Below, one piece after another: positions 1 to 64,000 of a stretch of DNA of 64,000 nucleotides. Position numbers and translations under genes: made by a program. Source of the DNA: Agrococcus sp. ProA11 (GTDB lineage Bacteria; Actinomycetota; Actinomycetes; Actinomycetales; Microbacteriaceae). How positions within the stretch are numbered: the first letter of the stretch is position 1; each line of letters opens with the position of its first letter. Where the stretch lies: the NCBI RefSeq assembly GCF_039880525.1, contig NZ_CP156989.1:1488001-1552000 (forward strand). Reading direction: 5' to 3'. The notes beneath the pieces are model-generated. The model searched no databases, was not told the origin of the DNA, and saw only the letters and a list, made by a program, of their open reading frames with translations.

Positions 1-2
1 GC

Positions 3-101
3 GCGGCGGACGACAGCGCCGAGACCGCCTACGACGACGCCGACGACACGGAGCAGGGGCATGACCGAGCACGACCCCAGGACGAAGCACCGCAGCGATG
101 A
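3..101 (+). CDS. 3' end of an upstream gene (partial, acidic tail)
   Basis: The frame open from base 3 to a TGA at 99-101 has strongly G/C third positions and encodes an Asp/Glu-rich tail. This is the codon pattern of real genes in this genome. It would overlap the first 41 bases of the SDR gene. The other two frames here are Arg-rich or stop at 62-64 and look non-coding. The protein cannot be identified from about 32 residues. Confidence 0.3.
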   Translation, partial: AADDSAETAYDDADDTEQGHDRARPQDEAPQR

Positions 102-942
102 CTTCCCGGTGCAGCAGCAGTCGCAGCAGCCCGGCATGACCGCGGCGACCGACCCCGTGCCGGACCACGGCGAGCAGAGCTGGGTCGGGCACGGTCGGCT
201 CGCCGGGCTGCGCGCGCTCATCACCGGCGGCGACAGCGGCATCGGCCGGGCGGTCGCGATCGCGTACGCGCGCGAGGGCGCCGACATCGCGATCGTGCAC
301 CTGCCGGAAGAGGCCGAGGATGCCGCCGAGACGGGCAGGCTCGTCGAGGCAGCCGGCCGACGCTTCCACGCCATGGCGCTCGATCTCAGCGAGGAGCAGG
401 GCTGCATGGACGCCGTCGCGGGCACCGTCGCGACGCTCGGCGGCCTGGACGTGCTCGTGAGCAATGCCGCCTACCAGCGGCAGCGCGACGGCGTGCACAC
501 GATGGAGGTCGCCGAGATCGAGCGGGTGTTCCGCACCAACCTGGTCGCGGCGATCGTGCTCGCGCGCGAGGCGGTGCCGCACCTGCAGCCGGGCGCGTCG
601 ATCATCGTCACGACCTCCATCCAGGCGGAGGAGCCGAGCGCCGGGCTGCTCGACTACGCCATGACCAAGGCGGCGCTGGTGGCCTATGTCGAGGCACTCG
701 CGACCGAGCTGGGTGAGCGGGGCATCCGCGTCAACGGCGTGGCCCCCGGCCCGATCTGGACGCCGCTCATCCCCGCCACCGACTTCCCGGACGAGAAAGT
801 GGAGGAGTTCGGCAAGAACACGCCGCTGGGCAGAGCTGGGCAGCCCGCCGAGCTCGCCGGCGCCTACGTCTACCTCGCCAGCGAGGAGGCGTCGTACGTC
901 TCGGGCGCGATCGTGCCCGTCACAGGAGGAAGGGGATTCTGA
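61..942 (+). CDS. SDR family oxidoreductase (YghA-like)
   Basis: NAD(P)-dependent short-chain dehydrogenase of 293 residues. The first ~45 residues are a polar, Gln-rich extension. The Rossmann fold follows, with the nucleotide motif TGGDSGIG at 55-62 and a catalytic set Ser186, Tyr199, Lys203 (YAMTK). The long N-terminal extension plus GGDSGIG is typical of YghA-type SDRs, often stress-associated. The substrate is unknown. ATG 61 is preceded by GGAG. The stop TGA overlaps the next start by one base (TGATG), and the downstream gene's ribosome site (AGGAGGAAGG, 924-933) lies inside this gene, so the two are probably translationally coupled. Confidence 0.9.
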   Translation: MTEHDPRTKHRSDDFPVQQQSQQPGMTAATDPVPDHGEQSWVGHGRLAGLRALITGGDSGIGRAVAIAYAREGADIAIVHLPEEAEDAAETGRLVEAAGRRFHAMALDLSEEQGCMDAVAGTVATLGGLDVLVSNAAYQRQRDGVHTMEVAEIERVFRTNLVAAIVLAREAVPHLQPGASIIVTTSIQAEEPSAGLLDYAMTKAALVAYVEALATELGERGIRVNGVAPGPIWTPLIPATDFPDEKVEEFGKNTPLGRAGQPAELAGAYVYLASEEASYVSGAIVPVTGGRGF

Positions 943-1199
943 TGCCGGAACCGCAGATCAAGGACGAGGAGCTCTACCAGAAGCTGCGCGACGAGGGCGA
1001 CTCGAAGGAGAAGGCGGCGCGCATCTCGAACGCCGCGGCCCGCGACGGGCGCTCCTCGGTCGGCGAGCGCGGCGGCGAGGCCGAGGACTACGAGGATCGC
1101 ACCGTGGAGGAGCTGCAGCAGCGCGCGAAGGAGCTCGGCATCGAGGGCTACTCCGACCTTCGCAAGGCCGAGCTGATCGAGCGGCTGCGCAATCACTGA
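942..1199 (+). CDS. Small Rho-N/SAP-like protein
   Basis: 85-residue, highly charged protein. The N-terminal half (residues 1-45) is polar and repeats K/E/R segments. The C-terminal half (about 50-85) matches the helix-extended-helix Rho termination factor N-terminal (SAP-like) module: RTVEELQQRAKELGI followed by YSDLRKAELIERLR. Such small proteins are often plasmid- or stress-associated nucleic-acid-binding proteins of unknown role. The one-base overlap with the SDR gene and the strong internal ribosome site support an operon. A nucleic-acid-binding role is inferred from the fold only. Confidence 0.8.
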   Translation: MPEPQIKDEELYQKLRDEGDSKEKAARISNAAARDGRSSVGERGGEAEDYEDRTVEELQQRAKELGIEGYSDLRKAELIERLRNH

Positions 1200-1230
1200 C
1201 CTTTGAGCAACCGGGTGAGATGATGCCCGG

Positions 1231-1713
1231 GTGACTGCGCATGATCGCGGGCGGGACGAGACTCCCGATGAGCGAGCCGATCGGAACTTCGGCGACATCC
1301 TGCAAGAGCTCCGCGTCGTGCTGACCGGCACGCAGTTGATCTCGGGCTTCCTGCTCGCGGTGGCGTTCCAGAGCGGCTTCAAAGACCTCGACGCGCGTGA
1401 GCTGGTGCACTACCTGGTGCTCGTCGCCGTCGCCGCGCTCGCAACGCTGCTTGGGATGACGCCCGTGGTCGTCCACCGGTTGCACTTCGCCAAACGAGTG
1501 AAGCGCCGCGTCGTGCTGCTCGGCAATCGGCTGCTCATCGTGACGCTCGTGGTCGTGTCGGCGCTCGTCGTCGGCGTCACCTCCTTCATCTTCGAGGTGG
1601 TCGTGTCGGCGGCGGCTGGCCTCTGGGCGGCGGGCGCAACCGTCACGATGATCCTCGCACTCTGGGCGATCGCTTGGAGCATGCGCGCCGATGCACCCGA
1701 GCGCGAGACCTGA
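1231..1713 (+). CDS. DUF6328-like four-helix membrane protein
   Basis: 160 residues starting at GTG. An N-terminal cytosolic Arg/Asp/Glu-rich stretch (1-25) is followed by four hydrophobic segments near residues 38-52, 66-82, 102-125 and 133-150. The segment DILQELRVVLTGTQLISGFLLAVAF is characteristic of the DUF6328 family of actinobacterial integral membrane proteins. No function is known. The ribosome site is weak, and no in-frame ATG nearby offers a better start. The gene follows the Rho-N-like gene by 31 bases and converges on the ROK kinase gene; 1714-1785 between them shows no strong terminator. Confidence 0.75.
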   Translation: MTAHDRGRDETPDERADRNFGDILQELRVVLTGTQLISGFLLAVAFQSGFKDLDARELVHYLVLVAVAALATLLGMTPVVVHRLHFAKRVKRRVVLLGNRLLIVTLVVVSALVVGVTSFIFEVVVSAAAGLWAAGATVTMILALWAIAWSMRADAPERET

Positions 1714-1785
1714 CCGCCCCTCCACCTGAACAACGACAGCCCGGCGGGTCCCAGAGCAGCCGCAGTGTCCTGAGTCCGCCGCCGA

Positions 1786-2718
1786 TCAGCTGCAGGTCGG
1801 CTGCAGCTCTGTGGGGGATTCGCCGCCGACGAGTGCGGCGCCAACGGCGGCGGCTGAATAGCCGTCGGGCAGCAATTCCACCCTGGAGGCCAACTGGAGG
1901 GAGTCGAGGAACGGCGATTCGACTGCCCAGGCGTCGAGCACGGTGGCGACGGCGTCGATGAGCGGAGCGCCGAGACTGCTCATCCCGCCGCCGATCACCA
2001 CCTTGTCCACGTCGACGCTGAGCACGAGCACCCTGACGCTGGCTGCGACGTTCTGCGTGAACCTGGTGAAGACGTCGGCGGCGACGGAGTCTCCATTGAT
2101 GGCGGCAGCATGCAGCGCCTCCATCGGGCGCGGGCTCTCGGTCGGCCACATGCGGGCGATGCCCGAGCCAGATGCGACCAGTTCGAGGCAGCCGCGCTGA
2201 CCGCACGCGCAGAGTGGCCCATCGGGATCGACGGGGATGTGGCCGATCTCCCCGGCGGTGCCGCGTGAACCTCGCCAGATCCGCCCCTCGAGGACGAGTC
2301 CCGCAGCGAGACCAGTGCCGAGATTCAGGTACGCCATCGAGTGCGTGGCCGGCTCTGCGAGCAGATGGTAGACCCCGACCGCGGCCGCGTTGACGTCGTT
2401 CTCCACATGTACACGCGTGCCGAGTCGATCGGCGAGGATGCTGCCGAGCTCCAGGTTCTCGAGTCCCAGGTTCACGGCGTGGCTCACCGTGCCGGAGGTC
2501 GCCGTGACGACGCCCGGGACGCCGACGCCGACGGAGGAGAAGCCTGAGGTAGCCATGCCTGCGACGGCGGCGAGTTCGTGTGCGGCGGCCACGGCGGTCG
2601 CAATGACCTCGGTCGCCCCGTAGCCGGTCGGTCGCACCGATTCGTGCTGGATGGTGCCATGATCGTCCATGAGCAGTGCCGCGGTCTTCGTACCGCCGAT
2701 GTCGAGTCCGACTCTCAC
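1786..2718 (-). CDS. ROK family sugar kinase
   Basis: 310-residue ROK kinase, last gene of the 12.2-1.8 kb operon. The ATP-binding DIGGTKT motif is at residues 6-12. The sugar-binding GEIGH block is followed by the ROK zinc signature CACGQRGCLE around 170-180. There is no N-terminal helix-turn-helix, so this is an enzyme rather than a NagC-type repressor. Family members phosphorylate glucose, fructose, allose, N-acetylglucosamine or N-acetylmannosamine, and the sugar cannot be told here. It overlaps the upstream oxidoreductase by 4 bases. It likely traps the hexose released or remodelled by the neighbouring oxidoreductases. Confidence 0.9.
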   Translation of the reverse strand: MRVGLDIGGTKTAALLMDDHGTIQHESVRPTGYGATEVIATAVAAAHELAAVAGMATSGFSSVGVGVPGVVTATSGTVSHAVNLGLENLELGSILADRLGTRVHVENDVNAAAVGVYHLLAEPATHSMAYLNLGTGLAAGLVLEGRIWRGSRGTAGEIGHIPVDPDGPLCACGQRGCLELVASGSGIARMWPTESPRPMEALHAAAINGDSVAADVFTRFTQNVAASVRVLVLSVDVDKVVIGGGMSSLGAPLIDAVATVLDAWAVESPFLDSLQLASRVELLPDGYSAAAVGAALVGGESPTELQPTCS

Positions 2719-3821
2719 GCTGCCCTCCAGCCGCTCGACGACATGCTCTCGGCATGTGGCGGTGTGATGACCGTGGCAGCGCCGTCGGCGTGCGCTGACG
2801 CGAGCACTCCGTTGAGCACGTCGAGCACATGGAGCGCCCGAATGCCCGATGCCGTCGGCGTGCTCCCTCTTCTGAGGCCGCGGGCCATCTCGATGAGGCC
2901 CATCCCCATGAAGCCGGGGGTCGCACCCGCACCGATGTCGACCTCGGTGAAGTCGTGATCGCCGTCCCGTTTCAGGAGCACCGGGCCGCCCCAGGAGTTG
3001 GCTGCGGGGCCGATGAGGCTCCCCGCCGTTCCGTGGATCTCGAAGCCGGGCGTGCGCGTTCCGACGATGTCGAAGCTCGTGACGAGAGTGCCGAGCACGC
3101 CGCTCGCGAAGTTCAGCAAGCTCACGACATGCGTCGGCGTCTGGACGGCGAACGGAGTCCCGGCGCGGTCGCCGACCCGGATCACCCGCTCGCCGCGCGG
3201 CGTGCTTGCCAGACCCGCGACGCTGCTCACCGGTCCCAGCAACGCGACGAGTGCCGTGACGAAGTAGGGCCCGATGTCGAGCAGTGGGCCCGCCCCTGGA
3301 CGGAACAAGAACTCCGGCGCGGGATGGAACCGGTCGGGGCCCGCACTCATCATGAACGCGTTCGCGCCGATCGGCTGCCCGATGGCCCCTTCAGCGATCA
3401 ACCTGGCGCACGTCGTGAGCCCAGCTCCCATCACGGTATCCGGGGCGCTGCCGAGCCCGAGCCCGAGTCGCTGCGCAACGGCGACGATCGTTCGAGCGTC
3501 CTCCAAGTCCGGGGCGAGGGGCTTCTCGGTATAGACGTGCTTGCCCGACTCGAACGCCCGGAGGGTCACGTCGGCGTGCGCGTTCGGCAGCGTGAGGTTC
3601 AGCACCAGATCGATCTCGGGATCGGCGAGGAGCGCATCGACGCGCAACGCCGCCGGAACGCCGAATTCGCGCGCGACAGACTCTGCGCGCGCCCCGACGA
3701 GGTCCGCACAGGCCACCACCGTGAGCTCCTCGCTCGCGGCGGTGTTGCGCAGGTACTGACGGCTGACATTCCCGCACCCCACAAGACCGACCCGGATGGG
3801 ACGGGAATCCGCAGTCTCCAT
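2715..3821 (-). CDS. Gfo/Idh/MocA family oxidoreductase 1
   Basis: 368 residues. The N-terminal Rossmann domain begins with GLVGCGNVS (about 12-20) and contains the family EKP catalytic-lysine motif (TEKPLAP, about 97-103). The rest is the C-terminal substrate-binding alpha/beta domain. Members oxidise or reduce a sugar or polyol hydroxyl with NAD(P). It starts at ATG 3821, 4 bases after the stop of the next Gfo/Idh/MocA gene, with an AGAGGG ribosome site. Two different paralogues beside a TIM-barrel isomerase suggest stepwise redox chemistry on one sugar, for example via a 3-keto intermediate. That is inference. Confidence 0.88.
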   Translation of the reverse strand: METADSRPIRVGLVGCGNVSRQYLRNTAASEELTVVACADLVGARAESVAREFGVPAALRVDALLADPEIDLVLNLTLPNAHADVTLRAFESGKHVYTEKPLAPDLEDARTIVAVAQRLGLGLGSAPDTVMGAGLTTCARLIAEGAIGQPIGANAFMMSAGPDRFHPAPEFLFRPGAGPLLDIGPYFVTALVALLGPVSSVAGLASTPRGERVIRVGDRAGTPFAVQTPTHVVSLLNFASGVLGTLVTSFDIVGTRTPGFEIHGTAGSLIGPAANSWGGPVLLKRDGDHDFTEVDIGAGATPGFMGMGLIEMARGLRRGSTPTASGIRALHVLDVLNGVLASAHADGAATVITPPHAESMSSSGWRAA

Positions 3822-3825
3822 CCCT

Positions 3826-4899
3826 CTACTGGCCCGCGTCGCCGATGATGACTTCGTGGCCGCTCGCGGCCGACTCGTAGACAGCGGCGAGGATGCGCAT
3901 GATCTCGACGCCGTGCTCCACGGGAGCCACCGGTTCCGCCTGGCCGAGGCAGAGCGAGACGAAGTGAGCGATCTCGTTCGCGAAGCCCTCGTCGAAGTCG
4001 AAGGTGCGGTGATCGACCTGGGGACTGATGTTCAGCACGGTGTCGACCTTCTCGGTCACGATTCGAAGCTCCGGCTCGAGTTCCGCCCCGCCGTGCACGC
4101 CATAGAGGCTGATGCCGAGGTGGTCCTGCGCGGCATGCAGCGAATAGCTGGCCTCAAGCGTGAGGGTCGCGCCGTTGTCGAAGCGGATGAAGGCGACTGC
4201 GAGATCCTCGACGTCGCTCTGCGATGGATCGTAGTCCGCCACCTTGTAGCGCGACAGCGAGGTGACATTGGCGCGATTGCCGAGATGGCGGTACGTCGAT
4301 GCGCTCACGCTCATGGCGCGAGGGCTGCCCATCATGTACCAGCAGATATCCAGCACGTGCACGCCGATGTCGATGAGTGGACCTCCGCCCGACCTGCTCG
4401 AGTCCGCGAACCAGCCGCCGGGATTGCCGAGACGGCGGATGTTCACGGCTTTGGCGTAGTAGATCTCACCGAGCTCACCCGCGTCGATGAACGACTTCAG
4501 CACCGTGGCGTTCGAGGCGAATCGGCGAACGAAGCCGACCTGCAGATGCTTGCCGGAGCGCGCGACCGCATCGGCGATCGCCTCCGCCTCGGCGACCGTC
4601 TTGCTGAGCGGCTTCTCGACGAGCACATGCTTGCCCGCGTCGAGCGCCGCGATGGCGAGCTCGGCATGACTGTCGTTCCATGTGCAGATGCTCACCGCGT
4701 CGATGTCGTCATCGGCGAGCAGATCGGCGAGCGCTGCGTGCACCCTCGTGGCCCCGTAGGTCCGGGCCACCTGCTTCGCGCGATCGACGTCGATGTCGTG
4801 GATGGCCACGATGTCGACGCTCGGATGCGCCGCGTACGACTGCAGATGCATGTGCGAGATGCTGCCGGCGCCGATGATCCCGATGCTCAATGTGCTCAT
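3826..4899 (-). CDS. Gfo/Idh/MocA family oxidoreductase 2
   Basis: 357 residues from ATG 4899. The reading frame stays open upstream but is Arg-rich and overlaps the isomerase gene, so the ATG before STLSIGIIGAG is preferred. The Rossmann motif GIIGAGSIS is at 6-14, EKP is near 94-96 (VEKPLSK), and the substrate domain contains the family-typical DIGVHVLDI stretch (about residue 175). It is a distinct paralogue of the downstream oxidoreductase. It sits between the TIM-barrel isomerase (11-base gap) and oxidoreductase 1 (4-base gap) in the same operon. The substrate is unknown. Confidence 0.88.
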   Translation of the reverse strand: MSTLSIGIIGAGSISHMHLQSYAAHPSVDIVAIHDIDVDRAKQVARTYGATRVHAALADLLADDDIDAVSICTWNDSHAELAIAALDAGKHVLVEKPLSKTVAEAEAIADAVARSGKHLQVGFVRRFASNATVLKSFIDAGELGEIYYAKAVNIRRLGNPGGWFADSSRSGGGPLIDIGVHVLDICWYMMGSPRAMSVSASTYRHLGNRANVTSLSRYKVADYDPSQSDVEDLAVAFIRFDNGATLTLEASYSLHAAQDHLGISLYGVHGGAELEPELRIVTEKVDTVLNISPQVDHRTFDFDEGFANEIAHFVSLCLGQAEPVAPVEHGVEIMRILAAVYESAASGHEVIIGDAGQ

Positions 4900-4910
4900 G
4901 CTGTTCCCCC

Positions 4911-5792
4911 TCAGACTTCGGCGAACATGCGCTTGGCATTGGCGAGGCCCGTCTCGCAGGCCATGAGGCACTCTTCGATGCCTTCGAACTCGATGGAGAC
5001 GAATCCGTCGAAGCCGGAGGCCTTGACCCCGGCGATGATTGCCCGCATGTCGAGGTCTCCGTAGCCGACGATCGATCCGAGGAGGTACTTGCCGCCAGGC
5101 GTGTGGTGCCAACCCTGGCCCGGGAACTGATCACGGATGTAGAAGTCCTTGAGATGGACGATCGACGCATACGGTGCGTTCTCGGCTACCGCGACGACAG
5201 GATTCTCATCGACCGAGAGGAAGTTCCCGACGTCGAGCGTCGTCTTGAAGTTGGGCTCATCGACAAGGTGGATGAGTCGTCTGACCCGCTCGCTGCCGTT
5301 CATGAGCAAGCCGTGGTTCTCGACGCTCGTCGTGATGCCGTACTGGGCGGCGTACTGGGCGATCGCCTTCGAGTGTTCCACCATGCGGGGAAGGAGCGCC
5401 TCGAACTCTGCGACATCCTTCGCCTTGTGCGCCCACTTCGCGACGTCGTGGCGGAACAGCATGATGCCGAGCTCGGCCGCGATGTCGATATGGCGCTTGA
5501 GCCGGGCGAGGTCGCGCTGCAGGTCATCGTCGTGGCCGAGGAAGTTCGCGGGCACGACGAGGTTGGAGAGGATCACCCCACGTTCCGCGGCCCGCTGCTT
5601 GATCGCCTGAACGAGCTCCGGGTCCTCATCGAGGTTCGACGTGTCGTTCGAGATCTCGGGCGAGAGCGAAACCGTCGCGATCTCCATGTGGGTCCCATCG
5701 CTCTCAGCGATCCAGTCGATGACATCCAGCATGCTCATGCGGCCGGTGCGAAGCTGCTGGTAGAAGGAGTAGGAGCTGAATCCGAATTCCAC
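4911..5792 (-). CDS. Sugar phosphate isomerase/epimerase-like TIM barrel
   Basis: 293 residues starting at GTG 5792, with AAGGAA about 8 bases upstream. The sequence shows the xylose isomerase-like/AP endonuclease 2 TIM-barrel pattern: GFSSYSFYQ at the start, metal-ligand-bearing strands such as SVENHG (about 165), TLDVGNF (about 190), VHLKDF (about 215) and VSIEFEG near the end. These Glu/Asp/His positions fit a divalent-metal-dependent isomerase or epimerase. Relatives act on free or keto sugars, and some work with Gfo/Idh/MocA enzymes in glycoside cleavage. The exact reaction is not deducible. Confidence 0.85.
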   Translation of the reverse strand: MEFGFSSYSFYQQLRTGRMSMLDVIDWIAESDGTHMEIATVSLSPEISNDTSNLDEDPELVQAIKQRAAERGVILSNLVVPANFLGHDDDLQRDLARLKRHIDIAAELGIMLFRHDVAKWAHKAKDVAEFEALLPRMVEHSKAIAQYAAQYGITTSVENHGLLMNGSERVRRLIHLVDEPNFKTTLDVGNFLSVDENPVVAVAENAPYASIVHLKDFYIRDQFPGQGWHHTPGGKYLLGSIVGYGDLDMRAIIAGVKASGFDGFVSIEFEGIEECLMACETGLANAKRMFAEV

Positions 5793-5857
5793 GTGTGATG
5801 TTCCTTAGCTGTCGTGCGTGTGCGGTGGTTGGTCTGGTCGGTGCATGGGGGGGCGAG

Positions 5858-6700
5858 TCAACTGAGCTGCATGTACTCCTGGCGACGCGCGGCCTGGCGT
5901 TCCGGGTCTGGCACCGGTGACGCCAGGAGCAGCTTCTTCGTGTAGGGGTGCTCCGGAGCGGAGGTGACGGTCTCGCCTCCGCCGGTCTCGATGATCGCGC
6001 CGCCGAGCATGACCGCGACCTCATGGCTGATGTACCGCACGACGGCGAGGTCGTGAGTGACGAAGAGATACGAGACACCGGTCTGCTCCTGAATGTCGAT
6101 GAAGAGCTCGAGGATCTTCGACTGGGTGGAGAGGTCAAGGGCGCTGACTGGTTCGTCGCACACGATCAGCTTCGGCTCGAGGGCAAGCGCGCGGGCGATC
6201 GCGATCCTCTGTCGTTGCCCACCGGAGAACTCACGGGGCAGGCGCCGGCCCGCGTCGGTCGGGAGCTGGACGCTGTCGAGGAGCCGTCGAACCCGCTGCG
6301 ACGCATCGACGCGGCCGATCCCGTTCGCCGCGAGCGGCTCCGCAAGGATCGCCTCGATCGTCATCGCCGGGTTGAGGGAGGAGTACGGGTCCTGGAAGAC
6401 CACCCCGATGTCGCGGCTGAGGCGGCGTCGGTGCCGTGTCGAGAGCGCAGAGATCTCCTCGCCCTCGAATCGGATGCTGCCGGATTCTGCGGGGACGAGG
6501 CCGAGGATCGCGCGTCCGAGTGTCGTCTTGCCGGAACCCGACTCCCCCACGAGACCGAGCGTCGTACCGCGGTCGATGGAGATCGACACGTTCGTGAGCG
6601 CGCGGAACGGCGTGCGACGGAAGCCCTTCGCCCGATAGTCGACGTTGAGGTCCGTGACCTCGAGGAGCCGCGCCTCGGCGACGTGGTCCGTCTCGGTCAT
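5858..6700 (-). CDS. Dpp/Opp-type ABC transporter ATP-binding protein (DppF-like)
   Basis: 280-residue ABC ATPase on the cytosolic face of the importer. Walker A is GESGSGKT (about 55-62), the signature is FSGGQRQR, and Walker B is LIVCDEPVSALD. The C-terminal oligopeptide/dipeptide extension (EHPYTKKLL and following Pro-rich tail) identifies the peptide/opine/nickel class. It starts at ATG 6700 with a 4-base ATGA overlap with the fused permease-ATPase gene, with which it should form the heterodimeric ATPase pair. A 65-base gap separates it from the downstream isomerase gene. Confidence 0.92.
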   Translation of the reverse strand: MTETDHVAEARLLEVTDLNVDYRAKGFRRTPFRALTNVSISIDRGTTLGLVGESGSGKTTLGRAILGLVPAESGSIRFEGEEISALSTRHRRRLSRDIGVVFQDPYSSLNPAMTIEAILAEPLAANGIGRVDASQRVRRLLDSVQLPTDAGRRLPREFSGGQRQRIAIARALALEPKLIVCDEPVSALDLSTQSKILELFIDIQEQTGVSYLFVTHDLAVVRYISHEVAVMLGGAIIETGGGETVTSAPEHPYTKKLLLASPVPDPERQAARRQEYMQLS

Positions 6701-8490
6701 CCCAGCGCCCCCATCCCTGCCGGGCGCTCGGAGCGAGGGCGCGCGTCCTCGAGTGTCGCCTCGAGCAGCATGCGGGTGTACGCGTGCTGCGGCGCATCGA
6801 AGAGTTCACGAACACCGCGCTGCTCCACGATCACGCCTTCCTGCATCACGGCCACTCGGTCGCAGATGTCGGCGACGACTCCGAAGTTGTGCGTGACGAG
6901 GATCATGCCCATGTTCCGCTCTCGCTGCAACTCGCGAAGCAGGTTCAGCACGTCTGCCTGCACCGTCACGTCCAGGGCCGTGGTGGGCTCGTCTGCAATG
7001 AGGAGCTCGGGGTCGCACGACACGGCGCCGGCGATCAGCACGCGTTGCGCCATCCCTCCGCTCAGTTGGTGCGGATAGGCCGCCATGGTGCGGACCGGGT
7101 CGGGAATGCCGACGCGGTCGAGGAGTTCACGTGCCCGCTTGCTCGCCTCGGCCTTGCTGATGCCCAGCTTGTGGCGCATCGGCTTGGTCAGCTGCGTACC
7201 GATCGTGAACGACGGATCGAGGTTCGACATCGGCTCCTGTGGCACATACGCCATCTGGGTGCCACGGAGGGCCTGCAACTGCTGCTCGGTGGCACCGATG
7301 AGGGGCGTGCCTCCGAGCGTCATGCGCGCCGCGGAGACTCTCGCCTCGGGCGGCAGAAGCCCCAGGATGCCGAATGATGTCTGCGACTTGCCGGAGCCCG
7401 ACTCGCCGACGAGACCGAGTACCTCGCCTCGGTCGACGTGAAGGGAGATGCCACGGACGACCGACTTCTCGGTCTCGCCGTCTCCGGGGTAGGTCACGCG
7501 GAGGTTGTCGACGAGCAGCAGCGCATCCGTCACCTCGACCACGGCGCCGTCGGTGGTCGAGACATCGAGGCTCGGTTCGGCGAGCACTGCCGCCGACGCG
7601 CGCTGCCGCTTCGGCCTCTTCGTGCGGTCGCCACGGTCGGCGCCCAGGGCATCGGCCATGGCGGCGCCGAAGACGACGAGGGCCATCACGGTCAGGCCGA
7701 TTGCCGCGCCGGGGGCGATGACGAGTTCTGGCGCGCGATAGATGGTCTGGAACGCGGAGCTGAGCATGCCGCCCCAGCTGGGCCGCGACGGGTCGCCGAA
7801 CCCGAGGAACTCGAGCCCGGACTGCACGATGATGGCGAGGCCGAAGACGAAGGACGCGCGCACGAGCAGCGGTCCGAGCACCACCGACAGGATGTGTCGG
7901 AAGATGATGCGAATGTCGCTCAGGCCCGAGACGCGAGCGGCGTCGATGTAGAGCTCGTCGCGCACGTTCACGACGACGCTGCGGGTCAGGCGGAACAGGT
8001 CGGGAGACGCGAGCACCCCCAGCGTCACCATTGTCGGTGCCAGGCCGCTGCCGAGCGACGTGATGACGACGATGATGATGAGGATCTCCGGCAGTGACAT
8101 CAGCATGTTGGAGAACCAGTTGGCCACACCGTCGAACCATCTGGAGTAGTAGCCGGCGAGGAGCCCGGTCGGCACCCCGCAGAGGATGGCGGTGCCGATC
8201 ATGATCGCGCCGGCTTGCAGGCTGACCTGCGCCCCCCAGAGCAGGCGGCTCAGCACGTCACGTCCGCTGGCATCGGTGCCGAACGGGTGCTCGCCACTCG
8301 GTGGCTGCAGGGTTTGAGAGAGTTCGATGAGGTTGGGGTCGTGCGGGGCGAGCTGCCTCGCGAAGACCGCGAGCACCAGGATGGCCAGGAGCACCGCCGC
8401 GGCCCCCATCCCAAGGGGGTTGCGGGCGAACCGCTTGAGTCGCCTGAACCGGAGGCTGTCGGTCGGCGTCAGTTGCGCTGCTGAGGTCAT
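6697..8490 (-). CDS. Fused ABC permease (DppC-like) and ATPase (DppD-like)
   Basis: 597 residues from ATG 8490. Residues about 1-285 are a DppC-type permease: one N-terminal membrane helix, then the GTDASGRDVLSRLLWG segment and five more helices. A polar Lys/Arg/Ala linker (about 285-325) leads into a complete ATPase with Walker A GESGSGKS (about 370), signature LSGGM and Walker B LLIADEPTTALD. Both domains look intact and are read without interruption. Fusion of these two subunits is known in some actinobacterial Dpp/Opp-family systems. The gene overlaps dppB- and dppF-like genes by 4 bases on each side. Confidence 0.92.
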   Translation of the reverse strand: MTSAAQLTPTDSLRFRRLKRFARNPLGMGAAAVLLAILVLAVFARQLAPHDPNLIELSQTLQPPSGEHPFGTDASGRDVLSRLLWGAQVSLQAGAIMIGTAILCGVPTGLLAGYYSRWFDGVANWFSNMLMSLPEILIIIVVITSLGSGLAPTMVTLGVLASPDLFRLTRSVVVNVRDELYIDAARVSGLSDIRIIFRHILSVVLGPLLVRASFVFGLAIIVQSGLEFLGFGDPSRPSWGGMLSSAFQTIYRAPELVIAPGAAIGLTVMALVVFGAAMADALGADRGDRTKRPKRQRASAAVLAEPSLDVSTTDGAVVEVTDALLLVDNLRVTYPGDGETEKSVVRGISLHVDRGEVLGLVGESGSGKSQTSFGILGLLPPEARVSAARMTLGGTPLIGATEQQLQALRGTQMAYVPQEPMSNLDPSFTIGTQLTKPMRHKLGISKAEASKRARELLDRVGIPDPVRTMAAYPHQLSGGMAQRVLIAGAVSCDPELLIADEPTTALDVTVQADVLNLLRELQRERNMGMILVTHNFGVVADICDRVAVMQEGVIVEQRGVRELFDAPQHAYTRMLLEATLEDARPRSERPAGMGALG

Positions 8491-9428
8491 GCGTTCCGCA
8501 CCTTCGGGTTGAGGGCGCCGTAGACGACGTCGACGGTCAGATTGACGAGGACCACGAGGGCCACGGTGAACAGGAGGACGCCCATGATCACCTGGATGTC
8601 GCTGTTGCCGCTGGCAGAGATCGCCACCGATCCGATGCCCTGCAGGCCGAACACCCGCTCGATGATCGCGGCCCCGCTCATGGCGGCGATGAACTGCAGG
8701 GAGAGCATCGTGAGAGCGGGAGGCGCGGCGTTGCGCAGAACGTGGGTGAGCAGGATGTTCCGCGAGGGAAGCCCCCGGCTGCGCAGGGTTCTGATGTAGT
8801 CCTGGCTGTAGACGTTGATCACGGAGTTGCGAAGCTGCTGTGCGATCGCGGCGATCGACCCGATGGCGAGCGAGATCACCGGGAGGGTGATGCTGAGCAG
8901 CCAGTCGCTCGGAGAGTCGAAGATGTGGGTGTATCCGGTCGCGGGGAACCATTGCAGGTTCACGGCGAAGATGATCGCCAGGATGATCGCCACCCAGAAG
9001 TTCGGGAGCGCGAAACCGAGCACCATGATGACCTGCAGAAATCGATCGAAGCGCCCGGGCTTGATGGCGGCGACGAGCCCGAGCACGACGCCGACTGCGG
9101 CTGCGACGATGATGGCGCCGAGCGCGAGGGACACGGTGACGGGAAGTCTCGTGACGATCAGGTCGATGACTGGCGTGTTCTGCGCCGACGACATCCCGAG
9201 ATCTCCACGCAGGGCGTGGCCGAGCCAGTCGAGGTACTGCTCGACGATGGGACGGTCGAGACCGAGCTGCAGGCGGCGGGTCTCGACCTGCTCCTCCGTG
9301 GCATAGAGGCCGAGGGCGCCCCTGGCAGGGTCAGTGCCCGTGAGCTTCAGGAAGAAGAACATACCGGTCACCACAGCGAAGGCCAGGCCTATGCCCGCGG
9401 CGACGCGGCGCGCGATGAAGCGCAACAT
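8487..9428 (-). CDS. Dpp/Opp-type ABC transporter permease (DppB-like)
   Basis: 313 residues from ATG 9428, chosen because AAGGAG lies just upstream; the frame continues 51 bases further into the hairpin region without coding character. Six membrane helices are visible, the first being IARRVAAGIGLAFAVVTGMFF in character. It has the DppB-type periplasmic loop with the LGLDRPIVEQYLDWLGHALRGDLG block (about 60-85). The EAA-like loop (RSRGLPSRNILLTHVLRNA, about 210) contacts the ATPases. It pairs with the permease half of the downstream fusion. Confidence 0.92.
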   Translation of the reverse strand: MLRFIARRVAAGIGLAFAVVTGMFFFLKLTGTDPARGALGLYATEEQVETRRLQLGLDRPIVEQYLDWLGHALRGDLGMSSAQNTPVIDLIVTRLPVTVSLALGAIIVAAAVGVVLGLVAAIKPGRFDRFLQVIMVLGFALPNFWVAIILAIIFAVNLQWFPATGYTHIFDSPSDWLLSITLPVISLAIGSIAAIAQQLRNSVINVYSQDYIRTLRSRGLPSRNILLTHVLRNAAPPALTMLSLQFIAAMSGAAIIERVFGLQGIGSVAISASGNSDIQVIMGVLLFTVALVVLVNLTVDVVYGALNPKVRNA

Positions 9429-9450
9429 GGTGGCTCCTTGGTTGAGGGTG

Positions 9451-9481
9451 CGGTGGGGCGAACCGGTGGTCCGCCCCACCG
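9451..9481 (-). terminator. Hairpin between binding-protein and permease genes
   Basis: Fourteen-base arms (9451-9464 and 9468-9481) with one mismatch and a 3-base loop lie between the binding-protein stop (9487) and dppB-like start (9428). There is no U tract. Such hairpins after the binding-protein gene commonly act as partial terminators or 3'-end stabilisers, giving more binding protein than permease. That role is inferred. Confidence 0.55.
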
Positions 9482-9486
9482 ACTGG

Positions 9487-11013
9487 TCAGCTGGCCGGGG
9501 CGAAGAAGCGCAGGCTCGGCACCAACTGAGCCTGCTGCATCGTCACTGAGATCTCCGGGGAGGACAGGTAGATGTTCTGCTGGGTGACGATCGGCGCGAA
9601 CCACGCCTCCTCGACCAGGTGGGTGTTGAGTTCCTGATAGAGCGCTGCCTGCTCATCGCCGGTCGCGAGCGGGATCTCCTCGAGCAGCCTCGAGACGGTC
9701 TCGTCGGTGTAGCCGAAGTTGTTCCACAGCGAATCCGGGGTGAGCTTGTTCAGCACGTCGGTCCAGGCGGGGATGTTCGTGGAGAACGACAGCATGAACG
9801 CGGGCTGACCGATGAGCGTGTCGAGACCGCCATTGGCGAAGCCGTTGATCGGAACCTGCTCGACCTCGACGCCGATGTCGGCGAGGTACTGGGCCACGAT
9901 CGGCACCAGCGGCGACATGAAGCCCTCCGAGTAGGAGATCGGGATCGAGAAGCCCTCGGGGTAGCCGGCCTCCGCGAGCAGCTCCCTCGCCCGCTCTGGG
10001 TCGTACGGGTATGCGTCGTTGAGGTCTTCCACCCATGCCTCGCTGGCAGGGTTGAACGTCTGCGTCGAGACCTGGCCGAATCCGCTGTAGTAGGTCTCGA
10101 GGATCGCCTCGCGATCGAGCGCGTGGTTGAACGCCTGCCGCACCCGAACATCGCCGAGCGGCTCGAGTACGGTGCCCGCACGGTCCTGCATGATGATGCC
10201 CTGCCACTCGCCTGGCACGGTCTGCACCGTGAGGTTGTCCGACTCCGCCTGCGCGACCATGTCGGATGTCCCGTACATGAACTGGATCTGGCCGGTCGCG
10301 AGTGCGTTGTAGCGGGCCGAGAAGTCCTCGTACGGTCGGATCTCGATCGTGTCGAACGGGAACGCCTCGGCGTTCCAATAGTCCGGGTTGGCATCGAAGA
10401 TGTAGCTCACGGCAGGCTCGGATTCGGCCTGGTTCAGGGTGTATGGCCCGCTTCCCACCGGATCGCTGCCGAGCGTGCCCGCCTCGATGGCGGCCGGGCT
10501 GGCCATGAACCCGAGGTAGGTGGCCAGGGCCGAGAGCAGACCTGGATTCGGTGCCGCAAGGTTCAGCTGCACGGTGTAGTCGTCGACCACGACGACCTCG
10601 GTGATCGTCTTCGCGGCTTCGGAAGCGCTGCCGGCGCCGGCCCTGCGAGCGTCGATGTTGACGACGACTGCGTTGGCGTCGAAGGGGGTCTCGTCGCTGA
10701 AGACGACGTCTTCGCGAAGTTCCAGCGTGAGCTGGGTGAGGTCGTCGTTGTACGTGTACTCCGTGGCGAGGTTTCCCTCGATGGTCGACTCCGCCGTCCT
10801 CCTCAGCAACGAGTCGTAGACGGCATCCGCGTACTGGATGATCGCGCCTTCCTTCATCTCTGCGGGGTCCCAGGTGATCGCGTCACCGTTGTTGCCGATG
10901 ACGAGGGTCGCCGGGGCGGCCTCCTCTTCTTCGGTCGTCGCACCGGAGCTGCATCCGGTGAGTATCAGAGCGCCTGCGACTGCTAGCGCGCCGAGCTTCG
11001 TTGCCATTCGCAC
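9487..11013 (-). CDS. ABC transporter substrate-binding lipoprotein, family 5
   Basis: 508-residue extracytoplasmic solute-binding protein of the oligopeptide/dipeptide/nickel/glycoside class. The lipoprotein signal is clear: a hydrophobic stretch then LTGC with lipid-modified Cys21, followed by a Ser/Thr/Glu-rich tether. The GTG start at 11013 has GAGGAG 8 bases upstream; the ATG two codons later is less well spaced. The segment DVRVRQAFNHALDREAI in the second half is typical of SBP family 5. Neighbouring sugar enzymes suggest the ligand is a sugar or glycoside rather than a peptide. Confidence 0.92.
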   Translation of the reverse strand: MRMATKLGALAVAGALILTGCSSGATTEEEEAAPATLVIGNNGDAITWDPAEMKEGAIIQYADAVYDSLLRRTAESTIEGNLATEYTYNDDLTQLTLELREDVVFSDETPFDANAVVVNIDARRAGAGSASEAAKTITEVVVVDDYTVQLNLAAPNPGLLSALATYLGFMASPAAIEAGTLGSDPVGSGPYTLNQAESEPAVSYIFDANPDYWNAEAFPFDTIEIRPYEDFSARYNALATGQIQFMYGTSDMVAQAESDNLTVQTVPGEWQGIIMQDRAGTVLEPLGDVRVRQAFNHALDREAILETYYSGFGQVSTQTFNPASEAWVEDLNDAYPYDPERARELLAEAGYPEGFSIPISYSEGFMSPLVPIVAQYLADIGVEVEQVPINGFANGGLDTLIGQPAFMLSFSTNIPAWTDVLNKLTPDSLWNNFGYTDETVSRLLEEIPLATGDEQAALYQELNTHLVEEAWFAPIVTQQNIYLSSPEISVTMQQAQLVPSLRFFAPAS

Positions 11014-11079
11014 GATTCGTTCTCCTCTATGTTGTGATCGACTCTGATGTGGGCACGAGGGATCTGGGTTGGTGTGGGG

Positions 11080-12216
11080 TCATGAGACGCCGAGCTCTCT
11101 CGAGAGCACCATCGCCGCGGCGCCTCGCGTGACGATGTCGTCACCGAGTTCGGTCATGCGCAGCGTCAGCGCTCCGTGGAATTCGGCCATCGTCCGCTCA
11201 CGGATCGATGCGAGTGCTGCGGATGCGAGCACGCCGTCGAGCAGCGCCGTGGGGCCGCTGAGCACGATCTCGGCGAGGTTCAGCGCGCCGACGATCGGGG
11301 CCATCGCGATGCCGAGTCGACGTCCGGCCTGCTCGAGCACGTCGTCCGCGGCACTCGCGGTCGCGTGCTCCAACTTGGCTGCCAGGCGGGGCACGGCCAG
11401 CCAGGTTTCGAGGCATCCGTCTTTGCCGCAGACGCATCGGTCTCCGCCATCGGTACCGACGACGACGTGGCCGATCTCGCCCGATGCGAAGCGGCTCCCT
11501 CGGAGCAGCTGCCCGCCGAGGAGGAGTCCGGCACCGACACCGAGGCCGACCTTGATGATCATGAAGTCCGCGTCGGCGCCGCCGAAGCTGTGCTCGGCGA
11601 GCGCCGCGACATTCGCATCGTTGGCGACCATGACGGGATGATCGAATCGCGCCGAGGTCTGAGCCTGGAGATCGAGGCGTGTCCAGCCCAGGTTCGGCGC
11701 GCTCAGGACGACGCCGCTCGCGTCGACGACGCCAGGCGATCCGATGCCGATGCCGAGCACCGGCGCGGTCGTCTCCGCGAGCAGGTCCGCCACGAGGGTC
11801 ATGACCTTCGCGACGGCCGCATCGCCTGTCACGGCGTCGAGCGGCGCCTCGATCGTCGTGAGAACGGTGCCGTCGAGATCGAGCACGGCGCCACGGAACT
11901 GCTCGGAAGCGCTGAGGTCGACGCCGATGATCTGGAACGCGTCCCGATCGAGCCCGAGCAGCGTGGCCGGCTTGCCCGGCCGGATGTCCTCGCGAGTGCC
12001 GAGCTCGACAATGAGGCCGTTGGACATGAGTTCCGCGACGAGGTCCGAAACGGTGACGCGTGTGAGGCCCGTCGCGCGGGCAATGTCAGCGCGGCTCCTG
12101 CTGCCCTTGCGCCACAGCGTCTGGAGCACGAGGGAGAGGTTGTGGGCCCGCGCCTGTCCCGGCAGCCGCTTCGCGGTCGGCCGCAGAGCGTGGCCAGGCA
12201 GGGACTCCGTCGTCAT
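11080..12216 (-). CDS. ROK family transcriptional repressor (NagC/XylR type)
   Basis: 378 residues from ATG 12216. It has an N-terminal winged helix-turn-helix (about 20-80; SRADIARATGLTRVTVSDLVAEL is the recognition region) followed by a ROK sugar-binding domain with the zinc motif CVCGKDGCLE (about 265-274) and a GEIGHVVVG block. It is the first gene of the minus-strand sugar operon, 66 bases upstream of the binding-protein gene. It probably represses the operon and senses the imported sugar. A palindrome just before its start (12221-12239) is a candidate autoregulatory operator. Confidence 0.9.
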   Translation of the reverse strand: MTTESLPGHALRPTAKRLPGQARAHNLSLVLQTLWRKGSRSRADIARATGLTRVTVSDLVAELMSNGLIVELGTREDIRPGKPATLLGLDRDAFQIIGVDLSASEQFRGAVLDLDGTVLTTIEAPLDAVTGDAAVAKVMTLVADLLAETTAPVLGIGIGSPGVVDASGVVLSAPNLGWTRLDLQAQTSARFDHPVMVANDANVAALAEHSFGGADADFMIIKVGLGVGAGLLLGGQLLRGSRFASGEIGHVVVGTDGGDRCVCGKDGCLETWLAVPRLAAKLEHATASAADDVLEQAGRRLGIAMAPIVGALNLAEIVLSGPTALLDGVLASAALASIRERTMAEFHGALTLRMTELGDDIVTRGAAAMVLSRELGVS

Positions 12217-12220
12217 GAAT

Positions 12221-12239
12221 GTTAGTAGAGCGTACAAAC
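12221..12239. promoter_or_regulatory. Candidate ROK-repressor operator
   Basis: Inverted repeat GTTAGTA-N5-TACAAAC, 19 bp, with arms matching at 6 of 7 positions. It is 4 bases upstream of the ROK repressor's ATG, in the divergent region shared with the PutP-like gene. The position suits autorepression of the sugar operon. The binding assignment is inferred. Confidence 0.5.
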
Positions 12240-12425
12240 AAACTCGGCGCAAGTCTTTGACGCGGTGGATGCGCGAGCCGCAACCCGGAACGCGCCATGC
12301 GGGGACTATCGCTCGGCCACGATCCGCGCTTGGCTTGGGCACAGAAGCAGGACTCGGAAACGGCGTTCGCGTCTATGGATGACATGTGAGTACGCTGTCC
12401 GTCGACCGAAACGAGGGGAACGACG

Positions 12426-14003
12426 ATGTCAGACATCACATTCCAGATCATCGCGATCGGGCTGTACTTCGCAGCGATGATCGCGATCGGCGTCTACGCC
12501 GCACGCAAGACCTCGAGCCACGAGGACTACATGCTCGGTGGTCGCAACCTCAACCCGTTCACGGCGGCGCTGTCCGCCGGCGCCTCCGACATGTCGGGCT
12601 GGCTCATGCTGGGTCTCCCGGGCGCGATCTACGCCGCCGGACTCATCGAAGCGTGGATCGCCATCGGTCTCACCGTCGGCGCCTTCCTGAACTGGCAGTT
12701 CGTCGCGCCGCGGCTGCGCGCCTACACCGAGGTGTCGAACAACTCGATCACCATCCCGAGCTTCTTCGAGAACCGTCTGCGCGACCGCACGCGGCTGCTG
12801 CGCCTGGTCGCGGGCGTCGTCATCCTGGTCTTCTTCACGTTCTACGTCTCCTCGGGCATGGTCGCCGGCGGAGTCTTCTTCGAGGCGTCGTTCGGCGTCG
12901 ACTACACCTGGGGCATGCTCCTGGTCGCGGGCGTGACCCTCAGCTACACGCTCTTCGGCGGCTTCCTGGGAGCATCGTTCACCGACGTCGCGCAGGGCAT
13001 GATGATGTTCCTCGCGCTCATCATCATCCCGATCATGGCGTTCGTCACGGTGGGCGGCTTCGAGGGCGTGCAGAGCGGCGTCGAGGCGTCGGGCGCAGAG
13101 CTCACCGGCCTGTTCCCCGCTGATCTCGACGGCATGGCGGTCATCGGCATCATCTCGGCGCTCGCCTGGGGCCTGGGCTACGTCGGTCAGCCGCACATCA
13201 TCGTGCGGTTCATGGCGCTCAGGGATGTGCACGCGGCCAAGGCCGGTCGCAACATCGGCATCAGCTGGATGGTCATCTCGCTGATCGGCGCCGTCATCGC
13301 GGGCTTCGTCGGCATCGCCTACATCCAGCAGAGCGGCATCACGCTCGACAACCCCGAGACGGTCGTGCTCGTCATGGCGCAGGCGCTGCTGCACCCCTTC
13401 GTCGCCGGTCTCGTGCTGGCGGCGGTGGTCGCCGCCATCATGTCGACCATCTCGAGCCAGCTCATCGTGTGCTCGTCGGCGCTGGTCGAGGACCTGTTCC
13501 AGGTGTTCACGAAGGAGAAGCCGTCGCAGAAGCTGCTCGTCATCCTCGGCCGCGCCTGCGTCCTGGTCGTCGCGATCATCGCCGGGCTGCTGGCGCTCAA
13601 CCCGTCGGACACGATCCTGGGCCTCGTGGGCTTCGCGTGGGCGGGCTTCGGTGCCGCCTTCGGCCCGATCGTGCTGCTGAGCCTCTACTGGCGCAAGCTC
13701 ACCAACTGGGGCGCGCTGGCCGCCATGATCGTGGGTGCCGCGACCGTGTTCATCTGGGACGCGCTCGAGAAGGCGACCGGTATCGAGCTCTTCACGCTGT
13801 ACGAGATCGTCCCCGGCTTCGTGCTCGCCATGCTCGTGGCCGTGGTCGTCAGCCTCGCCACCCACAAGCACAGCGCGGCGATCGACGATGAGTTCACCAA
13901 GACCGGCTCGATCGTGGCGCTCAGCAATGCCGGCGCATCGACGGAGGAGGCTGCCGCGCGCGTCAGCCGCGGAGCCGCGGCCGACCGGAACGTGCTGCCG
14001 TAA
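12426..14003 (+). CDS. putP: Sodium/solute symporter, PutP-like
   Basis: 525-residue sodium:solute symporter (SSS family) with about 13 membrane helices. The N-terminal helix is followed by EDYMLGGRNLNPFTAALSAGASDMSGWL, the classic PutP segment. SSQLIVCSSALVEDL, in the helix-9 region, is also as in proline permeases. The cytosolic tail is Ala/Arg-rich. Na+-coupled proline uptake is the best guess from similarity. It starts at ATG 12426 with GAGGGGA upstream. A strong hairpin follows the stop. It is divergent from the ROK regulator, with about 210 bases between. Confidence 0.88.
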   Translation: MSDITFQIIAIGLYFAAMIAIGVYAARKTSSHEDYMLGGRNLNPFTAALSAGASDMSGWLMLGLPGAIYAAGLIEAWIAIGLTVGAFLNWQFVAPRLRAYTEVSNNSITIPSFFENRLRDRTRLLRLVAGVVILVFFTFYVSSGMVAGGVFFEASFGVDYTWGMLLVAGVTLSYTLFGGFLGASFTDVAQGMMMFLALIIIPIMAFVTVGGFEGVQSGVEASGAELTGLFPADLDGMAVIGIISALAWGLGYVGQPHIIVRFMALRDVHAAKAGRNIGISWMVISLIGAVIAGFVGIAYIQQSGITLDNPETVVLVMAQALLHPFVAGLVLAAVVAAIMSTISSQLIVCSSALVEDLFQVFTKEKPSQKLLVILGRACVLVVAIIAGLLALNPSDTILGLVGFAWAGFGAAFGPIVLLSLYWRKLTNWGALAAMIVGAATVFIWDALEKATGIELFTLYEIVPGFVLAMLVAVVVSLATHKHSAAIDDEFTKTGSIVALSNAGASTEEAAARVSRGAAADRNVLP

Positions 14004-14011
14004 CGAGCGGA

Positions 14012-14041
14012 CCGGGCTGGGCGCGAGCGCGCCCAGCCCGG
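14012..14041. terminator. Strong bidirectional hairpin after putP-like gene
   Basis: Perfect 14-base arms (14012-14025 and 14028-14041) with a 2-base centre lie 8 bases past the PutP stop, between convergent genes (AarF stop at 14085). It is very GC-rich with no U tract, as is common in actinobacteria. It likely terminates one or both transcripts. Confidence 0.7.
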
Positions 14042-14084
14042 CTGCTCGCCGCCGACATCGCACGTTGACCGCGCGGGCCGCGGG

Positions 14085-15791
14085 TCAGCGTCGCCTGCGC
14101 CGCGCGGCCAGGCCAGCGAGCACTGCGTGCAGCAGCGGCACGACCGCGATGACCAGCAGCGTGGTGCCCAGTACCTCCTGCTCGTCCCGCAGCAGCGCGC
14201 CCGCCACCGCAAGACCCGCGAAGAGCACCGCGGAGACGAGCTGGCGGGCCACGCGCTCCAGCCGCACGAGGCTGCGCTCGGCCTTCGGCGCAGAGACGGC
14301 GAGCCGGCCCTCCTCGGCGCGCGTCAGCACCGCATCCAGCCGGGCTGGCAGCTGCACGATCCGGCGCGCTGACGTGAACGCAGATCGCGCGACATCCTGC
14401 GCGAGATTGCCGCGTTCGTCGCGCAGCAGCCGGGCCGAGTACGGCTCGACCGCGTCCCAGAGGTTGAACGCCGGGTCGAGCGAGCTGCAGACGCCGGAGG
14501 TCAGCGACATGGCGCGGATGACGAGCAGGAAGTCCTCCGGCAGCTGGAAGGGCAGCGCGCGCATGAGCTCCTGGAACTCGAGCGCGAAGTCGCGGAACTC
14601 GCGCGGGTCGACCTCGCGCAGCTCGGCGAAGCCCATGCCGCCGAAGCGAGCGAAGGCGTGCTGCATCGCGCGCTCGAGCTCGGCGGTGTCCGCCGAGGGC
14701 AGCAGCGCCCCCACCTCGCGCATCGCCTCGACCATGCCGTGCCCGTCGCGGGCGGCCGCAGCGATCAGCAGCGTGCGCAGCCCGCGACGCGTGCTCTCCG
14801 GAACCCGCCCCATCATGCCGAAGTCGATGAACGTCAGCTGCCACGCGACCGTGCTGGCTCCATCGGTGCTGTCCGCATCCGTGCTGGGCGTGACGAAGAG
14901 GTTGCCGGGGTGCGGATCGGCGTGGCAGAAGCCGTGCACGAACAGCTGGTCGAACATGACGCGGGCGAACTCCTGCGCGACCTCCCTGGGGTCGATCCCG
15001 GCGGCACGGAGCGCGTCGAGATCGGTGAGCTTGATCGCGGTGACGTCGGCGAGCGTGAGCACGCGCCGCGTGGTGCGCTCCCACACCACGTGCGGCACCG
15101 CCACCCGGGGCTGGTCGGCGAAGTCGGCAGCGAAGCGCTCGGCGTTCGCGGCCTCCTGCAGGTAGTCGATCTCGGCGAGGCTCGTGGTCGCGAACTCCTC
15201 GACCAGCACCGGCATGTCGACGCGATCGGAGACCAGGCGCACCCGGCTCAGCCAGCGCCCCACGACCCGCAGCGCCGCGAGGTCGACGTCGACGATCGTC
15301 TGGATGCCGGGACGCTGCACCTTGACGACCGCCTGGTCGCTGCCGAGCGCGTCGGCGTCGAAGCGGGCGAGCGTGACGCGATGCGCCTGCCCCAGCGAGG
15401 CGGCGGCCAGCGGCTCGCGCTCGATCGCGTCGAATGCGCGCTCGAGCGGCATCCCCAAGTCGTCCTCGATCGCGCGGCGCAGCGGCTCGAAGGGCACCTC
15501 CGGCGCCTCGTCCTGCAGCCCCTCGAGCTCGCGCGTGATCTCGGGCGGCAGCACGTCGAGGCGGGAGGACATGAACTGCCCCACCTTGATCATGAGCCCA
15601 CCGAGATCGATCGCCAGTGCGTGGAAGCGCCGTGCGAAGCGCGTCATCCTCCGGCTGCGACCGCGCGCGGCGAGCGCCGACAGGCCGAGGCGCGGCAGCA
15701 GGATCTCGAACCACCAGGTGATGGCGAGGTGGCGCGCGGCGAAGCGCAGGATGCGGCGGTAGCGAGCGCGTGGGTGGTCGGCGGCGGTCAT
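14085..15791 (-). CDS. AarF/ABC1/UbiB family atypical kinase
   Basis: 568 residues from ATG 15791 with GAGGAG just upstream; the open frame above it runs antisense-like through the PadR gene. The UbiB core is evident: LMIKVGQFMSSRLDVLP (KxGQ motif, about 65-80), an Ala-rich nucleotide loop (AAASLGQAH, about 125), HADPHPGNL (about 285) and a DFG-like FIDFGMMG. Two C-terminal hydrophobic helices (about 510-560) anchor it in the membrane. UbiB kinases support quinone or lipid metabolism and their protein targets are unclear. It lies 37 bases downstream of the PadR regulator and is probably co-transcribed with it. Confidence 0.9.
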   Translation of the reverse strand: MTAADHPRARYRRILRFAARHLAITWWFEILLPRLGLSALAARGRSRRMTRFARRFHALAIDLGGLMIKVGQFMSSRLDVLPPEITRELEGLQDEAPEVPFEPLRRAIEDDLGMPLERAFDAIEREPLAAASLGQAHRVTLARFDADALGSDQAVVKVQRPGIQTIVDVDLAALRVVGRWLSRVRLVSDRVDMPVLVEEFATTSLAEIDYLQEAANAERFAADFADQPRVAVPHVVWERTTRRVLTLADVTAIKLTDLDALRAAGIDPREVAQEFARVMFDQLFVHGFCHADPHPGNLFVTPSTDADSTDGASTVAWQLTFIDFGMMGRVPESTRRGLRTLLIAAAARDGHGMVEAMREVGALLPSADTAELERAMQHAFARFGGMGFAELREVDPREFRDFALEFQELMRALPFQLPEDFLLVIRAMSLTSGVCSSLDPAFNLWDAVEPYSARLLRDERGNLAQDVARSAFTSARRIVQLPARLDAVLTRAEEGRLAVSAPKAERSLVRLERVARQLVSAVLFAGLAVAGALLRDEQEVLGTTLLVIAVVPLLHAVLAGLAARRRRR

Positions 15792-15828
15792 CGGCTCTCC
15801 TCGACCCGACGCGCCGGCGGCGCGCTGC

Positions 15829-16389
15829 TCAATCCTGAGCGAGGATCGAGTAGAGCCTACGGCGCGCGTCCTCGAGGACGGTGACCGCCTGCTGCACCTG
15901 CTCGGGGCTCCCGGTGCGGCCGACCTGGGCGGCGGCCTGCGCGAGGTCGATGCCGGCCTTCGGCAGCGCCGAGAATCCGGACTGCTCGCGGTCGCCCTGC
16001 GGCAGCCACGCGTGGCGATCCTTGGCGGCATCCGCCTCCGCACGGCCGCCTTCGGCGAGCGAGTAGGTCTTGCGTCCGTCCGCCTCCGCCGCCGTGATGA
16101 GGCCCTCGTCGGCCAGCAGCTGCAGGGTCGGGTAGACCGAGCCGGGGCTGGGCCGCCACGCGCCGTCGCTGCGCTCCTCGATCTCCTGGATGATCTGGTA
16201 GCCGTGCATCGGGCGCTCCGCGAGCAGCGCGAGCACCGCCGCGCGCACGTCGCCGCGTCCCATGCGCGATCCGCCACGGCGATCGAACGCGGTGCGCAGG
16301 CTGTCCATCGCCTCCCACATGTGCGCGCCCGGGCCGCGGTCGAATCCTCGTGCCCCATCGAAGCCAGCGCTTCCGAACGTTCCGTGCAT
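15829..16389 (-). CDS. PadR family transcriptional regulator
   Basis: 186 residues. A Gly/Arg/Asp-rich N-terminal extension (1-45) precedes the PadR winged helix-turn-helix: AAVLALLAERPMHGYQIIQEIEERS, then GSVYPTLQLLADEGLI and a wing ending in RKTYSLAE. The C-terminal helical part (about 125-186) mediates dimerisation in relatives. The ribosome site GAGGAGGG is well placed. It is first gene of a two-gene unit with the AarF kinase and divergent from the alpha/beta hydrolase. A dyad at 16429-16445 may be its operator. Confidence 0.9.
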   Translation of the reverse strand: MHGTFGSAGFDGARGFDRGPGAHMWEAMDSLRTAFDRRGGSRMGRGDVRAAVLALLAERPMHGYQIIQEIEERSDGAWRPSPGSVYPTLQLLADEGLITAAEADGRKTYSLAEGGRAEADAAKDRHAWLPQGDREQSGFSALPKAGIDLAQAAAQVGRTGSPEQVQQAVTVLEDARRRLYSILAQD

Positions 16390-16428
16390 GGTGCCCTCCT
16401 CGGCTCACCGACTGTCGGCGATACTCAA

Positions 16429-16445
16429 CGATAGATCGGATATCG
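16429..16445. promoter_or_regulatory. Candidate PadR operator
   Basis: Inverted repeat CGATA-N7-TATCG. A further GCGATA copy at 16418-16423 pairs with the TATCGC at 16441-16446 as a wider dyad. It sits 40 bases upstream of the PadR start in the divergent intergenic region. Autoregulation is inferred from position only. Confidence 0.4.
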
Positions 16446-16562
16446 CTGAGGCGGTAGGGCCGATCTGCCGCGAAGAAGGGGCTCGCCCTCAGCGCCCGCG
16501 CGCGGCATCCTTGAAGGTGCCAGCCGACGACGACGCCGGTCCGGCGCCCGGGGAGGTGCGCC

Positions 16563-18122
16563 ATGACGGAGCGACTGCCGATCATCTACGTCCGCGGCTA
16601 TGCCGGCGGGCAGAGCGGGATCGACACCCAGACCGACGACCCGTTCTACGGCTTCAACGTCGGCTCCACCCACGTGCGGGTCGGTGCGCGCGGCACGCCG
16701 ACGCTGTACCAGTTCGAGAGTCCGCTGCTGCGGCTGATGCTCGACCACGACTACGACCTCAAGGTGAAGGGCGGCCAGCTCGCGTGGCTGACCGCGCAGG
16801 ACAACGGCACGGTCGACCCCGCCACCATCTGGATCCACCGGTTCTACGACATCTCGGCATCCACCTTCGGCGAGAAGCCGCAGGAGTACCGGCTCGAAGA
16901 TGCCGCCGAGAGCCTGCTCGAGCTCATCGAGCTCGTGCGGCGCAAGACCGGGGCGCCTCGCGTCTTCCTGGTCGCGCATTCAATGGGCGGACTGATCTGC
17001 CGATCGCTCATCCAGAAGGTGATCCCCGACCGGCAGCGGGTGCGCGCGAAGCCGAAGACCGCGGTCGACTACGTCGAGCGGCTCTTCACCTACGCCACGC
17101 CGCACGGCGGGATCGAGTTCGAGCTGGGGTTCGGGCTGCTGGAGAAGGCGCGAGATGCGTTCGGCATCAACGGCGCCGACATCTTCGGGCCGCAGCGCAT
17201 GTGGGAGTTCCTCACCCCCGGCGACGAGCCCGGTCCGGTGCCGGATGGCTGGGATCCGCGCACCGTGCCGGACGATGCCTTCCCGAAGGACCGCATCTTC
17301 ACGCTCATCGGCACCAATCCCGAGGACTACGCCGTGGCAGGGGGCCTCTCCGCGCGCCTCGTCGGCTCCAAGAGCGACGGGCTGGTGCAGATCGACAACG
17401 CCTACGTGCCGGGCGCCCGCTTCGCATTCGTGCACCGCAGCCACTCGGGCCGCTACGGCATCGTGAACTCCGAGGAGGGCTATCAGAACCTGCGCCGCTT
17501 CCTGCTGGGCGATCTCGAGGTCACGGCAGACCTGGTGGGCGTCCGACTGCCCGGCACGCGCCGCGACGACGTGATCTGGCAGGCCGAGGTCGAGCTGGCC
17601 GTGCGCGGCCTGCCGATCCTCATGCATCAGCAGGTCGCCGCGCACCACTGCCCCGTCGTGCTGGAACTGCCGCGCGACGACGCCGACAAGCCGCAGCCGC
17701 TCGTCACGACCTTCCTCATCGCCGACCCCACCGCGCGCCCGGAGTCGTCGGAGACCGCTCGCTACAAGCTCGACCTGCGGCTGCTCTCGCTGCGACAGCG
17801 GCGCGGGGTGTTCGACTTCGGCGACCACCTGGAGGCGACGCCCGACTTCAACGACACGCTCATCGTCGACATCGGCGCCACCGGCGGCAGACTCGCCGCC
17901 TGGGCCGTGTGGTTGTCGGATGTCGCCGTGCCGCTGCGCGACTACACCCCCAGTGGCGAGCCGCTGCCGGACGAGGATGCCGCGCCCGGCCGGTGGGTCT
18001 CGCGCGTGCCGTTGCCCGAGCACGCGCGCGCATTCCTCGGACCCAGCGCCGCCGTGCGGCTCACCGTCTGCGACCGGCACGGGGATGCCGTCGAGGGCCT
18101 CTCCGATCCCGCGCACGGGTGA
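16563..18122 (+). CDS. Alpha/beta hydrolase, lipase-like, with long C-terminal domain
   Basis: 519 residues. The N-terminal half is an alpha/beta hydrolase: strand LPIIYVRGYAG at the start (oxyanion region) and nucleophile elbow AHSMGG with Ser140. A likely His sits in HRSHSGRYG (about 290). Residues about 310-519 form a beta-rich domain I do not recognise, ending near EHARAFLGPSAAVRLTVCD. No signal peptide is visible, so it appears cytosolic. Most relatives are annotated only as esterase/lipase or hypothetical. It is divergent from PadR; start ATG 16563 with GGGGAGGTG upstream. Confidence 0.8.
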   Translation: MTERLPIIYVRGYAGGQSGIDTQTDDPFYGFNVGSTHVRVGARGTPTLYQFESPLLRLMLDHDYDLKVKGGQLAWLTAQDNGTVDPATIWIHRFYDISASTFGEKPQEYRLEDAAESLLELIELVRRKTGAPRVFLVAHSMGGLICRSLIQKVIPDRQRVRAKPKTAVDYVERLFTYATPHGGIEFELGFGLLEKARDAFGINGADIFGPQRMWEFLTPGDEPGPVPDGWDPRTVPDDAFPKDRIFTLIGTNPEDYAVAGGLSARLVGSKSDGLVQIDNAYVPGARFAFVHRSHSGRYGIVNSEEGYQNLRRFLLGDLEVTADLVGVRLPGTRRDDVIWQAEVELAVRGLPILMHQQVAAHHCPVVLELPRDDADKPQPLVTTFLIADPTARPESSETARYKLDLRLLSLRQRRGVFDFGDHLEATPDFNDTLIVDIGATGGRLAAWAVWLSDVAVPLRDYTPSGEPLPDEDAAPGRWVSRVPLPEHARAFLGPSAAVRLTVCDRHGDAVEGLSDPAHG

Positions 18123-18138
18123 GCTGCGGCCAGCTCCG

Positions 18139-18166
18139 CTGACGCCCCGAGCGCGGTACCTAGACT
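18139..18166 (+). promoter_or_regulatory. Candidate promoter of the DUF2254 gene
   Basis: A -35-like CTGACG (18139-18144), 16-base spacer and -10-like TAGACT (18161-18166) precede the ATG at 18202 by about 35 bases. It fits a primary-sigma promoter only moderately. Confidence 0.35.
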
Positions 18167-18201
18167 GAGGCGACCGGGTCGGGCAGCCACGAGAGGACCG
18201 C

Positions 18202-19488
18202 ATGAGCGATAAGCAGTCAGCAGGCCGAGCCCGCGGCGGGGTGCCCCAGGTGCAGGGCGCGTCCTGGTGGCGAGATCTGTGGAAGCCGTTCTGGGCGATC
18301 CCCGTCGCGTGTGCCGTGGGAGCGATCGTGCTGGGCTCGGTGCTGCCGATGCTCGAGGAGCACGTCTTCGGCAGCTTCGCCTACGTCTTCCAGGGCGGCC
18401 CCGAGGGCGCCAGAGGGCTGCTGTCGACCATCGCCACCGGCATGATCTCGATGACGAGCCTGGTGTTCTCGATCACGATGGTCGTGCTGCAGCTGGCGAG
18501 CAGCCAATTCACGCCCCGCGCGCTCGGCGGGTTCCTCGACAGCCGCGTCACGCAGGGCACGCTGGGCGTCTTCACGGCGAGCTTCGTCTATGCGCTCACC
18601 GCCACCCGTTCGGTGCGCGGCGACTATGGCGAGACAGACGTATTCGTGCCGCAGCTCTCGGTCACGGTGGCGTTCCTGCTGGTGCTCGCGAGCGTCGGCT
18701 TCTTCCTCGCGTTCATCCACCACATCACCTCATCCATCCAGGTCGCACAGGTCATCTCGCGCATCGGCGACCGCACGCTCGCGCTCGCCGACAAGATGTA
18801 TCCCGAGCCCGCGGACGAGCAGTCGAGCCCGCTCGGCACGACCTGGTCGCCCGCGCAGGGGGCGCCACGCGTGGAGGTATCCACCCAGAAGCGGCACGGC
18901 CAGATCACCTATCTCGACTACGGCAGCCTCGTCAGCTGGGCGAAGTCGAACGACGTGGTCGTCACCGTCGACCGGCCGGTGGGCGAGTTCCTCACCGAGG
19001 GCCAGAACATGCTGCGCGTGTGGGGCATCGACGAGCTCGACGCGGGCGCCACCGAGCAGCTCTTCGCCTCCATCGGCCTCGGCGCCGAGCGGCAGCTGTG
19101 GCAAGACGTCTCCTTCGGCATCCGCCAGCTCGTCGACGTCGCTGAGCGCGCCCTCTCCCCCGGCATCAACGACCCGACCACCGCCGTGCAGTGCATCGAC
19201 GAGCTCCACCGAATCCTGCGGCGCCTCGTGCAGCGACAGTCGCCCAGCCCGTACATCGTCGACGACGAGGGCGCCGTGCGCATCGTGCACCACCCGCAGT
19301 CGATCGAGGACCACGTGCGCCTCGCCGTCGAGGAGATCAGCCACTACGGCAAGGATTCGCTGCAGGTGCCGGCGCGCCTGCGCGGCATGCTCCACGACAT
19401 CGAGGGCGTCGCGATGGAGCGCTACCTGCCGGCCATCCGCGAGGCTCGAGCCGTCGTCGACGCGAACTCCCCGACCGAAGCGGCCTGA
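18202..19488 (+). CDS. DUF2254 family membrane protein
   Basis: 428 residues. Four hydrophobic segments occupy the N-terminal half (near 30-48, 70-95, 115-135 and 150-178), including the family block GLLSTIATGMISMTSLVFSITMVVLQLASSQFTPR (described by position, about 70-105). The C-terminal half is soluble and contains LSPGINDPTTAVQCIDEL (about 320), the most conserved DUF2254 stretch. The function of the family is unknown. Its stop overlaps the methyltransferase start (TGATG), so they form an operon. The ribosome site is GAGAGGA. Confidence 0.88.
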   Translation: MSDKQSAGRARGGVPQVQGASWWRDLWKPFWAIPVACAVGAIVLGSVLPMLEEHVFGSFAYVFQGGPEGARGLLSTIATGMISMTSLVFSITMVVLQLASSQFTPRALGGFLDSRVTQGTLGVFTASFVYALTATRSVRGDYGETDVFVPQLSVTVAFLLVLASVGFFLAFIHHITSSIQVAQVISRIGDRTLALADKMYPEPADEQSSPLGTTWSPAQGAPRVEVSTQKRHGQITYLDYGSLVSWAKSNDVVVTVDRPVGEFLTEGQNMLRVWGIDELDAGATEQLFASIGLGAERQLWQDVSFGIRQLVDVAERALSPGINDPTTAVQCIDELHRILRRLVQRQSPSPYIVDDEGAVRIVHHPQSIEDHVRLAVEEISHYGKDSLQVPARLRGMLHDIEGVAMERYLPAIREARAVVDANSPTEAA

Positions 19489-20174
19489 TGGGCCGCCGAG
19501 GGCGCGCGGAGGAATCCGCGATCGAGCGGCAGCGCCGGATCTACGACGAGGATGCGGCGCGCTACGACCGCAGCATGGCGGTGGTCGAGCGCCTCTGGCT
19601 CTCCGGCGGGCGGGCGTGGCTGGGCGCACGGGCCGGCGGACGCATCCTCGACGTCGCTATCGGCACCGGACTCACGCTGCCGCACTATCCGACAGACGCC
19701 GCCGTGACCGGCATCGACATCAGCAGCGGCATGCTGGCGATCGCTCGGCAGCGCGCCGCGGAGCTCGGCCGCGCCGTCGAACTGCGCGAGGGCGACGCCC
19801 AGCAGCTGCCGTTCGCCGATGCCTCGTTCGACACCGTCGTCTGCGCGCTCGCGCTGTGCTGCGTGCCCGACCCGGCACGGGCGGTCGCCGAGATGCATCG
19901 CGTGCTGGTGCCCGGCGGGCGACTGCTGCTGCTCGACCACATCGGCAGCAGCTGGACGCCGATTCGCTGGACACAGCAGCTCCTCGAGCGCGTCACGGTG
20001 CCCACCGCGGGCGAGCACTTCACCCGACGCTCGCTGCCCCTCGTGGTCGCCGCGGGCTTCACGATCGACGAGGCCGAGCGACTGAAGGCCGGCACGGTGG
20101 AGCGGCTCAGCGCCAGCAAGACGTCCGACGGCGACGCGTCCGCTCAGGTCAGCGACGCGGATCGATCATCGTGA
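19488..20174 (+). CDS. Class I SAM-dependent methyltransferase
   Basis: 228 residues from the ATG that overlaps the previous stop. SAM-binding motif I is ILDVAIGTGLTLPHY (about 47-61), motif II is GIDISSGMLAIARQRA (about 70-85) and motif III is EGDAQQLPFADASFDTVVCAL (about 96-116). The arrangement resembles UbiE/phosphatidylethanolamine N-methyltransferase-like enzymes. Placement after a DUF2254 membrane protein would allow lipid or quinone methylation, but this is a guess. Its last 26 bases overlap the convergent alcohol dehydrogenase gene. Confidence 0.85.
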   Translation: MGRRGRAEESAIERQRRIYDEDAARYDRSMAVVERLWLSGGRAWLGARAGGRILDVAIGTGLTLPHYPTDAAVTGIDISSGMLAIARQRAAELGRAVELREGDAQQLPFADASFDTVVCALALCCVPDPARAVAEMHRVLVPGGRLLLLDHIGSSWTPIRWTQQLLERVTVPTAGEHFTRRSLPLVVAAGFTIDEAERLKAGTVERLSASKTSDGDASAQVSDADRSS

Positions 20175-21186
20175 TGCCTGCTGCCGTCGAGCGGTCGAAG
20201 TCCGGCAGCAGCACGCCTGCCTCTTCGAGGCCCACGGTGCGCTCGACGAGGCGCTGCGGCTCGAGCACGCCTTGCTCGATGAGCGCCAGCATCGCGGGAT
20301 AGTCGCGCGCGGCCATGCCATGGCTGCCCAGCAGGTCGAGCTCCCACGCGATCACGCGGGCCATGGGCACGCGCGGATGCCCGCCGACGGGCGGCAGCAG
20401 GCCGACCTGCACGTGCCGTCCGCGCCTGCGCAGGCTCAGCACCGCATCCGACGCGGTCTGCTCGCTGCCGACCGCGTCCACCGAGACGTGGCTGCCGCCG
20501 CCGGTGATCGCGGCGACGGCCTCCGGCACGTCCCGGCCGTCGGCGAGCACGACGTGCTCCCCCCCGAGCGACGCAGCCAGCTCGAGCGCGGCGGCATTGC
20601 GGTCGACGGCCACGACCCTGGCGCCGAGCGCGCGGGCAATCATCACGGCGCTCAGCCCGACGCCGCCCGCGCCGATCACCGTCACCCACTCCCCCTCGGC
20701 GACGCGGGCGCGTCCCACGAGCGCACGGTAGGCGGTCGCGAACCGGCAGCCGAGGCTGGCGGCGGTCGCGACGTCGATGCCATCCGGGATCGCCACGAGA
20801 TTGACGTCGGCAGCATGCAGTGCGACCTGCTCGGCGAACGATCCCCAGTGGGTGAAGCCGGGCTGCTCCTGCTGCGGGCACACCTGCGCGTCACCCGCGA
20901 GGCACCACTGGCAGCGGCCGCAGCCGCAGATGAACGGCACGGTCACGCGGTCGCCGACACTCCAGCGCTGCACGCCCGCACCGACCGCCGAGATGACTCC
21001 GGCGAGCTCGTGGCCCGGCACATGCGGGAAGGCGATGTCGTCATGGCCCGCCCACGCGTGCCAGTCGCTGCGGCAGAGGCCGGTCGCCTGCACCTGCACG
21101 ACGACGCCGCCCTCCGGCGGCGCGGGGGCGGGAACGTCGCGGACGACGGGCGTGCCGCGGACGGCATCGAGGACGAGAGCGCGCAT
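20149..21186 (-). CDS. Zinc-dependent alcohol dehydrogenase
   Basis: 345-residue medium-chain dehydrogenase. Catalytic zinc ligands are visible in GLCRSDWHAWAGHDD (Cys near 38) and HVPGHELAG (His near 61). A structural zinc cluster is at CGCGRCQWCLAGDAQVC (about 88-105). The Rossmann fold begins GAGGVGLSAVMIARALGA (about 170). Relatives oxidise alcohols or polyols with NAD(P). It ends 26 bases inside the convergent methyltransferase gene. It may be monocistronic, since 47 bases separate its start from the CstR-like stop. Confidence 0.9.
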   Translation of the reverse strand: MRALVLDAVRGTPVVRDVPAPAPPEGGVVVQVQATGLCRSDWHAWAGHDDIAFPHVPGHELAGVISAVGAGVQRWSVGDRVTVPFICGCGRCQWCLAGDAQVCPQQEQPGFTHWGSFAEQVALHAADVNLVAIPDGIDVATAASLGCRFATAYRALVGRARVAEGEWVTVIGAGGVGLSAVMIARALGARVVAVDRNAAALELAASLGGEHVVLADGRDVPEAVAAITGGGSHVSVDAVGSEQTASDAVLSLRRRGRHVQVGLLPPVGGHPRVPMARVIAWELDLLGSHGMAARDYPAMLALIEQGVLEPQRLVERTVGLEEAGVLLPDFDRSTAAGITMIDPRR

Positions 21187-21233
21187 GCGATCGATCCTCG
21201 CATCGCTCGGCGGTGCTGGCGTGCGAGCGCGGC

Positions 21234-21518
21234 TCAGGCGAGCGAGAGGAAGAGGCGCTCGAGCTCGTCGATGCGCTCGCCGTCGCCCGGCTCATCGGTC
21301 AGGCATTCCTTCAGAGCGCCGGCGACCACAAGGAACCCGGCACGGTCGACGGCCTTCGAGACCGCCGAGAGCTGCTGCACGACGTCGCGGCAGTGCGCCT
21401 CATCCTCCACCGCGGCGATCACCGCTGCCAGCTGCCCGTGCGCACGGCGCAGGCGGTTGACGATCTTGCGCTTGGCCTCCGGGTCGTGCCCGGCAGCCAT
21501 CTCTGCATCACTGGTCAT
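21234..21518 (-). CDS. cstR: CsoR-family persulfide sensor/repressor (CstR-type)
   Basis: 94-residue all-helical DUF156 (CsoR/FrmR/RcnR) repressor from ATG 21518, with GAGGAG upstream. Cys43 (AHCRDVVQQL) and Cys72 (LKECL) are 29 residues apart, the spacing of the two redox cysteines of CstR. The position that carries the copper-ligand His in CsoR (four residues before the second Cys) is Ala68, so a copper role is unlikely. The divergent operon encodes persulfide dioxygenase, rhodanese and TauE, as in cst loci. It should derepress when its cysteines form di- to tetrasulfide links. Confidence 0.88.
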   Translation of the reverse strand: MTSDAEMAAGHDPEAKRKIVNRLRRAHGQLAAVIAAVEDEAHCRDVVQQLSAVSKAVDRAGFLVVAGALKECLTDEPGDGERIDELERLFLSLA

Positions 21519-21532
21519 GGGTGCCTCCTCGG

Positions 21533-21563
21533 TTGACAACCACGATACCCCATGGGGTATAGT
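21533..21563 (+). promoter_or_regulatory. Promoter of the persulfide operon
   Basis: Near-consensus -35 TTGACA (21533-21538) and -10 TATAGT (21558-21563), 19 bases apart. The long spacer is filled by the first CstR-type palindrome (21545-21560), so bound repressor would block polymerase directly. Transcription would begin near 21570, ahead of the ATG at 21614. Confidence 0.65.
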
Positions 21564-21583
21564 TTCGATACCCCTGGGAGTAT
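21545..21583. promoter_or_regulatory. Two tandem CstR/CsoR-type operators
   Basis: Site 1 is a perfect 16-bp palindrome ATACCCCATGGGGTAT (21545-21560). Site 2 is ATACCCCTGGGAGTAT (21568-21583), one mismatch from the same symmetry. Start-to-start spacing is 23 bp. A/T-flanked G/C runs of this kind are the known operator type of CsoR/CstR tetramers. Both sites lie between the divergent repressor and persulfide-operon starts. Confidence 0.8.
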
Positions 21584-21613
21584 CCAGGACCACGAACCGC
21601 CGGGAGGGCGAAT

Positions 21614-21799
21614 ATGTGCAGAGCAGTGACGTGCCGCGTGTGCGGCAAGACGACCTGGGCCGGATGCGGCCAGCACGTGCAGGAGGTCCGTCGCACCGTG
21701 CCCGCATCCGACTGGTGCCGCAACCAGCACACGCAGAGCGAGATCACCGAGGCGAAGGCCTCGCGACCTGGCTTCTTCGCCCGCCTGTTCAACCGCTGA
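21614..21799 (+). CDS. Small Cys-rich protein with C-x2-C / W-x-G-C-G-x-H motif (copy 1)
   Basis: 61 residues; ATG with GGGAGGG upstream; first gene of the CstR-controlled operon. Cysteines at 2, 7, 10, 18 and 35 and His21 form a compact pattern, VC-GKTTW-GCG-H, suggestive of a zinc- or iron-binding knuckle or a reactive-thiol peptide. Residues 40-61 add a polar stretch and a basic-aromatic end (GFFARLFNR) that could be amphipathic. I know similar short proteins only as uncharacterised. Position suggests a part in sulfide or persulfide handling. Confidence 0.75.
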   Translation: MCRAVTCRVCGKTTWAGCGQHVQEVRRTVPASDWCRNQHTQSEITEAKASRPGFFARLFNR

Positions 21800-21822
21800 T
21801 CCCACGACGAGAGGACACCACC

Positions 21823-21936
21823 ATGTGTGCACGCATCACCTGTGACCGCTGCGGAAAGCCGACCTGGGCCGGTTGCGGCCAGCACGTCGACGAGGCGCTC
21901 GCCGGCGTCCCCGAGGCCGACCGCTGCCGCTGCTGA
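21823..21936 (+). CDS. Small Cys-rich protein with C-x2-C / W-x-G-C-G-x-H motif (copy 2)
   Basis: 37 residues; start ATG 21823, with GAGAGGA upstream, stop 21936. It aligns without gaps to the first 35 residues of copy 1: Cys2, Cys7, Cys10, Cys18, His21 and Cys35 are all kept. An extra Cys37 at the end gives a terminal C-x-C. It lacks the C-terminal extension of copy 1. The codon pattern (G/C third positions) and tight packing between copy 1 (23-base gap) and the dioxygenase gene (40-base gap) support translation. Function unknown. Confidence 0.72.
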   Translation: MCARITCDRCGKPTWAGCGQHVDEALAGVPEADRCRC

Positions 21937-21976
21937 ACGACCGACCCCTGATCTGACCAGACACGAGGAGGACACC

Positions 21977-23389
21977 ATGCTGCTGGAACGCATCTACGAC
22001 GAGGACCTGGCTCAGGCAAGCTATGTCATCGGCTGCCAGGCAACGGGCGAGGCGGTCGTGGTCGACCCCCGCCGCGGCGTCGAGGTCTACCTGCGCTTCG
22101 CTGAGAAGCACGGTCTGCGCATCGCGCACGTGACCGAGACCCACATCCACGCCGACTACCTGTCGGGCACGCGGGAGCTGGCCGCGAGGACCGGCGCTCG
22201 CATGCACGTCTCCGACGAGGGCGGTCCGGACTGGACCTACGGCAGCGGCTTCGACGAGGCCGACCGGATGCACGACGGCGACGAGATCGCCGTCGGCAAC
22301 ATCACGCTCCGCGCCTCGCACACGCCCGGGCACACGCCCGAGCACCTCTCCTTCCTCGTGACCGACGGCGCGCAGGCGACCGAGCCCGGCTTCCTGCTCT
22401 CCGGCGACTTCGTGTTCGTCGGCGACACCGGCCGGCCGGATCTGCTCGACGAGGCCGCCGGCGGGGTCGACACGCGCTTCGAGGGCGCGAAGCAGCTCTT
22501 CGCGAGCCTGCGCGACCGCTTCCTCACGCTCCCCGACTACGTGCAGGTGCTCCCGGCGCATGGCGCCGGCAGCGCGTGCGGCAAGGCGCTCGGCGCCATC
22601 GCCGCATCGACGGTCGGCTACGAGCGCACCTTCGCATGGTGGGCTCCGTTCCTGGCCGCGAATGACGAGCAGGGCTTCGTGGAGGAGCTGCTGGGCGGCC
22701 AGCCCGACGCGCACGCCTACTTCGCGCGCATGAAGTCGCAGAACCGCAGCGGCCCCGAGCTGTTGGGCGAGCTGCCGGAGCTCTCGGAGCGCACCACCGA
22801 GGCCGTCCGCGATCTGCTGCGCGACGACGCCGCGATCCTCGTCGACACCCGCCAGCACGACCTCGTGCACGAGGGCACCGTCGAGGGCGCGCTCAACATC
22901 CCCGGCATCGCGAAGGCCGCGAGCTACGGCGCGTGGGTCTACGACCCGGAGACCGAGGAGCGACCGCTCGTGCTGCTCGCCGACGACCGCGAGACCGCCG
23001 ACGAGCTGCGCGACCACCTCGTGCGGGTCGGCATCGACGCGTTCGACGGCTACATCCGCTCACTGGACGGGTTCGACCTCGTGCAGCCGCGGCTCGTGCA
23101 GCCGGAGGAGCTCGACGGGCTCGCCGACGCGCACCTGGTCGACGTGCGCGGGCGCACCGAGCACGCCGAGGGCCACATCCCCGGCTCCGAGCACCTCAGC
23201 GGTGGCCGCGCCCTCTGGCAGCTGGATGAGCTGCCCCGCGAGGGCACGCTCGTCACCTACTGCCAGAGCGGTGTGCGCAACAGCCTCGTGGCGAGTGCGC
23301 TGCGCCGCGCCGGCCTCGACGTCGTCGAGCTCGACGGCTCGTTCGCGGCGTGGGAGCGGTTCACCGACCGCCAGCCCGCCACCGCCTGA
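21977..23389 (+). CDS. cstB: Persulfide dioxygenase-rhodanese fusion (CstB-like)
   Basis: 470 residues from ATG 21977 with a GAGGAGG site. Residues 1 to about 250 are a metallo-beta-lactamase-fold persulfide dioxygenase of the ETHE1 class (THIHADY, His56/His58/Asp60; HTPGHTPEH near 117; SGDFVFVGDTGRPDL). Two rhodanese domains follow. The first (about 270-345) lacks an active Cys (VLLADDRE in the loop). The second has Cys429 in CQSGVRN. This dioxygenase/pseudo-rhodanese/rhodanese order matches CstB, which oxidises persulfides to thiosulfate. Cytosolic; nonheme iron expected. Confidence 0.9.
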   Translation: MLLERIYDEDLAQASYVIGCQATGEAVVVDPRRGVEVYLRFAEKHGLRIAHVTETHIHADYLSGTRELAARTGARMHVSDEGGPDWTYGSGFDEADRMHDGDEIAVGNITLRASHTPGHTPEHLSFLVTDGAQATEPGFLLSGDFVFVGDTGRPDLLDEAAGGVDTRFEGAKQLFASLRDRFLTLPDYVQVLPAHGAGSACGKALGAIAASTVGYERTFAWWAPFLAANDEQGFVEELLGGQPDAHAYFARMKSQNRSGPELLGELPELSERTTEAVRDLLRDDAAILVDTRQHDLVHEGTVEGALNIPGIAKAASYGAWVYDPETEERPLVLLADDRETADELRDHLVRVGIDAFDGYIRSLDGFDLVQPRLVQPEELDGLADAHLVDVRGRTEHAEGHIPGSEHLSGGRALWQLDELPREGTLVTYCQSGVRNSLVASALRRAGLDVVELDGSFAAWERFTDRQPATA

Positions 23390-23420
23390 GCACTGACACG
23401 AACGAGGATCGAGCCGCCCC

Positions 23421-24191
23421 ATGACCCCTGCCCTGCTGATCGCCGTGCTGGCGCTCGCGCTCGTCGTGGGCATCAGCCTGGGACTGCTGGGCGGCGGCGG
23501 CTCGATCCTCACCGTGCCGATCCTGACCGGCGTCGCCGGCCTCGAGCCGCGGGTCGCCATCGCGTCGTCGCTGTTCGTGGTCGGCGCGACGAGCGCGGTC
23601 GGCCTCGTGCAGCACGCACGGGGCGGCCGCGTCCGCTGGCGCGTCGGCCTGATCTTCGGTGCCGCCGGCATCGTCGGCGCGCTGGCCGGCGGATTGCTGG
23701 GCGGCCTGCTCCCGTCGGCGGTGCTCATGCTGCTGCTTGCGGTCACCATGGTCGCCGCGGCGATCGCCATGCTGCGGCGCCGCCGGGGCGATGCCGGGGG
23801 CGACACGCATCCGCGGGTGCTGCGCATCCTGCTGCTCGGCGTCGGCGTCGGGATGCTGGCGGGGCTGGTCGGCGCCGGCGGCGGCTTCCTCATCGTGCCG
23901 GCGCTCATCGTGCTGGCCGGCATCTCCGCCGCGGCCGCCATCGGCACGTCGCTACTCGTCATCGCGATGCAGTCGCTCGCCGGTCTCGCTGCACAGCCGG
24001 CGTTCTTCGACATCCCGTGGGAGCTCGTCCTGCCCTTCACCGCGATCGCGATCGCCGGCTCGTTCCTGGGCTCGGCGCTGACCGGCCGCATCCCCGATCG
24101 CGTCCTGCGCCGCGGCTTCGCCATCCTGCTGCTCCTCGTGGCAGCCGGCTTGGTCGTGCAGCAGGTGCTCGAACTCCTGCCCCTCTCCTGA
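23421..24191 (+). CDS. TauE/SafE family sulfite/sulfur-anion exporter
   Basis: 256-residue membrane protein with about eight helices. It shows the two TauE repeats: GISLGLLGGGGSILTVPIL near residue 20-38 and GMLAGLVGAGGGFLIVPALIV near 147-167. Charged residues are confined to loops. In cst-type operons TauE homologues are thought to export sulfite, thiosulfate or organosulfur products, and that fits here directly after the persulfide dioxygenase. Direction and substrate are inferred. Start ATG 23421, 31 bases after the previous stop. Confidence 0.88.
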   Translation: MTPALLIAVLALALVVGISLGLLGGGGSILTVPILTGVAGLEPRVAIASSLFVVGATSAVGLVQHARGGRVRWRVGLIFGAAGIVGALAGGLLGGLLPSAVLMLLLAVTMVAAAIAMLRRRRGDAGGDTHPRVLRILLLGVGVGMLAGLVGAGGGFLIVPALIVLAGISAAAAIGTSLLVIAMQSLAGLAAQPAFFDIPWELVLPFTAIAIAGSFLGSALTGRIPDRVLRRGFAILLLLVAAGLVVQQVLELLPLS

Positions 24192-24222
24192 TCCGCCGCT
24201 TCTCCCCCAACGAAGGAACACC

Positions 24223-24594
24223 ATGACCACGCTCCGCACCGTCGGCTTCACGAGCGTCGCGCTCGCCCTCACCCTCACCGCCGCGGGGTGCGCTTCCCCC
24301 GCCCCGTCGGCAGCCCCGCTGCCCGACGACGCGGTCGTGATCGACGTTCGCACCGCGGAGGAGTATGCGTCGGCGCACCTCGACAGCGCCGTGCTGCTGG
24401 ACGTCTCCAACGGCGACCTGGAGGCCGCGCTCGCCGACCTCGATCCCGACGTGCCCTACTTCGTGCACTGCCGTTCCGGCAACCGGTCGGCAGTGGCCGT
24501 CGCCATGATGCGCGACGCCGGCTTCACGGACGTCACCGACCTCGGCTCGCTCGAGCAGGCCGCCGACGCCACCGGGCTGCCGATCGAGCGCTGA
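24223..24594 (+). CDS. Rhodanese-domain lipoprotein
   Basis: 123 residues. A signal peptide ends in an Ala-Ala-Gly-Cys lipobox with Cys23, so it should be anchored outside the membrane. A single compact rhodanese domain follows, with VIDVRTAEEY at 39-48 and the active loop CRSGNRS at 83-89 (Cys83). It is about the size of PspE-type single-domain rhodaneses. An extracytoplasmic sulfurtransferase could capture persulfide or thiosulfate outside the cell beside the cytosolic CstB-like enzyme. GAAGGA ribosome site before ATG 24223. Confidence 0.87.
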   Translation: MTTLRTVGFTSVALALTLTAAGCASPAPSAAPLPDDAVVIDVRTAEEYASAHLDSAVLLDVSNGDLEAALADLDPDVPYFVHCRSGNRSAVAVAMMRDAGFTDVTDLGSLEQAADATGLPIER

Positions 24595-24668
24595 CCGCGC
24601 CCGCTCCCCCTCCAACTGCACCGGCCCGCCTCGCGGGCCGCCGACGACACAGAAAGCGACCGAACACC

Positions 24669-25046
24669 ATGAGCACTCAAGACATCACCATCGACACCAT
24701 CGACGCGACGATCGCGGCCGAGGGCATCGTGCTGCTCGACTTCTGGGCCGCCTGGTGCGGGCCCTGCCGCTCGTTCGCGCCGGTCTTCGAGCGAGCCGCC
24801 GAGGCCAACCCCGACATCGTGTTCGGCAAGGTCGACACCGAGGCCGAGCAGCAGCTCGCCGCGTCGTTCCGCATCACGTCGATCCCGACGCTCATGGCGT
24901 TCCGCGACGGCATCCTCGTCTTCTCGCAGCCCGGCGCCATGCCGCCGGCGCAGCTCGACAGCCTCATCGAGGGCGTGCGAGGACTCGACATGGATGACGT
25001 GCGTCGCCAGGTGGCCGAGCAGCGCGCGACCAGCGACGCATCATGA
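24669..25046 (+). CDS. Thioredoxin
   Basis: 125 residues from ATG 24669, with AGAAAG upstream. It has the classic active site WCGPC (Cys30, Cys33), FGKVDTEAEQQLA and the cis-Pro loop SIPTLMAF (about 74-81). Cytosolic thiol-disulfide reductase. In this operon it probably reduces rhodanese-bound or protein persulfides. The stop overlaps the next start by 4 bases (ATGA). The frame is open further upstream, but that part overlaps the rhodanese gene and lacks a start signal. Confidence 0.92.
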   Translation: MSTQDITIDTIDATIAAEGIVLLDFWAAWCGPCRSFAPVFERAAEANPDIVFGKVDTEAEQQLAASFRITSIPTLMAFRDGILVFSQPGAMPPAQLDSLIEGVRGLDMDDVRRQVAEQRATSDAS

Positions 25047-25306
25047 CCCGGCGCCGCCCGGCGGCGATGTGCAGCCCGGGCACCGCCGAGCGCATCGTGC
25101 AGGGCGTCGTCGCGGTGCTGATCGGCGCATTCGCGCTCGACAGCCTCGACAACCCGGCGCTCGCGATCGTCGCCGGACTCGTTGCCGTCGTGCTGCTCAC
25201 CGGCACCATCGGTGGCTGGTGCCCCGGTGCGCTGCTCGCGCGCCGGGCCGCCGCCGCGGAGAACACCCGCGGCATTCCGGAGGCGCGCCAGCCGCTCGAC
25301 GATTGA
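25043..25306 (+). CDS. DUF2892 (YgaP-like) small membrane protein
   Basis: 87 residues. The N-terminal MCSPGTAERIVQGVVAVLIGAFAL pattern and a second hydrophobic helix around 40-60 followed by GGWCPGALLARR fit DUF2892/YgaP transmembrane domains. These often accompany or are fused to rhodaneses. Cys residues at both helix ends could take part in sulfur transfer. It is translationally coupled to thioredoxin (4-base overlap) and is the last gene of the persulfide operon. Confidence 0.82.
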   Translation: MTRRRPAAMCSPGTAERIVQGVVAVLIGAFALDSLDNPALAIVAGLVAVVLLTGTIGGWCPGALLARRAAAAENTRGIPEARQPLDD

Positions 25307-25346
25307 CGACTATGGAGCGTCCAGCGACACTTGCCATGCTGAGTCC

Positions 25347-25985
25347 ATGACCGACGTGGTGCTTGACCTCGACGGCGTGCTCTCGACCCGCGACACGTTC
25401 GCTGCGCTCTTGGTCGCCGCCGCGCGCCGACGACTCCCGACGGCACTGCGAAGCAGTCCCGAGCTCGTGCGATGGCTGCAGGCCGGCCACGACGTGGTCC
25501 GTCATGCGGCCGCCTCTCGCGAGGTGGCGCGCAGCCTGCTGAGCGGGATGTCGGAGTCGGCCTACGACGCGCTCGCAATGCGGGTCGGCCGTCAACTGGG
25601 GTTGCGCAGCGCTCGCGCGTCCATGGTCGAGGTCGCCGCGCGGTGTCGCCGCGAAGGAGCACACATCGTGGTCGCCACCGGCTCCGAGCATCGGCTGGCC
25701 GCAGCGTTCCTCGCTGCGGCCGGCGTCGAGCACGACCTGCTACTCGCGTCCACGCTTCGGTGGACGCCGACCGGACCGGTGTTCGACCGCCACATCCGCG
25801 GTGAGGGGAAGCTCGCGACGTTGCGCGAGGCGGGTGTCGAAATCGAGCGGCGCCGCTTCTGGACCGACTCGTTCGACGACTTCCCCACCGCACAGGTGGC
25901 GGCATCCGTGGTGCTCGTCGCGCCGTCGCGCCACTCGGCTGCCCGATATCGGTCGTCGGGCCTCGTCACCGAGCTCCTGCCGTGA
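25347..25985 (+). CDS. HAD family phosphatase (SerB-like)
   Basis: 212 residues from ATG 25347. HAD motif I is LDLDGVLSTRD (about 5-15; nucleophile Asp7). A helical cap follows. Motif II lies near VVATGSEHRL (Thr/Ser about 110). Motif III is Lys in GEGKLATL, and motif IV is FWTDSFDDFP with paired acidic residues. The organisation is the HAD-IB/SerB type. Substrate unknown. Its stop overlaps the GTG start of the epimerase gene (GTGA), so the two are coupled. Confidence 0.82.
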   Translation: MTDVVLDLDGVLSTRDTFAALLVAAARRRLPTALRSSPELVRWLQAGHDVVRHAAASREVARSLLSGMSESAYDALAMRVGRQLGLRSARASMVEVAARCRREGAHIVVATGSEHRLAAAFLAAAGVEHDLLLASTLRWTPTGPVFDRHIRGEGKLATLREAGVEIERRRFWTDSFDDFPTAQVAASVVLVAPSRHSAARYRSSGLVTELLP

Positions 25986-26809
25986 TCAAGAAGCGCCATG
26001 TCTTGCTGATCGGCTGCGGCCGGTTGGGCACCCTGCTCGGCACACAGCTCGTGATGGAGGGCTGGGAGGTCACGGCAGTGCGGCGCGACCCGTCGATGCT
26101 CCCGAGCAGCTTCACCGCCGTCGCCGCTGACCTCCGGCAGCCATTGCAACAGCAGCTGCCCGTAGCCGATGCGATGGTGATCACGCTGCCGCCCGGAGCA
26201 GGCCGCTCCGAGGCCGTCGAGGGCTACCAAGCGGTCCTCGAGCACCTCGCTGCGGCGCTCCCGGCGGTGCCGCCACGCGTGCTGTTCGTATCGTCGACGC
26301 GCGTGTTCGACGGGATGCCGGGCCCGCGGCCGCTCAGCGAGGCCGACGAGCCGGTGCCCGGCTCCGACCGCGCCCGCGCGCTGCGCGACGGCGAGCTGCT
26401 CGCCGTCGACCGCTTCGCCGCGCACATCATCCGGCCCGCAGGCATCTACGGGCCCGATCGCGACTCGCTCATCCGCCGGGTCGCCGCCGGCACCCCGATG
26501 CAGCACGCGCGCCGCACGAATCGCATCCACGAGACCGACCTGGTGCGCGCGCTGCACGCCATGCTGCTGGCAGAAGCGCCACCCGCCGTGCTGCACGCAG
26601 TCGACCAGGCGCCGGCGCCGCTCGGCGAGGTCGCGGCGCACATCGCCGAGCGGCTCGGCGTCGCTGCGCCGCCGGCGATCGAACCGGCGGTCAGCAGCGG
26701 CACGGTGCTGGACGGGGCGCTGCTGCTGAGCCTGCTGGGCTCGCTCACCCATCCGGGCTACCGCTCGGGCTACGACGACCTGCTCCAGGAGCGCCGACTG
26801 AGGCACTAG
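25982..26809 (+). CDS. NAD(P)-binding epimerase/dehydratase-like SDR (YeeZ-like)
   Basis: 275 residues from GTG 25982. An extended-SDR Rossmann motif GCGRLGTLLG occurs near residues 11-20. VLFVSSTRVFDG follows at about 100. A Tyr of a YGP motif appears (AGIYGPDRDSLI, about 157), but a classic YxxxK is not clear. The pattern resembles YeeZ/YbjT-like NAD-dependent epimerase-family proteins of unknown substrate. It is coupled to the HAD gene by 4 bases and ends 4 bases inside the convergent membrane protein gene. Confidence 0.8.
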   Translation: MIKKRHVLLIGCGRLGTLLGTQLVMEGWEVTAVRRDPSMLPSSFTAVAADLRQPLQQQLPVADAMVITLPPGAGRSEAVEGYQAVLEHLAAALPAVPPRVLFVSSTRVFDGMPGPRPLSEADEPVPGSDRARALRDGELLAVDRFAAHIIRPAGIYGPDRDSLIRRVAAGTPMQHARRTNRIHETDLVRALHAMLLAEAPPAVLHAVDQAPAPLGEVAAHIAERLGVAAPPAIEPAVSSGTVLDGALLLSLLGSLTHPGYRSGYDDLLQERRLRH

Positions 26810-27228
26810 CGATAGGCGTCGACGACCTCGAGCGGGAAGAACACCACCGGCGGGCTCGACGGCGGGCGATCGACCCAGAACAGTGCCACGTACGATCCAA
26901 CGATTGCTATGGCGACAAGCGCCCACGCGGTCAGCAGCACGAGACGCTGCACGCGCACCACGAACTGACGGTCGTGACGCTGCCACTGCGTCGCCAGCCA
27001 TGCGAGCGCGATCACGCCGACGACAGCGCCTTCCACCGCGGGCATCACCTGCACGACGACCGACCAGCTCGGGCCATTCTCGCCACCGCCGCCACCGGAT
27101 GAGCCGAACGCGCCAGAGAGCACCCACGAGGCGAGTCCGGCGAGCATCACGAATCGGATGCCCCAGTCTCTCTGCTCTGTGAAGTCGCGCTCGATCTCGA
27201 GCGCGCTCACGGGCTTGGGCGTCGTCAT
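26806..27228 (-). CDS. Hypothetical three-helix membrane protein
   Basis: 140 residues from ATG 27228, chosen because coding character begins there (MTTPKPVSALEIERDFTEQRDWG). Hydrophobic segments lie at about 23-40, 58-78 and 95-118. A Gly/Ser-rich extracytoplasmic loop containing five consecutive Gly follows the first helix. No family is recognised. The end of the gene overlaps the convergent epimerase by 4 bases. Confidence 0.65.
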   Translation of the reverse strand: MTTPKPVSALEIERDFTEQRDWGIRFVMLAGLASWVLSGAFGSSGGGGGENGPSWSVVVQVMPAVEGAVVGVIALAWLATQWQRHDRQFVVRVQRLVLLTAWALVAIAIVGSYVALFWVDRPPSSPPVVFFPLEVVDAYR

Positions 27229-27356
27229 AACTCCATCTTGGCGGTGGCCCACGCTGCGGTGCAAGAGTGCCACTGCACGATCCGCACCCGGGAGGCTGGC
27301 TCGGTTCGTGCGAGGCGCTTCGCGATAGCTCAGCGATCCCTGACCTGAGCGCCCTC

Positions 27357-27384
27357 TTGTTTCTTTGAACATTCAGAGTATTCT
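27357..27384 (+). promoter_or_regulatory. Leaderless promoter of the MarR-ABC operon
   Basis: -35 TTGTTT (27357-27362), 16-base spacer, -10 TATTCT (27379-27384). The -10 ends 6 bases before the ATG at 27391, so transcription should start at or next to the A of the ATG, giving a leaderless mRNA. The absence of a Shine-Dalgarno sequence agrees. Confidence 0.6.
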
Positions 27385-27388
27385 GAAT
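27371..27388. promoter_or_regulatory. Operator palindrome over the -10 of the MarR-ABC operon
   Basis: Perfect inverted repeat ATTCAGA-N4-TCTGAAT, 18 bp, covering the -10 element. It is AT-rich against a GC-rich background, as expected for a MarR-type dimer site. Autorepression by the product of 27391-27918 is inferred. Confidence 0.7.
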
Positions 27389-27390
27389 CA

Positions 27391-27918
27391 ATGACATCTC
27401 CCGCTCAAACGCATGCAGCGCCGGAGGCGGAGCTCCCCTCGTCGGGCGCTCCGTCGCAGCACCAGATCGATGCCTTCATCGAAGCGATGGGCATGGGCCT
27501 CGAGGCTGTGGGCCTGCAGCGCGCGGCCGGTCGGATGCTGGCGTGGCTGATGGTCTGCGATCCACCCGAGCAGTCGGCAGAGCAGCTCACCAAGGCGCTC
27601 CAGGCGAGCACGGGCGGCGTGAGCACCACCGTGCGGATGCTGACGCAGTTGCAGCTGGTCGAGCGCGTCGGCCGCGCCGGTGAGCGGCGGGCGTTCTACC
27701 GGGTGGCCCCGAACGTCTGGGATCACGCGATGGCCGCGCAGGAGCAGCCAACCGCGCGCCTGCGCGCGATCGCCGACGACGGCCTGCGCGTGCTCGCCGA
27801 CACGGAGCCGGATCGGCGCAATCGGCTCCTCGAGATGCGCGACTACCTGGCGTTCATCGAGCGCGAGATGCCGGCGCTGCGCCGCCGCTACCACGACGAG
27901 AAGGGCACGGCATCATGA
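27391..27918 (+). CDS. MarR/GbsR family transcriptional regulator
   Basis: 175 residues. After a polar leader (1-27) comes a winged helix-turn-helix of the GbsR/MarR type: LQRAAGRMLAWLMVCDPPEQSAEQLTKALQASTGGVSTTVRMLTQLQLVERV (by position about 49-100). A C-terminal dimerisation helix pair ends in FIEREMPALRRRYHDE. GbsR-like regulators beside ABC exporters often act as drug- or osmolyte-responsive repressors. It overlaps the ABC ATPase gene by 4 bases and is first in a four-gene operon with a palindromic operator over its promoter. Confidence 0.88.
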   Translation: MTSPAQTHAAPEAELPSSGAPSQHQIDAFIEAMGMGLEAVGLQRAAGRMLAWLMVCDPPEQSAEQLTKALQASTGGVSTTVRMLTQLQLVERVGRAGERRAFYRVAPNVWDHAMAAQEQPTARLRAIADDGLRVLADTEPDRRNRLLEMRDYLAFIEREMPALRRRYHDEKGTAS

Positions 27919-28901
27919 GCGGTTCCGACGCCATCCGCACCACGGGGCTCACCAAGACGTTCGGCGACCTCGCGGCCGTCGACGACCTCGACCTGCAGGT
28001 GCACACCGGGGAGATCTTCGGCTTCCTAGGGCCCAACGGCGCCGGCAAGTCGACCACGATCCGCATGCTGCTCGACCAGCTGCGCGCGACCAGCGGATCG
28101 GCGAGCGTGCTGGGGCTCGACATGCACGCCGACTCGCTGCAGATCCGTCGCCGCATCGGCTACCTCCCCGGCGACCTCGCGCTCTACCCGAAGCTCACCG
28201 GCCGGCAGACGATCGACTACTTCGCGAACCTCCGCGGTGGTGTCGACATGCGCTACGTCGACGAGCTCGCCGAGCGGCTGGGCGCCGACCTGTCGCGCAA
28301 GGTGCGCGAGTACTCCACCGGCAACCGGCAGAAGATCGGGCTCATCCAGGCGTTCATGCACAAGCCAGAGCTGCTGATCCTCGACGAGCCCAACGCGGGG
28401 CTCGACCCGCTGGTGCAGCAGACGTTCCAGGAGATGCTGCGCGAGGTGCGCGCGGATGGGCGCACGGTGTTCCTCTCCTCGCACACGCTCTCCGAGGTCG
28501 AGCGGGTCGCCGACCGCGTCGGCATCATCCGGCACGCGCGGCTCGTGATCGTCGAGCGCGTGGATGCGCTCAAGCGCAAGGCCATCCGGCGGCTCGAGTT
28601 CGAGTTCGCGGAGCCCGTGCCGGCCGACCTGTTCGCGGATGTCGATGTGGTGCGCGAGCTGGAGATCGACGGCGTGCACGCGCGCGTGTCATACGAGGGT
28701 GCCGTCCACCCGGTGCTGCAGGCCGCGATGACACGACACGTCGTCGACATCCACTCCCGGGAGGCCGACCTCGAGGAGATCTTCCTGGACTACTACCGCG
28801 ACACCGATGCTGACACGGGCGCGGCCGCCGCGGGCGCGCGGACGGACGTGCGTCGCGACTCTGCGAAGCAGGGCGCGGCGTCCAGCGGCGGGACTCGGTG
28901 A
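27915..28901 (+). CDS. ABC exporter ATP-binding protein
   Basis: 328 residues. Walker A GPNGAGKST (about 38-46), Q-loop region RIGYLPGDLALYP, a degenerate signature YSTGNRQKIGL (about 135), and Walker B LLILDEPNAGLD. The C-terminal extension (about 225-328) has a beta-rich domain seen in CcmA/DrrA-type exporter ATPases, then an Ala/Arg-rich tail. It is overlapped by 4 bases on both sides by the regulator and first permease. Drug or lipid export is typical of the class; the substrate is unknown. Confidence 0.92.
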   Translation: MSGSDAIRTTGLTKTFGDLAAVDDLDLQVHTGEIFGFLGPNGAGKSTTIRMLLDQLRATSGSASVLGLDMHADSLQIRRRIGYLPGDLALYPKLTGRQTIDYFANLRGGVDMRYVDELAERLGADLSRKVREYSTGNRQKIGLIQAFMHKPELLILDEPNAGLDPLVQQTFQEMLREVRADGRTVFLSSHTLSEVERVADRVGIIRHARLVIVERVDALKRKAIRRLEFEFAEPVPADLFADVDVVRELEIDGVHARVSYEGAVHPVLQAAMTRHVVDIHSREADLEEIFLDYYRDTDADTGAAAAGARTDVRRDSAKQGAASSGGTR

Positions 28902-29686
28902 CGCTGGTGTCCGGCGCACTCCTGTCGCACGAGGCACGCCAGCGCGTGCCGGGGGCGGCCGTGCTCGCGGTGATCCTCGCCGCCTTCGGGCTGCTCGCGC
29001 TGGTGATCGCCGACGTGATCGGCGACCTGCTCGCCGCGATCACCGAGGGGATGCCGCCGGCGTTTGACATCTTCCTCGGCGCCAACGCGCCGGGCGGCTA
29101 TGCCGTGGGCGAGATGTTCAGCCTGATCTTCCCCGTCTCTGTGGTGACGTTCGCGGTCATCGTCGGCGCCGGCGCCCTCGCGGGCGAGGAGCGCGACGGC
29201 ACGATGGCGATCCTGTCCGCGCAGCCGGTCTCCCGGATTCGGCTCTTCTGGGCGAAAGCGCTCGGTGTGCTCGGAGCGGTGATTTTGGTGGTCGCAGTGA
29301 ACTGGGCGGCGATGGGCCTCTTCATCGCGTCGAGGGCCAGCGAGCTGACCTTCGCAGGGCTCACCGGCGCCACCGTGCACCTGCTCTTCCTGGGCCTCGC
29401 GTTCGGCTCGATCGCGTTCGCCGTCGCGGGCGCGACCGGCAAGCCCGCGCTGGGCTCCGCTGCAGCCGGCGGCCTCGCCGTCGCCTCGTATCTGGCGGCG
29501 ACGATGCTGCCGATCGCCGGCCTCACCGACTGGGCTCGGCTGAGCCCATGGCACTACTACCTCGGGCACTCCGATCCATTGCGCGACGGGGTGAACGTCG
29601 GCGACGTCGGCCTCTTCGCTGCCATTGTCGTCGTCTGCATGAGCGTCGCGGTGGTCGTGTTCCGCCGCCGTGACCTGGAGGGCTGA
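28898..29686 (+). CDS. ABC-2 type exporter permease 1
   Basis: 262 residues from GTG 28898 (GTGA overlap with the ATPase). Six membrane helices are seen. The segment GEERDGTMAILSAQPVSRIRLFWAKAL (by position, about 93-120) is the ABC-2 permease signature region. A short Arg-rich tail closes it. It probably forms a heterodimeric membrane channel with the next gene, driven by the upstream ATPase. Confidence 0.88.
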   Translation: MTLVSGALLSHEARQRVPGAAVLAVILAAFGLLALVIADVIGDLLAAITEGMPPAFDIFLGANAPGGYAVGEMFSLIFPVSVVTFAVIVGAGALAGEERDGTMAILSAQPVSRIRLFWAKALGVLGAVILVVAVNWAAMGLFIASRASELTFAGLTGATVHLLFLGLAFGSIAFAVAGATGKPALGSAAAGGLAVASYLAATMLPIAGLTDWARLSPWHYYLGHSDPLRDGVNVGDVGLFAAIVVVCMSVAVVVFRRRDLEG

Positions 29687-29689
29687 GCC

Positions 29690-30544
29690 ATGACCGCGAT
29701 CACCACGCCTCGCCACGCCAACAACCGCCCGGCGCCGGCGCTCCACCGCATGATCTGGCGCACCGTGTACCGGCGAGCGGTGGCCGACAAGGCCGTCATC
29801 GTCGGCGTGCTCGCGTTCTACGGCTTCGCGATCGCCGTGGGCGTCGGCGCGCTCTGGCTGCCGCTGCAGGACACGTTCGCGTCGATCGCCGCGGATCTGC
29901 CGGAGGGCTTCGAGGCGCTGCTCGGCGGGCTGTCGATCGCGACGCCCGTCGGGTGGATGCATGCCGAGCTCATGTCCATCCTGGGCCCGGGCTTCCTGAT
30001 CGCCACCGCGATGATCTCGGCAGCCGCCGCGACCGCCGGCGAGGAGCAGGCCCGCACTCTGGGGCTCGTGCTCTCGACCGGCACCCCGCGCACGACATTC
30101 CTCGCCGCCAAGGCGACCGCGATGGTCACGCACGTGCTGATCGTCGGCGCCGCGCTCTTCGCCGGCATGATGGTGGCCAACCCGATCGGCGATCTGGGCC
30201 TCGAGGTGCCGAACATGCTCGCAGCCACGGCGCAGATGGTGCTGATCGCGCTCGTCTACGGCGCGATGACCCTGGTGATCGGTGTTGTCACGGGCGACAA
30301 GCGGCGCTCGCTCGCGATCCCCGGCGGCGTCTTCGCCGTCTCCTTCGTCGCGGCCAACTTCCTGGGCATGGTCGAAGAACTTGAGTGGCTGTCGAAGCTG
30401 AACTTCTGGTACCCCTACTCAGCGAACGCCGCGTTGGCCGATGGCATGCACTGGGGCTACGCGGCGCTCATGGGCGGGCTCGCCATCGGCATCGGCGCGA
30501 TCGCGTTCATCGCGTTTCCGCGGCGGGACAATCTGCGGGGTTGA
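29690..30544 (+). CDS. ABC-2 type exporter permease 2
   Basis: 284 residues, starting 3 bases after permease 1. A soluble N-terminus (1-30) is followed by six hydrophobic helices. The region AGEEQARTLGLVLSTGTPRTTFLAAKA (by position, about 118-145) corresponds to the same ABC-2 signature as in permease 1, so the two are diverged paralogues. It is the last gene of the MarR-controlled exporter operon. The intergenic stretch after it (30545-30727) has an inverted repeat at 30583-30601. Confidence 0.87.
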   Translation: MTAITTPRHANNRPAPALHRMIWRTVYRRAVADKAVIVGVLAFYGFAIAVGVGALWLPLQDTFASIAADLPEGFEALLGGLSIATPVGWMHAELMSILGPGFLIATAMISAAAATAGEEQARTLGLVLSTGTPRTTFLAAKATAMVTHVLIVGAALFAGMMVANPIGDLGLEVPNMLAATAQMVLIALVYGAMTLVIGVVTGDKRRSLAIPGGVFAVSFVAANFLGMVEELEWLSKLNFWYPYSANAALADGMHWGYAALMGGLAIGIGAIAFIAFPRRDNLRG

Positions 30545-30582
30545 CCAGCGGCTCTCCCAGATTGAAGCGCAGACATGTCGGA

Positions 30583-30601
30583 CCAGCGGCGAATTCGCTG
30601 G
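30583..30601. terminator. Weak hairpin after the exporter operon
   Basis: Inverted repeat CCAGCG-N7-CGCTGG, 38 bases past the permease 2 stop, between convergent genes. The stem is only six base pairs and there is no U tract. It is a possible terminator. Confidence 0.35.
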
Positions 30602-30727
30602 GCGGAACGCGTCCTGGCCCTGCCGACCTCCTCAAAACACGCGGCCGAGGCAGTTATCGTCGGGTCACGCGGCGGCGCCGGAATACCTCATGGTCGCGAC
30701 CAGGCGCTTTGAGTGGTTCCCACGGGT

Positions 30728-31519
30728 CTACTTCGCGAGGTTGTGTTGCTCAGCGAGCGTGACGAGGAACGTGAGCATTGCGATAGCGGTCTCGAGGAGG
30801 CGCGCGGTGGCGGCGTAACTGCTTGTGACCATGTACGCGTTGCCGCCGGTAGGGAGCTCACCGATCTTCCGTCGCTCGAGCACGATCATCTGGGCGAGCC
30901 GGTTGCCGTGAGTCATGGAAGCGCACGCTGACCATGCAGCTACGGGCGGGAGCATGTCCTTGCCGCGGACAAGTTGCCCGACTTCGAGAAGCACCTCGGT
31001 CATGGTGGGAATGATCGGCTTCGTCTTCATCGTCCTCTGGCGCAGTGCCTTACGGGAGTGCTGCAGCTCAAGCAGACGCGCCTCGACGCGCGCCAGCCAT
31101 GCGGTCCGGTCATGCCCGAGCTTCGCCGCCAGATCCACGGTCTTGGTGGCTTGGTCGAGCACCAGTTTCAGGGACCGCATGATGCGCGCATCTTTCCTCC
31201 CAGGAGTGAGGAGCCAGATGCCGAGACCAGCCGCCTCGATCGCTGCTCGGATAAGGCTGTAGTTGCCGAGCATTCTGAACGCTTCTGCCCTGACGACGAC
31301 ATCGTGCAGTGTCTCGAGTTGGTCAAGCGCCGCCGAAGCGAGATGGTGCACCTGGTACGAGAGCGGATCGTAGGGCGTCGCGAGATCGTCCTCGGCTGTC
31401 CTGCTCCCGGGCTCCGCGTGAAGAGCGACGATGCGTTCTCTTAGAGGCTCGATACGCCGGAGGAGCTCGTCGAGCCGCACGAGTCCGGCGCTTTCCACCT
31501 CGTCAGGGATGTTCTCCAC
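30728..31519 (-). CDS. Hypothetical protein, orphan in an AT-richer patch
   Basis: 263 residues from GTG 31519; no clear ribosome site. The protein is mostly alpha-helical by composition, with Leu/Arg heptad-like runs (for example VRLDELLRRIEPLRERI near 14-30) and no signal peptide or membrane helix. A 60-base count at 31261-31320 gives 55% GC, well below the ~73% seen in the branched-chain operon, which suggests recent acquisition. It lies between the exporter operon and an IS481-like remnant next to tRNA-Ala. I recognise no family. Confidence 0.6.
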   Translation of the reverse strand: MENIPDEVESAGLVRLDELLRRIEPLRERIVALHAEPGSRTAEDDLATPYDPLSYQVHHLASAALDQLETLHDVVVRAEAFRMLGNYSLIRAAIEAAGLGIWLLTPGRKDARIMRSLKLVLDQATKTVDLAAKLGHDRTAWLARVEARLLELQHSRKALRQRTMKTKPIIPTMTEVLLEVGQLVRGKDMLPPVAAWSACASMTHGNRLAQMIVLERRKIGELPTGGNAYMVTSSYAATARLLETAIAMLTFLVTLAEQHNLAK

Positions 31520-31988
31520 GTAGCGTTCTTATCAGGTAGCGCCCCAGTTCTCGGCCCTGGCGCGCTTGCCGTTCTGACTGCTGCCGCCGCGATGCATCGA
31601 CGCGAGGTCCTGCTTGACCAGGTGCGCCGCTCTCGAGTTCAGTCGGATGGTCGGCGGTGGACACGCTCCTGTGATTGGGATCACGGATCGTCCAGTCGAA
31701 CGGACGCAGTAATGGAGGCAGACGAGGCCGTTGCGTTGCGCGCGGCGCTTGGGGGCGGTTTGCGCGGGTAGGCACGGTGAATGGCGCCGTCGCGACTGCT
31801 CCATGCCATCTTAGCGCCCTGCGCGTTGTCCAGCTCCTCGGCGAACCGGGCCGCGGCGCAACGACAAGAACGGGCCGACGAGGACGGCCGTCGCCCAGCG
31901 TTGCTTCTGCTGACCTGCGGCTGCCGCTCTGGCGCCGCGTTGCCCGCGCCGTCGCGTAGCGCAGTCTGGTGGCCGACGCGACCTGCCG
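31520..31988. other. Gene-poor segment upstream of the transposase remnant
   Basis: No frame here keeps the G/C third-position pattern of real genes for long. Short minus-strand frames end at 31532 and 31681 but have no start signals or recognisable domains. The stretch looks like decayed insertion DNA. Confidence 0.5.
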
Positions 31989-32207
31989 CTCGCCGTGGTA
32001 AACCTCGGCATCGGCATCGACCACGCCGGAACACCCGTCCTGATCCTCACCGACGACACCACCGTCACCGTCACCAACTAGACCACCGGCGAAGTCCTCG
32101 CCATCCACACCGTCGACCCCGCACGCGCCTACTGGCGCAACAACGACAGAAGCCCCGGCCGATGGCCGGGGCTTCCGAATATCAACGATGACCCGGAACA
32201 TCTATGA
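31989..32207 (+). pseudogene. C-terminal remnant of an IS481-like transposase
   Basis: The frame from 31989 reads LPLAVVNLGIGIDHAGTPV, then LILTDDTTVTVTN, an in-frame TAG (32079-32081), and TTGEVLAIHTVDPARAYW...RWPG to a stop at 32205-32207. This is the C-terminal beta-barrel-like region of IS481/integrase-core transposases, in which G-I-G..H-A-G-T-P-V and T-T-G-E-V-L..H-T-x-D-P are conserved. The catalytic DDE core is absent upstream, and the stop codon interrupts what is left, so it is a dead fragment. Confidence 0.65.
32149..32175. terminator. Strong hairpin downstream of tRNA-Ala
   Basis: Perfect 12-base arms (32149-32160 and 32164-32175) with a 3-base loop. On the minus strand it lies 54 bases past the tRNA 3' end and is followed by a modest T-rich run (TGTCGTTGTTG), which suits a tRNA terminator. 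It also falls inside the transposase remnant on the other strand, so part of the symmetry may be old coding sequence. Confidence 0.6.
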
Positions 32208-32229
32208 ACGATGTCCCGACTCATCACAA

Positions 32230-32305
32230 TGGTGGATCTGGGGGGACTCGAACCCCCGACCCCCTGCATGCCATGCAGGTGCGCTACCAGCTGCGCCACA
32301 GACCC
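32230..32305 (-). tRNA. tRNA-Ala, anticodon GGC
   Basis: Reading the minus strand, 76 bases fold as a complete tRNA. The acceptor arm is GGGTCTG/CAGATCC and includes the alanine-specific G3-U70 wobble pair. The D arm contains GCGCAGCTGGTAGCGC. The anticodon stem CCTGC/GCAGG has loop ATGGCAT, giving anticodon GGC. The T arm has GGTTCGAGTCC, and the 3' CCA is encoded. Its 3' end faces the AT-richer patch with the transposase remnant, the usual side for tRNA-targeting insertions. Confidence 0.95.
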
Positions 32306-32331
32306 TCAATTGCTCTCGGAGCAACCCGATT

Positions 32332-32361
32332 ACCTTACTACAGGTTTGCGCGCCAAGTCAC
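32332..32361 (-). promoter_or_regulatory. Candidate tRNA-Ala promoter
   Basis: On the minus strand, GTGACT (32361-32356) and TAAGGT (32337-32332) are separated by 18 bases. Transcription would start about 20 bases ahead of the mature tRNA. Moderate match to primary-sigma elements. Confidence 0.4.
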
Positions 32362-32386
32362 ATCGAGGGGCGTAGGCTCAGCGCTC

Positions 32387-33754
32387 GTGCAGACCGCGCG
32401 CGGTCCCCGATGGGGGCTCACCCAGCTCTGGGAGCGACAACACCCCGCCAGACGCATCTTCGCCGGCTTCGTAGCCCTCAATCTGGGCGGCTGGATGCTG
32501 CTGATGCTGCCGATCTCGAAGCAGGGGCCGGGCGGCGCCAACTGGATCGAGGCGCTGTTTACCGCCGTCTCGGCCGCGTGCGTGACCGGCCTGACCGTCG
32601 TCGACACCGCGGCCTTCTGGACGCCCTTCGGCCACGTCGTCATCCTCGTGCTCATTCAGCTCGGCGGCCTCGGCGTCATGGTCTTCGCGAGCCTCATCGG
32701 CATCTTCGTCGTCCGCCGATTGACACTCGGCACACGCCTCACGACCGCCAAGGAGGCGCACGCCAGCGGCATCGGCGAGCTGCGCTCGCTCATCACGAGC
32801 ATCGCCGCCATTGCCGCCGTCGTGGAGGGCAGCGTCGCGATCGTGCTGTGGCTGCGGTTCTGGCTGGGGCGAGGCGAAGATCCGCTGCACGCGCTGTGGC
32901 TGGGCATCTTCCACGCGGTCTCCAGCTACAACAACGCCGGCTTCGCGCTCTTCGGCGACAACCTGATGGGCTTCGTCGACGACCAGTGGATCCTGCTGCC
33001 GCTCGCGGCGGCGACCATCATCGGCGGTCTCGGGTTCCCGGTGATCATGCAGGTGCTCAAGCACGCGCCGCACCCGCGTCGCTTCTCGATGCACACGTGG
33101 CTCGTGCTCGCCGGCACCGCCGTGCTGCTGCTGCTGGGCACGGTGTCGATCGCGCTGCTCGAGTGGAGCAACCCGGGCTCGCTCGGCGCCCACCCGACCG
33201 GCACCCGCATCCTCGAGTCGTTCTTCCACTCTGTGCAGACCCGCACGGCTGGCTTCAACGCGCTCGACATCGGCGAGTTCCGGCCCGAGACGCTCCTGGT
33301 GATGGATGTGCTGATGTTCATCGGCGGCGGACCGGCCGGCACCGCCGGCGGCATCAAGATCACCACCTTCGGCGTGCTCGCGGCGATCATCCTCGCCGAG
33401 GTGCGCGGCGACCCGACGGTCACGCTGTTCGGCAAGCGCCTCTCGCGTGCGGTGCACCGCGAGGCCCTCACCGTGGCGCTGCTGTCGGTGGGGCTGTGCT
33501 TCGTGGCGACCCTCGCGATCATGCACCTGACCGACTTCGACCACGACCGGGTGCTGTTCGAAGTGGTCTCCGCCTTCGGCACCGTCGGCCTCTCGACCGG
33601 CATCACCGCATCGGTCGGCATTCCGAGCCAGCTGATCCTGATCCTGCTCATGTTCGTCGGCCGGGTCGGCCCCATCACCGTCGCGACCACCCTCGCGCTC
33701 CGCCCCCGCAGGCTCGTGTACGAGCTGCCCAAGGAAAGGCCGATCATTGGCTAG
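32387..33754 (+). CDS. TrkH/KtrB-type potassium uptake membrane subunit
   Basis: 455 residues from GTG 32387. An upstream ATG-started frame runs through the tRNA gene on the other strand and is not credible. About eight to ten helices with four K+-pore loops are seen, including SAACVTGLTVVDT (first filter, about 56), YNNAGFALFGDNLMG, TRTAGFNALDIGEF (third filter, about 285) and SAFGTVGLSTGITA (fourth). The GGGPAGTAGGIKITTF stretch is the family gate loop. It is followed immediately by its TrkA/KtrA regulatory partner, whose start lies within its final codons. Confidence 0.92.
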   Translation: MQTARGPRWGLTQLWERQHPARRIFAGFVALNLGGWMLLMLPISKQGPGGANWIEALFTAVSAACVTGLTVVDTAAFWTPFGHVVILVLIQLGGLGVMVFASLIGIFVVRRLTLGTRLTTAKEAHASGIGELRSLITSIAAIAAVVEGSVAIVLWLRFWLGRGEDPLHALWLGIFHAVSSYNNAGFALFGDNLMGFVDDQWILLPLAAATIIGGLGFPVIMQVLKHAPHPRRFSMHTWLVLAGTAVLLLLGTVSIALLEWSNPGSLGAHPTGTRILESFFHSVQTRTAGFNALDIGEFRPETLLVMDVLMFIGGGPAGTAGGIKITTFGVLAAIILAEVRGDPTVTLFGKRLSRAVHREALTVALLSVGLCFVATLAIMHLTDFDHDRVLFEVVSAFGTVGLSTGITASVGIPSQLILILLMFVGRVGPITVATTLALRPRRLVYELPKERPIIG

Positions 33755-34457
33755 GCTCCGCAACCCCTTCGACCCGTCGACCATCGGCTCCGCCGCCTCC
33801 ATCGCCGTCATCGGCCTCGGCCGCTTCGGCACCGCCCTCGCGCTCGAGCTCATGCGCCACGGCACCGAGGTGCTCGGCATCGACACCGACGAGGAGCTCG
33901 TGCAGTCGCTCAACGGCAAGCTCACGGCCGTCGTCGTCGGCGACGCCACGAAGCCAGAGCTCATCGAGCAGCTGGGCTTGGGCGACTTCGACCGCGTCGT
34001 GGTCGCGATCGGCACCGACGTGACCGCGAACATCCTCACCACCAGCCAGCTGCTGCGGGTGGGCGTGACCGAGGTCTGGGCGAAGGCCATCGACGAGCGG
34101 CACGCGCTCATCCTCGATCAGCTCGGCGTGCATCATGTCGTGCGCCCCGAGGCCGACATGGGTCGCCGCGTCGCGCACATGGTACGCGGTGCGCTCGAGG
34201 ACTTCACCGAGATCGAGCCGGGCTATGCCGCCGCGCGGCTCGAGGTGCCGGGGCCGCTGCTGGCCGTGCCGCTCCGGGAGCTCGGCCTGCAGGCGAAGCA
34301 CGGGATCGGCATCGGCGCCGTGAAGCGCGACGGACGGTGGATGCTCGCGAACCCGGAGACCCGCTTCGAGCACGGCGACACCGTGCTCGTGCATGGGCTC
34401 ACGCCCAAGGTCGAGGCGTTCGCGGTGCTGCTGGCGAAGCAGCGCGGGAAGCCCTGA
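33747..34457 (+). CDS. TrkA/KtrA-type NAD-binding potassium channel regulator
   Basis: 236 residues starting at TTG 33747, overlapping the TrkH stop by 8 bases, with AAGGAAAGG upstream. After a short leader, the RCK Rossmann fold shows IAVIGLGRFGTALALELMRHG (about 17-37) and GIDTDEELV. A second C-terminal TrkA-C domain spans about 155-230. It is cytosolic and assembles as a ring that gates the TrkH/KtrB pore in response to nucleotides. The rare TTG start and overlap imply coupled translation. Confidence 0.92.
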   Translation: MARLRNPFDPSTIGSAASIAVIGLGRFGTALALELMRHGTEVLGIDTDEELVQSLNGKLTAVVVGDATKPELIEQLGLGDFDRVVVAIGTDVTANILTTSQLLRVGVTEVWAKAIDERHALILDQLGVHHVVRPEADMGRRVAHMVRGALEDFTEIEPGYAAARLEVPGPLLAVPLRELGLQAKHGIGIGAVKRDGRWMLANPETRFEHGDTVLVHGLTPKVEAFAVLLAKQRGKP

Positions 34458-34483
34458 TCGATGACGGAAGGGGCAGTCCGGCG

Positions 34484-35842
34484 TCAGTGAAAGTCAGCGG
34501 AAGCGGTGGTCAGCTCGGACTTCGACACGGCATCCAGAACCGCAGCCGGCACGACCAGCGCCGCAATCGCCGTGGTCACCGGGATCGCGAGCACGAGCCC
34601 GATCGAGCCGACCAGCGTGCGCACGATCTCCTCCACCAGTTCCCCCGTGGTCGCAAGCACGCCGAGCGGCGCATCCATCAGCCACAGCACCAGCAGCATC
34701 GGCAGCGCCGCCCCGACGTAGGCGAAGGCGATCGTGTACACCGTCGAGGCGATGTGGTCGCGGCCAATGCGCATGGCGCGCTCGAATAGATGCCAGCGAC
34801 TCGCGGACGGGGCCGCTGCGCGCAATTCCCACACCGCCGACGCCTGCGTGATGGTGACGTCGTTGAGCACGCCCATTCCAGCCAGCACCAGCCCGCACAT
34901 GAACACGTCCGACAGGTCGAGCCCGATCTGCTGGAACAGGATCGACGACTCCTCGGAGCCCGTGCCCATGATGCGCGTGCTCGCGGTGGCCACCCATGCG
35001 ATCACCCCGGTGAGCAGCAGCCCGATGAGGGTGCCCAGCAGCGCAGTCGTCGTGCGCGTACTGAATCCGTGGGCGACGTAGAGCACGATGCACATGACCA
35101 GGGATGCGGTCACGATCGCGACCGGCAACGCCGGCTGCCCGGCGAGCAGCGCGGGCAGCGTGAAGCCGGCGATCGCCGCGAAGGCCGCGGCGAGCCCGCC
35201 GATGGCGGCGAGGCCACGCCAGCGGGCGACGAGCACCACCACGCCCACGAACGCCAGCACCAGCAGCGCGAGCGGGATCTCGCGCGCGAAGTCGATGAAG
35301 ATGTAGGTGCTGCCGTAGCCCGCCGCCTCCGGCACGTCGTAGACCCGCAGCCGGTCGCCGACGCCGACCTCGCCGAGCGCCTCCGGCGTCACCACCACCT
35401 GGATCGCCGTGCCGTGGTCGAGCCGAGCCGGCGCCAGCGCAGTCTCCGGGTCGGCGGCGCCGGATGCGGTGGCGTGCATCGCGCTGACGCCCGGACCGAA
35501 GTAGGCGAGTCGCTCGGGCAGCGCATCAGCGCTCGGCCAGAGCGCGAACAAGCCGGCGACGGTCGCCAGGAGCAGCGGCGCGAGAGCCAACCAGAGCAGC
35601 AGGCGCGGCCTGGCACCGACGCGCAATCGCTGCCCGTGCCCGTGGCCGTGGCTATGGCCGTGGCCGTGGCCGTGGCCACGACTGTGGCCGTGATCGTCGC
35701 CGAATAGGTCGCGCTCGGTGGCGCGCTCGCTCGCGTCAGGAGCCGGTGCGTCTCCGCCGAACCGCACCCGGCGCGCGTCGGTACGGCCGCCGATCCGCTG
35801 CAGATGACGCGCAGCATCTGCGCCAGATCGGTGTCGTCCCAC
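34484..35842 (-). CDS. YibE/F-like membrane protein with a His-rich N-terminus
   Basis: 452 residues from GTG 35842, with GAGGGGA upstream. The cytosolic N-terminus (about residues 50-73) has an unbroken Gly-His/Ser-His tract, a probable divalent-metal-binding stretch. A first helix (about 80-100) leads to an extracytoplasmic domain. About seven further helices carry the YibE/F signature, including GMGVLNDVTITQASAVWEL (about 325-343). The family is often linked with membrane or metal homeostasis, but has no firm function. It is convergent with the TrkA gene. Confidence 0.82.
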   Translation of the reverse strand: MGRHRSGADAARHLQRIGGRTDARRVRFGGDAPAPDASERATERDLFGDDHGHSRGHGHGHGHSHGHGHGQRLRVGARPRLLLWLALAPLLLATVAGLFALWPSADALPERLAYFGPGVSAMHATASGAADPETALAPARLDHGTAIQVVVTPEALGEVGVGDRLRVYDVPEAAGYGSTYIFIDFAREIPLALLVLAFVGVVVLVARWRGLAAIGGLAAAFAAIAGFTLPALLAGQPALPVAIVTASLVMCIVLYVAHGFSTRTTTALLGTLIGLLLTGVIAWVATASTRIMGTGSEESSILFQQIGLDLSDVFMCGLVLAGMGVLNDVTITQASAVWELRAAAPSASRWHLFERAMRIGRDHIASTVYTIAFAYVGAALPMLLVLWLMDAPLGVLATTGELVEEIVRTLVGSIGLVLAIPVTTAIAALVVPAAVLDAVSKSELTTASADFH

Positions 35843-35916
35843 GCGCTATCCCCTCGGTCGGCGCTCGCAGGCTAGCAACGCTGCACGTTGATCCGAGGGA
35901 GGCGCAGCGCGGTGAC

Positions 35917-36753
35917 TCAGTGCTGCGTGGCCCTCGCGACGACGCTGCGCGCATGCCGCAGGATCGGCTCGTCGACCATCCGGCCCTCGAAGGAGAACAC
36001 GCCGGGGGTGACCTCGGCCGCCGCCAGGATGCGGCGCGCCTCGTCGAGCTGCTCGGCCGTGGGCGCGAACGCCCGCCGATAGGGCTCGATGTGGTTCGGG
36101 TGGATCGCCGCCTTCGCGCTGAAGCCGCTCGCCGCCGCGTCGAGCGCCTCGGCATGCGCGCCGTCCAGATCGGCGATGTCGGCGCGGATGGCGTCGATGG
36201 CCGTGACGCCGAACGCGCCGGCGGCCAGCAGCACGCGGCTGCGCGCCTGCACCGCCACGTCGCGGTAGGCGCCAGACTCCGAGCGGCTCGAGGTGCCGCC
36301 GAGCGATGCCACCAGATCCTCCGCGCCCCACATCATGCCGACCACCTGCGCGTGCGCGGCGATCGTTTCGGCCTGCAGCACGCCGCGAGCCGTCTCGATG
36401 AGCGCCACTACCCGCACGCCCCGCACCGCGGCGACGACGCGGTCGATGTCGTGCACCGACTCGGTCTTCGCCAGCATGACGGTGCGGAACGGCGACTCGG
36501 CCACTGCAGCGAGATCGGCCTCGAATCCCTCGGCGGATGCGGCCTGCACACGCACGATGGTGTGCTCGGGGTCGAGGCCTGCCTCCACGATGGCGGCGCG
36601 AGCGGCAGCCTTCGAGTCCGCACCAACGGCATCCTCGAGGTCGAGGATCACCGCATCCGACCGGTCCGCGGCCTTCTGGAAGCGGTCGGGCCGGTCACCC
36701 GGGCAGAACAGCAGCGCCGGGCCCATGCCGAGCGTCTCCATGCCCGCGCTCAC
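35917..36753 (-). CDS. HpcH/HpaI (CitE-like) CoA-ester lyase 1
   Basis: 278 residues from GTG 36753, coupled to the MaoC gene by a 4-base GTGA overlap. TIM-barrel lyase with [15 protein letters not shown] near the N-terminus (substrate-phosphate Arg) and the metal-binding [10 protein letters not shown] second acidic ligand is in [11 protein letters not shown] (about 122). It is the last gene of the branched-chain operon. In Mycobacterium tuberculosis the syntenic gene Rv2498c encodes a CitE-like lyase tied to leucine and itaconate breakdown. By analogy this enzyme may cleave the final hydroxyacyl-CoA. It is a paralogue of 52921-53766. Confidence 0.87.
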
Positions 36754-37300
36754 GCGTTGCCCGTCCCCGAGGCGGCAGGCGACACCTGCATGAGCACGGT
36801 GCGCACCGCCTTCGCGACCAGCTCGCCGCGCTGGTTGAGCGCGCGGTGCTCGAAGGTGGCGATGCCTTGACCCGGGCGCGACGCGGACTCGCGCTTGCCG
36901 GTCACGCGCGTCTCGCAGTAGATCGTGTCGCCGTGCCGCACGGGCGCCGGGAACGCGATGTCGCTGAAGCCGAGGTTCGCGACGATCGTGCCCTGTGTCA
37001 GCTGCCCCACCGACAGGCCCACCATGGTCGCGAGCGTGTGCATCGAGTTCATGAGCGGCTCACCGAACTCGGTCGTCTCACTCCACGCGCGGTCGAGGTG
37101 CAGTGGCTGCGTGTTCATCGTCAGCGTCGTGAAGAGCACGTTGTCGGTCTCGGTCATCGTGCGACCGGGCCGGTGCTCGTAGACGACGCCCTCCTCGAGC
37201 TCGTCGAAGTAGAGGCCGCGCTGCGTGATGCGCTGCTCGGTGACGCGCTGCTCGCCGCTCCCCTGCTCGCTCATGTCCTGCTCGCTGCTGCTCTGGTCGC

Positions 37301-37304
<4 letters not shown>
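36750..37304 (-). CDS. MaoC-like hotdog hydratase
   Basis: 184 residues. Residues 1-29 are a low-complexity Ser/Glu/Gln tract with four or five copies of an S/T-E-Q triplet. The hotdog domain starts around 30 with [26 protein letters not shown]. It carries the hydratase motif D-N...N-x-x-P-L-H ([12 protein letters not shown], about 59-70). It likely hydrates the unsaturated CoA ester from the carboxylase (3-methylglutaconyl-CoA, if the leucine route applies). It is the counterpart of Rv2499c in mycobacteria. Four-base overlaps occur on both sides. Confidence 0.85.
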
Positions 37305-39250
<1,946 letters not shown>

Positions 39251-39255
39251 CCGGG

Positions 39256-40947
39256 TCACATCCTGAAGACGCCGAAGCGCGGCTCGGGCAGCGGCACGGC
39301 GGTCACGACGTCGAGCGCCATGCCGAGCACGCGGCGGGTGTCTGCGGGGTCGATCACGCCGTCGTCCCACAGCCTGGCGGAGGCGTAGTAGGGGTTGCCC
39401 TGCCGCTCGTACTGCTCGCGCACCGGGCGCTCGAAGGCCTCCTGCTGCTCGGCCGTCCACTCCTCGCCGGCGCCCTCGATCTGCTCGCGCTTCACGGTGG
39501 AGAGCACGGATGCCGCCTGCGGCCCGCCCATCACGCTCACGCGCGCGTTGGGCCACAGCCACAGGAAGCGGGGGTCGTAGGCCCGGCCGCACATCGAGTA
39601 GGTGCCGGCGCCGAAGGATCCTCCGACGACGACGGTGAGCTTCGGCACGCGCGTGGTGGCGACGGCGGTGACCATCTTGGCGCCGTGCTTGGCGATGCCG
39701 CCGCGCTCGGCCTCCGAACCCACCATGAAGCCGGTGATGTTCTGCAGGAACACGAGCGGCACGCCGCGCTGGTCGCACAGTTCGATGAAGTGCGCGCCCT
39801 TCATGGCCGACTCGCTGAAGAGCACGCCGTTGTTGGCGATGATGCCGACGGTGTGCCCGTGCAGCTCGGCGAAGCCGGTCACGAGCGTGTCGCCGTAGCC
39901 GGCCTTGAACTCGTGGAACTCGCTGCGGTCGACGATGCGCGCGATGATCTCGTGCGCGTCGTAGGGCGTCTGCAGGTCGGGCGGGATCGCGTCATAGAGC
40001 GTCGCCGGGTCGACCGCCGGCGCGTTCTCGTCTTCGATCGCGCTGAGCGGCGCATAGCTGAACCAGGCGAACGACTGCTGCTTCGCCGGGACGGCGCCGG
40101 CCGTGGCGGCCCGGTCGCCGGGCGGCAGCGAGGCGACCATGTCGCGCACGATCTCGAGCGCGTGCGCGTCGTCGTCGGCGAGGTGGTCGACGACGCCGGA
40201 GACCTCGGCGTGCAGCACCCCGCCGCCGAGCGACTCGGCGTCGATGACCTCACCGGTGGCGGCCTTCACGAGCGGCGGGCCGCCCAGGAAGATGGTGCCC
40301 TGGTCGCGCACGATGACCGTCTCGTCGCTCATCGCCGGCACGTAGGCGCCGCCGGCGGTCGACGAGCCCATCACGGCCGCCAGCTGCGGGATGCCGAGCG
40401 ACGAGAGCTGCGCCTGGTTGAAGAAGATGCGGCCGAAGTGCTCGCGGTCGGGGAAGACCTCGTCCTGCATCGGCAGGAACGCGCCGCCGGAGTCGACGAG
40501 CGCGATGCACGGCAGCCGGTTCTCGCGCGCGATCTGCTGCGCGCGCAGGTGCTTCTTGACCGTGAGCGGGTAGTAGGTGCCGCCCTTGACCGTGGCGTCG
40601 TTGGCGATGACCATGACGTGCCTGCCATGCACGAGCCCGATGCCGGCGACGATGCCGGCGGATGGCGCATCCTGACCGCCGGTGCCGTCGACGTCCTTGC
40701 CGTAGACCCCCCACGCGGCGAGCGGCGCGACCTCGAGGAACGGGCTGCCCGGGTCGAGCAGCGCGTCGATGCGGTCGCGCGCCAGGAGCTTGCCGCGCGC
40801 GACGTGCCGCTCGCGGCTCGACTCCGGCCCGCCCGGCGCGACGCGGCCGAGGCGCTCGCGCAGCTCGCCCACGAGCGCCTCCATGGCGGCACGATTGGTC
40901 GTCGCCGCGTCCGACGTGGTGTCGACGCGGGTGGTCAGCTGCTGCAT
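39256..40947 (-). CDS. Acyl-CoA carboxylase beta subunit (carboxyltransferase, MccB/AccD1-like)
   Basis: 563 residues from ATG 40947 (upstream frame is non-coding in character). The two crotonase-fold carboxyltransferase halves are clear: [16 protein letters not shown] and [14 protein letters not shown] in the N-half, and [22 protein letters not shown] with [22 protein letters not shown] (by position, about 475-500) in the C-half. [11 protein letters not shown] is characteristic of methylcrotonyl/geranyl-CoA carboxylases rather than propionyl-CoA carboxylases. It forms the holoenzyme with the biotin subunit downstream. The gap to the E2 gene is 20 bases. Confidence 0.92.
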
Positions 40948-40967
40948 CCCCCTACCGTGCCAGATCC

Positions 40968-42338
40968 TCAGCGCGCGAGCGCCAGGCTCGGCCGCTCGAG
41001 CACCGCGACGATGTCGGCGAGGAAGCCCGCCGCCTCGCGGCCGTCGAGCACGCGGTGGTCGAACGAGATCGTCACGGTGCAGATGTCGCGCAGCGCGATC
41101 TCGCCCTGGTGGTTCCACGGCAGCTTGCGGATCGCGCCCAGCGCGATGATCGCGGACTCCCCCGGGTTGAGGATGGGGATGCCGCCGTCGACGCCGAAGA
41201 CGCCTACGTTCGAGATGGTGATGTTCGAGGAGGTGAGCTCCTCCATCGACAGCTTGCCCTCGCGGGCGCGCACGGCGCGGTCGCGGATCTCGGCCGTCAA
41301 CTGCACGGCATCCATCGTCTCGGCCTCATCCACCGAGGCGACCACGAGGCCGCGGTCGGTGGAGACCGCGATGCCGAGGTTGACGTGCGCGAAGCGCTCG
41401 AGCTCGTTCGTGTCGGCGTGGAAGGCGGCGGTGACATCGGGCCAGCGCTTGGCGGCGAGCAGGATCGCTCGGCTGGCCAGCGCCAGGAACGAGGCGTCGC
41501 CGCTCTTGGCGAGCGCGAGCGTCTCGGTCACGTCGACCTGGTGGAAGGTGGCGGCGTGCGGCACCGTGAGCGCCGACTTCGACATCGCGGCGGCCGTGTG
41601 CTTGCGCAGCCCCGTGATCTTCTCGCGCGTCGACGCGGGTGCCTGTGCGGGAGCGGCAGCGGATGCAGTGCCCGCGCTCTCGATGTCGGCGCGGGTGACG
41701 AGGCCGTCGGCGCCGCTCGGGCGCACCGACTGCAGGTCGATGCCGCGCTCCTTGGCGAGCTTCCGCACGGGCGGCATGGCGCGGTTCGGGCCGCGCCGCG
41801 CCGAGCTCTCCAATGCGGCGCGGTCGAACGGCTCCACATCCCAGGTGCGCTTGGCGCGCGTGGGCTTGCCGCCGTGCACGGTGATGTGGCCGACGAGCAC
41901 CGACACCTTCTCGGGCTTGTCGTCGGCGGCGGCCTCCGCCTGCGCGGCGACGCTCTCCTCTGCCGCAGCAGGCGCCGAGGCGGGCGCGCTCACGACATCC
42001 GGCTCCTCGCCCACCGGGCCGGGCTTCGCGGACGCATCGGAATCCTCGGAGGCCGGGGCGGATGCCGCGGGCGTCTCCGACGCGGGAGCGGCGCTGTCGT
42101 CGCCGCCCAGGTCGAAGTCGATGAGCGGCGCGCCCACGTCGACGGTCTCGCCCTCGCCGGCGTGCAGCTTGGCGATGGTGCCCTCGTAGGGGCTCGGCAG
42201 CTCGACGACCGCCTTGGCGGTCTCGATGTCGGCGAGCGGCTGGTTGAGCTCGACCGTGTCGCCCTCGGCGACGCGCCAGGCGACGATCTCGCTGTCGGTC
42301 AGGCCCTCGCCCAGGTCGGGCAGCATGAAGGTCTTCAT
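40968..42338 (-). CDS. bkdC: Branched-chain keto acid dehydrogenase E2 (dihydrolipoyl acyltransferase)
   Basis: 456 residues. The N-terminal lipoyl domain (1-80) has the lipoylated Lys42 in ETAKAVVE. A long Ala/Pro/Glu-rich hinge (80-190) and a peripheral E1/E3-binding domain (about 175-215, [18 protein letters not shown]) follow. The catalytic domain ends with SFDHRVLDG (about 425). It transfers branched acyl groups from E1 to CoA. The E3 gene is not in the window. Four-base overlap with E1 beta. Confidence 0.93.
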
Positions 42339-43375
42339 CGTGCGGCTCCAGCGGTCATGGCGCCCTCGAGGGCGCTGTAGTCGAGATCGGTGCGCGAGTT
42401 GCGGCGGCCGAGGGTGCGGTCGACGGCGTCGAGCAGCCGGTCGATGCTCGGCAGGTAGTCGTGCTCGACGGCCGACGGCGGGTAGGGGGTGTCGTAGCCG
42501 GTGACGCGCTCGGGCGCGGCCTCCAGGTGCTGGAAGGCGCGCTCGGCGACCGAGGCGACGAGCTCGCTCGACACCGACGACTCGTTGGCCGCCTCGTGGG
42601 TGACGATCAGACGGCCGGTGCGGCGCACCGACTCGACGACCGTGTCGACGTCCAGCGGCGAGATCGAGCGCAGGTCGATGACCTCGATCTCGATGCCCTC
42701 ATCGGCGGCGGCGATCGCCGCGCGCAGCGCCGTGTCGACGGTCGGCCCGTAGGCGGCGATCGTCACGTCGCGGCCGCTCGCCACGATGTTGGCCGTCTCG
42801 AGGTCGCGCACGATCGTGCGGTCGACCTCGCCCTTCGTGTAGTACTTGCCCTTCGGCTCGAAGAACAGCACCGGGTCGTCGCTCTGGATCGCGGCGCGCA
42901 GCGTCGAGTAGGCCTCCTGCGGCGTCGACGCGGTCACGACGCGCAGCCCGGCGGTGTGCGCGAAGTACGACTCGGGCGACTCCGAGTGGTGCTCGACCGA
43001 GCCGATGGCGCCGCCGAACGGCACGCGGATCGTGAGCGGCATGGGGACGCCGCCCTTGGTGCGGTAGCGCAGCTTCGCGACCTGCGCGACGATCTGGTCG
43101 AACGCGGGGTAGATGAAGCCGTCGAACTGGATCTCGGCGACCACGCGGTAGCCGCGGTAGCTCATGCCGACCGCCGTGCCGATGATGGCCGACTCGGCCA
43201 GCGGCGTGTCGATGACGCGCTGCGTGCCGAAGCGGGCCTGCAGGCCGTCGGTGACGCGGAAGACGCCGCCGAGCTTGCCGATGTCCTCGCCCATCAGCAG
43301 CACGCGGTCGTCGCCCTCGAGCTCGTCGGCGAGCGCCGCGTTGACGGCCTTGGCCAGGTTCAGTGTCTCAGTCAT
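42335..43375 (-). CDS. bkdB: Branched-chain keto acid dehydrogenase E1 beta
   Basis: 346 residues. Transketolase pyrimidine-binding domain with LMGEDIGKLGGVFRVTDGL and DTPLAESAIIGTAVGMSYRGYRVVAEIQF (by position, about 55-85). The C-terminal transketolase domain includes VTHEAANESSVSSELVA. It pairs with E1 alpha to form the thiamine-diphosphate active site for branched-chain 2-keto acid decarboxylation. It overlaps both neighbours by 4 bases. Confidence 0.93.
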   Translation of the reverse strand: MTETLNLAKAVNAALADELEGDDRVLLMGEDIGKLGGVFRVTDGLQARFGTQRVIDTPLAESAIIGTAVGMSYRGYRVVAEIQFDGFIYPAFDQIVAQVAKLRYRTKGGVPMPLTIRVPFGGAIGSVEHHSESPESYFAHTAGLRVVTASTPQEAYSTLRAAIQSDDPVLFFEPKGKYYTKGEVDRTIVRDLETANIVASGRDVTIAAYGPTVDTALRAAIAAADEGIEIEVIDLRSISPLDVDTVVESVRRTGRLIVTHEAANESSVSSELVASVAERAFQHLEAAPERVTGYDTPYPPSAVEHDYLPSIDRLLDAVDRTLGRRNSRTDLDYSALEGAMTAGAAR

Positions 43376-44490
43376 GCCTTTGCCTCAATGCTGGCTGCGA
43401 ATGCGCGGTGCTCCAGGCGCTGACGCTGGAGGCGCTTGGTGGGCTGTGCGTAGACCTCGTCGAAGATCGACTCGGCAGCCGGCGGCTGAGCCTGCTCGCA
43501 CGCGGCGCGGAACTCCTTGGCGAGCTGGTCGGCGCGGATCTTGGCCTCCGCGCGCACCGCCTCCATGTTGGCTCCCATGAGCTCGAGCGCACGCTCGACC
43601 CGCTCCACCGGATCCTTCTCCACCCAGCTCTGGAGCTCGGCGTCCTCGCGGTAGCGCTTGGGGTCGTCGGTGCTGGTGTGCGGTCCGCGGCGGTAGGTGA
43701 CGGCCTCGATGAACGTCGGCCCGCCACCCGAGCGGGCGCGCTCGAAGGCGATACGGGCCGCGGCGTGCATGGCGAGCACGTCGTTGCCGTCGACGCGCAT
43801 GGACGGCACGCCGAAGCCGGTGGGGCGCAGCGCCAGCGGCACGCCCGACTGCAGCGCGACGGGCTCGGAGATGGCGTACTGGTTGTTCTGGCAGAGGAAG
43901 ACCACTGGCGCCTGGAAGCTCGCGGCCCACACGAGCGCCTCGTTGACGTCGCCCTCGCTCGTGGCACCGTCGCCGAAGGCCGTGAGCGCGACCTCGTCGG
44001 CGCCATCCATCTTGGCGGCCATGGCGTAGCCGACGCCGTGCAGCGACTGCGCGCCGATGATGATCTGCGCGGGCGCCATGCGGATCTCCTGCGGCGACCA
44101 GCCGCTGTGCGCGTGCGCCTTCCAGATGCGCGAGAACTCGGCCATGTCGGCGCCGCGCAGCAGCGCGAAGCCGTGCTCGCGGTAGGAGCCGAAGACCCAG
44201 TCCTTCTCGCCCAGTGCCGTGGCAGGGCCCACCTGCGCGGCCTCCTGGCCGAGCAGCGGCGGCCACAGCACGAGCTGGCCCTGACGAGTCAGGGCGAAGG
44301 CTTCGGTGTCGAGGCGGCGCACGCGCACCATGTCGACGTAGAGGTTCGTGAGCGCCGACTCATCGATGTCGGTGAGATAGGGGTCGAGCAGCTCGTTCGT
44401 CAGCCTGCTGCCGTCGAGGTCGAGCACCTGCAGGGGGGAATCGAGCCCGGCGGCGAGCGCAGGGTCGGGAGCGGGAACCGTGATCGACAC
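43372..44490 (-). CDS. bkdA: Branched-chain keto acid dehydrogenase E1 alpha
   Basis: 372 residues from GTG 44490, which follows an excellent AGGAGGT site at 7 bases; the frame continues upstream without coding character. The ThDP motif GDGATSEGDVNEAL...QNN is at about 170-200. The phosphorylation-loop-like YRRGPHTSTDDPKRY follows (about 265). It is first gene of the seven-gene catabolic operon ending at the CitE-like lyase. It is divergent from the Lrp/AsnC gene, which probably regulates it. Confidence 0.93.
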   Translation of the reverse strand: MSITVPAPDPALAAGLDSPLQVLDLDGSRLTNELLDPYLTDIDESALTNLYVDMVRVRRLDTEAFALTRQGQLVLWPPLLGQEAAQVGPATALGEKDWVFGSYREHGFALLRGADMAEFSRIWKAHAHSGWSPQEIRMAPAQIIIGAQSLHGVGYAMAAKMDGADEVALTAFGDGATSEGDVNEALVWAASFQAPVVFLCQNNQYAISEPVALQSGVPLALRPTGFGVPSMRVDGNDVLAMHAAARIAFERARSGGGPTFIEAVTYRRGPHTSTDDPKRYREDAELQSWVEKDPVERVERALELMGANMEAVRAEAKIRADQLAKEFRAACEQAQPPAAESIFDEVYAQPTKRLQRQRLEHRAFAASIEAKA

Positions 44491-44590
44491 GATCGAACCT
44501 CCTTGTTCGAAGCACCTTCTGGGCGCCGGTGGATCCGCAGGACGGGTCGTCCGAAGATCGTGCTCCGAACGTAGTGCCATGAGGCACTTC

Positions 44591-44660
44591 GCGCAATCAG
44601 CGACACGCTCGCTGCGCAGGCCGCGCATTCCGCTGGCGCCTACCCTGCGCTAGATTGCGC
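44591..44660. promoter_or_regulatory. Paired GCGCAATC / GATTGCGC sites between bkdA and the Lrp gene
   Basis: An 8-bp word GCGCAATC (44591-44598) recurs inverted as GATTGCGC (44653-44660), 54 bp away, in the divergent promoter region. The second copy overlaps the -10 TAGATT (44651-44656) of the regulator gene. Spaced inverted half-sites of this sort suit an Lrp/AsnC octamer bending the intervening DNA. Assignment is inferred. Confidence 0.5.
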
Positions 44661-44663
44661 ACC

Positions 44664-45137
44664 ATGCGCATCGTCGATGACACAGACCGGAAGATCCTGC
44701 TCGAGCTGACGCGGCATCCCCGCATCACCAACGCCGCGATCGCCGAGCAGCTCGGCCTCGCGCGCAACACGGTGCAGAGCCGGGTGGCTGCGCTCGAGGC
44801 GTCGGATGCGCTGCAGGGCTTCGATCGCCGGCTCCACGCCGCCGCGCTCGGCTACCCGCTGACGGTCTTCATGGCCACGCACGTCGATCAGCCCCGCATC
44901 GACTCGGTGGTCGAGCAGCTGCGCCAGATCCCCGAGGTCGTGCAGGCGTTCGGGCTCTCCGGGCAGGCGGATGTGCTCGTGCGAGTCGTGTGCCGCGACG
45001 CCGAGGATCTCTACCGCGTCAACAAGCTGGTGCTCGCGTGCAAGGGCGTCGAGCGCACCGAGACGTGGCTGTCGATGGGCGAGCTCATCCCGTTCCGCCT
45101 CGCGCCGGTGCTCGAGCGCGACCTCGGGCGGCGGTAG
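44664..45137 (+). CDS. Lrp/AsnC family regulator (BkdR-like)
   Basis: 157 residues from ATG 44664; a TTG three codons earlier is less likely. The helix-turn-helix (DDTDRKILLELTRHPRITNAAIAEQLGLARNTVQSRVAALE by position, about 4-45) precedes an RAM/effector-binding domain (about 65-145, ALGYPLTVFMATHV to VERTETWLS). The -10-like TAGATT ends 7 bases before the ATG, so the mRNA may be leaderless; no Shine-Dalgarno is visible. It likely senses branched-chain amino acids or keto acids and controls the divergent bkd operon. Confidence 0.88.
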   Translation: MRIVDDTDRKILLELTRHPRITNAAIAEQLGLARNTVQSRVAALEASDALQGFDRRLHAAALGYPLTVFMATHVDQPRIDSVVEQLRQIPEVVQAFGLSGQADVLVRVVCRDAEDLYRVNKLVLACKGVERTETWLSMGELIPFRLAPVLERDLGRR

Positions 45138-45276
45138 CCGGCACGCGCCTACGTCTGCGGCACCCGCAGTGCGAACGCCGGGTGGGTTCGCGCATCCCCG
45201 AGAATCTCGTCGTCGGTGGAGTCGGCGCTGACGGAATGGTCCGGCCGCCGCGGCGTTGCCTCTACTGGAGGAACCG

Positions 45277-46158
45277 ATGACCACCACGACCGACCTGCTG
45301 CCCGACGACACCGCCATGGGCCCGGTGATGCTGAAGACGGCCTCGCTGGCCCGACTGGTGCACTGGTACACCGCCGGCGTTGGCCTGGAGCACGTGGCCG
45401 AACGGCCGGGGGTCGTCGAGCTCGGTGTCGACGGCCGCGCGATCCTCGTGCTCGAGGAGGCGCCGGGCCTGCGCGGCCCGAACCCGGCCGACGCGGGCCT
45501 GTTCCACACGGCGATCCTCTACCCGACTCACGCGGCGCTGGCCGCGGCCGTGGTGCGCATGAGCCAGTTGCCGGGCATCCAGTTCGCGGGCACGGGTGAC
45601 CACCATGTCTCGGAAGCCTTCTACTTCGCCGATCCGGACGGCAACGGGGTCGAGCTCTACGTCGACCGGCCGCGCGACCGGTGGTCATGGAAGAACGGGC
45701 AGGTCTTCATGACCACCGAGTTCATCGACCCCAACCGCTTCGTCAGCGAGCACCTCGATCGCGGCAGCTTCGGGCAGTCGTCGAGTGCGCCGGTGGACGC
45801 GACGATCGGCCACGTGCACCTGCAGGTCGGCGACGTCGCGACCGCGCGTGACTTCTACGTCGGCGCGCTCGGCTTCGCAGAGACCGCCTCGATCGCAGGC
45901 TCGGCGCTGTTCGTGAGCGCCGGCGGCTACCACCACCACATGGCGATGAACGTGTGGAACTCGCGCGGCGCCGGCCGTCGCGTCGACACGCTCGGCCTGG
46001 GTCGCGTGCAGATCGCGGTGCCCGATGCGGATGCTGTCGGTGCGGCCCGCGAGCGGCTCACGGCGCGCGGCGTCGCGGTCGCGGATGACGGGCGCGGCAT
46101 CCGCTTCGACGACCCGTGGGCGAACGTGATCACCCTCACGCCGAGCGTCGCCGAGTAG
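45277..46158 (+). CDS. VOC superfamily protein (glyoxalase/extradiol dioxygenase-like)
   Basis: 293 residues from ATG 45277, with TGGAGGA upstream. Two vicinal-oxygen-chelate modules are visible. The first (about 8-135) begins LKTASLARLVHWYTAGVGLEHV and ends in FADPDGNGVELYVDRP. The second (about 170-290) begins TIGHVHLQVGDVATARDFYVGALGF, with His/Glu metal-ligand positions (His at TIGHVHL, His cluster YHHHMAMN). The two-module arrangement resembles CatE-type catechol 2,3-dioxygenases. Substrate unknown. A terminator hairpin follows. Confidence 0.85.
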   Translation: MTTTTDLLPDDTAMGPVMLKTASLARLVHWYTAGVGLEHVAERPGVVELGVDGRAILVLEEAPGLRGPNPADAGLFHTAILYPTHAALAAAVVRMSQLPGIQFAGTGDHHVSEAFYFADPDGNGVELYVDRPRDRWSWKNGQVFMTTEFIDPNRFVSEHLDRGSFGQSSSAPVDATIGHVHLQVGDVATARDFYVGALGFAETASIAGSALFVSAGGYHHHMAMNVWNSRGAGRRVDTLGLGRVQIAVPDADAVGAARERLTARGVAVADDGRGIRFDDPWANVITLTPSVAE

Positions 46159-46163
46159 CACCG

Positions 46164-46208
46164 CGGGGCGCGGACCGAGACCGCGATTGGGTCTCGATCC
46201 GCGCCCCG
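46164..46208. terminator. Bidirectional terminator between VOC and APC permease genes
   Basis: Nineteen-base arms (46164-46182 and 46190-46208) with a single mismatch and a 7-base loop lie between two convergent genes, 5 bases past one stop and 15 past the other. This is one of the strongest hairpins in the window and should serve both strands. Confidence 0.8.
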
Positions 46209-46223
46209 ACGGCAGCGGCCTGC

Positions 46224-47768
46224 CTACTTGATGAAGAGCGCCTTCGTGTCGAGGTCGCCCTTGTTGACGCCCTTCGGCAGCACCTCGCCGCGGAAGAACT
46301 CGGGCGACTTCACGCGCATGATGAGCATGAGCACGACGCCCAGCAGCAGCATGAACACGCCCAGGATGCCGACGAGGCCGACACCGCCGATCTCCGATCC
46401 CGAGCCGTAGGCCGGGTCGAAGCTATCGATGAGCGTCTGCACGAACAGCACCATCAGCGCCACGCCACCGAGCAGCGGGCTGAGCATCTGCGTGAGGAAG
46501 CGCTTCGCCGACGTCAGCGCCGTCACGCGGAAGTACCAGACCGCGCTCAGCGCCGTGATGCCGTAGTAGAAGCAGACCATCATGCCGAGCGCCGTGATCG
46601 TGTCCCACAGCACGTTCTCGCTGATGAAGCGCATGACGGCGTAGAAGACGCTCGCCACCAGTGCCGACATGACCGCTGCGAAGCCGGGCGTCTTGAAGCG
46701 GGGGTGCACCGCGGCGAACCGGGCCGGCACGGCCTTGTAGTGCCCCATCGCCAGCAGCGTGCGAGCCGGCGACAGCGCGGTCGACTGCAGCGAGGCGGCC
46801 GACGAGGAGAGCACCGCGAGCGAGATCAGCCAGCCGAGCGGGCCCATGATCGGGTCGGAGAGGAAGAAGAGCACGTTGTCCTGGATGTCAGGATTGCCGA
46901 GACCCAGCCCCGTGTCGCCGTTGCCCGCGAAGGTGAGCAGGCCGATGGCGAGCAGCAGGTAGAGGCCGAGCACGATGATGATCGTGATGGCGGCAGCCTG
47001 ACCGGGCGTGCGCTCGGGATCCTTCGCCTCCTCGTTCATCGTCAGCACGACATCCCATCCCCAGAAGATGAAGATCGACAGCGACAGACCCGCGACGACC
47101 GAGGTGACCGACGGCGCCTGCAGCACGTTGAACCACGAGGGGTCGACCGGCGTGTACTGCACCGCGTCGCCCGACTGGGCACGCACCAGCGCCGTCACGC
47201 CAAAGGTGACGAGCACGAGCAGCTGGAAGCCGACGAACCAGTACTGCACCTTCTGCGCCGTGCTGATGTCGCGGTAGGAGATCCAGGTGGCGCCCGCCAT
47301 GAAGGCCAAGCACACGGCGACGTTGATGAAGGGGTTGCTCGCCATTTCGGCGATCGCTCCGTTCCCGGTGATCTGAGCGATCAGCAGGAAGAGGAAGTCG
47401 ACCGCGATGCCTGCGAGGTTCGAGAGCACGAGCACGGTCGCGATGATGAGACCCCAGCCGGCCATCCAGCCCACGTAGGGGCCGAACGCACGCGTTCCCC
47501 AGGTGAACGAGGTGCCCGCATCCGGCATCGCCTTGTTGAGCTCCCGGTAGCCGAAGGCGACCAGCAGCATCGGGATGAAGCCGAGCAGGATGATCGCCGG
47601 CACCTGCACGCCGACGGCGCTGACCGTCGGACCGATCGCTGCCGTGAAGGTGTAGGCGGGCGCGATCGTCGAGATGCCGATCACCACCGCGCCGAGGATG
47701 CCGACCGTGCCGGGCGCGAGTCCCTTGCTCGAGATCCCGGTGTCTGTCTTGTCTGCTGTAGTCGTCAT
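46224..47768 (-). CDS. APC family amino acid/polyamine permease
   Basis: 514 residues from ATG 47768, with GGAG 6 bases upstream. About 12 to 14 membrane helices. The first contains GAVVIGISTIAPAYTFTAAIGP (described by position, about 25-47), with the unwound glycine/serine motif of APC transporters, and DAGTSFTWGTRAFGPYVGWMAGW follows (about 85). It lies 34 bases after the amine oxidase gene in the same direction, so it probably imports the amine that enzyme oxidises. Confidence 0.9.
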   Translation of the reverse strand: MTTTADKTDTGISSKGLAPGTVGILGAVVIGISTIAPAYTFTAAIGPTVSAVGVQVPAIILLGFIPMLLVAFGYRELNKAMPDAGTSFTWGTRAFGPYVGWMAGWGLIIATVLVLSNLAGIAVDFLFLLIAQITGNGAIAEMASNPFINVAVCLAFMAGATWISYRDISTAQKVQYWFVGFQLLVLVTFGVTALVRAQSGDAVQYTPVDPSWFNVLQAPSVTSVVAGLSLSIFIFWGWDVVLTMNEEAKDPERTPGQAAAITIIIVLGLYLLLAIGLLTFAGNGDTGLGLGNPDIQDNVLFFLSDPIMGPLGWLISLAVLSSSAASLQSTALSPARTLLAMGHYKAVPARFAAVHPRFKTPGFAAVMSALVASVFYAVMRFISENVLWDTITALGMMVCFYYGITALSAVWYFRVTALTSAKRFLTQMLSPLLGGVALMVLFVQTLIDSFDPAYGSGSEIGGVGLVGILGVFMLLLGVVLMLIMRVKSPEFFRGEVLPKGVNKGDLDTKALFIK

Positions 47769-47802
47769 TGACTGCTCCGTCGTGCGTTCTGTGCTCGGCG
47801 CC

Positions 47803-49164
47803 TCAGGCGCCGAGCGTCCCGATGATCTCGTCGGCGGCTGCCCAGCCACGGCGGATGGCTCCGTCGACGTGCTGGTAGCCCTCCGCGGCGATGTCGCTGC
47901 ACGCCCAGTGCAGCGATCCGTGCGGCGCGCGCTGCAGTGCGCCGTAGCGCGACAGGCCGCCGATGTCGAAGCTGGCGGCGTAGGCGCCGCGCGTCCACTC
48001 CTCCTCGCCCCAGTCCGAGAGGTAGAACACCTCGGGCTCGAGCGCCTCGGGGCCGAAGTAAGTGGCCAGCTGCTCGAGGATCGCGGTGCGCTGCGCCTCA
48101 GGGCCGAGACCGAAGGATGCGTCGGCCTTCAGGTCGGAGATGAAGGCGACGAGGGTGCCCCGCTCGTCCTCGTGGTTGGTGTTGTCGTAGACCTCGTGCA
48201 GCGCGTTGTACGGGGCGAACACGGTGCCCGAGAGGCCAGCCTTGCGCCAGAACGGCGTCGAGTACACCGCGTGCACCTTGATGACCAGGCCGAGCGAGAG
48301 GTGCTGGTGCATCTGCTGGCGCAGGCGCGGCAGCGACGGCTGGAAGTCGATGCGGTCGTAGAGGTTCGGCGGCACCGCGACGATCGCGCGGCGTGCGCGC
48401 ACGACGACGCCGCCATCCGCGTGCGCGACCACGCCGTCAGCGGTGTGCTCGAGGCGTCGCACGGGCGCGTTGAGCACCACGTCGTCGCCGAGCGATGCGG
48501 CGAGCCGCTCGGAGACCTGCTGCATGCCGCCGACCACGCGACGGTCGAGGATGAAGCCCTCGTCGACGAGGTTGGAGAAGCTGCCGGCGGATGCCGCCAT
48601 CAGCAGCGCCTGCAGCAGGCTGAACGAGTAGGCGGGCTTGGTGAGCATCGCCTCGGCCACGAAGATCGAGACGATCTCGCATGCCCGCTCGTCGCTCGAC
48701 TGCGTGCGCAGCCAGTGGTGCCAGGAGATCGCGTCGTACTCGGCGGCCTTCGCGTGCGCCCACGGCTCACGGGCGCCGACGTCGGCGACGAGCGCATCGA
48801 GGACCCCGATGAGGCGCTCGATCTCGGCCTCGGTGCTGGCACCGGCCGGGAAGATGTCGCCGGAGTAGCTGTGCCGCTCCCCCGCGTGGTCGATGTAGAT
48901 GCTCTCGCCGTCGCGGTAGCGCTCGTAGGTCTCGAGTCCGAGCTCGTCGAGCGTCTCGATGAGCGCGCTCTGGTCGGGCGAGACCCACTGGCCGCCTATC
49001 TCGAGCATCGCGCCGTCGATGTCGCGGGTCCAGGTGCGCCCGCCGACCCGGTCTCGGGCCTCGAGGACGGTCACCGAGTGCCCTGCCTTCCGTAGGCGCG
49101 TCGCCGCGCTGAGGCCGGCCGCGCCCGCACCGATCACGACGACGTCGCTGGTGATCTCCGCCAT
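47803..49164 (-). CDS. Flavin monoamine oxidase (putrescine oxidase-like)
   Basis: 453 residues. FAD motif VVVIGAGAAGLSAATRLRKAGHSVTVLEARDRVGGRTWT (by position, about 8-46), with the amine-oxidase GGRTW ending. The GGQWVSPDQ block follows (about 57), and the C-terminal FAD-cap segment is HWACSDIAAEGYQHVDGAIRRG (about 422). Size and motifs fit bacterial flavin amine oxidases such as putrescine oxidase: primary amine to aldehyde, ammonia and hydrogen peroxide. Position beside an agmatine deiminase favours putrescine or a related amine. The promoter carries a TetR-type 22-bp dyad. Confidence 0.9.
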   Translation of the reverse strand: MAEITSDVVVIGAGAAGLSAATRLRKAGHSVTVLEARDRVGGRTWTRDIDGAMLEIGGQWVSPDQSALIETLDELGLETYERYRDGESIYIDHAGERHSYSGDIFPAGASTEAEIERLIGVLDALVADVGAREPWAHAKAAEYDAISWHHWLRTQSSDERACEIVSIFVAEAMLTKPAYSFSLLQALLMAASAGSFSNLVDEGFILDRRVVGGMQQVSERLAASLGDDVVLNAPVRRLEHTADGVVAHADGGVVVRARRAIVAVPPNLYDRIDFQPSLPRLRQQMHQHLSLGLVIKVHAVYSTPFWRKAGLSGTVFAPYNALHEVYDNTNHEDERGTLVAFISDLKADASFGLGPEAQRTAILEQLATYFGPEALEPEVFYLSDWGEEEWTRGAYAASFDIGGLSRYGALQRAPHGSLHWACSDIAAEGYQHVDGAIRRGWAAADEIIGTLGA

Positions 49165-49222
49165 GGTGTGCTCCCACTCCGTCTGCGACGCTGCTCCGCG
49201 TCGACGACGTGACTATCGCACA

Positions 49223-49244
49223 CTATTGTTTAGGCGGTCAATAG
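49223..49244. promoter_or_regulatory. TetR-type operator 1 (amine oxidase side)
   Basis: Dyad CTATTGTT-N6-GTCAATAG, 22 bp, arms matching at 6 of 8 positions. It lies 59 bases upstream of the amine oxidase start and overlaps the last codons of the TetR gene. It shares its consensus and spacing with operator 2 at 49907-49928. Confidence 0.7.
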
Positions 49245-49864
49245 GACGCGCGACGCACATCCTCGGGCTGGATGCGCAGCAGGGCCGTGACGGTCGTGAT
49301 CACGTAGTGCGCGGTCTCCTCCTCGTAGCCGGCCCACACGGCCGATTGGGCACTGAGGCCGTCGGTGGCGCCCACCACGAAGCGAGCGAGCGCGAGCGGC
49401 TCCGGAGCGCTGAACGCACCGGCGGCGTGCCCTCGCGCGAAGATGTCCGCGACGAACTCCTCCCAGGCCCGCGCCTCCTCCACGAGCACCGCGGCGAGCT
49501 CGGCGTTGCGCCGTGACAGGCTCCAGCCGTCGAGCCACACGAGCGCGACATCGCGGCGGAAGTCGTGGATGAGCTCGCGCAGCAGCACGAGCACCTGCTC
49601 GACCTCGCCGCCCTCGACCGCGTCGACGCTCGCTCGTACGCTCGCGAGCTCCTCCTGAGCGATGTCGCGGAAGATGTCGGCGACCAGCAGTTCCATGCGG
49701 GTCACGTAGTGGGTGACCAGGGCGGGCGCGACGCCGACGCGATCGGCCACCGCGCGCTGTGTCACCGCGCTCAGGCCGGACTCGAGCGCGATCGAGCGAG
49801 CAGCGTCGTGCACTTCCGCGCGGCGCTGCTCGGGGGTCTTCCTGACACGCTTGTGGTTGGTCAT
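49238..49864 (-). CDS. TetR family transcriptional regulator
   Basis: 208 residues from ATG 49864, with AAGGAT upstream. The N-terminal helix-turn-helix (about 10-55) includes LSAVTQRAVADRVGVAPALVTHYVTRMELLVADIF by position. The C-terminal all-helical domain (about 80-200) is the ligand pocket. It sits between the amine oxidase/permease pair and the agmatine deiminase/amidase pair. Matching 22-bp dyads on both sides suggest it represses both units and senses a polyamine-related compound. Confidence 0.9.
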   Translation of the reverse strand: MTNHKRVRKTPEQRRAEVHDAARSIALESGLSAVTQRAVADRVGVAPALVTHYVTRMELLVADIFRDIAQEELASVRASVDAVEGGEVEQVLVLLRELIHDFRRDVALVWLDGWSLSRRNAELAAVLVEEARAWEEFVADIFARGHAAGAFSAPEPLALARFVVGATDGLSAQSAVWAGYEEETAHYVITTVTALLRIQPEDVRRASY

Positions 49865-49906
49865 TGCATCCTTGCTGGGTCCACAGTAACTTGTCGTACG
49901 ACCCGC

Positions 49907-49928
49907 TTATTGACCATAGTGTCAATTA
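49907..49928. promoter_or_regulatory. TetR-type operator 2 (divergent tetR/agmatine deiminase promoter)
   Basis: Dyad TTATTGAC-N6-GTCAATTA, 22 bp, arms matching at 7 of 8 positions, in the 90-base divergent region. It contains TTGAC words on both strands that could serve as -35 elements and covers CATAGT (49915-49920), a possible -10 for the deiminase gene. Same half-site as operator 1. Confidence 0.75.
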
Positions 49929-49954
49929 CGTCGACGACGACCCTGGAGGCGATC

Positions 49955-50980
49955 ATGGCCTGGACGATGCCCGCGGAATCCGCAGCGCACGAGCGGCTCT
50001 GGATGGCCTTCCCGCACGGACCGAATGCCGGCGAGACCTCGGCCGAGGCGGACGCCGCGCATCGCGCCTGGGCGGCCGTGGCCAACGCGGCCAGCGAGTT
50101 CGAGCCCGTCACCGTGGTGGTCGACCCCGACGAGCGCGATGTCGCCGGCCGGCTGCTCGCGGGCGACATCACGACGGTCGAGGCGCCGCTCGACGACGCG
50201 TGGATGCGCGACATCGGTCCCACGTTCGTGCTCGACGAGCAGGGCAGGCTCGGGGCCGTCGACTGGGTCTTCAACGGCTGGGGCGGCCAGGACTGGGCCA
50301 GCTGGGAGCATGACTCGCGCATCGCCGCGCTCGTCGCCGAGCAGGCCGGTGCCGAGCGCATCGCATCGCCGCTCGTCAACGAAGGCGGAGCCATCCACGT
50401 CGACGGTCACGGCACCGTGCTGCTCACCGAGACCGTGCAGCGCGATCCGGGCCGCAACCCCGGCATCTCGCGTGCCGACGTGGAGGCCGAGCTCGCGCGC
50501 ACGATCGGCGCGACGCATCCCATCTGGCTCCCGCGCGGCCTCACGCGCGACTATGAGCCCTTCGGCACCCGCGGTCACGTCGACATGGTCGCCTCGCTGG
50601 TCGGCGACGGTCGCGTGCTGCTGCATGTGCAGGCAGCCGACGAGCACCCGGACGCCGCGGTCTCGGCCGAGATCGAGCGCGTGCTGCGTGACGCGACCGA
50701 CGCCGCCGGTCGTCAGCTCGAGATCGTGCCGCTGCGAGCGCCCGCGACGCTGCGCGATGACGAGGGCTGGGTCGACTGGTCCTACGTGAACCACCTGATC
50801 CTGAACGACGGCATCCTCGCCTGCGGCTTCGGCGACCCGGCGGCAGATGCCGAGGCGCGCGAGGTGCTCGAGGCCGTCTACCCGGGCAGGCGCGCGGTGA
50901 CGGTCGATGCGCGCGAGATCTTCGCGCGCGGCGGCGGCATCCACTGCATCACGCAGCAGCAGCCGAAGGCCGCATCGTGA
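49955..50980 (+). CDS. aguA: Agmatine deiminase
   Basis: 341 residues from ATG 49955, with GGAGG 5 bases upstream. Peptidyl-arginine-deiminase-type fold with DDAWMRDIGPTFV (about 86-98), NGWGGQDW, GNEGGAIH-like VNEGGAIHVDG, GHVDMVASLV (catalytic His) and the catalytic Cys331 in GGGIHCITQQQP near the end. It converts agmatine to N-carbamoylputrescine. It is divergent from TetR, with a 22-bp dyad over its promoter, and coupled to the amidase by a GTGA overlap. Confidence 0.9.
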   Translation: MAWTMPAESAAHERLWMAFPHGPNAGETSAEADAAHRAWAAVANAASEFEPVTVVVDPDERDVAGRLLAGDITTVEAPLDDAWMRDIGPTFVLDEQGRLGAVDWVFNGWGGQDWASWEHDSRIAALVAEQAGAERIASPLVNEGGAIHVDGHGTVLLTETVQRDPGRNPGISRADVEAELARTIGATHPIWLPRGLTRDYEPFGTRGHVDMVASLVGDGRVLLHVQAADEHPDAAVSAEIERVLRDATDAAGRQLEIVPLRAPATLRDDEGWVDWSYVNHLILNDGILACGFGDPAADAEAREVLEAVYPGRRAVTVDAREIFARGGGIHCITQQQPKAAS

Positions 50981-52902
50981 GCGCGCGGCTCGTCGAGGCG
51001 AGCGTGCAGGCGCTGCGCGCCGCGCTCGACAGCGGCCGCACGAGCGCGACCGAGCTCGCCGCGCTCACCCTCGCGCGCATCGGGGCGTTCAGCGTGGGAG
51101 GTCCGCGCCTCAACGCCGTGCCCGTGCTCGCACCCGATGTGTTCGCCGCCGCGCGCGCCGCCGATGCGCGCATCCGTGCTGGCAGCCCGGCGAGCGTGCT
51201 CGACGGCATTCCCTACACGGCGAAGGAGAGCTACTCCGCGCGCGGCATGACCGTCTCGGCCGGCAGCCCGGCGTTCGAGCACCTCGTGGCGGGCGAGGAC
51301 GCGTTCGCGATCGAGCGGATGCGGGCGTCGGGCGCCGTGCTGATCGGGCTCACCACTATGCCCCCGATGGCGAACGGCGGCATGCAGCGAGGGCTGCGCG
51401 GCCGCGCCGAGAGCCCCTACAGCGCCGACTGGCTCACGAGCGCCTTCGGTTCGGGATCGTCGAACGGCTCCGGCACCGCGACGGCGGCGGGCATCGGCGT
51501 GATCGGGCTGGGCGAGGAGACCTGGTCGTCGGGCAGGGCGCCGGCGAGCTGCAACGCGCTCGTCGCCTACACGCCCTCCCGCGGCCTCATCTCGATGCGC
51601 GGCAACTGGGCACTCGTGCCGACGATGGATGTCGTGGTGCCGCACGCGCGCAGCATGGCCGATCTGCTCGCCGCACTCGACGTGCTCGTGCAGCCCGACG
51701 CCCGCACCGACGGCGACTTCTGGCGCGAGCAGCCGTGGCTGGCGCTGCCCGGCGTCGACGAGGTGCGCCCGGAGCGCTTCGCAGACCTGCAGCCGGCGGA
51801 GCTTGCCGGCATGACGATCGCCGTGCCGCGCATGTACATCGGCACCGACGAGGCGATCCGCTCCCCCATCGAGACCCGCGCGAGCGTGCTCGAGCTGTGG
51901 CGCGCGATGGCCGACGACCTGCGCGCCGCGGGCGCCACCGTGGTCGAGACCGATCTGCCGATCGTGTCGAACTACGAGGGCGACCGCGACGGCGCACCGC
52001 ACATCCTGAATCGCGGGATCGTGTCGCCGCGCTTCATCGAGAGCGAGCTGCGCGAGCTCGCGGTCTGGGCGTGGGACGCATTCCTGCGACGCAACGGCGA
52101 CCCCGCACTCGATCGGCTGCGCGACGTCGACGGCGAGCGCATCTTCCCGCATCCGCCCGGTGCGCTGCCCGATCGCTTCGAACGCTCGTCGCCCGCCTTC
52201 GAGCCGGCCGCGAACGCCGGCCTGGCCGACTTCCCCTCGCTGCCGGTGCCGGAGCTCGAGGAGATCCCCGCCATGGCCGAGGGCATTGCGGGGCTCGAAC
52301 AGACGCGCCGCGTCGACTGGGACGAGTGGCTCGACGCGCACGGCATCGATGCGGTCGTGATGCCGACGCTCGCCGACGTCGGTCCGGCCGACGCCGATGT
52401 CGAGCCCGACTCTGCGGCGCTCGCGTGGCGCAACGGCACCTGGGTCGCGAACGGCAACCTCGTCTGGCGCCACTTCGGCATCCCGACGGTCACCGTGCCG
52501 ATGGGCACCATGGGCGACATCGGGATGCCCGTCGGCCTCACGATCGCGGGCAAGCCGTACGAGGACGAGCGGCTGCTGCGCATCGGACTCGCGATCGAGG
52601 CGCAGCGCCAGCGGCGCACGACACCGCCGCGCACCCCCGAGCTGCCGGCGGCCGAGTGGACGCCGCTGGCGGCCGACGGCACCGCAGCCGAGGCGGCCGT
52701 CGAGCTCCACGTCGAGCGCGATGGCGACGAGCTCGTAGTGCACGGCCGAGCAACGGGCGAGGCGATCGCGCTGTGGGTCGACGGGACGCAGCCTGCGATC
52801 GCTGTCGATGGCGACACGTTCACCGCGCGTGCCGCGGGCAGCCTGGTCGTGGCGCTCGTGCGCGGCACGACGGGCGATGCGGGAGCGTGGGCGCAGGCGT
52901 GA
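50977..52902 (+). CDS. Amidase (amidase-signature family)
   Basis: 641 residues from GTG 50977, overlapping the deiminase stop. The Ser-cisSer-Lys machinery is visible: Lys in PYTAKES (about 79), the Gly/Ser-rich loop SGSSNGSGTATA (about 157-168) and the nucleophile region EETWSSGRAPAS (about 176-187). A C-terminal extension of about 80 residues (560-641) is beta-like and unrecognised, making it longer than typical ~450-500-residue amidases. It may hydrolyse N-carbamoylputrescine or another amide from agmatine breakdown, but this is inference from position. Confidence 0.87.
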   Translation: MSARLVEASVQALRAALDSGRTSATELAALTLARIGAFSVGGPRLNAVPVLAPDVFAAARAADARIRAGSPASVLDGIPYTAKESYSARGMTVSAGSPAFEHLVAGEDAFAIERMRASGAVLIGLTTMPPMANGGMQRGLRGRAESPYSADWLTSAFGSGSSNGSGTATAAGIGVIGLGEETWSSGRAPASCNALVAYTPSRGLISMRGNWALVPTMDVVVPHARSMADLLAALDVLVQPDARTDGDFWREQPWLALPGVDEVRPERFADLQPAELAGMTIAVPRMYIGTDEAIRSPIETRASVLELWRAMADDLRAAGATVVETDLPIVSNYEGDRDGAPHILNRGIVSPRFIESELRELAVWAWDAFLRRNGDPALDRLRDVDGERIFPHPPGALPDRFERSSPAFEPAANAGLADFPSLPVPELEEIPAMAEGIAGLEQTRRVDWDEWLDAHGIDAVVMPTLADVGPADADVEPDSAALAWRNGTWVANGNLVWRHFGIPTVTVPMGTMGDIGMPVGLTIAGKPYEDERLLRIGLAIEAQRQRRTTPPRTPELPAAEWTPLAADGTAAEAAVELHVERDGDELVVHGRATGEAIALWVDGTQPAIAVDGDTFTARAAGSLVVALVRGTTGDAGAWAQA

Positions 52903-52920
52903 TTCGCTGATCGCCGAGCG

Positions 52921-53766
52921 TCAGCTTCGCGCTCGATTCGCCGCGTCTGCCGCGCGCAGGATCCGTTGCGCTCGCAGGCGCATCGCCTCGTCGACCATCT
53001 GCCCGTCGGCGAGCGTCGTGACGCCGCCGTCCGCAGCGTCGAGCGCATCGAGCACGGCGTGCGCCCACGCGCGGTCAGCATCGCTGGGGGCGAACGCTTG
53101 GCGGATGACGTCGATCTGCTTCGGGTGCACGGCCGTGCGGCCGCCGAAGCCGAGCGCGGCGCCGGCACGGCAGTCCTCCTCCAGCCCAGCCGGGTCGCCG
53201 ATCGCCGGGTAGACCGACATGAGCGGCGCATCGAGCCCCGCCGCGCGGACGGCGAGCACGAGCCGGATGCGCAGATGCTCCAGCATCGCGGGGCTCGACG
53301 AGCCCAGGTCGCTGCGCAGATCCGACTCCCCCAGCGCGACGGAGGCGACCGCGGGATGGGCCGCGATCGCGTCGAGGGCGGCGACACCGGCGGCGTCCTC
53401 GACGATCGCATGCAGCCGCCGGCTCGCGTCGCCGAGCTCGCCCACGATGCGGTCGAGCAGGTCGATGCCTGCCTTCGGCACCCGCAGGCCGACGTCGAAG
53501 CGCCCGGCGACGGCGAGGTCGCCGATGTCGCCGAGGCGCACCTGCAGCTGCACGGTGCTGGTCCGAAGTTGCACAGGCGCGTCCTCGTGCTGCCGTTCCC
53601 CGGCGCTGTGGTCGAGCAGGAAGCGCTCCACGGCCGCACGGGCCTCGGCCTTCCGGTCGCCCGCGACGGCATCCTCGAGGTCGAGGATCACGATGTCGGC
53701 GCCCGAGCGCATGGCCTTGTCGAATCGGTCGGGTCGATCGCCCGGCACGTACAGCGCGACGGTCAT
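52921..53766 (-). CDS. HpcH/HpaI (CitE-like) CoA-ester lyase 2
   Basis: 281 residues, last gene of the LacI-controlled operon. It shares the N-terminal [14 protein letters not shown] and the metal-binding [12 protein letters not shown] with lyase 1 at 35917-36753, and the C-terminal GFGGRTAVHPKQID with the wider family. CitE-like lyases cleave malyl-, citramalyl- or related CoA esters. Following a CaiB-type CoA-transferase (4-base overlap), it could cleave an acid that the transferase activates. The actual substrate is unknown. It is convergent with the amidase gene (18 bases). Confidence 0.87.
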   Translation of the reverse strand: MTVALYVPGDRPDRFDKAMRSGADIVILDLEDAVAGDRKAEARAAVERFLLDHSAGERQHEDAPVQLRTSTVQLQVRLGDIGDLAVAGRFDVGLRVPKAGIDLLDRIVGELGDASRRLHAIVEDAAGVAALDAIAAHPAVASVALGESDLRSDLGSSSPAMLEHLRIRLVLAVRAAGLDAPLMSVYPAIGDPAGLEEDCRAGAALGFGGRTAVHPKQIDVIRQAFAPSDADRAWAHAVLDALDAADGGVTTLADGQMVDEAMRLRAQRILRAADAANRARS

Positions 53767-54950
53767 ACGATGCCTCGCTCCCGCAGCGCCGCTGCCTGCT
53801 CGGCGGTGACCCCGAGCTCGGCGAGCACCGCATCGGTGTCCTCGCCGTGACGGCGGCCGGTGTGGCGCACCTGCCCGGGCGTCGCCGACATCCGGAACAG
53901 CACGTTCTGCATGCGGATCTCCCCCAACTCCGGATCATCGATCGGCAGGATCGTGCCGAGCGAGTCGTACTGCGGGTTCGCCATCACGCCGGTGATGTCG
54001 TCGACGACGCCGATGGCGGCCTCGGCGCGCCCGAACGCGGCGACCACCTCGGCGAGCGGCCGCGCCGCGATCCATCCGCCCACCGCCGCGTCGAGCTCGT
54101 CCACGTGCTCGACGCGGGTGCTGCCGGAGGCGAACCAGGGCTCGTCGATGAAGTCGGCCCTGCCGACGAGTGTCACAACGCGCTCTGCGATCGACTGCGA
54201 GGAGGTCGAGACAGCCACCCAGCGATCATCGGCCGTGCGGTAGACGTTGCGGGGCGCGTTGTTCACGGAGCGGTTGCCCACTCGCGGCTGCACCAGGCCG
54301 AGCTGGTCGTAGGCCGTGATCTGCCCGCCGAGCAGCATGAGGATCGGCTCGATGATCGCCATGTCGACCACCTGACCCTCGCCCGTGCGCTCGGCGTGAC
54401 GCAGCGCGATCGCGCAGGCGTAGGCGGTGGCGAGCGCCGTGATGCCGTCGGCCAGCCCGAACGGGGGCAGGATGGGCGGCCCGTCGGGCTCGCCCGTGAT
54501 CGCGGCGAAGCCGCTCATCGCCTCCGCGATCGAGCCGAAGCCCGGCTGCTGCGCGAGCGGGCCGTGCTGGCCGAAGGCCGTCACGCGCGCGATCACGAGC
54601 GCCGGGTTGACCTCGAGCAGGCGGTCGGGCGAGAGCCCCCAGCGCTCGAGCGTGCCGGGGCGGAAGTTCTCGATCAGCACGTCGGCGCCCGCGACGAGCC
54701 GCAGCAGCACCTCGGCGCCCTCGGGCTGCTTCAGGTCGAGCGTGACGGTGCGCTTGCCGCGGCCGAGCGTCTTCCACCACAGGTTCACGCCCTCCTTCGC
54801 TGGCCCGTGGCCGCGCGAGGCGTCCGGCCGGCGGGGATGCTCGACCTTGATGACGTCGGCCCCGAAGTCGCCGAGGAAGGTCGCCGCGAGCGGCCCGGCG
54901 AAGAGCGTGGAGACATCGAGCACCCGCACGCCCTCGAGCGGTCCGCTCAC
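53763..54950 (-). CDS. CaiB/BaiF (family III) CoA-transferase
   Basis: 395 residues from GTG 54950 (GTGA overlap with the upstream gene). N-terminal PLEGVRVLDVSTLFAGPLAA (by position 4-23), FGADVIKVEHPRRPDASRG, LDLKQPEGAEVLLRLV and the catalytic Asp168 in LADGITAL are all family hallmarks. These enzymes move CoA between carboxylic acids, for example from succinyl-CoA. In this operon it could activate a dicarboxylic or hydroxy acid for the lyase encoded next, as in citramalate or itaconate routes. That is inference. Confidence 0.9.
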   Translation of the reverse strand: MSGPLEGVRVLDVSTLFAGPLAATFLGDFGADVIKVEHPRRPDASRGHGPAKEGVNLWWKTLGRGKRTVTLDLKQPEGAEVLLRLVAGADVLIENFRPGTLERWGLSPDRLLEVNPALVIARVTAFGQHGPLAQQPGFGSIAEAMSGFAAITGEPDGPPILPPFGLADGITALATAYACAIALRHAERTGEGQVVDMAIIEPILMLLGGQITAYDQLGLVQPRVGNRSVNNAPRNVYRTADDRWVAVSTSSQSIAERVVTLVGRADFIDEPWFASGSTRVEHVDELDAAVGGWIAARPLAEVVAAFGRAEAAIGVVDDITGVMANPQYDSLGTILPIDDPELGEIRMQNVLFRMSATPGQVRHTGRRHGEDTDAVLAELGVTAEQAAALRERGIV

Positions 54951-56917
54951 GATGCCTGCTCCGCATCCCAGGCGAGCCGGAAGCCGATGGCCGGGCTGCG
55001 GTCGATGCCGGTGCGCAGCCACGCGAGCGAGCGCTCGGGCGGCTGCTCGCCGCCGTCGGCGTACCAGTCGGATCCGGTGACGGCGCGGTCGCTGCCGCCC
55101 TTGAGGATCACGCGGCGGGTGATGCCGTCGGTCATCTCGCTCTCCGTCCAGTTCCAGACCCGCGGGCTGCGGCGCTCCAGCATCGCACCCGCGAGCTGCC
55201 ACTCGTGGTCGGTGGGGAGTCGGGCGCCCACGGCGGCCGCGAAGGCGCGCGCCTCGTCGAGGTCGATGCCGCTGACGGGCGCGTCGGCGTCGCCGTCGCG
55301 CCGGGCGAGGCCCGCCCGATCGCACTCGGCGTTCCACTCGGCCACGCTCACCTCGCGCAGCGCGACCGCTGCGGGGCCGACCTCTGCCGTGACGGCGATC
55401 CGGCGGTCGTCGTGCAGGCGGGGCGGCAGCGGCTTCCACTCCTCCACGTAGGGCGCCTCGCCATAGAGGCCGGTCTCGCGGCGGCGCCACAGCACCGCGA
55501 GCTCGTGCGTGCCGGCAGGCACCGCCACCGCATCGTGCGGTGGCCGGGCGGTCGACTGCGGCGTCGGGATGCGCGAGGTGGCGCGAGCCGGGAAGGTCGC
55601 GTCCTGCGAGCGGTCGTCGGCGCGGGCCGCCTCCAGCAGCGGTCCGACCCAGTCGGGCCGCTCGCCGCGCACGGCGAGCACGGCGGCGATGCCGTGCGCG
55701 GGAACGACCACCTCGCCGTCGGTCGGCTCACCCCGCAGGAGATCGACCAGCGCGCCCTCGAGCGGCGCGAGGAACCGGCCGCGCACCGGCTCGTCGCCAC
55801 GATTGATGAGCGTCACGAGCGTCAGGTCGCCGAGCGCCCAGGTGGTGCCGAAGACGCCGCGGTCCGCGGCCTCCGCCGTCGCGCCCGCGAGCGGCTGCCA
55901 GTCGCCGCGCTCGAGCAGCTCGTGGCAGGCGCGCTGCACGCGCGACATGGCGCGCAGGGTGGCGCGGTCACGCTCGTTCCAGCCGACCCACACGCCGAAC
56001 ACCGCATCCCACACCAGCACGCCCGTGCCGTTCATCCACGCGGACTGCAGCTCCTCCGCGTGCGAGCGGTTCCAGCGGCGGATGCCGTGCAGCATGTGGC
56101 GACGCTCGACGAGCCGGGCGCGCTGCACGCCGGGCGCGGTCGAGTCGGCGAACCACTGCGCCCACGACAGCACGTGGTCGCGGAGCCGCTCGTTGGGCGC
56201 ACGCGACTCCCCCTCGAGCGCGAGCGGTCGGTCGCCGCCGACCGCGTCGAGGAACGCCGGGTCGGCCTGCTTCAGGGTGTCGAGGAAGACGCCCTCGGCG
56301 CCGAGCTCATCCGCGAGGCGCCGCAGCGCCTCGCCGTCCGTCAGCTCGCGGCCGGCGTCGTCGGTCTCGCGGCGCGTGCCGACATCCCACGGGTTGTAGT
56401 CGAGGAAGACGCGCACGCCGGCGGCCTTGAGGTCGGCCACGAGTGCCGCGAGCCCCGGCACCTCGCGGTACCAGTCGAACTGATTGCGGGCGTCGATGCC
56501 GATGCACGGGTAGGCGTGCCAGAGCACGAGCCCGTCGAGCCCGCCGACGCCCTCATAGGCAGCCAGCAGCCGCTCGGGCGTGAAGGTGCGCGCGCGCCAA
56601 TCCCACAGCCGCTCGTCCCAGAGCCAGATCTGCGCCGCCACGCGGCATCCGGATGCCCACGGCACCCGGTCGTAGGCGGCGTCGTCGTGCGCGAGCCGGC
56701 GCCGTGCATCGACGGCCAGACGCTCGAGCTCCGCGCGCCAGGCGGGCCAGCGCGCCGGGTCGGCGGGCGCGGCGAGGATCTTCGCGATGTCGAAGTCGGC
56801 CTCTGCCAGCGGCACGCCGCCCTCGTCGGGCAGCGGCACCGCCGTCGGCAGGTCGATCGGTCGAGGGACCAGCGGGTCGATGGTGTTGGTGGGCGCCTCG
56901 TCGGGGTCGGGGATCAT
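54947..56917 (-). CDS. Glycosidase-like TIM barrel fused to an FGE-like C-terminal domain
   Basis: 656 residues from ATG 56917. Residues about 60-350 look like a glycoside hydrolase-type barrel: DGLVLWHAYPCIGIDARNQFDWYREV (by position, about 128-153), VRVFLDYNPWD, GVFLDTLKQ and LALEGESRAP supply acidic residues at strand ends. A beta-sandwich-like part follows. Residues about 520-656 match the formylglycine-generating-enzyme/SUMF1 fold: RLPTDHEWQLAGA, RVWNWTESE, VILKGGS and IGFRLAWD. No Cys occurs in the last ~100 residues, so it cannot be a catalytic FGE and is probably a binding domain. No signal peptide is seen. Confidence 0.75.
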   Translation of the reverse strand: MIPDPDEAPTNTIDPLVPRPIDLPTAVPLPDEGGVPLAEADFDIAKILAAPADPARWPAWRAELERLAVDARRRLAHDDAAYDRVPWASGCRVAAQIWLWDERLWDWRARTFTPERLLAAYEGVGGLDGLVLWHAYPCIGIDARNQFDWYREVPGLAALVADLKAAGVRVFLDYNPWDVGTRRETDDAGRELTDGEALRRLADELGAEGVFLDTLKQADPAFLDAVGGDRPLALEGESRAPNERLRDHVLSWAQWFADSTAPGVQRARLVERRHMLHGIRRWNRSHAEELQSAWMNGTGVLVWDAVFGVWVGWNERDRATLRAMSRVQRACHELLERGDWQPLAGATAEAADRGVFGTTWALGDLTLVTLINRGDEPVRGRFLAPLEGALVDLLRGEPTDGEVVVPAHGIAAVLAVRGERPDWVGPLLEAARADDRSQDATFPARATSRIPTPQSTARPPHDAVAVPAGTHELAVLWRRRETGLYGEAPYVEEWKPLPPRLHDDRRIAVTAEVGPAAVALREVSVAEWNAECDRAGLARRDGDADAPVSGIDLDEARAFAAAVGARLPTDHEWQLAGAMLERRSPRVWNWTESEMTDGITRRVILKGGSDRAVTGSDWYADGGEQPPERSLAWLRTGIDRSPAIGFRLAWDAEQAS

Positions 56918-58293
56918 GCGCGCGCCTCCGCGAGGGCGAGCGTGCGCGCCGCCAGCTCATCGAAGCGGATGCCGTCGAAGCCCGCGAGCGTCGTGCGGTA
57001 GACGCCGTGGATGGGCGCAGCGAGCTCGCCAGGGATCACGCTCGTGCCGGCGGCGCCGAGCAGACCGCCGACGCTCGCGCCCACCGAATCGGTGTCCCAG
57101 CCGCCCGCGACCGCCAGACCGACGCCGCGCGAGAAGTCGCCGTGCCCGCGCAGCGCCGCGAACGCCAGCAGCGCGGTGTTGTTCAGCACGTGCACCCAGT
57201 GCAGGTGGCCGTAGGCGCGGTGCAGCTCGTCGAGGCACGCGTCGTCGTCGAGCTCGGATGCGGCGAGGTCGCGCCCGAGCCGGGCGGCCGCGGCGAGCCT
57301 GGAGTCGTGCGGCACGGCAGCGATGCCGGCATCGATCGCCGCGTCCACGCCGGCGCCGGCGATCGCGATCGAGGCGGCAGCGGCCATGAAGACCGCGCCG
57401 TGCACGCCCGCGCGGCGGTGCGTGAGGCGCGCATCCGCCACCGCGAGCCGCGCGGCGGCGCCCGGTTCGCCCGGGTGGGCCCAACCATAGGCGTCGGTGC
57501 GGATGAGCGCGCCGATCCAGTCGACGAACGGGTTGCCGCGCTCGGCGGCGATGTGCGGCTCGTCGCCGGCGAGCAGGTTGCGGTAGGCGATGCGCTCGGC
57601 GGTGAAGACCCGCCCGGCGGGCAGCTGCTCGAGCCACAGCTGCGCGATCGCCGCGGTGTCGACCGCGCGCCCGCCAGCGGAGCGCGCGCGCTCCTGGGCG
57701 ACCAGTGCGAGCACCGCGAAGTTCAGGTCGTCGTCCTCCGGCATGCCGTCGATGACGCCGTCGAGGCTGGTCGGGCGTGACCGACGGTTCCACGGCCAGC
57801 GCTCGGCGACTGCGGGGTCGAGCCCGGCCTCCGTGAAGTAGCCGCGGATGGGCCAGCGCCCGGTGGATTCGGCGATCGCGCGGATGCCCTCCCGCGGGAT
57901 CTTCTCGACCGGCTTGCCGATGAGGCAGCCGATCGCTCGCCCGAGCCACGCGCCGCGCAGCCGATCCTCCAGCCCGGCGGCGACCTGCGTGCGAGGCAAC
58001 TCGAGCGCCATGGTCTCCAGCGCATCCGGCTCGGCGGCGAGCAGCGCGGCGGGCCGCGGCAGCAGCGTCGCCGCGGCGGTGACGCGCGCCGCGACCGCGC
58101 GCAGCTCGGCGTCGGCCGGGTGCGGGGTGGCGCCGTTCACGGGTGCGTCGAGGCTGCCGCCGGCCGCGGTCAGCTCGGCCTCGAGCTCGCGCACGTCGAG
58201 GCCGTCGAGGCGTGCCGCGGCGAGCGCGTGCGCGGCCAGATCCTCCGGCTGGGTCCAGCTCAGTCGCAGCATCGGCTGGGCGGTGCCTGTCAC
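56914..58293 (-). CDS. ADP-ribosylglycohydrolase family protein 2
   Basis: 459 residues from GTG 58293, which overlaps the previous stop (GTGA). The first ~110 residues are a helical extension. The DraG-type all-helical core follows: GAWLGRAIGCLIGKPVEKI (about 112-130), the metal-binding PEDDDLNFAVLAL (about 178) and AGGWDTDSVGASVGGLLGA near 400. These Asp positions bind two Mg2+/Mn2+ ions. Family members remove ADP-ribose or act on other ribosyl compounds. In sugar-ABC operons, small-molecule ribosides are plausible substrates. Inference only. Confidence 0.85.
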   Translation of the reverse strand: MTGTAQPMLRLSWTQPEDLAAHALAAARLDGLDVRELEAELTAAGGSLDAPVNGATPHPADAELRAVAARVTAAATLLPRPAALLAAEPDALETMALELPRTQVAAGLEDRLRGAWLGRAIGCLIGKPVEKIPREGIRAIAESTGRWPIRGYFTEAGLDPAVAERWPWNRRSRPTSLDGVIDGMPEDDDLNFAVLALVAQERARSAGGRAVDTAAIAQLWLEQLPAGRVFTAERIAYRNLLAGDEPHIAAERGNPFVDWIGALIRTDAYGWAHPGEPGAAARLAVADARLTHRRAGVHGAVFMAAAASIAIAGAGVDAAIDAGIAAVPHDSRLAAAARLGRDLAASELDDDACLDELHRAYGHLHWVHVLNNTALLAFAALRGHGDFSRGVGLAVAGGWDTDSVGASVGGLLGAAGTSVIPGELAAPIHGVYRTTLAGFDGIRFDELAARTLALAEARA

Positions 58294-59441
58294 CGGTCGA
58301 GACCGAGGGCCGCGACCGCGCTGCTGCGGGCTGCGTGGCGCTCGGCGTCCGCCGACCAGACTGCTGCGGCGACGTCGGCGATCACTGCGCCCGGGGCCCG
58401 CAGGTCGAGGCGGGAGGCCTCGCCCACGGCGTCGATCCATTCCGCCGGCACCGCGTCGGGCCCGCCCAGCGCGCCGGCGATGGTGCCCGCCATGACCGCG
58501 ATCGAGTCGGAGTCCCTGCCGTAGTTGACCGCACCGAGCACCGCCTCGCGGTAGTCGCCGTCGCAGGCGGCTAGCAGGCCGAGCGCCACCGGCAGCTCCT
58601 CGATCGCCTTCGTGCGGCTCGGCAGCCGCGCATCCATCGCCGGCTGCCGATACGTCTCGCCGACCGTGTCGTACGGGCGTACGGCGTCGCGCAGCGCGGC
58701 GAGCCCGCCGTCGCGCCATCCGTCCAGCCGCCGGCCGGCCTCGACCGTCGCCTCGACCGCGGCGCGGGTGCCGTCGCGGGCGAGCCCGATGGCGGCGTCG
58801 AGCACGCCGTCGATCGTCGCGCCGGGAGCGGCGGCGGCGGCGACCGCGGCCGCGAAGACGCCCGCGGCCTCCCTGCCGTAGCTCGACTGGTGCGCGCCGG
58901 CGATGTCGATCGCCTCCGCGTAGGCGCCCTGCGCATCCCCCGCGTTGACGAGGCCCACGGGCCCCATGTACATGGTGGCGCCGCAGTTGACGACATTGCC
59001 GACGCCTGCCTCGCGGGGGTCGATGTGGCCGTAGTGCAGGCGCGCGACGAGCCACTTCTCGGCGAGGAAGACGCGGTGGAGCGGCAGCGCCTCGGCCTCG
59101 AGCTCCGGGATCCACTGCACCTCACCGATCATCCTGGGCACCAGGTGCTCGGCGATGTCGTGTGCCGTGAGGTGGCGTCGCACGTGCGCGTAGACGTCGA
59201 CCAGCAGGTTCGTCATCAGGGTGTCGTCCGTGACGTGCCCGTCGCCCTTGTGGTACGGCGCGATAGGTCTGGCGTGGCGCCAGTCGTCCAGGAACGGCCC
59301 GACGATCCCCTCGATCGTGCCCCCGTAGCGCTGCTGGATGGCTTCGGGCGTGTTGCCCTCGGCTGCGCCGCCGAGTGCGTCGCCGACGGCGGCGCCTGCG
59401 AGGGCTGCGGTCGCGACATCCTGGAATGCTGCGGCGTTCAT
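58290..59441 (-). CDS. ADP-ribosylglycohydrolase family protein 1
   Basis: 383 residues. DraG-family core: AALAGAAVGDALGGAAEG (about 12-29), GHVTDDTLMTNLL with paired metal Asp (about 67-80), and NYGRDSDSIAVMAGTIAGALGG (about 325-345). It has no long N-terminal extension, unlike protein 2. The two are paralogues arranged in tandem with a 4-base overlap. The ribosome site is GGAG before ATG 59441. It is the first enzyme gene after the ABC transporter, so it probably acts on the imported compound. A 12-bp hairpin precedes it. Confidence 0.87.
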   Translation of the reverse strand: MNAAAFQDVATAALAGAAVGDALGGAAEGNTPEAIQQRYGGTIEGIVGPFLDDWRHARPIAPYHKGDGHVTDDTLMTNLLVDVYAHVRRHLTAHDIAEHLVPRMIGEVQWIPELEAEALPLHRVFLAEKWLVARLHYGHIDPREAGVGNVVNCGATMYMGPVGLVNAGDAQGAYAEAIDIAGAHQSSYGREAAGVFAAAVAAAAAPGATIDGVLDAAIGLARDGTRAAVEATVEAGRRLDGWRDGGLAALRDAVRPYDTVGETYRQPAMDARLPSRTKAIEELPVALGLLAACDGDYREAVLGAVNYGRDSDSIAVMAGTIAGALGGPDAVPAEWIDAVGEASRLDLRAPGAVIADVAAAVWSADAERHAARSSAVAALGLDR

Positions 59442-59475
59442 GTCTCTCCGATCGATGGGTGCGGATGCGCCGGGC

Positions 59476-59507
59476 GGCCGGGCAGGGACTGCTGCCCCTG
59501 CCCGGCC
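59476..59507 (-). terminator. Hairpin after the binding-protein gene
   Basis: Perfect 12-base arms (59476-59487 and 59496-59507) with an 8-base loop, just after the binding-protein stop (59515) and before the first hydrolase gene. As in the Dpp-type operon at 9451-9481, it may limit read-through or stabilise the upstream mRNA. Confidence 0.6.
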
Positions 59508-59514
59508 GGGGTGA

Positions 59515-60813
59515 CTACTGGATCGATTCCCAGCCCTCGGTCAACTGGGCTTCCAGCTCCTCGAGGCTGATGGAGTCGGCGAGGTACTGCTGGAACGCAG
59601 GGGTCGCGTACTGGTCCTTCCACTGCGGGTAGTTGACCGCGAGCTGGAACGGCGCTGCCTCGAGCACCTCGCCGGAGACGAGCATCTCGGTCCAGCCGGT
59701 CTGGCCCTCGGTCGCCTCGGCGAGCGCGTCGCGAGCCGCGCCGGTCGCGGGGATCAGCGCGTCGCCCTGACCCACGGTCGCGAGGTGCTCTGCCTGCATG
59801 TAGTAGTTGATGAACTCGGCTGCGCGGTCGACGTACTGCGAGTCGGCCGAGACCGAGAGCGTCTGCGGCGACGTGCCCTGTGCGGCGCTGTCGCTGCCTG
59901 CCAGCGGCGGCAGCACGGTCCACTCGAAGCCCTCGGGCGCGGTGTCGGCGATCTGCTGCGCGAGGTACGAGCCGCCGATGTACATGCCGTAGGTGCCACC
60001 CAGGAAGCCCGGGAGCACGTCGCCGCCCGACTGCGTGAGCGTGATCGGGTCGAGCGACTCATCCTCGTAGGCCATCGCGTGGACGGTCTGCGGCAGCGCG
60101 AGCTCCTCCTCGCCGATGTCGATGGTGGCCTCGCCGTCCTCGTCGACCTCGAAGTAGGTGCCGTCCTCGCCGAGGGCGAGGTTCATGAACGGCGCCGTGG
60201 GCGACTTCAGGCCCCAGCCGAGCCCGTAGGTGTCGTCAGCCGTGAGCTCTTGCGCGATCGCACGCAGGTCCTCCCAGGCGAGCGACTCGCCGGAGGGCAC
60301 CTCGACGCCCGCTTCCTCGAACGCGCCGGTGTTGGCGAACGCCACGTAGGACTGCATGAGCGTCGGTGCTCCGAAGATCTCGTCGTTCGCCGAGACCGCG
60401 GTCCAGATGCCGTCGGCCACGTCGCCGCGGATCTCGTCGCTGAGATACGGCGTCAGGTCGGCGAGGTAGCCGTCGTGCGCGAAGCCGGCCATGTCGGAGG
60501 CCTCGTTATGGATGATGTCGGGTGCGTCGCCGCCCTGGAACTGCGTCACGAGCTGGTCGTGCACGTTGTCCCAGGAGCCCTGCACGAGGTCGATCTGCGT
60601 CTCGGGGTGCTCCTCGTTCCACGACGAGACGATCTCCTCGGTCGCGGCGATGGTGGCGTCCTGGAACGCGAGCGACTGGAAGGTGAGCGTCACCTCTTCC
60701 ATGGGGTCGGTGGTTTCGGTGGCCGCGGGTGCCGAGCCGCCGCCGAAGGCGCAGCCGGTGAGCAGCAGGCCACCCGCTGCGAGCGCCAGAGCGGCGCGGG
60801 ATGTGCGGTGCAT
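59515..60813 (-). CDS. Sugar ABC transporter substrate-binding lipoprotein, family 1
   Basis: 432 residues from ATG 60813, with AAGGAG upstream. Lipoprotein signal with LTGC at 18-21 (Cys21), then an Ala/Gly-rich tether. The body is a MalE-like family 1 binding protein: VTLTFQSLAFQDATIAATEEIVSSWNEEHPETQIDLV by position (about 44-80), GGDAPDIIHNEASDMAGF, and GSYLAQQIADTAPEGFEWTVLPPL. It captures an oligosaccharide-like or riboside-like ligand outside the cell for the MalFG-type permeases. Confidence 0.92.
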   Translation of the reverse strand: MHRTSRAALALAAGGLLLTGCAFGGGSAPAATETTDPMEEVTLTFQSLAFQDATIAATEEIVSSWNEEHPETQIDLVQGSWDNVHDQLVTQFQGGDAPDIIHNEASDMAGFAHDGYLADLTPYLSDEIRGDVADGIWTAVSANDEIFGAPTLMQSYVAFANTGAFEEAGVEVPSGESLAWEDLRAIAQELTADDTYGLGWGLKSPTAPFMNLALGEDGTYFEVDEDGEATIDIGEEELALPQTVHAMAYEDESLDPITLTQSGGDVLPGFLGGTYGMYIGGSYLAQQIADTAPEGFEWTVLPPLAGSDSAAQGTSPQTLSVSADSQYVDRAAEFINYYMQAEHLATVGQGDALIPATGAARDALAEATEGQTGWTEMLVSGEVLEAAPFQLAVNYPQWKDQYATPAFQQYLADSISLEELEAQLTEGWESIQ

Positions 60814-60858
60814 GAGATCTCCTTGGGTGATGGGGGTGAGGGTGGGTTGGGTGGTCGG

Positions 60859-61698
60859 TCAGCCCTTGACGGCGCCAGAGAGCAGGCCCGACGTGAGGCG
60901 TCGTTGGATCAGGGCGAAGAAGAACAGGCTCGGGATGGCTGCCAGCAGCGAGGCCGCGGCGAGCTGCCCCAGCTGCACCTGGCCCTCCGCGCCCACGAAC
61001 AGCGCAAGCCGTTGCGGCAGCGTCTGCAGCGCCTCGTCCTTGATCAGCACGAGGGCGAAGAAGAACTCATTCCAGGCGCCGATGAAGGCGAAGAGGCTGG
61101 TGGCGACGAGGCCGGGCGCGAGCAGCGGCAGCACGATCGAGACGAGCACGCGCCACTTGGGCGCGCCGTCCATGGCGCCCGCCTCCTCGAGGTCGACCGG
61201 GATCGAGGCGACGTAGCCCTGCAGCATCCAGAGCGCGAACGGCAGCGACCAGACGACGTAGACCACCACGAGCCCGCCGAGCGAGTTGCCGAGGCCGAGC
61301 GGCTGCAGCATCAGGTAGAGCGGGATGATGATGAGGATGAAGGGGAACACCTGCGAGAGCAGGATCCAGCCGGTGGCGAGCTTGCGCAGCCGCGTGCGGA
61401 AGCGGGCCAGGGCGTAGGCGGCCGGCAGCGAGATCACGGTGACGATGAGCGTGGTCGTGAGCGCCACGAGCAGGCTGTTGCCCGCCGCCTGCACCAGGTT
61501 GGCCCGGTCGATGGCAGCGACGAAGTTGTCGAGGTTCCACTGCGCGGGCAGCAGCTGCGGATCGGGCGACTGCAGCTCGCGCTGCGTCTTGAACGCGGTC
61601 GTGAACAGGAACAGCAGCGGGAACGCCAGGAAGATCATGAACAGCGTCACGGCGACGTACTGCAGGGCTCGGCCGAGCCGGAAGGTGCGCTTCGTCAT
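60859..61698 (-). CDS. Carbohydrate ABC transporter permease (MalG-like)
   Basis: 279 residues, six membrane helices. The EAA loop EEAGAMDGAPKWRVLVSIVLPLLAPGLVA (by position, about 170-200) is the ATPase contact of MalG-type permeases. The N-terminal helix is preceded by a basic leader. It overlaps the MalF-like gene by 4 bases. No ATPase gene is present in the operon, so it must share an MsiK-type ATPase encoded elsewhere, as is usual for actinobacterial sugar importers. Confidence 0.92.
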   Translation of the reverse strand: MTKRTFRLGRALQYVAVTLFMIFLAFPLLFLFTTAFKTQRELQSPDPQLLPAQWNLDNFVAAIDRANLVQAAGNSLLVALTTTLIVTVISLPAAYALARFRTRLRKLATGWILLSQVFPFILIIIPLYLMLQPLGLGNSLGGLVVVYVVWSLPFALWMLQGYVASIPVDLEEAGAMDGAPKWRVLVSIVLPLLAPGLVATSLFAFIGAWNEFFFALVLIKDEALQTLPQRLALFVGAEGQVQLGQLAAASLLAAIPSLFFFALIQRRLTSGLLSGAVKG

Positions 61699-62612
61699 GA
61701 CTCACTTCCCCTCGCCTGCGCGCGCAGATAGAAGAAGAGGAAGAACGCGATGACGATCACGATGACGTTGCCCATGGCGCTCGCGAGCCCGAAGTTGCCG
61801 TAGCGGAACGCCTCGTTGTAGGCGAAGAGCATCGGCAGCATCGTGCCCCAGGCCCCGGCGGTCAGCACATAGACCAGCGCGAACGAGTTGAAGTTGTTGA
61901 TGAAGTCGAGCGTGGTGATCGCGATGATGACCGGCTTGATCGCCGGCAGCGTCACCGAGAAGAACCGCTGCCAGGTGCCTGCACCGTCGATCTGCGCCGC
62001 CTCGTGCAGCTCGGCGTTCACGCCCTGGAGCCCGGCGAGCAGCGTGATGGTCGTCTGCGGCATGCCCGCCCAGACGCCCACCACGATCGCGGCCGGCAGC
62101 GCCGTCGAGGCCTGGCCGAGCCAGTTGATGGAGTCGGGCAGGCCGACCGCGCCCAAGCCGCCGTTCACGGCCCCGTAGGTCGGGTGCAGCATGAGCCGCC
62201 ACATGATCGCGATGATCACCGGCGGCATGGCCCACGGGATGAGCGCGAGGGTGCGCGCCACGCCCTGGCCCCACAGGTTGGCGTTCAGCAGCAGCGCGAG
62301 CGAGAGCGAGGCGACGAACTGGATGATCGTCACCGAGAACGCCCAGATCAGCCCGATCCCGAACGAGTTCCAGAACAGGTCGTAGCCCGCCAGGTCGACG
62401 TAGTTCTGCAGCCCGTTGAACTCGGTGACGGCATTGCGTCCGGCGGTCGCGTTCGTGAAGCCCAGCACGATGCCCTGCATGAGCGGCCAGACGCTGAACA
62501 TCAGGATCGGCAGCATCGCCGGCAGGAAGAGCAGCCAGGCGCCCCGCTCCTGGGAGATCCTGCGCCGCTTGCCGAGCTTCCGCTCGGCGACGGTCACATC
62601 GACGGGCGTCAT
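61695..62612 (-). CDS. Sugar ABC transporter permease (MalF-like)
   Basis: 305 residues, six membrane helices. A basic leader (KLGKRRRISQ) precedes WLLFLPAMLPILMFSVWPL. The EAA loop ELHEAAQIDGAGTWQRFFSVTLPAIKPVI (by position, about 195-225) is intact. It forms the channel with the MalG-like protein. It is coupled to the LacI repressor gene upstream by an ATGA overlap, so repressor and transporter are made from one message. Confidence 0.92.
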   Translation of the reverse strand: MTPVDVTVAERKLGKRRRISQERGAWLLFLPAMLPILMFSVWPLMQGIVLGFTNATAGRNAVTEFNGLQNYVDLAGYDLFWNSFGIGLIWAFSVTIIQFVASLSLALLLNANLWGQGVARTLALIPWAMPPVIIAIMWRLMLHPTYGAVNGGLGAVGLPDSINWLGQASTALPAAIVVGVWAGMPQTTITLLAGLQGVNAELHEAAQIDGAGTWQRFFSVTLPAIKPVIIAITTLDFINNFNSFALVYVLTAGAWGTMLPMLFAYNEAFRYGNFGLASAMGNVIVIVIAFFLFFYLRAQARGSES

Positions 62613-63631
62613 CCGCGCACCTTCCGGGTTGTGGACTCGCGCACCGCGAGCCGGGGTTCGACGATCGCGTGCGTCGTCGCGGTGCGGTCGCCGCCGATCG
62701 CGGCGAGCAGCTGCTGCGCGGCGAGCGTGCCGCGGGCCTCAGCGCCGAGGTCGACGCTCGTCAGGCTGGGGATCGCGATCTCCGCGAGCTCGGTGTTGTC
62801 CATGCCGACCACCAGGCACTCGTCGGGCACCGCGATGCCGCGGTCTGCCAGCACGCGCAGGGCGGCGAACGCGATGAGGTCGTTCGCCGCGACGATCGCG
62901 TCGATCGCGGGCGCACCGGAGAGGCGCTCGAGGAGGGTGTGCACCGCCGGCAGCGCCGCCGCGTGCGTGAAGTCGTCGGCCGCGATCTCGAGGTCGGGGT
63001 CGACCGGCAGCGCCGCGGCGGCGAGCGCCGAGCGGTAGCCCTCAAGGCGGAGCCGCCCGGGCGTCGTGTCGACCGGGCCGTTGACGAATGCGATCCGCCT
63101 GGCGCCCTGCTCGATCAGGTGGTCGATCGCGAGCCCGACGCCGGCGCGCGAATCCGCGCCCACGGCACCATGCGCGGCGGTCGCGGGCAGCGTCCCGATC
63201 ACGACGACCGGCACCCGCGACTGCGCGAGCGCCTCGAGCACCTGCGGCTCGGGGCGCAGCGGCACGACGATGAGGCCGTCGACCGTGCTCGGGTCGAAGC
63301 GCTGGATGGCCGCCGCCACCGCCGACGCGTCCTGCGCCTGCGCCACGAGCAGCTGGCGCTCGTCACCCGCGAGCTCGTGCTGCACCGCGCTCGTCATCCG
63401 CGCGTAGACGGGGTTGGCGGCATCCGGCACGATCATCGCGATCTGCCCGGTGCGACCGGCCTGCAGCGCCCTGGCGACCGCGTTCGGTCGGTAGCCGAGC
63501 TCGGCGGCGACGGCGCGCACGCGCTCGGCGGTGGCCGGGGATGCGCCCTCGCCGTGCAGCGCTCGGCTGGCCGTGGCGATGGAGACGCCGGCACGCTCGG
63601 CGACGGCTGCGATCGTGGGGCTGCTCGCCAT
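62609..63631 (-). CDS. LacI family transcriptional repressor
   Basis: 340 residues from ATG 63631, which has GGAG 5 bases upstream; earlier in-frame ATGs would put the N-terminus across the operator. The LacI helix-turn-helix is TIAAVAERAGVSIATASRAL (about 6-25), followed by the hinge AVARALQAGRTGQIAMIVPD and a periplasmic-binding-protein-like effector domain to the end. It is first gene of the 63.6-52.9 kb operon. A perfect 14-bp LacI-type palindrome upstream indicates autoregulation by an inducer related to the imported sugar. Confidence 0.92.
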   Translation of the reverse strand: MASSPTIAAVAERAGVSIATASRALHGEGASPATAERVRAVAAELGYRPNAVARALQAGRTGQIAMIVPDAANPVYARMTSAVQHELAGDERQLLVAQAQDASAVAAAIQRFDPSTVDGLIVVPLRPEPQVLEALAQSRVPVVVIGTLPATAAHGAVGADSRAGVGLAIDHLIEQGARRIAFVNGPVDTTPGRLRLEGYRSALAAAALPVDPDLEIAADDFTHAAALPAVHTLLERLSGAPAIDAIVAANDLIAFAALRVLADRGIAVPDECLVVGMDNTELAEIAIPSLTSVDLGAEARGTLAAQQLLAAIGGDRTATTHAIVEPRLAVRESTTRKVRG

Positions 63632-63685
63632 CACTGCTCCGCCCTGAGCGCCATCGCCCATTGAGTCGTACCGGTCCGAGTGAAA

Positions 63686-63699
63686 TGGAAACGTTTCCA
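63686..63699. promoter_or_regulatory. LacI-family operator
   Basis: Perfect palindrome TGGAAACGTTTCCA, matching the general LacI/GalR-family operator form with a central CG. It lies 55 bases upstream of the LacI start and should control the whole operon. Confidence 0.85.
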
Positions 63700-63721
63700 A
63701 AGCACGTAGCAGAGACTCTAG

Positions 63722-63742
63722 GCGCTCACCCGACGTGAGCGC
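63722..63742. repeat. Inverted repeat upstream of the LacI operator
   Basis: Perfect 8-base arms GCGCTCAC / GTGAGCGC with a 5-base centre, between the LacI promoter region and the rsfS end. It could be a second regulatory site or part of the rsfS terminator region. Confidence 0.45.
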
Positions 63743-63777
63743 AAGCCGAGACGGCGGCGCGCGTGCGCGCCACCGAG

Positions 63778-63798
63778 CGGGCCGCCCCGGGCGGCCCG
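63778..63798 (-). terminator. Hairpin after rsfS
   Basis: Nine-base arms CGGGCCGCC / GGCGGCCCG with a 3-base loop, 7 bases past the rsfS stop on the minus strand. No U tract. Probable intrinsic terminator separating rsfS from the LacI operon. Confidence 0.6.
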
Positions 63799-63805
63799 TG
63801 CTCGC

Positions 63806-64000
63806 CTATTCGGCGTCGGGCGCGGCGTGCTCCGGCAGCTGCAGGTCGATGACCGCAGCATCGCGCCAGAGGCGCTCGAGCTGGTAGTAGGTGCGCTCCT
63901 CCTCGTGGAAGACGTGCACCACGATGTCGGAGAAGTCGAGCAGCACCCAGCGGCCGTCAGCACGACCCTCGCGGCGCACCGGCTTCGCACCCTCCGGCAG
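63806..64000 (-). CDS. rsfS: Ribosome silencing factor RsfS (C-terminal part)
   Basis: Partial: the gene runs off the window end, and the stop TAG is at 63806-63808. The 64 visible residues carry the RsfS/DUF143 C-terminal pattern: GRADGRWVLLDFSDIVVHVF (by position), then HEEERTYYQLERLWRDA and a Pro/Glu tail. RsfS binds ribosomal protein uL14 on the 50S subunit and blocks subunit joining during slow growth. Usual length is about 110-130 residues, so roughly half is present. Confidence 0.93.
   Translation of the reverse strand: MPEGAKPVRREGRADGRWVLLDFSDIVVHVFHEEERTYYQLERLWRDAAVIDLQLPEHAAPDAE

Follow-up and report, generated by a model that had tools for sequence, protein, structure and literature searches.

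The locus at 52921-63631 of the window (the whole 64,000-nucleotide stretch of Agrococcus sp. ProA11 DNA analysed here) raises the question of which compound could be degraded by a sugar importer, two ADP-ribosylglycohydrolase family proteins, a CoA-transferase and a CoA-dependent lyase encoded side by side. Nine genes are present, all on the minus strand, and all nine proteins reach Pfam cut-offs, the fusion protein by its FGE-like tail only. The features are:

63686-63699, no strand: LacI-type operator TGGAAACGTTTCCA, a perfect palindrome upstream of the operon
62609-63631, minus strand: LacI-family repressor (PF00356 and PF13377 above cut-off)
61695-62612, minus strand: ABC permease 1, UgpA/MalF-like (PF00528)
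60859-61698, minus strand: ABC permease 2, GlcU/MalG-like (PF00528)
59515-60813, minus strand: extracellular solute-binding protein, SBP (PF01547)
58290-59441, minus strand: DraG_A, ADP-ribosylglycohydrolase family (PF03747, 154.6 bits, cut-off 26.2)
56914-58293, minus strand: DraG_B, ADP-ribosylglycohydrolase family (PF03747, 142.5 bits, cut-off 26.2)
54947-56917, minus strand: fusion protein with a TIM barrel and a beta-rich region predicted by a structure model, and an FGE-like tail (PF03781 on the tail only)
53763-54950, minus strand: family III CoA-transferase, CaiB (PF02515, 387.6 bits, cut-off 23.3)
52921-53766, minus strand: CitE/HpcH-like beta-hydroxyacyl-CoA lyase, CitE (PF03328, 82.2 bits, cut-off 25)

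Operon structure and conservation of the gene set

The first-pass annotation had placed the nine genes behind one LacI operator, and this is confirmed: the palindrome occurs as a single exact copy across the 2.67 Mb genome. Its remark that most neighbours overlap by 4 bases holds for six of the eight junctions, the remaining two being gaps of 45 and 73 bases, and its proposal of one expression unit is supported, as judged by the gene arrangement. A LacI-type site (at least 10 of 14 bases matched, in a stretch spanning the 250 bases ahead of lacI and its first 60 bases) lies near the lacI start in 67 of 71 loci, compared with none in a same-size stretch at the SBP gene of the same loci. The repressor itself scores under the curated cut-offs of the GntR, RbsR and UriR models. 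Downstream, the operon is followed by an amidase gene in convergent orientation.

All nine genes recur in the same order in each of the seven other genomes that have the fusion gene. Across named genomes with enough flank (69 loci, after 11 of the 80 listed were dropped for too little), the order permease-permease-SBP-DraG_A-DraG_B-fusion-CaiB-CitE is found in 67; CaiB-CitE is absent at L026 and L063. A second survey was led by DraG_A, for which 40 of 62 genomes with this gene were fetched and 4 of the 40 loci dropped. Among the 36 loci with enough downstream sequence, DraG_B is present in 35, CaiB with CitE in 34 (absent at L197 and L214), ribokinase in 27 and the fusion in 6; 28 of the 34 loci with CaiB and CitE have no fusion. 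The tightest core is thus DraG_A, DraG_B, CaiB and CitE; a ribokinase usually accompanies it, and the importer and the fusion are variable. In one large-genome genus, no relative of the operon's importer adjoins the core at any of 20 loci, one of which lies on a contig ending about 2 kb upstream.

The core is found on rhizobial plasmids as well. Of 28 plasmid records matching DraG_A, 11 of rhizobial type and one from Nonomuraea were examined. CaiB and CitE occur together with DraG_A and DraG_B on five of the 11, both are missing from another five, and CaiB alone is found on the last; the Nonomuraea locus (L130) has no CaiB-CitE.

Gene distances show correlations of 0.85 to 0.96 in 64 loci (16 of the 80 left out), values that include the effect of shared ancestry. 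The grouping of the nine genes is not chance. To our knowledge no biochemical link between these enzyme classes has been described, as would be expected if the operon were fortuitous and its genes shared no pathway. Such an assembly is nevertheless scarcely credible given the 67 of 69 conserved loci, the 34 of 36 obtained when the survey started from another gene, and the core on alphaproteobacterial plasmids. The first-pass annotation had named, as an outcome that would count against it, a CoA-transferase/lyase pair never conserved together with the transporter/hydrolase set; because importer, DraG pair, CaiB and CitE are strongly co-conserved, that outcome was not observed.

Predicted enzymes of the operon

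Asp168 of CaiB, which we take to be the catalytic aspartate, is invariant in 8 rows. In CitE, Arg77, Glu123 and Asp149 are invariant in 8 rows and correspond, in a comparison by eye, to Arg64, Glu112 and Asp138 of Rv2498c. Scores of CitE stay below the equivalog cut-offs of both the citrate lyase beta chain (TIGR01588; 96.3 bits, cut-off 443.4) and RipC citramalyl-CoA lyase (NF038242; 145.7 bits, cut-off 375). For DraG_A the NCBIfam model dinitro_DRAG gives 44.2 bits (cut-off 337), and DraG_B has no NCBIfam match. Since no NCBIfam equivalog cut-off is reached by CitE, CaiB or DraG_A, and DraG_B matches none of these models, known functions cannot be transferred to these proteins.

ADP-ribosylglycohydrolases carry acidic metal-binding motifs close to both ends of the domain. 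In DraG_A the motifs TDDT and RDSDS are invariant (8 rows), in DraG_B, where about 110 residues precede the PF03747 domain, PEDDD and GWDTDS are kept (8 rows), and solved DraG-type chains align with the C-terminal acidic motif. Many actinobacteria have two further genes before DraG_A that resemble the same hydrolase family. Up to four DraG-type genes occur together in 34 of 40 loci, a count in which one of the four types was assigned by eye (type D; type C is PF03747 in the one locus scanned) and in which all four were seen to be directly adjacent at L196 and at Nonomuraea L130, the genes elsewhere lying on the same strand within 4.5 kb.

These enzymes might act in salvage, with ADP-ribosylated or nucleoside-like compounds as substrates of the DraG proteins and a separate acid handled by CaiB-CitE. 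Their family membership agrees with this, as does a Mycolicibacterium plasmid that carries LacI, an ADP-ribosylglycohydrolase, an importer and a ribokinase without CaiB-CitE. We consider salvage quite unlikely, however, given that CaiB and CitE stand beside DraG_A in 34 of 36 loci, 28 of these without the fusion, and that the binding protein resembles maltose- and chitobiose-type models, with scores under their cut-offs.

It is also conceivable, and in our view improbable, that the CoA steps act on the sugar's own carbon: the DraG-fold proteins would be non-hydrolytic and convert a sugar acid, which CaiB would charge and CitE split. Four DraG-type genes would be many for one glycosidic bond, and Glu147 of CitE (12 of 12 actinobacterial rows, absent from one rhizobial row) replaces Ala136 of Rv2498c, by eye. 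Yet both DraG_A and DraG_B keep the acidic metal motifs typical of hydrolases, and such a route leaves the ribokinase without a role.

No Pfam family matches the first approximately 450 residues of the fusion protein. A Pfam scan of 61 members with an E limit of 5 gave no convincing model for the barrel part, and a PDB search yielded a designed protein at E 0.0007, all other matches being at chance level. With 8 rows the structure model was of low quality (pLDDT 62.7); one from 61 rows reaches pLDDT 87.8 and pTM 0.89, with residues 241-260 least certain. In the latter, eight strands follow in order; strand 4 is followed by Asp213 and strand 5 by Glu237, both residues being invariant in the 61 rows and in 10 rows including two other phyla. 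The model fits an N-terminal TIM barrel, in which acidic residues ending strands 4 and 5 would suit a glycosidase.

The tail is shared, as PF03781, with SUMF1, EgtB and PvdO proteins, from which the fusion differs in being joined to a barrel without a Pfam family and in lacking a cysteine pair. Formylglycine-generating enzymes have a catalytic cysteine pair near the C-terminus. No such pair is present in 61 rows (55 matched the search pattern, two of them with one cysteine; the other 6, read by eye, have at most one before GFR), so the tail is unlikely to generate formylglycine, and this activity was rejected. A phylum-wide search with the fusion profile matched 121 of 396 genomes; among the matches listed, all except that of Agrococcus sp. 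ProA11 itself cover the FGE-like part only. With at most three candidates scored per genome, the search is therefore of little use for judging full-length relatives.

The binding protein and two permeases have the composition of a maltose-type carbohydrate ABC importer (PF01547, PF00528). The operon has no ATPase gene, the best match elsewhere in the genome being at 56% identity. A ribokinase gene is likewise missing from the operon, with a 40% relative elsewhere in the genome, and is found in 56 of 69 relatives' loci, between DraG_B and the fusion in those read. The nearest PDB entries of this kinase are ribokinases, and its consensus (59 rows) keeps GSaNvD, GGKGaN, qlEiP and AGD, presumably the motifs by which E. 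coli RbsK contacts ribose and carries out catalysis. The earlier pathway interpretation, in which an imported glycoside or riboside is processed, is partly supported: the riboside gains weight because most relatives add the ribokinase, and a glycosidase-like barrel agrees with it, while a formylglycine-type tail does not stand. Nothing in the data points specifically to uronic or aldonic glycosides.

A candidate pathway and its closest known systems

We tentatively favour, at somewhat short of even confidence, a catabolic pathway dedicated to a ribofuranoside whose attached beta-hydroxy dicarboxylic acid is of the citramalate, 3-hydroxy-3-methylglutarate (HMG) or malate type. Ribose is placed in the substrate because of the ribokinase found with the operon in most relatives, and the acid because of CaiB-CitE and a recurrent esterase. 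LacI would repress the operon through its single operator, and the glycoside would enter via the binding protein and two permeases, presumably energized by an ATPase encoded elsewhere. Where present, the fusion may trim a glycosyl unit, as its predicted fold suggests. From their family and neighbours, DraG_A and DraG_B could be metal-dependent ribofuranosidases that release ribose, for phosphorylation by a ribokinase encoded in the operon of most relatives and probably elsewhere in this genome. The acid, attached by a glycoside or ester bond, would be charged with CoA by CaiB and its acyl-CoA split by CitE to acetyl-CoA and a keto acid or glyoxylate, as their families suggest.

The broader proposal is that DraG-fold proteins, in sets of up to four, act as glycosidases on small ribofuranosides rather than in protein de-ADP-ribosylation, in a pathway that also degrades an acid partner by way of CoA. 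It is possible though doubtful; we know of no DraG-family enzyme with proven activity on small free ribosides. Among the open-access literature matches listed for the gene set or the hydrolase family, we found no description of such a pathway (the first-pass annotation likewise knew of none), and among those listed for the substrate, no natural ribofuranoside bearing such an acid. If the glycosidase reading is true, such a compound should be common in soil and plant habitats, and the operon points to a substance that apparently nobody has named as a nutrient.

The acid could instead be an ester decoration (e.g., HMG or malyl) of an acylated plant glycoside, removed by an esterase, and the DraG proteins could then cut a furanose other than ribose, for example apiose. 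When the other ORFs near the 80 loci were clustered, one useful cluster emerged, an esterase, with relatives near the operon in 20 loci and close to LacI in 3 further loci; 14 of the 20 begin with a hydrophobic, signal-like stretch according to a crude count, and the single one scanned is PF00756. The CitE relative Rv2498c cleaves both (R)-HMG-CoA and (S)-citramalyl-CoA, according to PMC6689899. We regard this origin of the acid as rather unlikely, since the esterase was not seen in 60 of 80 loci (some short), none adjoins CitE in the window, and the operon kinase resembles a true ribokinase. A secreted esterase is compatible with the ribofuranoside pathway only if the released acid is also imported.

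Itaconate dissimilation is not known to have a glycosidase part. Its lyase step (RipC/Rv2498c), as described in PMC6689899, resembles our scheme in that a CitE-like lyase acts after activation with CoA, with the catalytic Arg, Glu and Asp common to the operon's CitE by eye; the operon differs in having no hydratase gene. Ribose and nucleoside catabolic operons with a LacI-type repressor and a ribokinase share the LacI regulator, an importer and, in most relatives, the ribokinase, while here the importer is of maltose type, DraG-family enzymes replace the known nucleosidases, and CaiB-CitE is added. Genes for ADP-ribosylglycohydrolases are commonly interpreted as acting in protein de-ADP-ribosylation, a role to which the operon offers a testable alternative. 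The E. coli yegTUV operon under YegW/GgaR, whose gene functions are stated to be unknown in PMC10819704, likewise combines a transporter of nucleoside type, an ADP-ribosylglycohydrolase family protein and a sugar kinase in a single repressed operon, a combination that speaks for salvage; as described there, it differs in transporter type, in having one hydrolase gene and in having no CoA-transferase or lyase.

The operon in Agrococcus sp. ProA11

The operon comprises nine genes on the minus strand, between 63631 and 52921 of the window, which spans positions 1488001-1552000 of a one-contig genome of 2,665,899 bases. The first-pass annotation described nine genes behind a LacI operator, mostly overlapping by 4 bases, and this holds: all nine are present, with 4-base overlaps at six of the eight junctions and gaps at the other two (45 bases before the binding protein and 73 bases before DraG_A). 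The operator and genes, in order, are:

63686-63699: perfect palindrome TGGAAACGTTTCCA, the sole exact copy in the genome
from 63631, minus strand: LacI regulator, permease, permease, solute-binding protein
59441-58290, minus strand: DraG_A, ADP-ribosylglycohydrolase family (PF03747)
58293-56914, minus strand: DraG_B, same family
56917-54947, minus strand: 656-residue fusion of a predicted TIM barrel, a beta-rich region and an FGE-like tail (PF03781)
54950-53763, minus strand: CaiB, family III CoA-transferase
53766-52921, minus strand: CitE, CitE/HpcH-like lyase

The only two PF03747 genes found genome-wide are those of the operon. Relatives of a transporter ATPase (56%) and of a ribokinase (40%) are encoded elsewhere in the genome. 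Downstream, on the plus strand (49565-52902), lies a convergent amidase gene preceded by a PAD_porph (Pfam) gene.

Conservation of the operon and its core

The gene order proposed in the first-pass annotation recurs in other actinobacterial genomes. The fusion occurs in eight of 60 close genomes (ProA11 included), and all seven others carry the nine genes in identical order, two of them with an additional PfkB kinase that reads as a ribokinase. Because only six of 24 genomes within the genus have the fusion, the fusion operon is an accessory unit. A scan of named genomes gave 252 fusion relatives, of which the best 80 loci, actinobacterial by record title, were retained. Among the 69 of these with enough flank, the order permease-permease-binding protein-DraG_A-DraG_B-fusion-CaiB-CitE is kept in 67, LacI is present in 68 and a ribokinase in 56. 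The exceptions are Cryobacterium tepidiphilum (L026), with an esterase at the CaiB-CitE position, and Nocardiopsis coralli (L063), which lacks DraG_A, CaiB and CitE. Of 71 loci, 67 have a LacI-type site close to where lacI starts, and the control stretch has no such site. Across 64 loci, the pairwise protein distances of eight of the genes show correlations of 0.85 to 0.96. These values show joint descent but also contain a contribution from the species tree.

Searching from DraG_A gives a different weighting of the parts. DraG_A was found at E 1e-40 or better in 62 of 394 genomes from a class-wide draw that included ProA11; 40 of the 62 were fetched, and gene counts were made on the 36 whose downstream sequence exceeds 6.5 kb. 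Nearby were DraG_B (35 loci), CaiB and CitE (34), a ribokinase (27) and the fusion (6), and 28 loci had CaiB and CitE without the fusion. Given the counts of 35, 34 and 34 versus six for the fusion, the most strictly kept unit is DraG_A, DraG_B, often ribokinase, CaiB and CitE, whereas importer and fusion are variable. Conservation of the CoA-transferase and lyase alongside the transporter/hydrolase set, the point on which the first-pass annotation could have failed, thus comes out in its favour. A related binding protein was not seen in 21 of the 36 loci, 20 from one large-genome genus plus L181; the contigs of L181 and L208 stop less than 2 kb upstream. In L180 (3252-12143), CaiB and CitE stand before LacI rather than at the end, and a second, weak DraG_B match follows DraG_B.

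Shortly before DraG_A, and in its orientation, two more genes (types C and D) occur in 34 of the 40 loci L180-L219, and one of them in one further locus. The loci with both are:

L182-L192
L196-L207
L209-L219

Type C was assigned to PF03747 by Pfam scan in one locus and type D to the hydrolase family by eye; in L196 (7243-9215, DraG_A orientation) they come straight after the binding protein. Up to four genes that look to be of one hydrolase family are thus grouped together.

Protein features and a candidate substrate

We computed which genes are present, their order, the operator and the predicted structure, and we infer all catalytic steps from family and context. DraG_A and DraG_B retain the acidic motifs of PF03747. 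The operon ribokinases keep GSaNvD, GGKGaN, qlEiP and AGD (59-row consensus), which we take to be the ribose and catalytic contacts of E. coli RbsK. For one of these kinases, the top-scoring relatives in the PDB are ribokinases. No NCBIfam equivalog cut-off was reached by CitE, CaiB or DraG_A, and DraG_B had no NCBIfam match.

A second structure model of the fusion (61 rows, pLDDT 87.8, pTM 0.89, lowest confidence near 241-260) predicts eight strands arranged in the order of a barrel, with starts at 93, 129, 169, 209, 233, 250, 274 and 299, then a beta-rich part (355-416) and the FGE-like tail. Asp213 follows predicted strand 4 and Glu237 strand 5, and neither varies in the 61 rows or among relatives belonging to two other phyla. 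The alpha-amylase clan has an Asp on strand 4 and a Glu on strand 5, a layout that the predicted barrel may share. Since the FGE cysteine pair is missing from the tail in all 61 rows, a binding or structural role is more probable for the tail.

CitE retains Arg77, Glu123 and Asp149, and comparison by eye pairs these residues with Arg64, Glu112 and Asp138 of Rv2498c. The position of Rv2498c Ala136 is Glu in 12 of 12 actinobacterial CitE rows and not in the one rhizobial row, a substitution that may point to a different acid. According to PMC6689899, Rv2498c cleaves (S)-citramalyl-CoA and (R)-HMG-CoA, and malyl-CoA is a much poorer substrate.

In 20 of the 80 loci an esterase relative is encoded close to the operon: after CitE in 18, replacing CaiB-CitE in one (L026) and between fusion and CaiB in one (L092, PF00756 by scan). 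By a crude count, 14 of the 20 start with a signal-like hydrophobic run, and three further loci have an esterase on the opposite strand before LacI. This recurrence speaks for a substrate that contains an ester-bound acid. A candidate is a ribofuranoside that carries an acid of the citramalate, HMG or malate type. Such a compound would make sense of the kinase, of the DraG genes and the esterase, and of a CaiB-CitE pair that has no hydratase beside it; importer and fusion would be suited to whichever form of the compound is encountered.

Searches of an open-access library on the gene set or the hydrolase family gave, among the papers listed, none that describes it in its title or the opening of its abstract. 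The nearest analogue found there is E. coli yegTUV, likewise a transporter, an ADP-ribosylglycohydrolase and a sugar kinase under one repressor, for which PMC10819704 gives the functions of the genes as unknown.

Plasmid relatives

Individual lineages can lack parts of the gene set. Among eleven rhizobial-type plasmid records examined, seven are annotated (L132-L136, L139, L140), and in these the DraG genes come after LacI, two permeases and a binding protein; several genes of L140 are broken, and L133 has DraG_A without DraG_B. CaiB and CitE follow an ATPase gene in five of the 11 (L135, L136, L140, L141, L142), L137 has CaiB without CitE, and neither was found in L132, L133, L134, L138 or L139. 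A ribokinase is present in L134 and, on the opposite strand, in L138. About 400 residues C-terminal of the domain in rhizobial DraG_B (L134 and L135, 10021-12120) had no Pfam match.

A plasmid of Sphingopyxis sp. FD7 (L128, 77-8379) carries a TonB receptor, ribokinase, fusion relative, GH127-family protein and CaiB, with DraG genes not found in the stretch examined, and on a Spirosoma plasmid a relative of the fusion sits amid other sugar genes. On a Mycolicibacterium arabiense plasmid (L131, 6640-14242), LacI, one ADP-ribosylglycohydrolase, an importer, ribokinase and ATPase occur without CaiB-CitE, possibly a simpler riboside operon.
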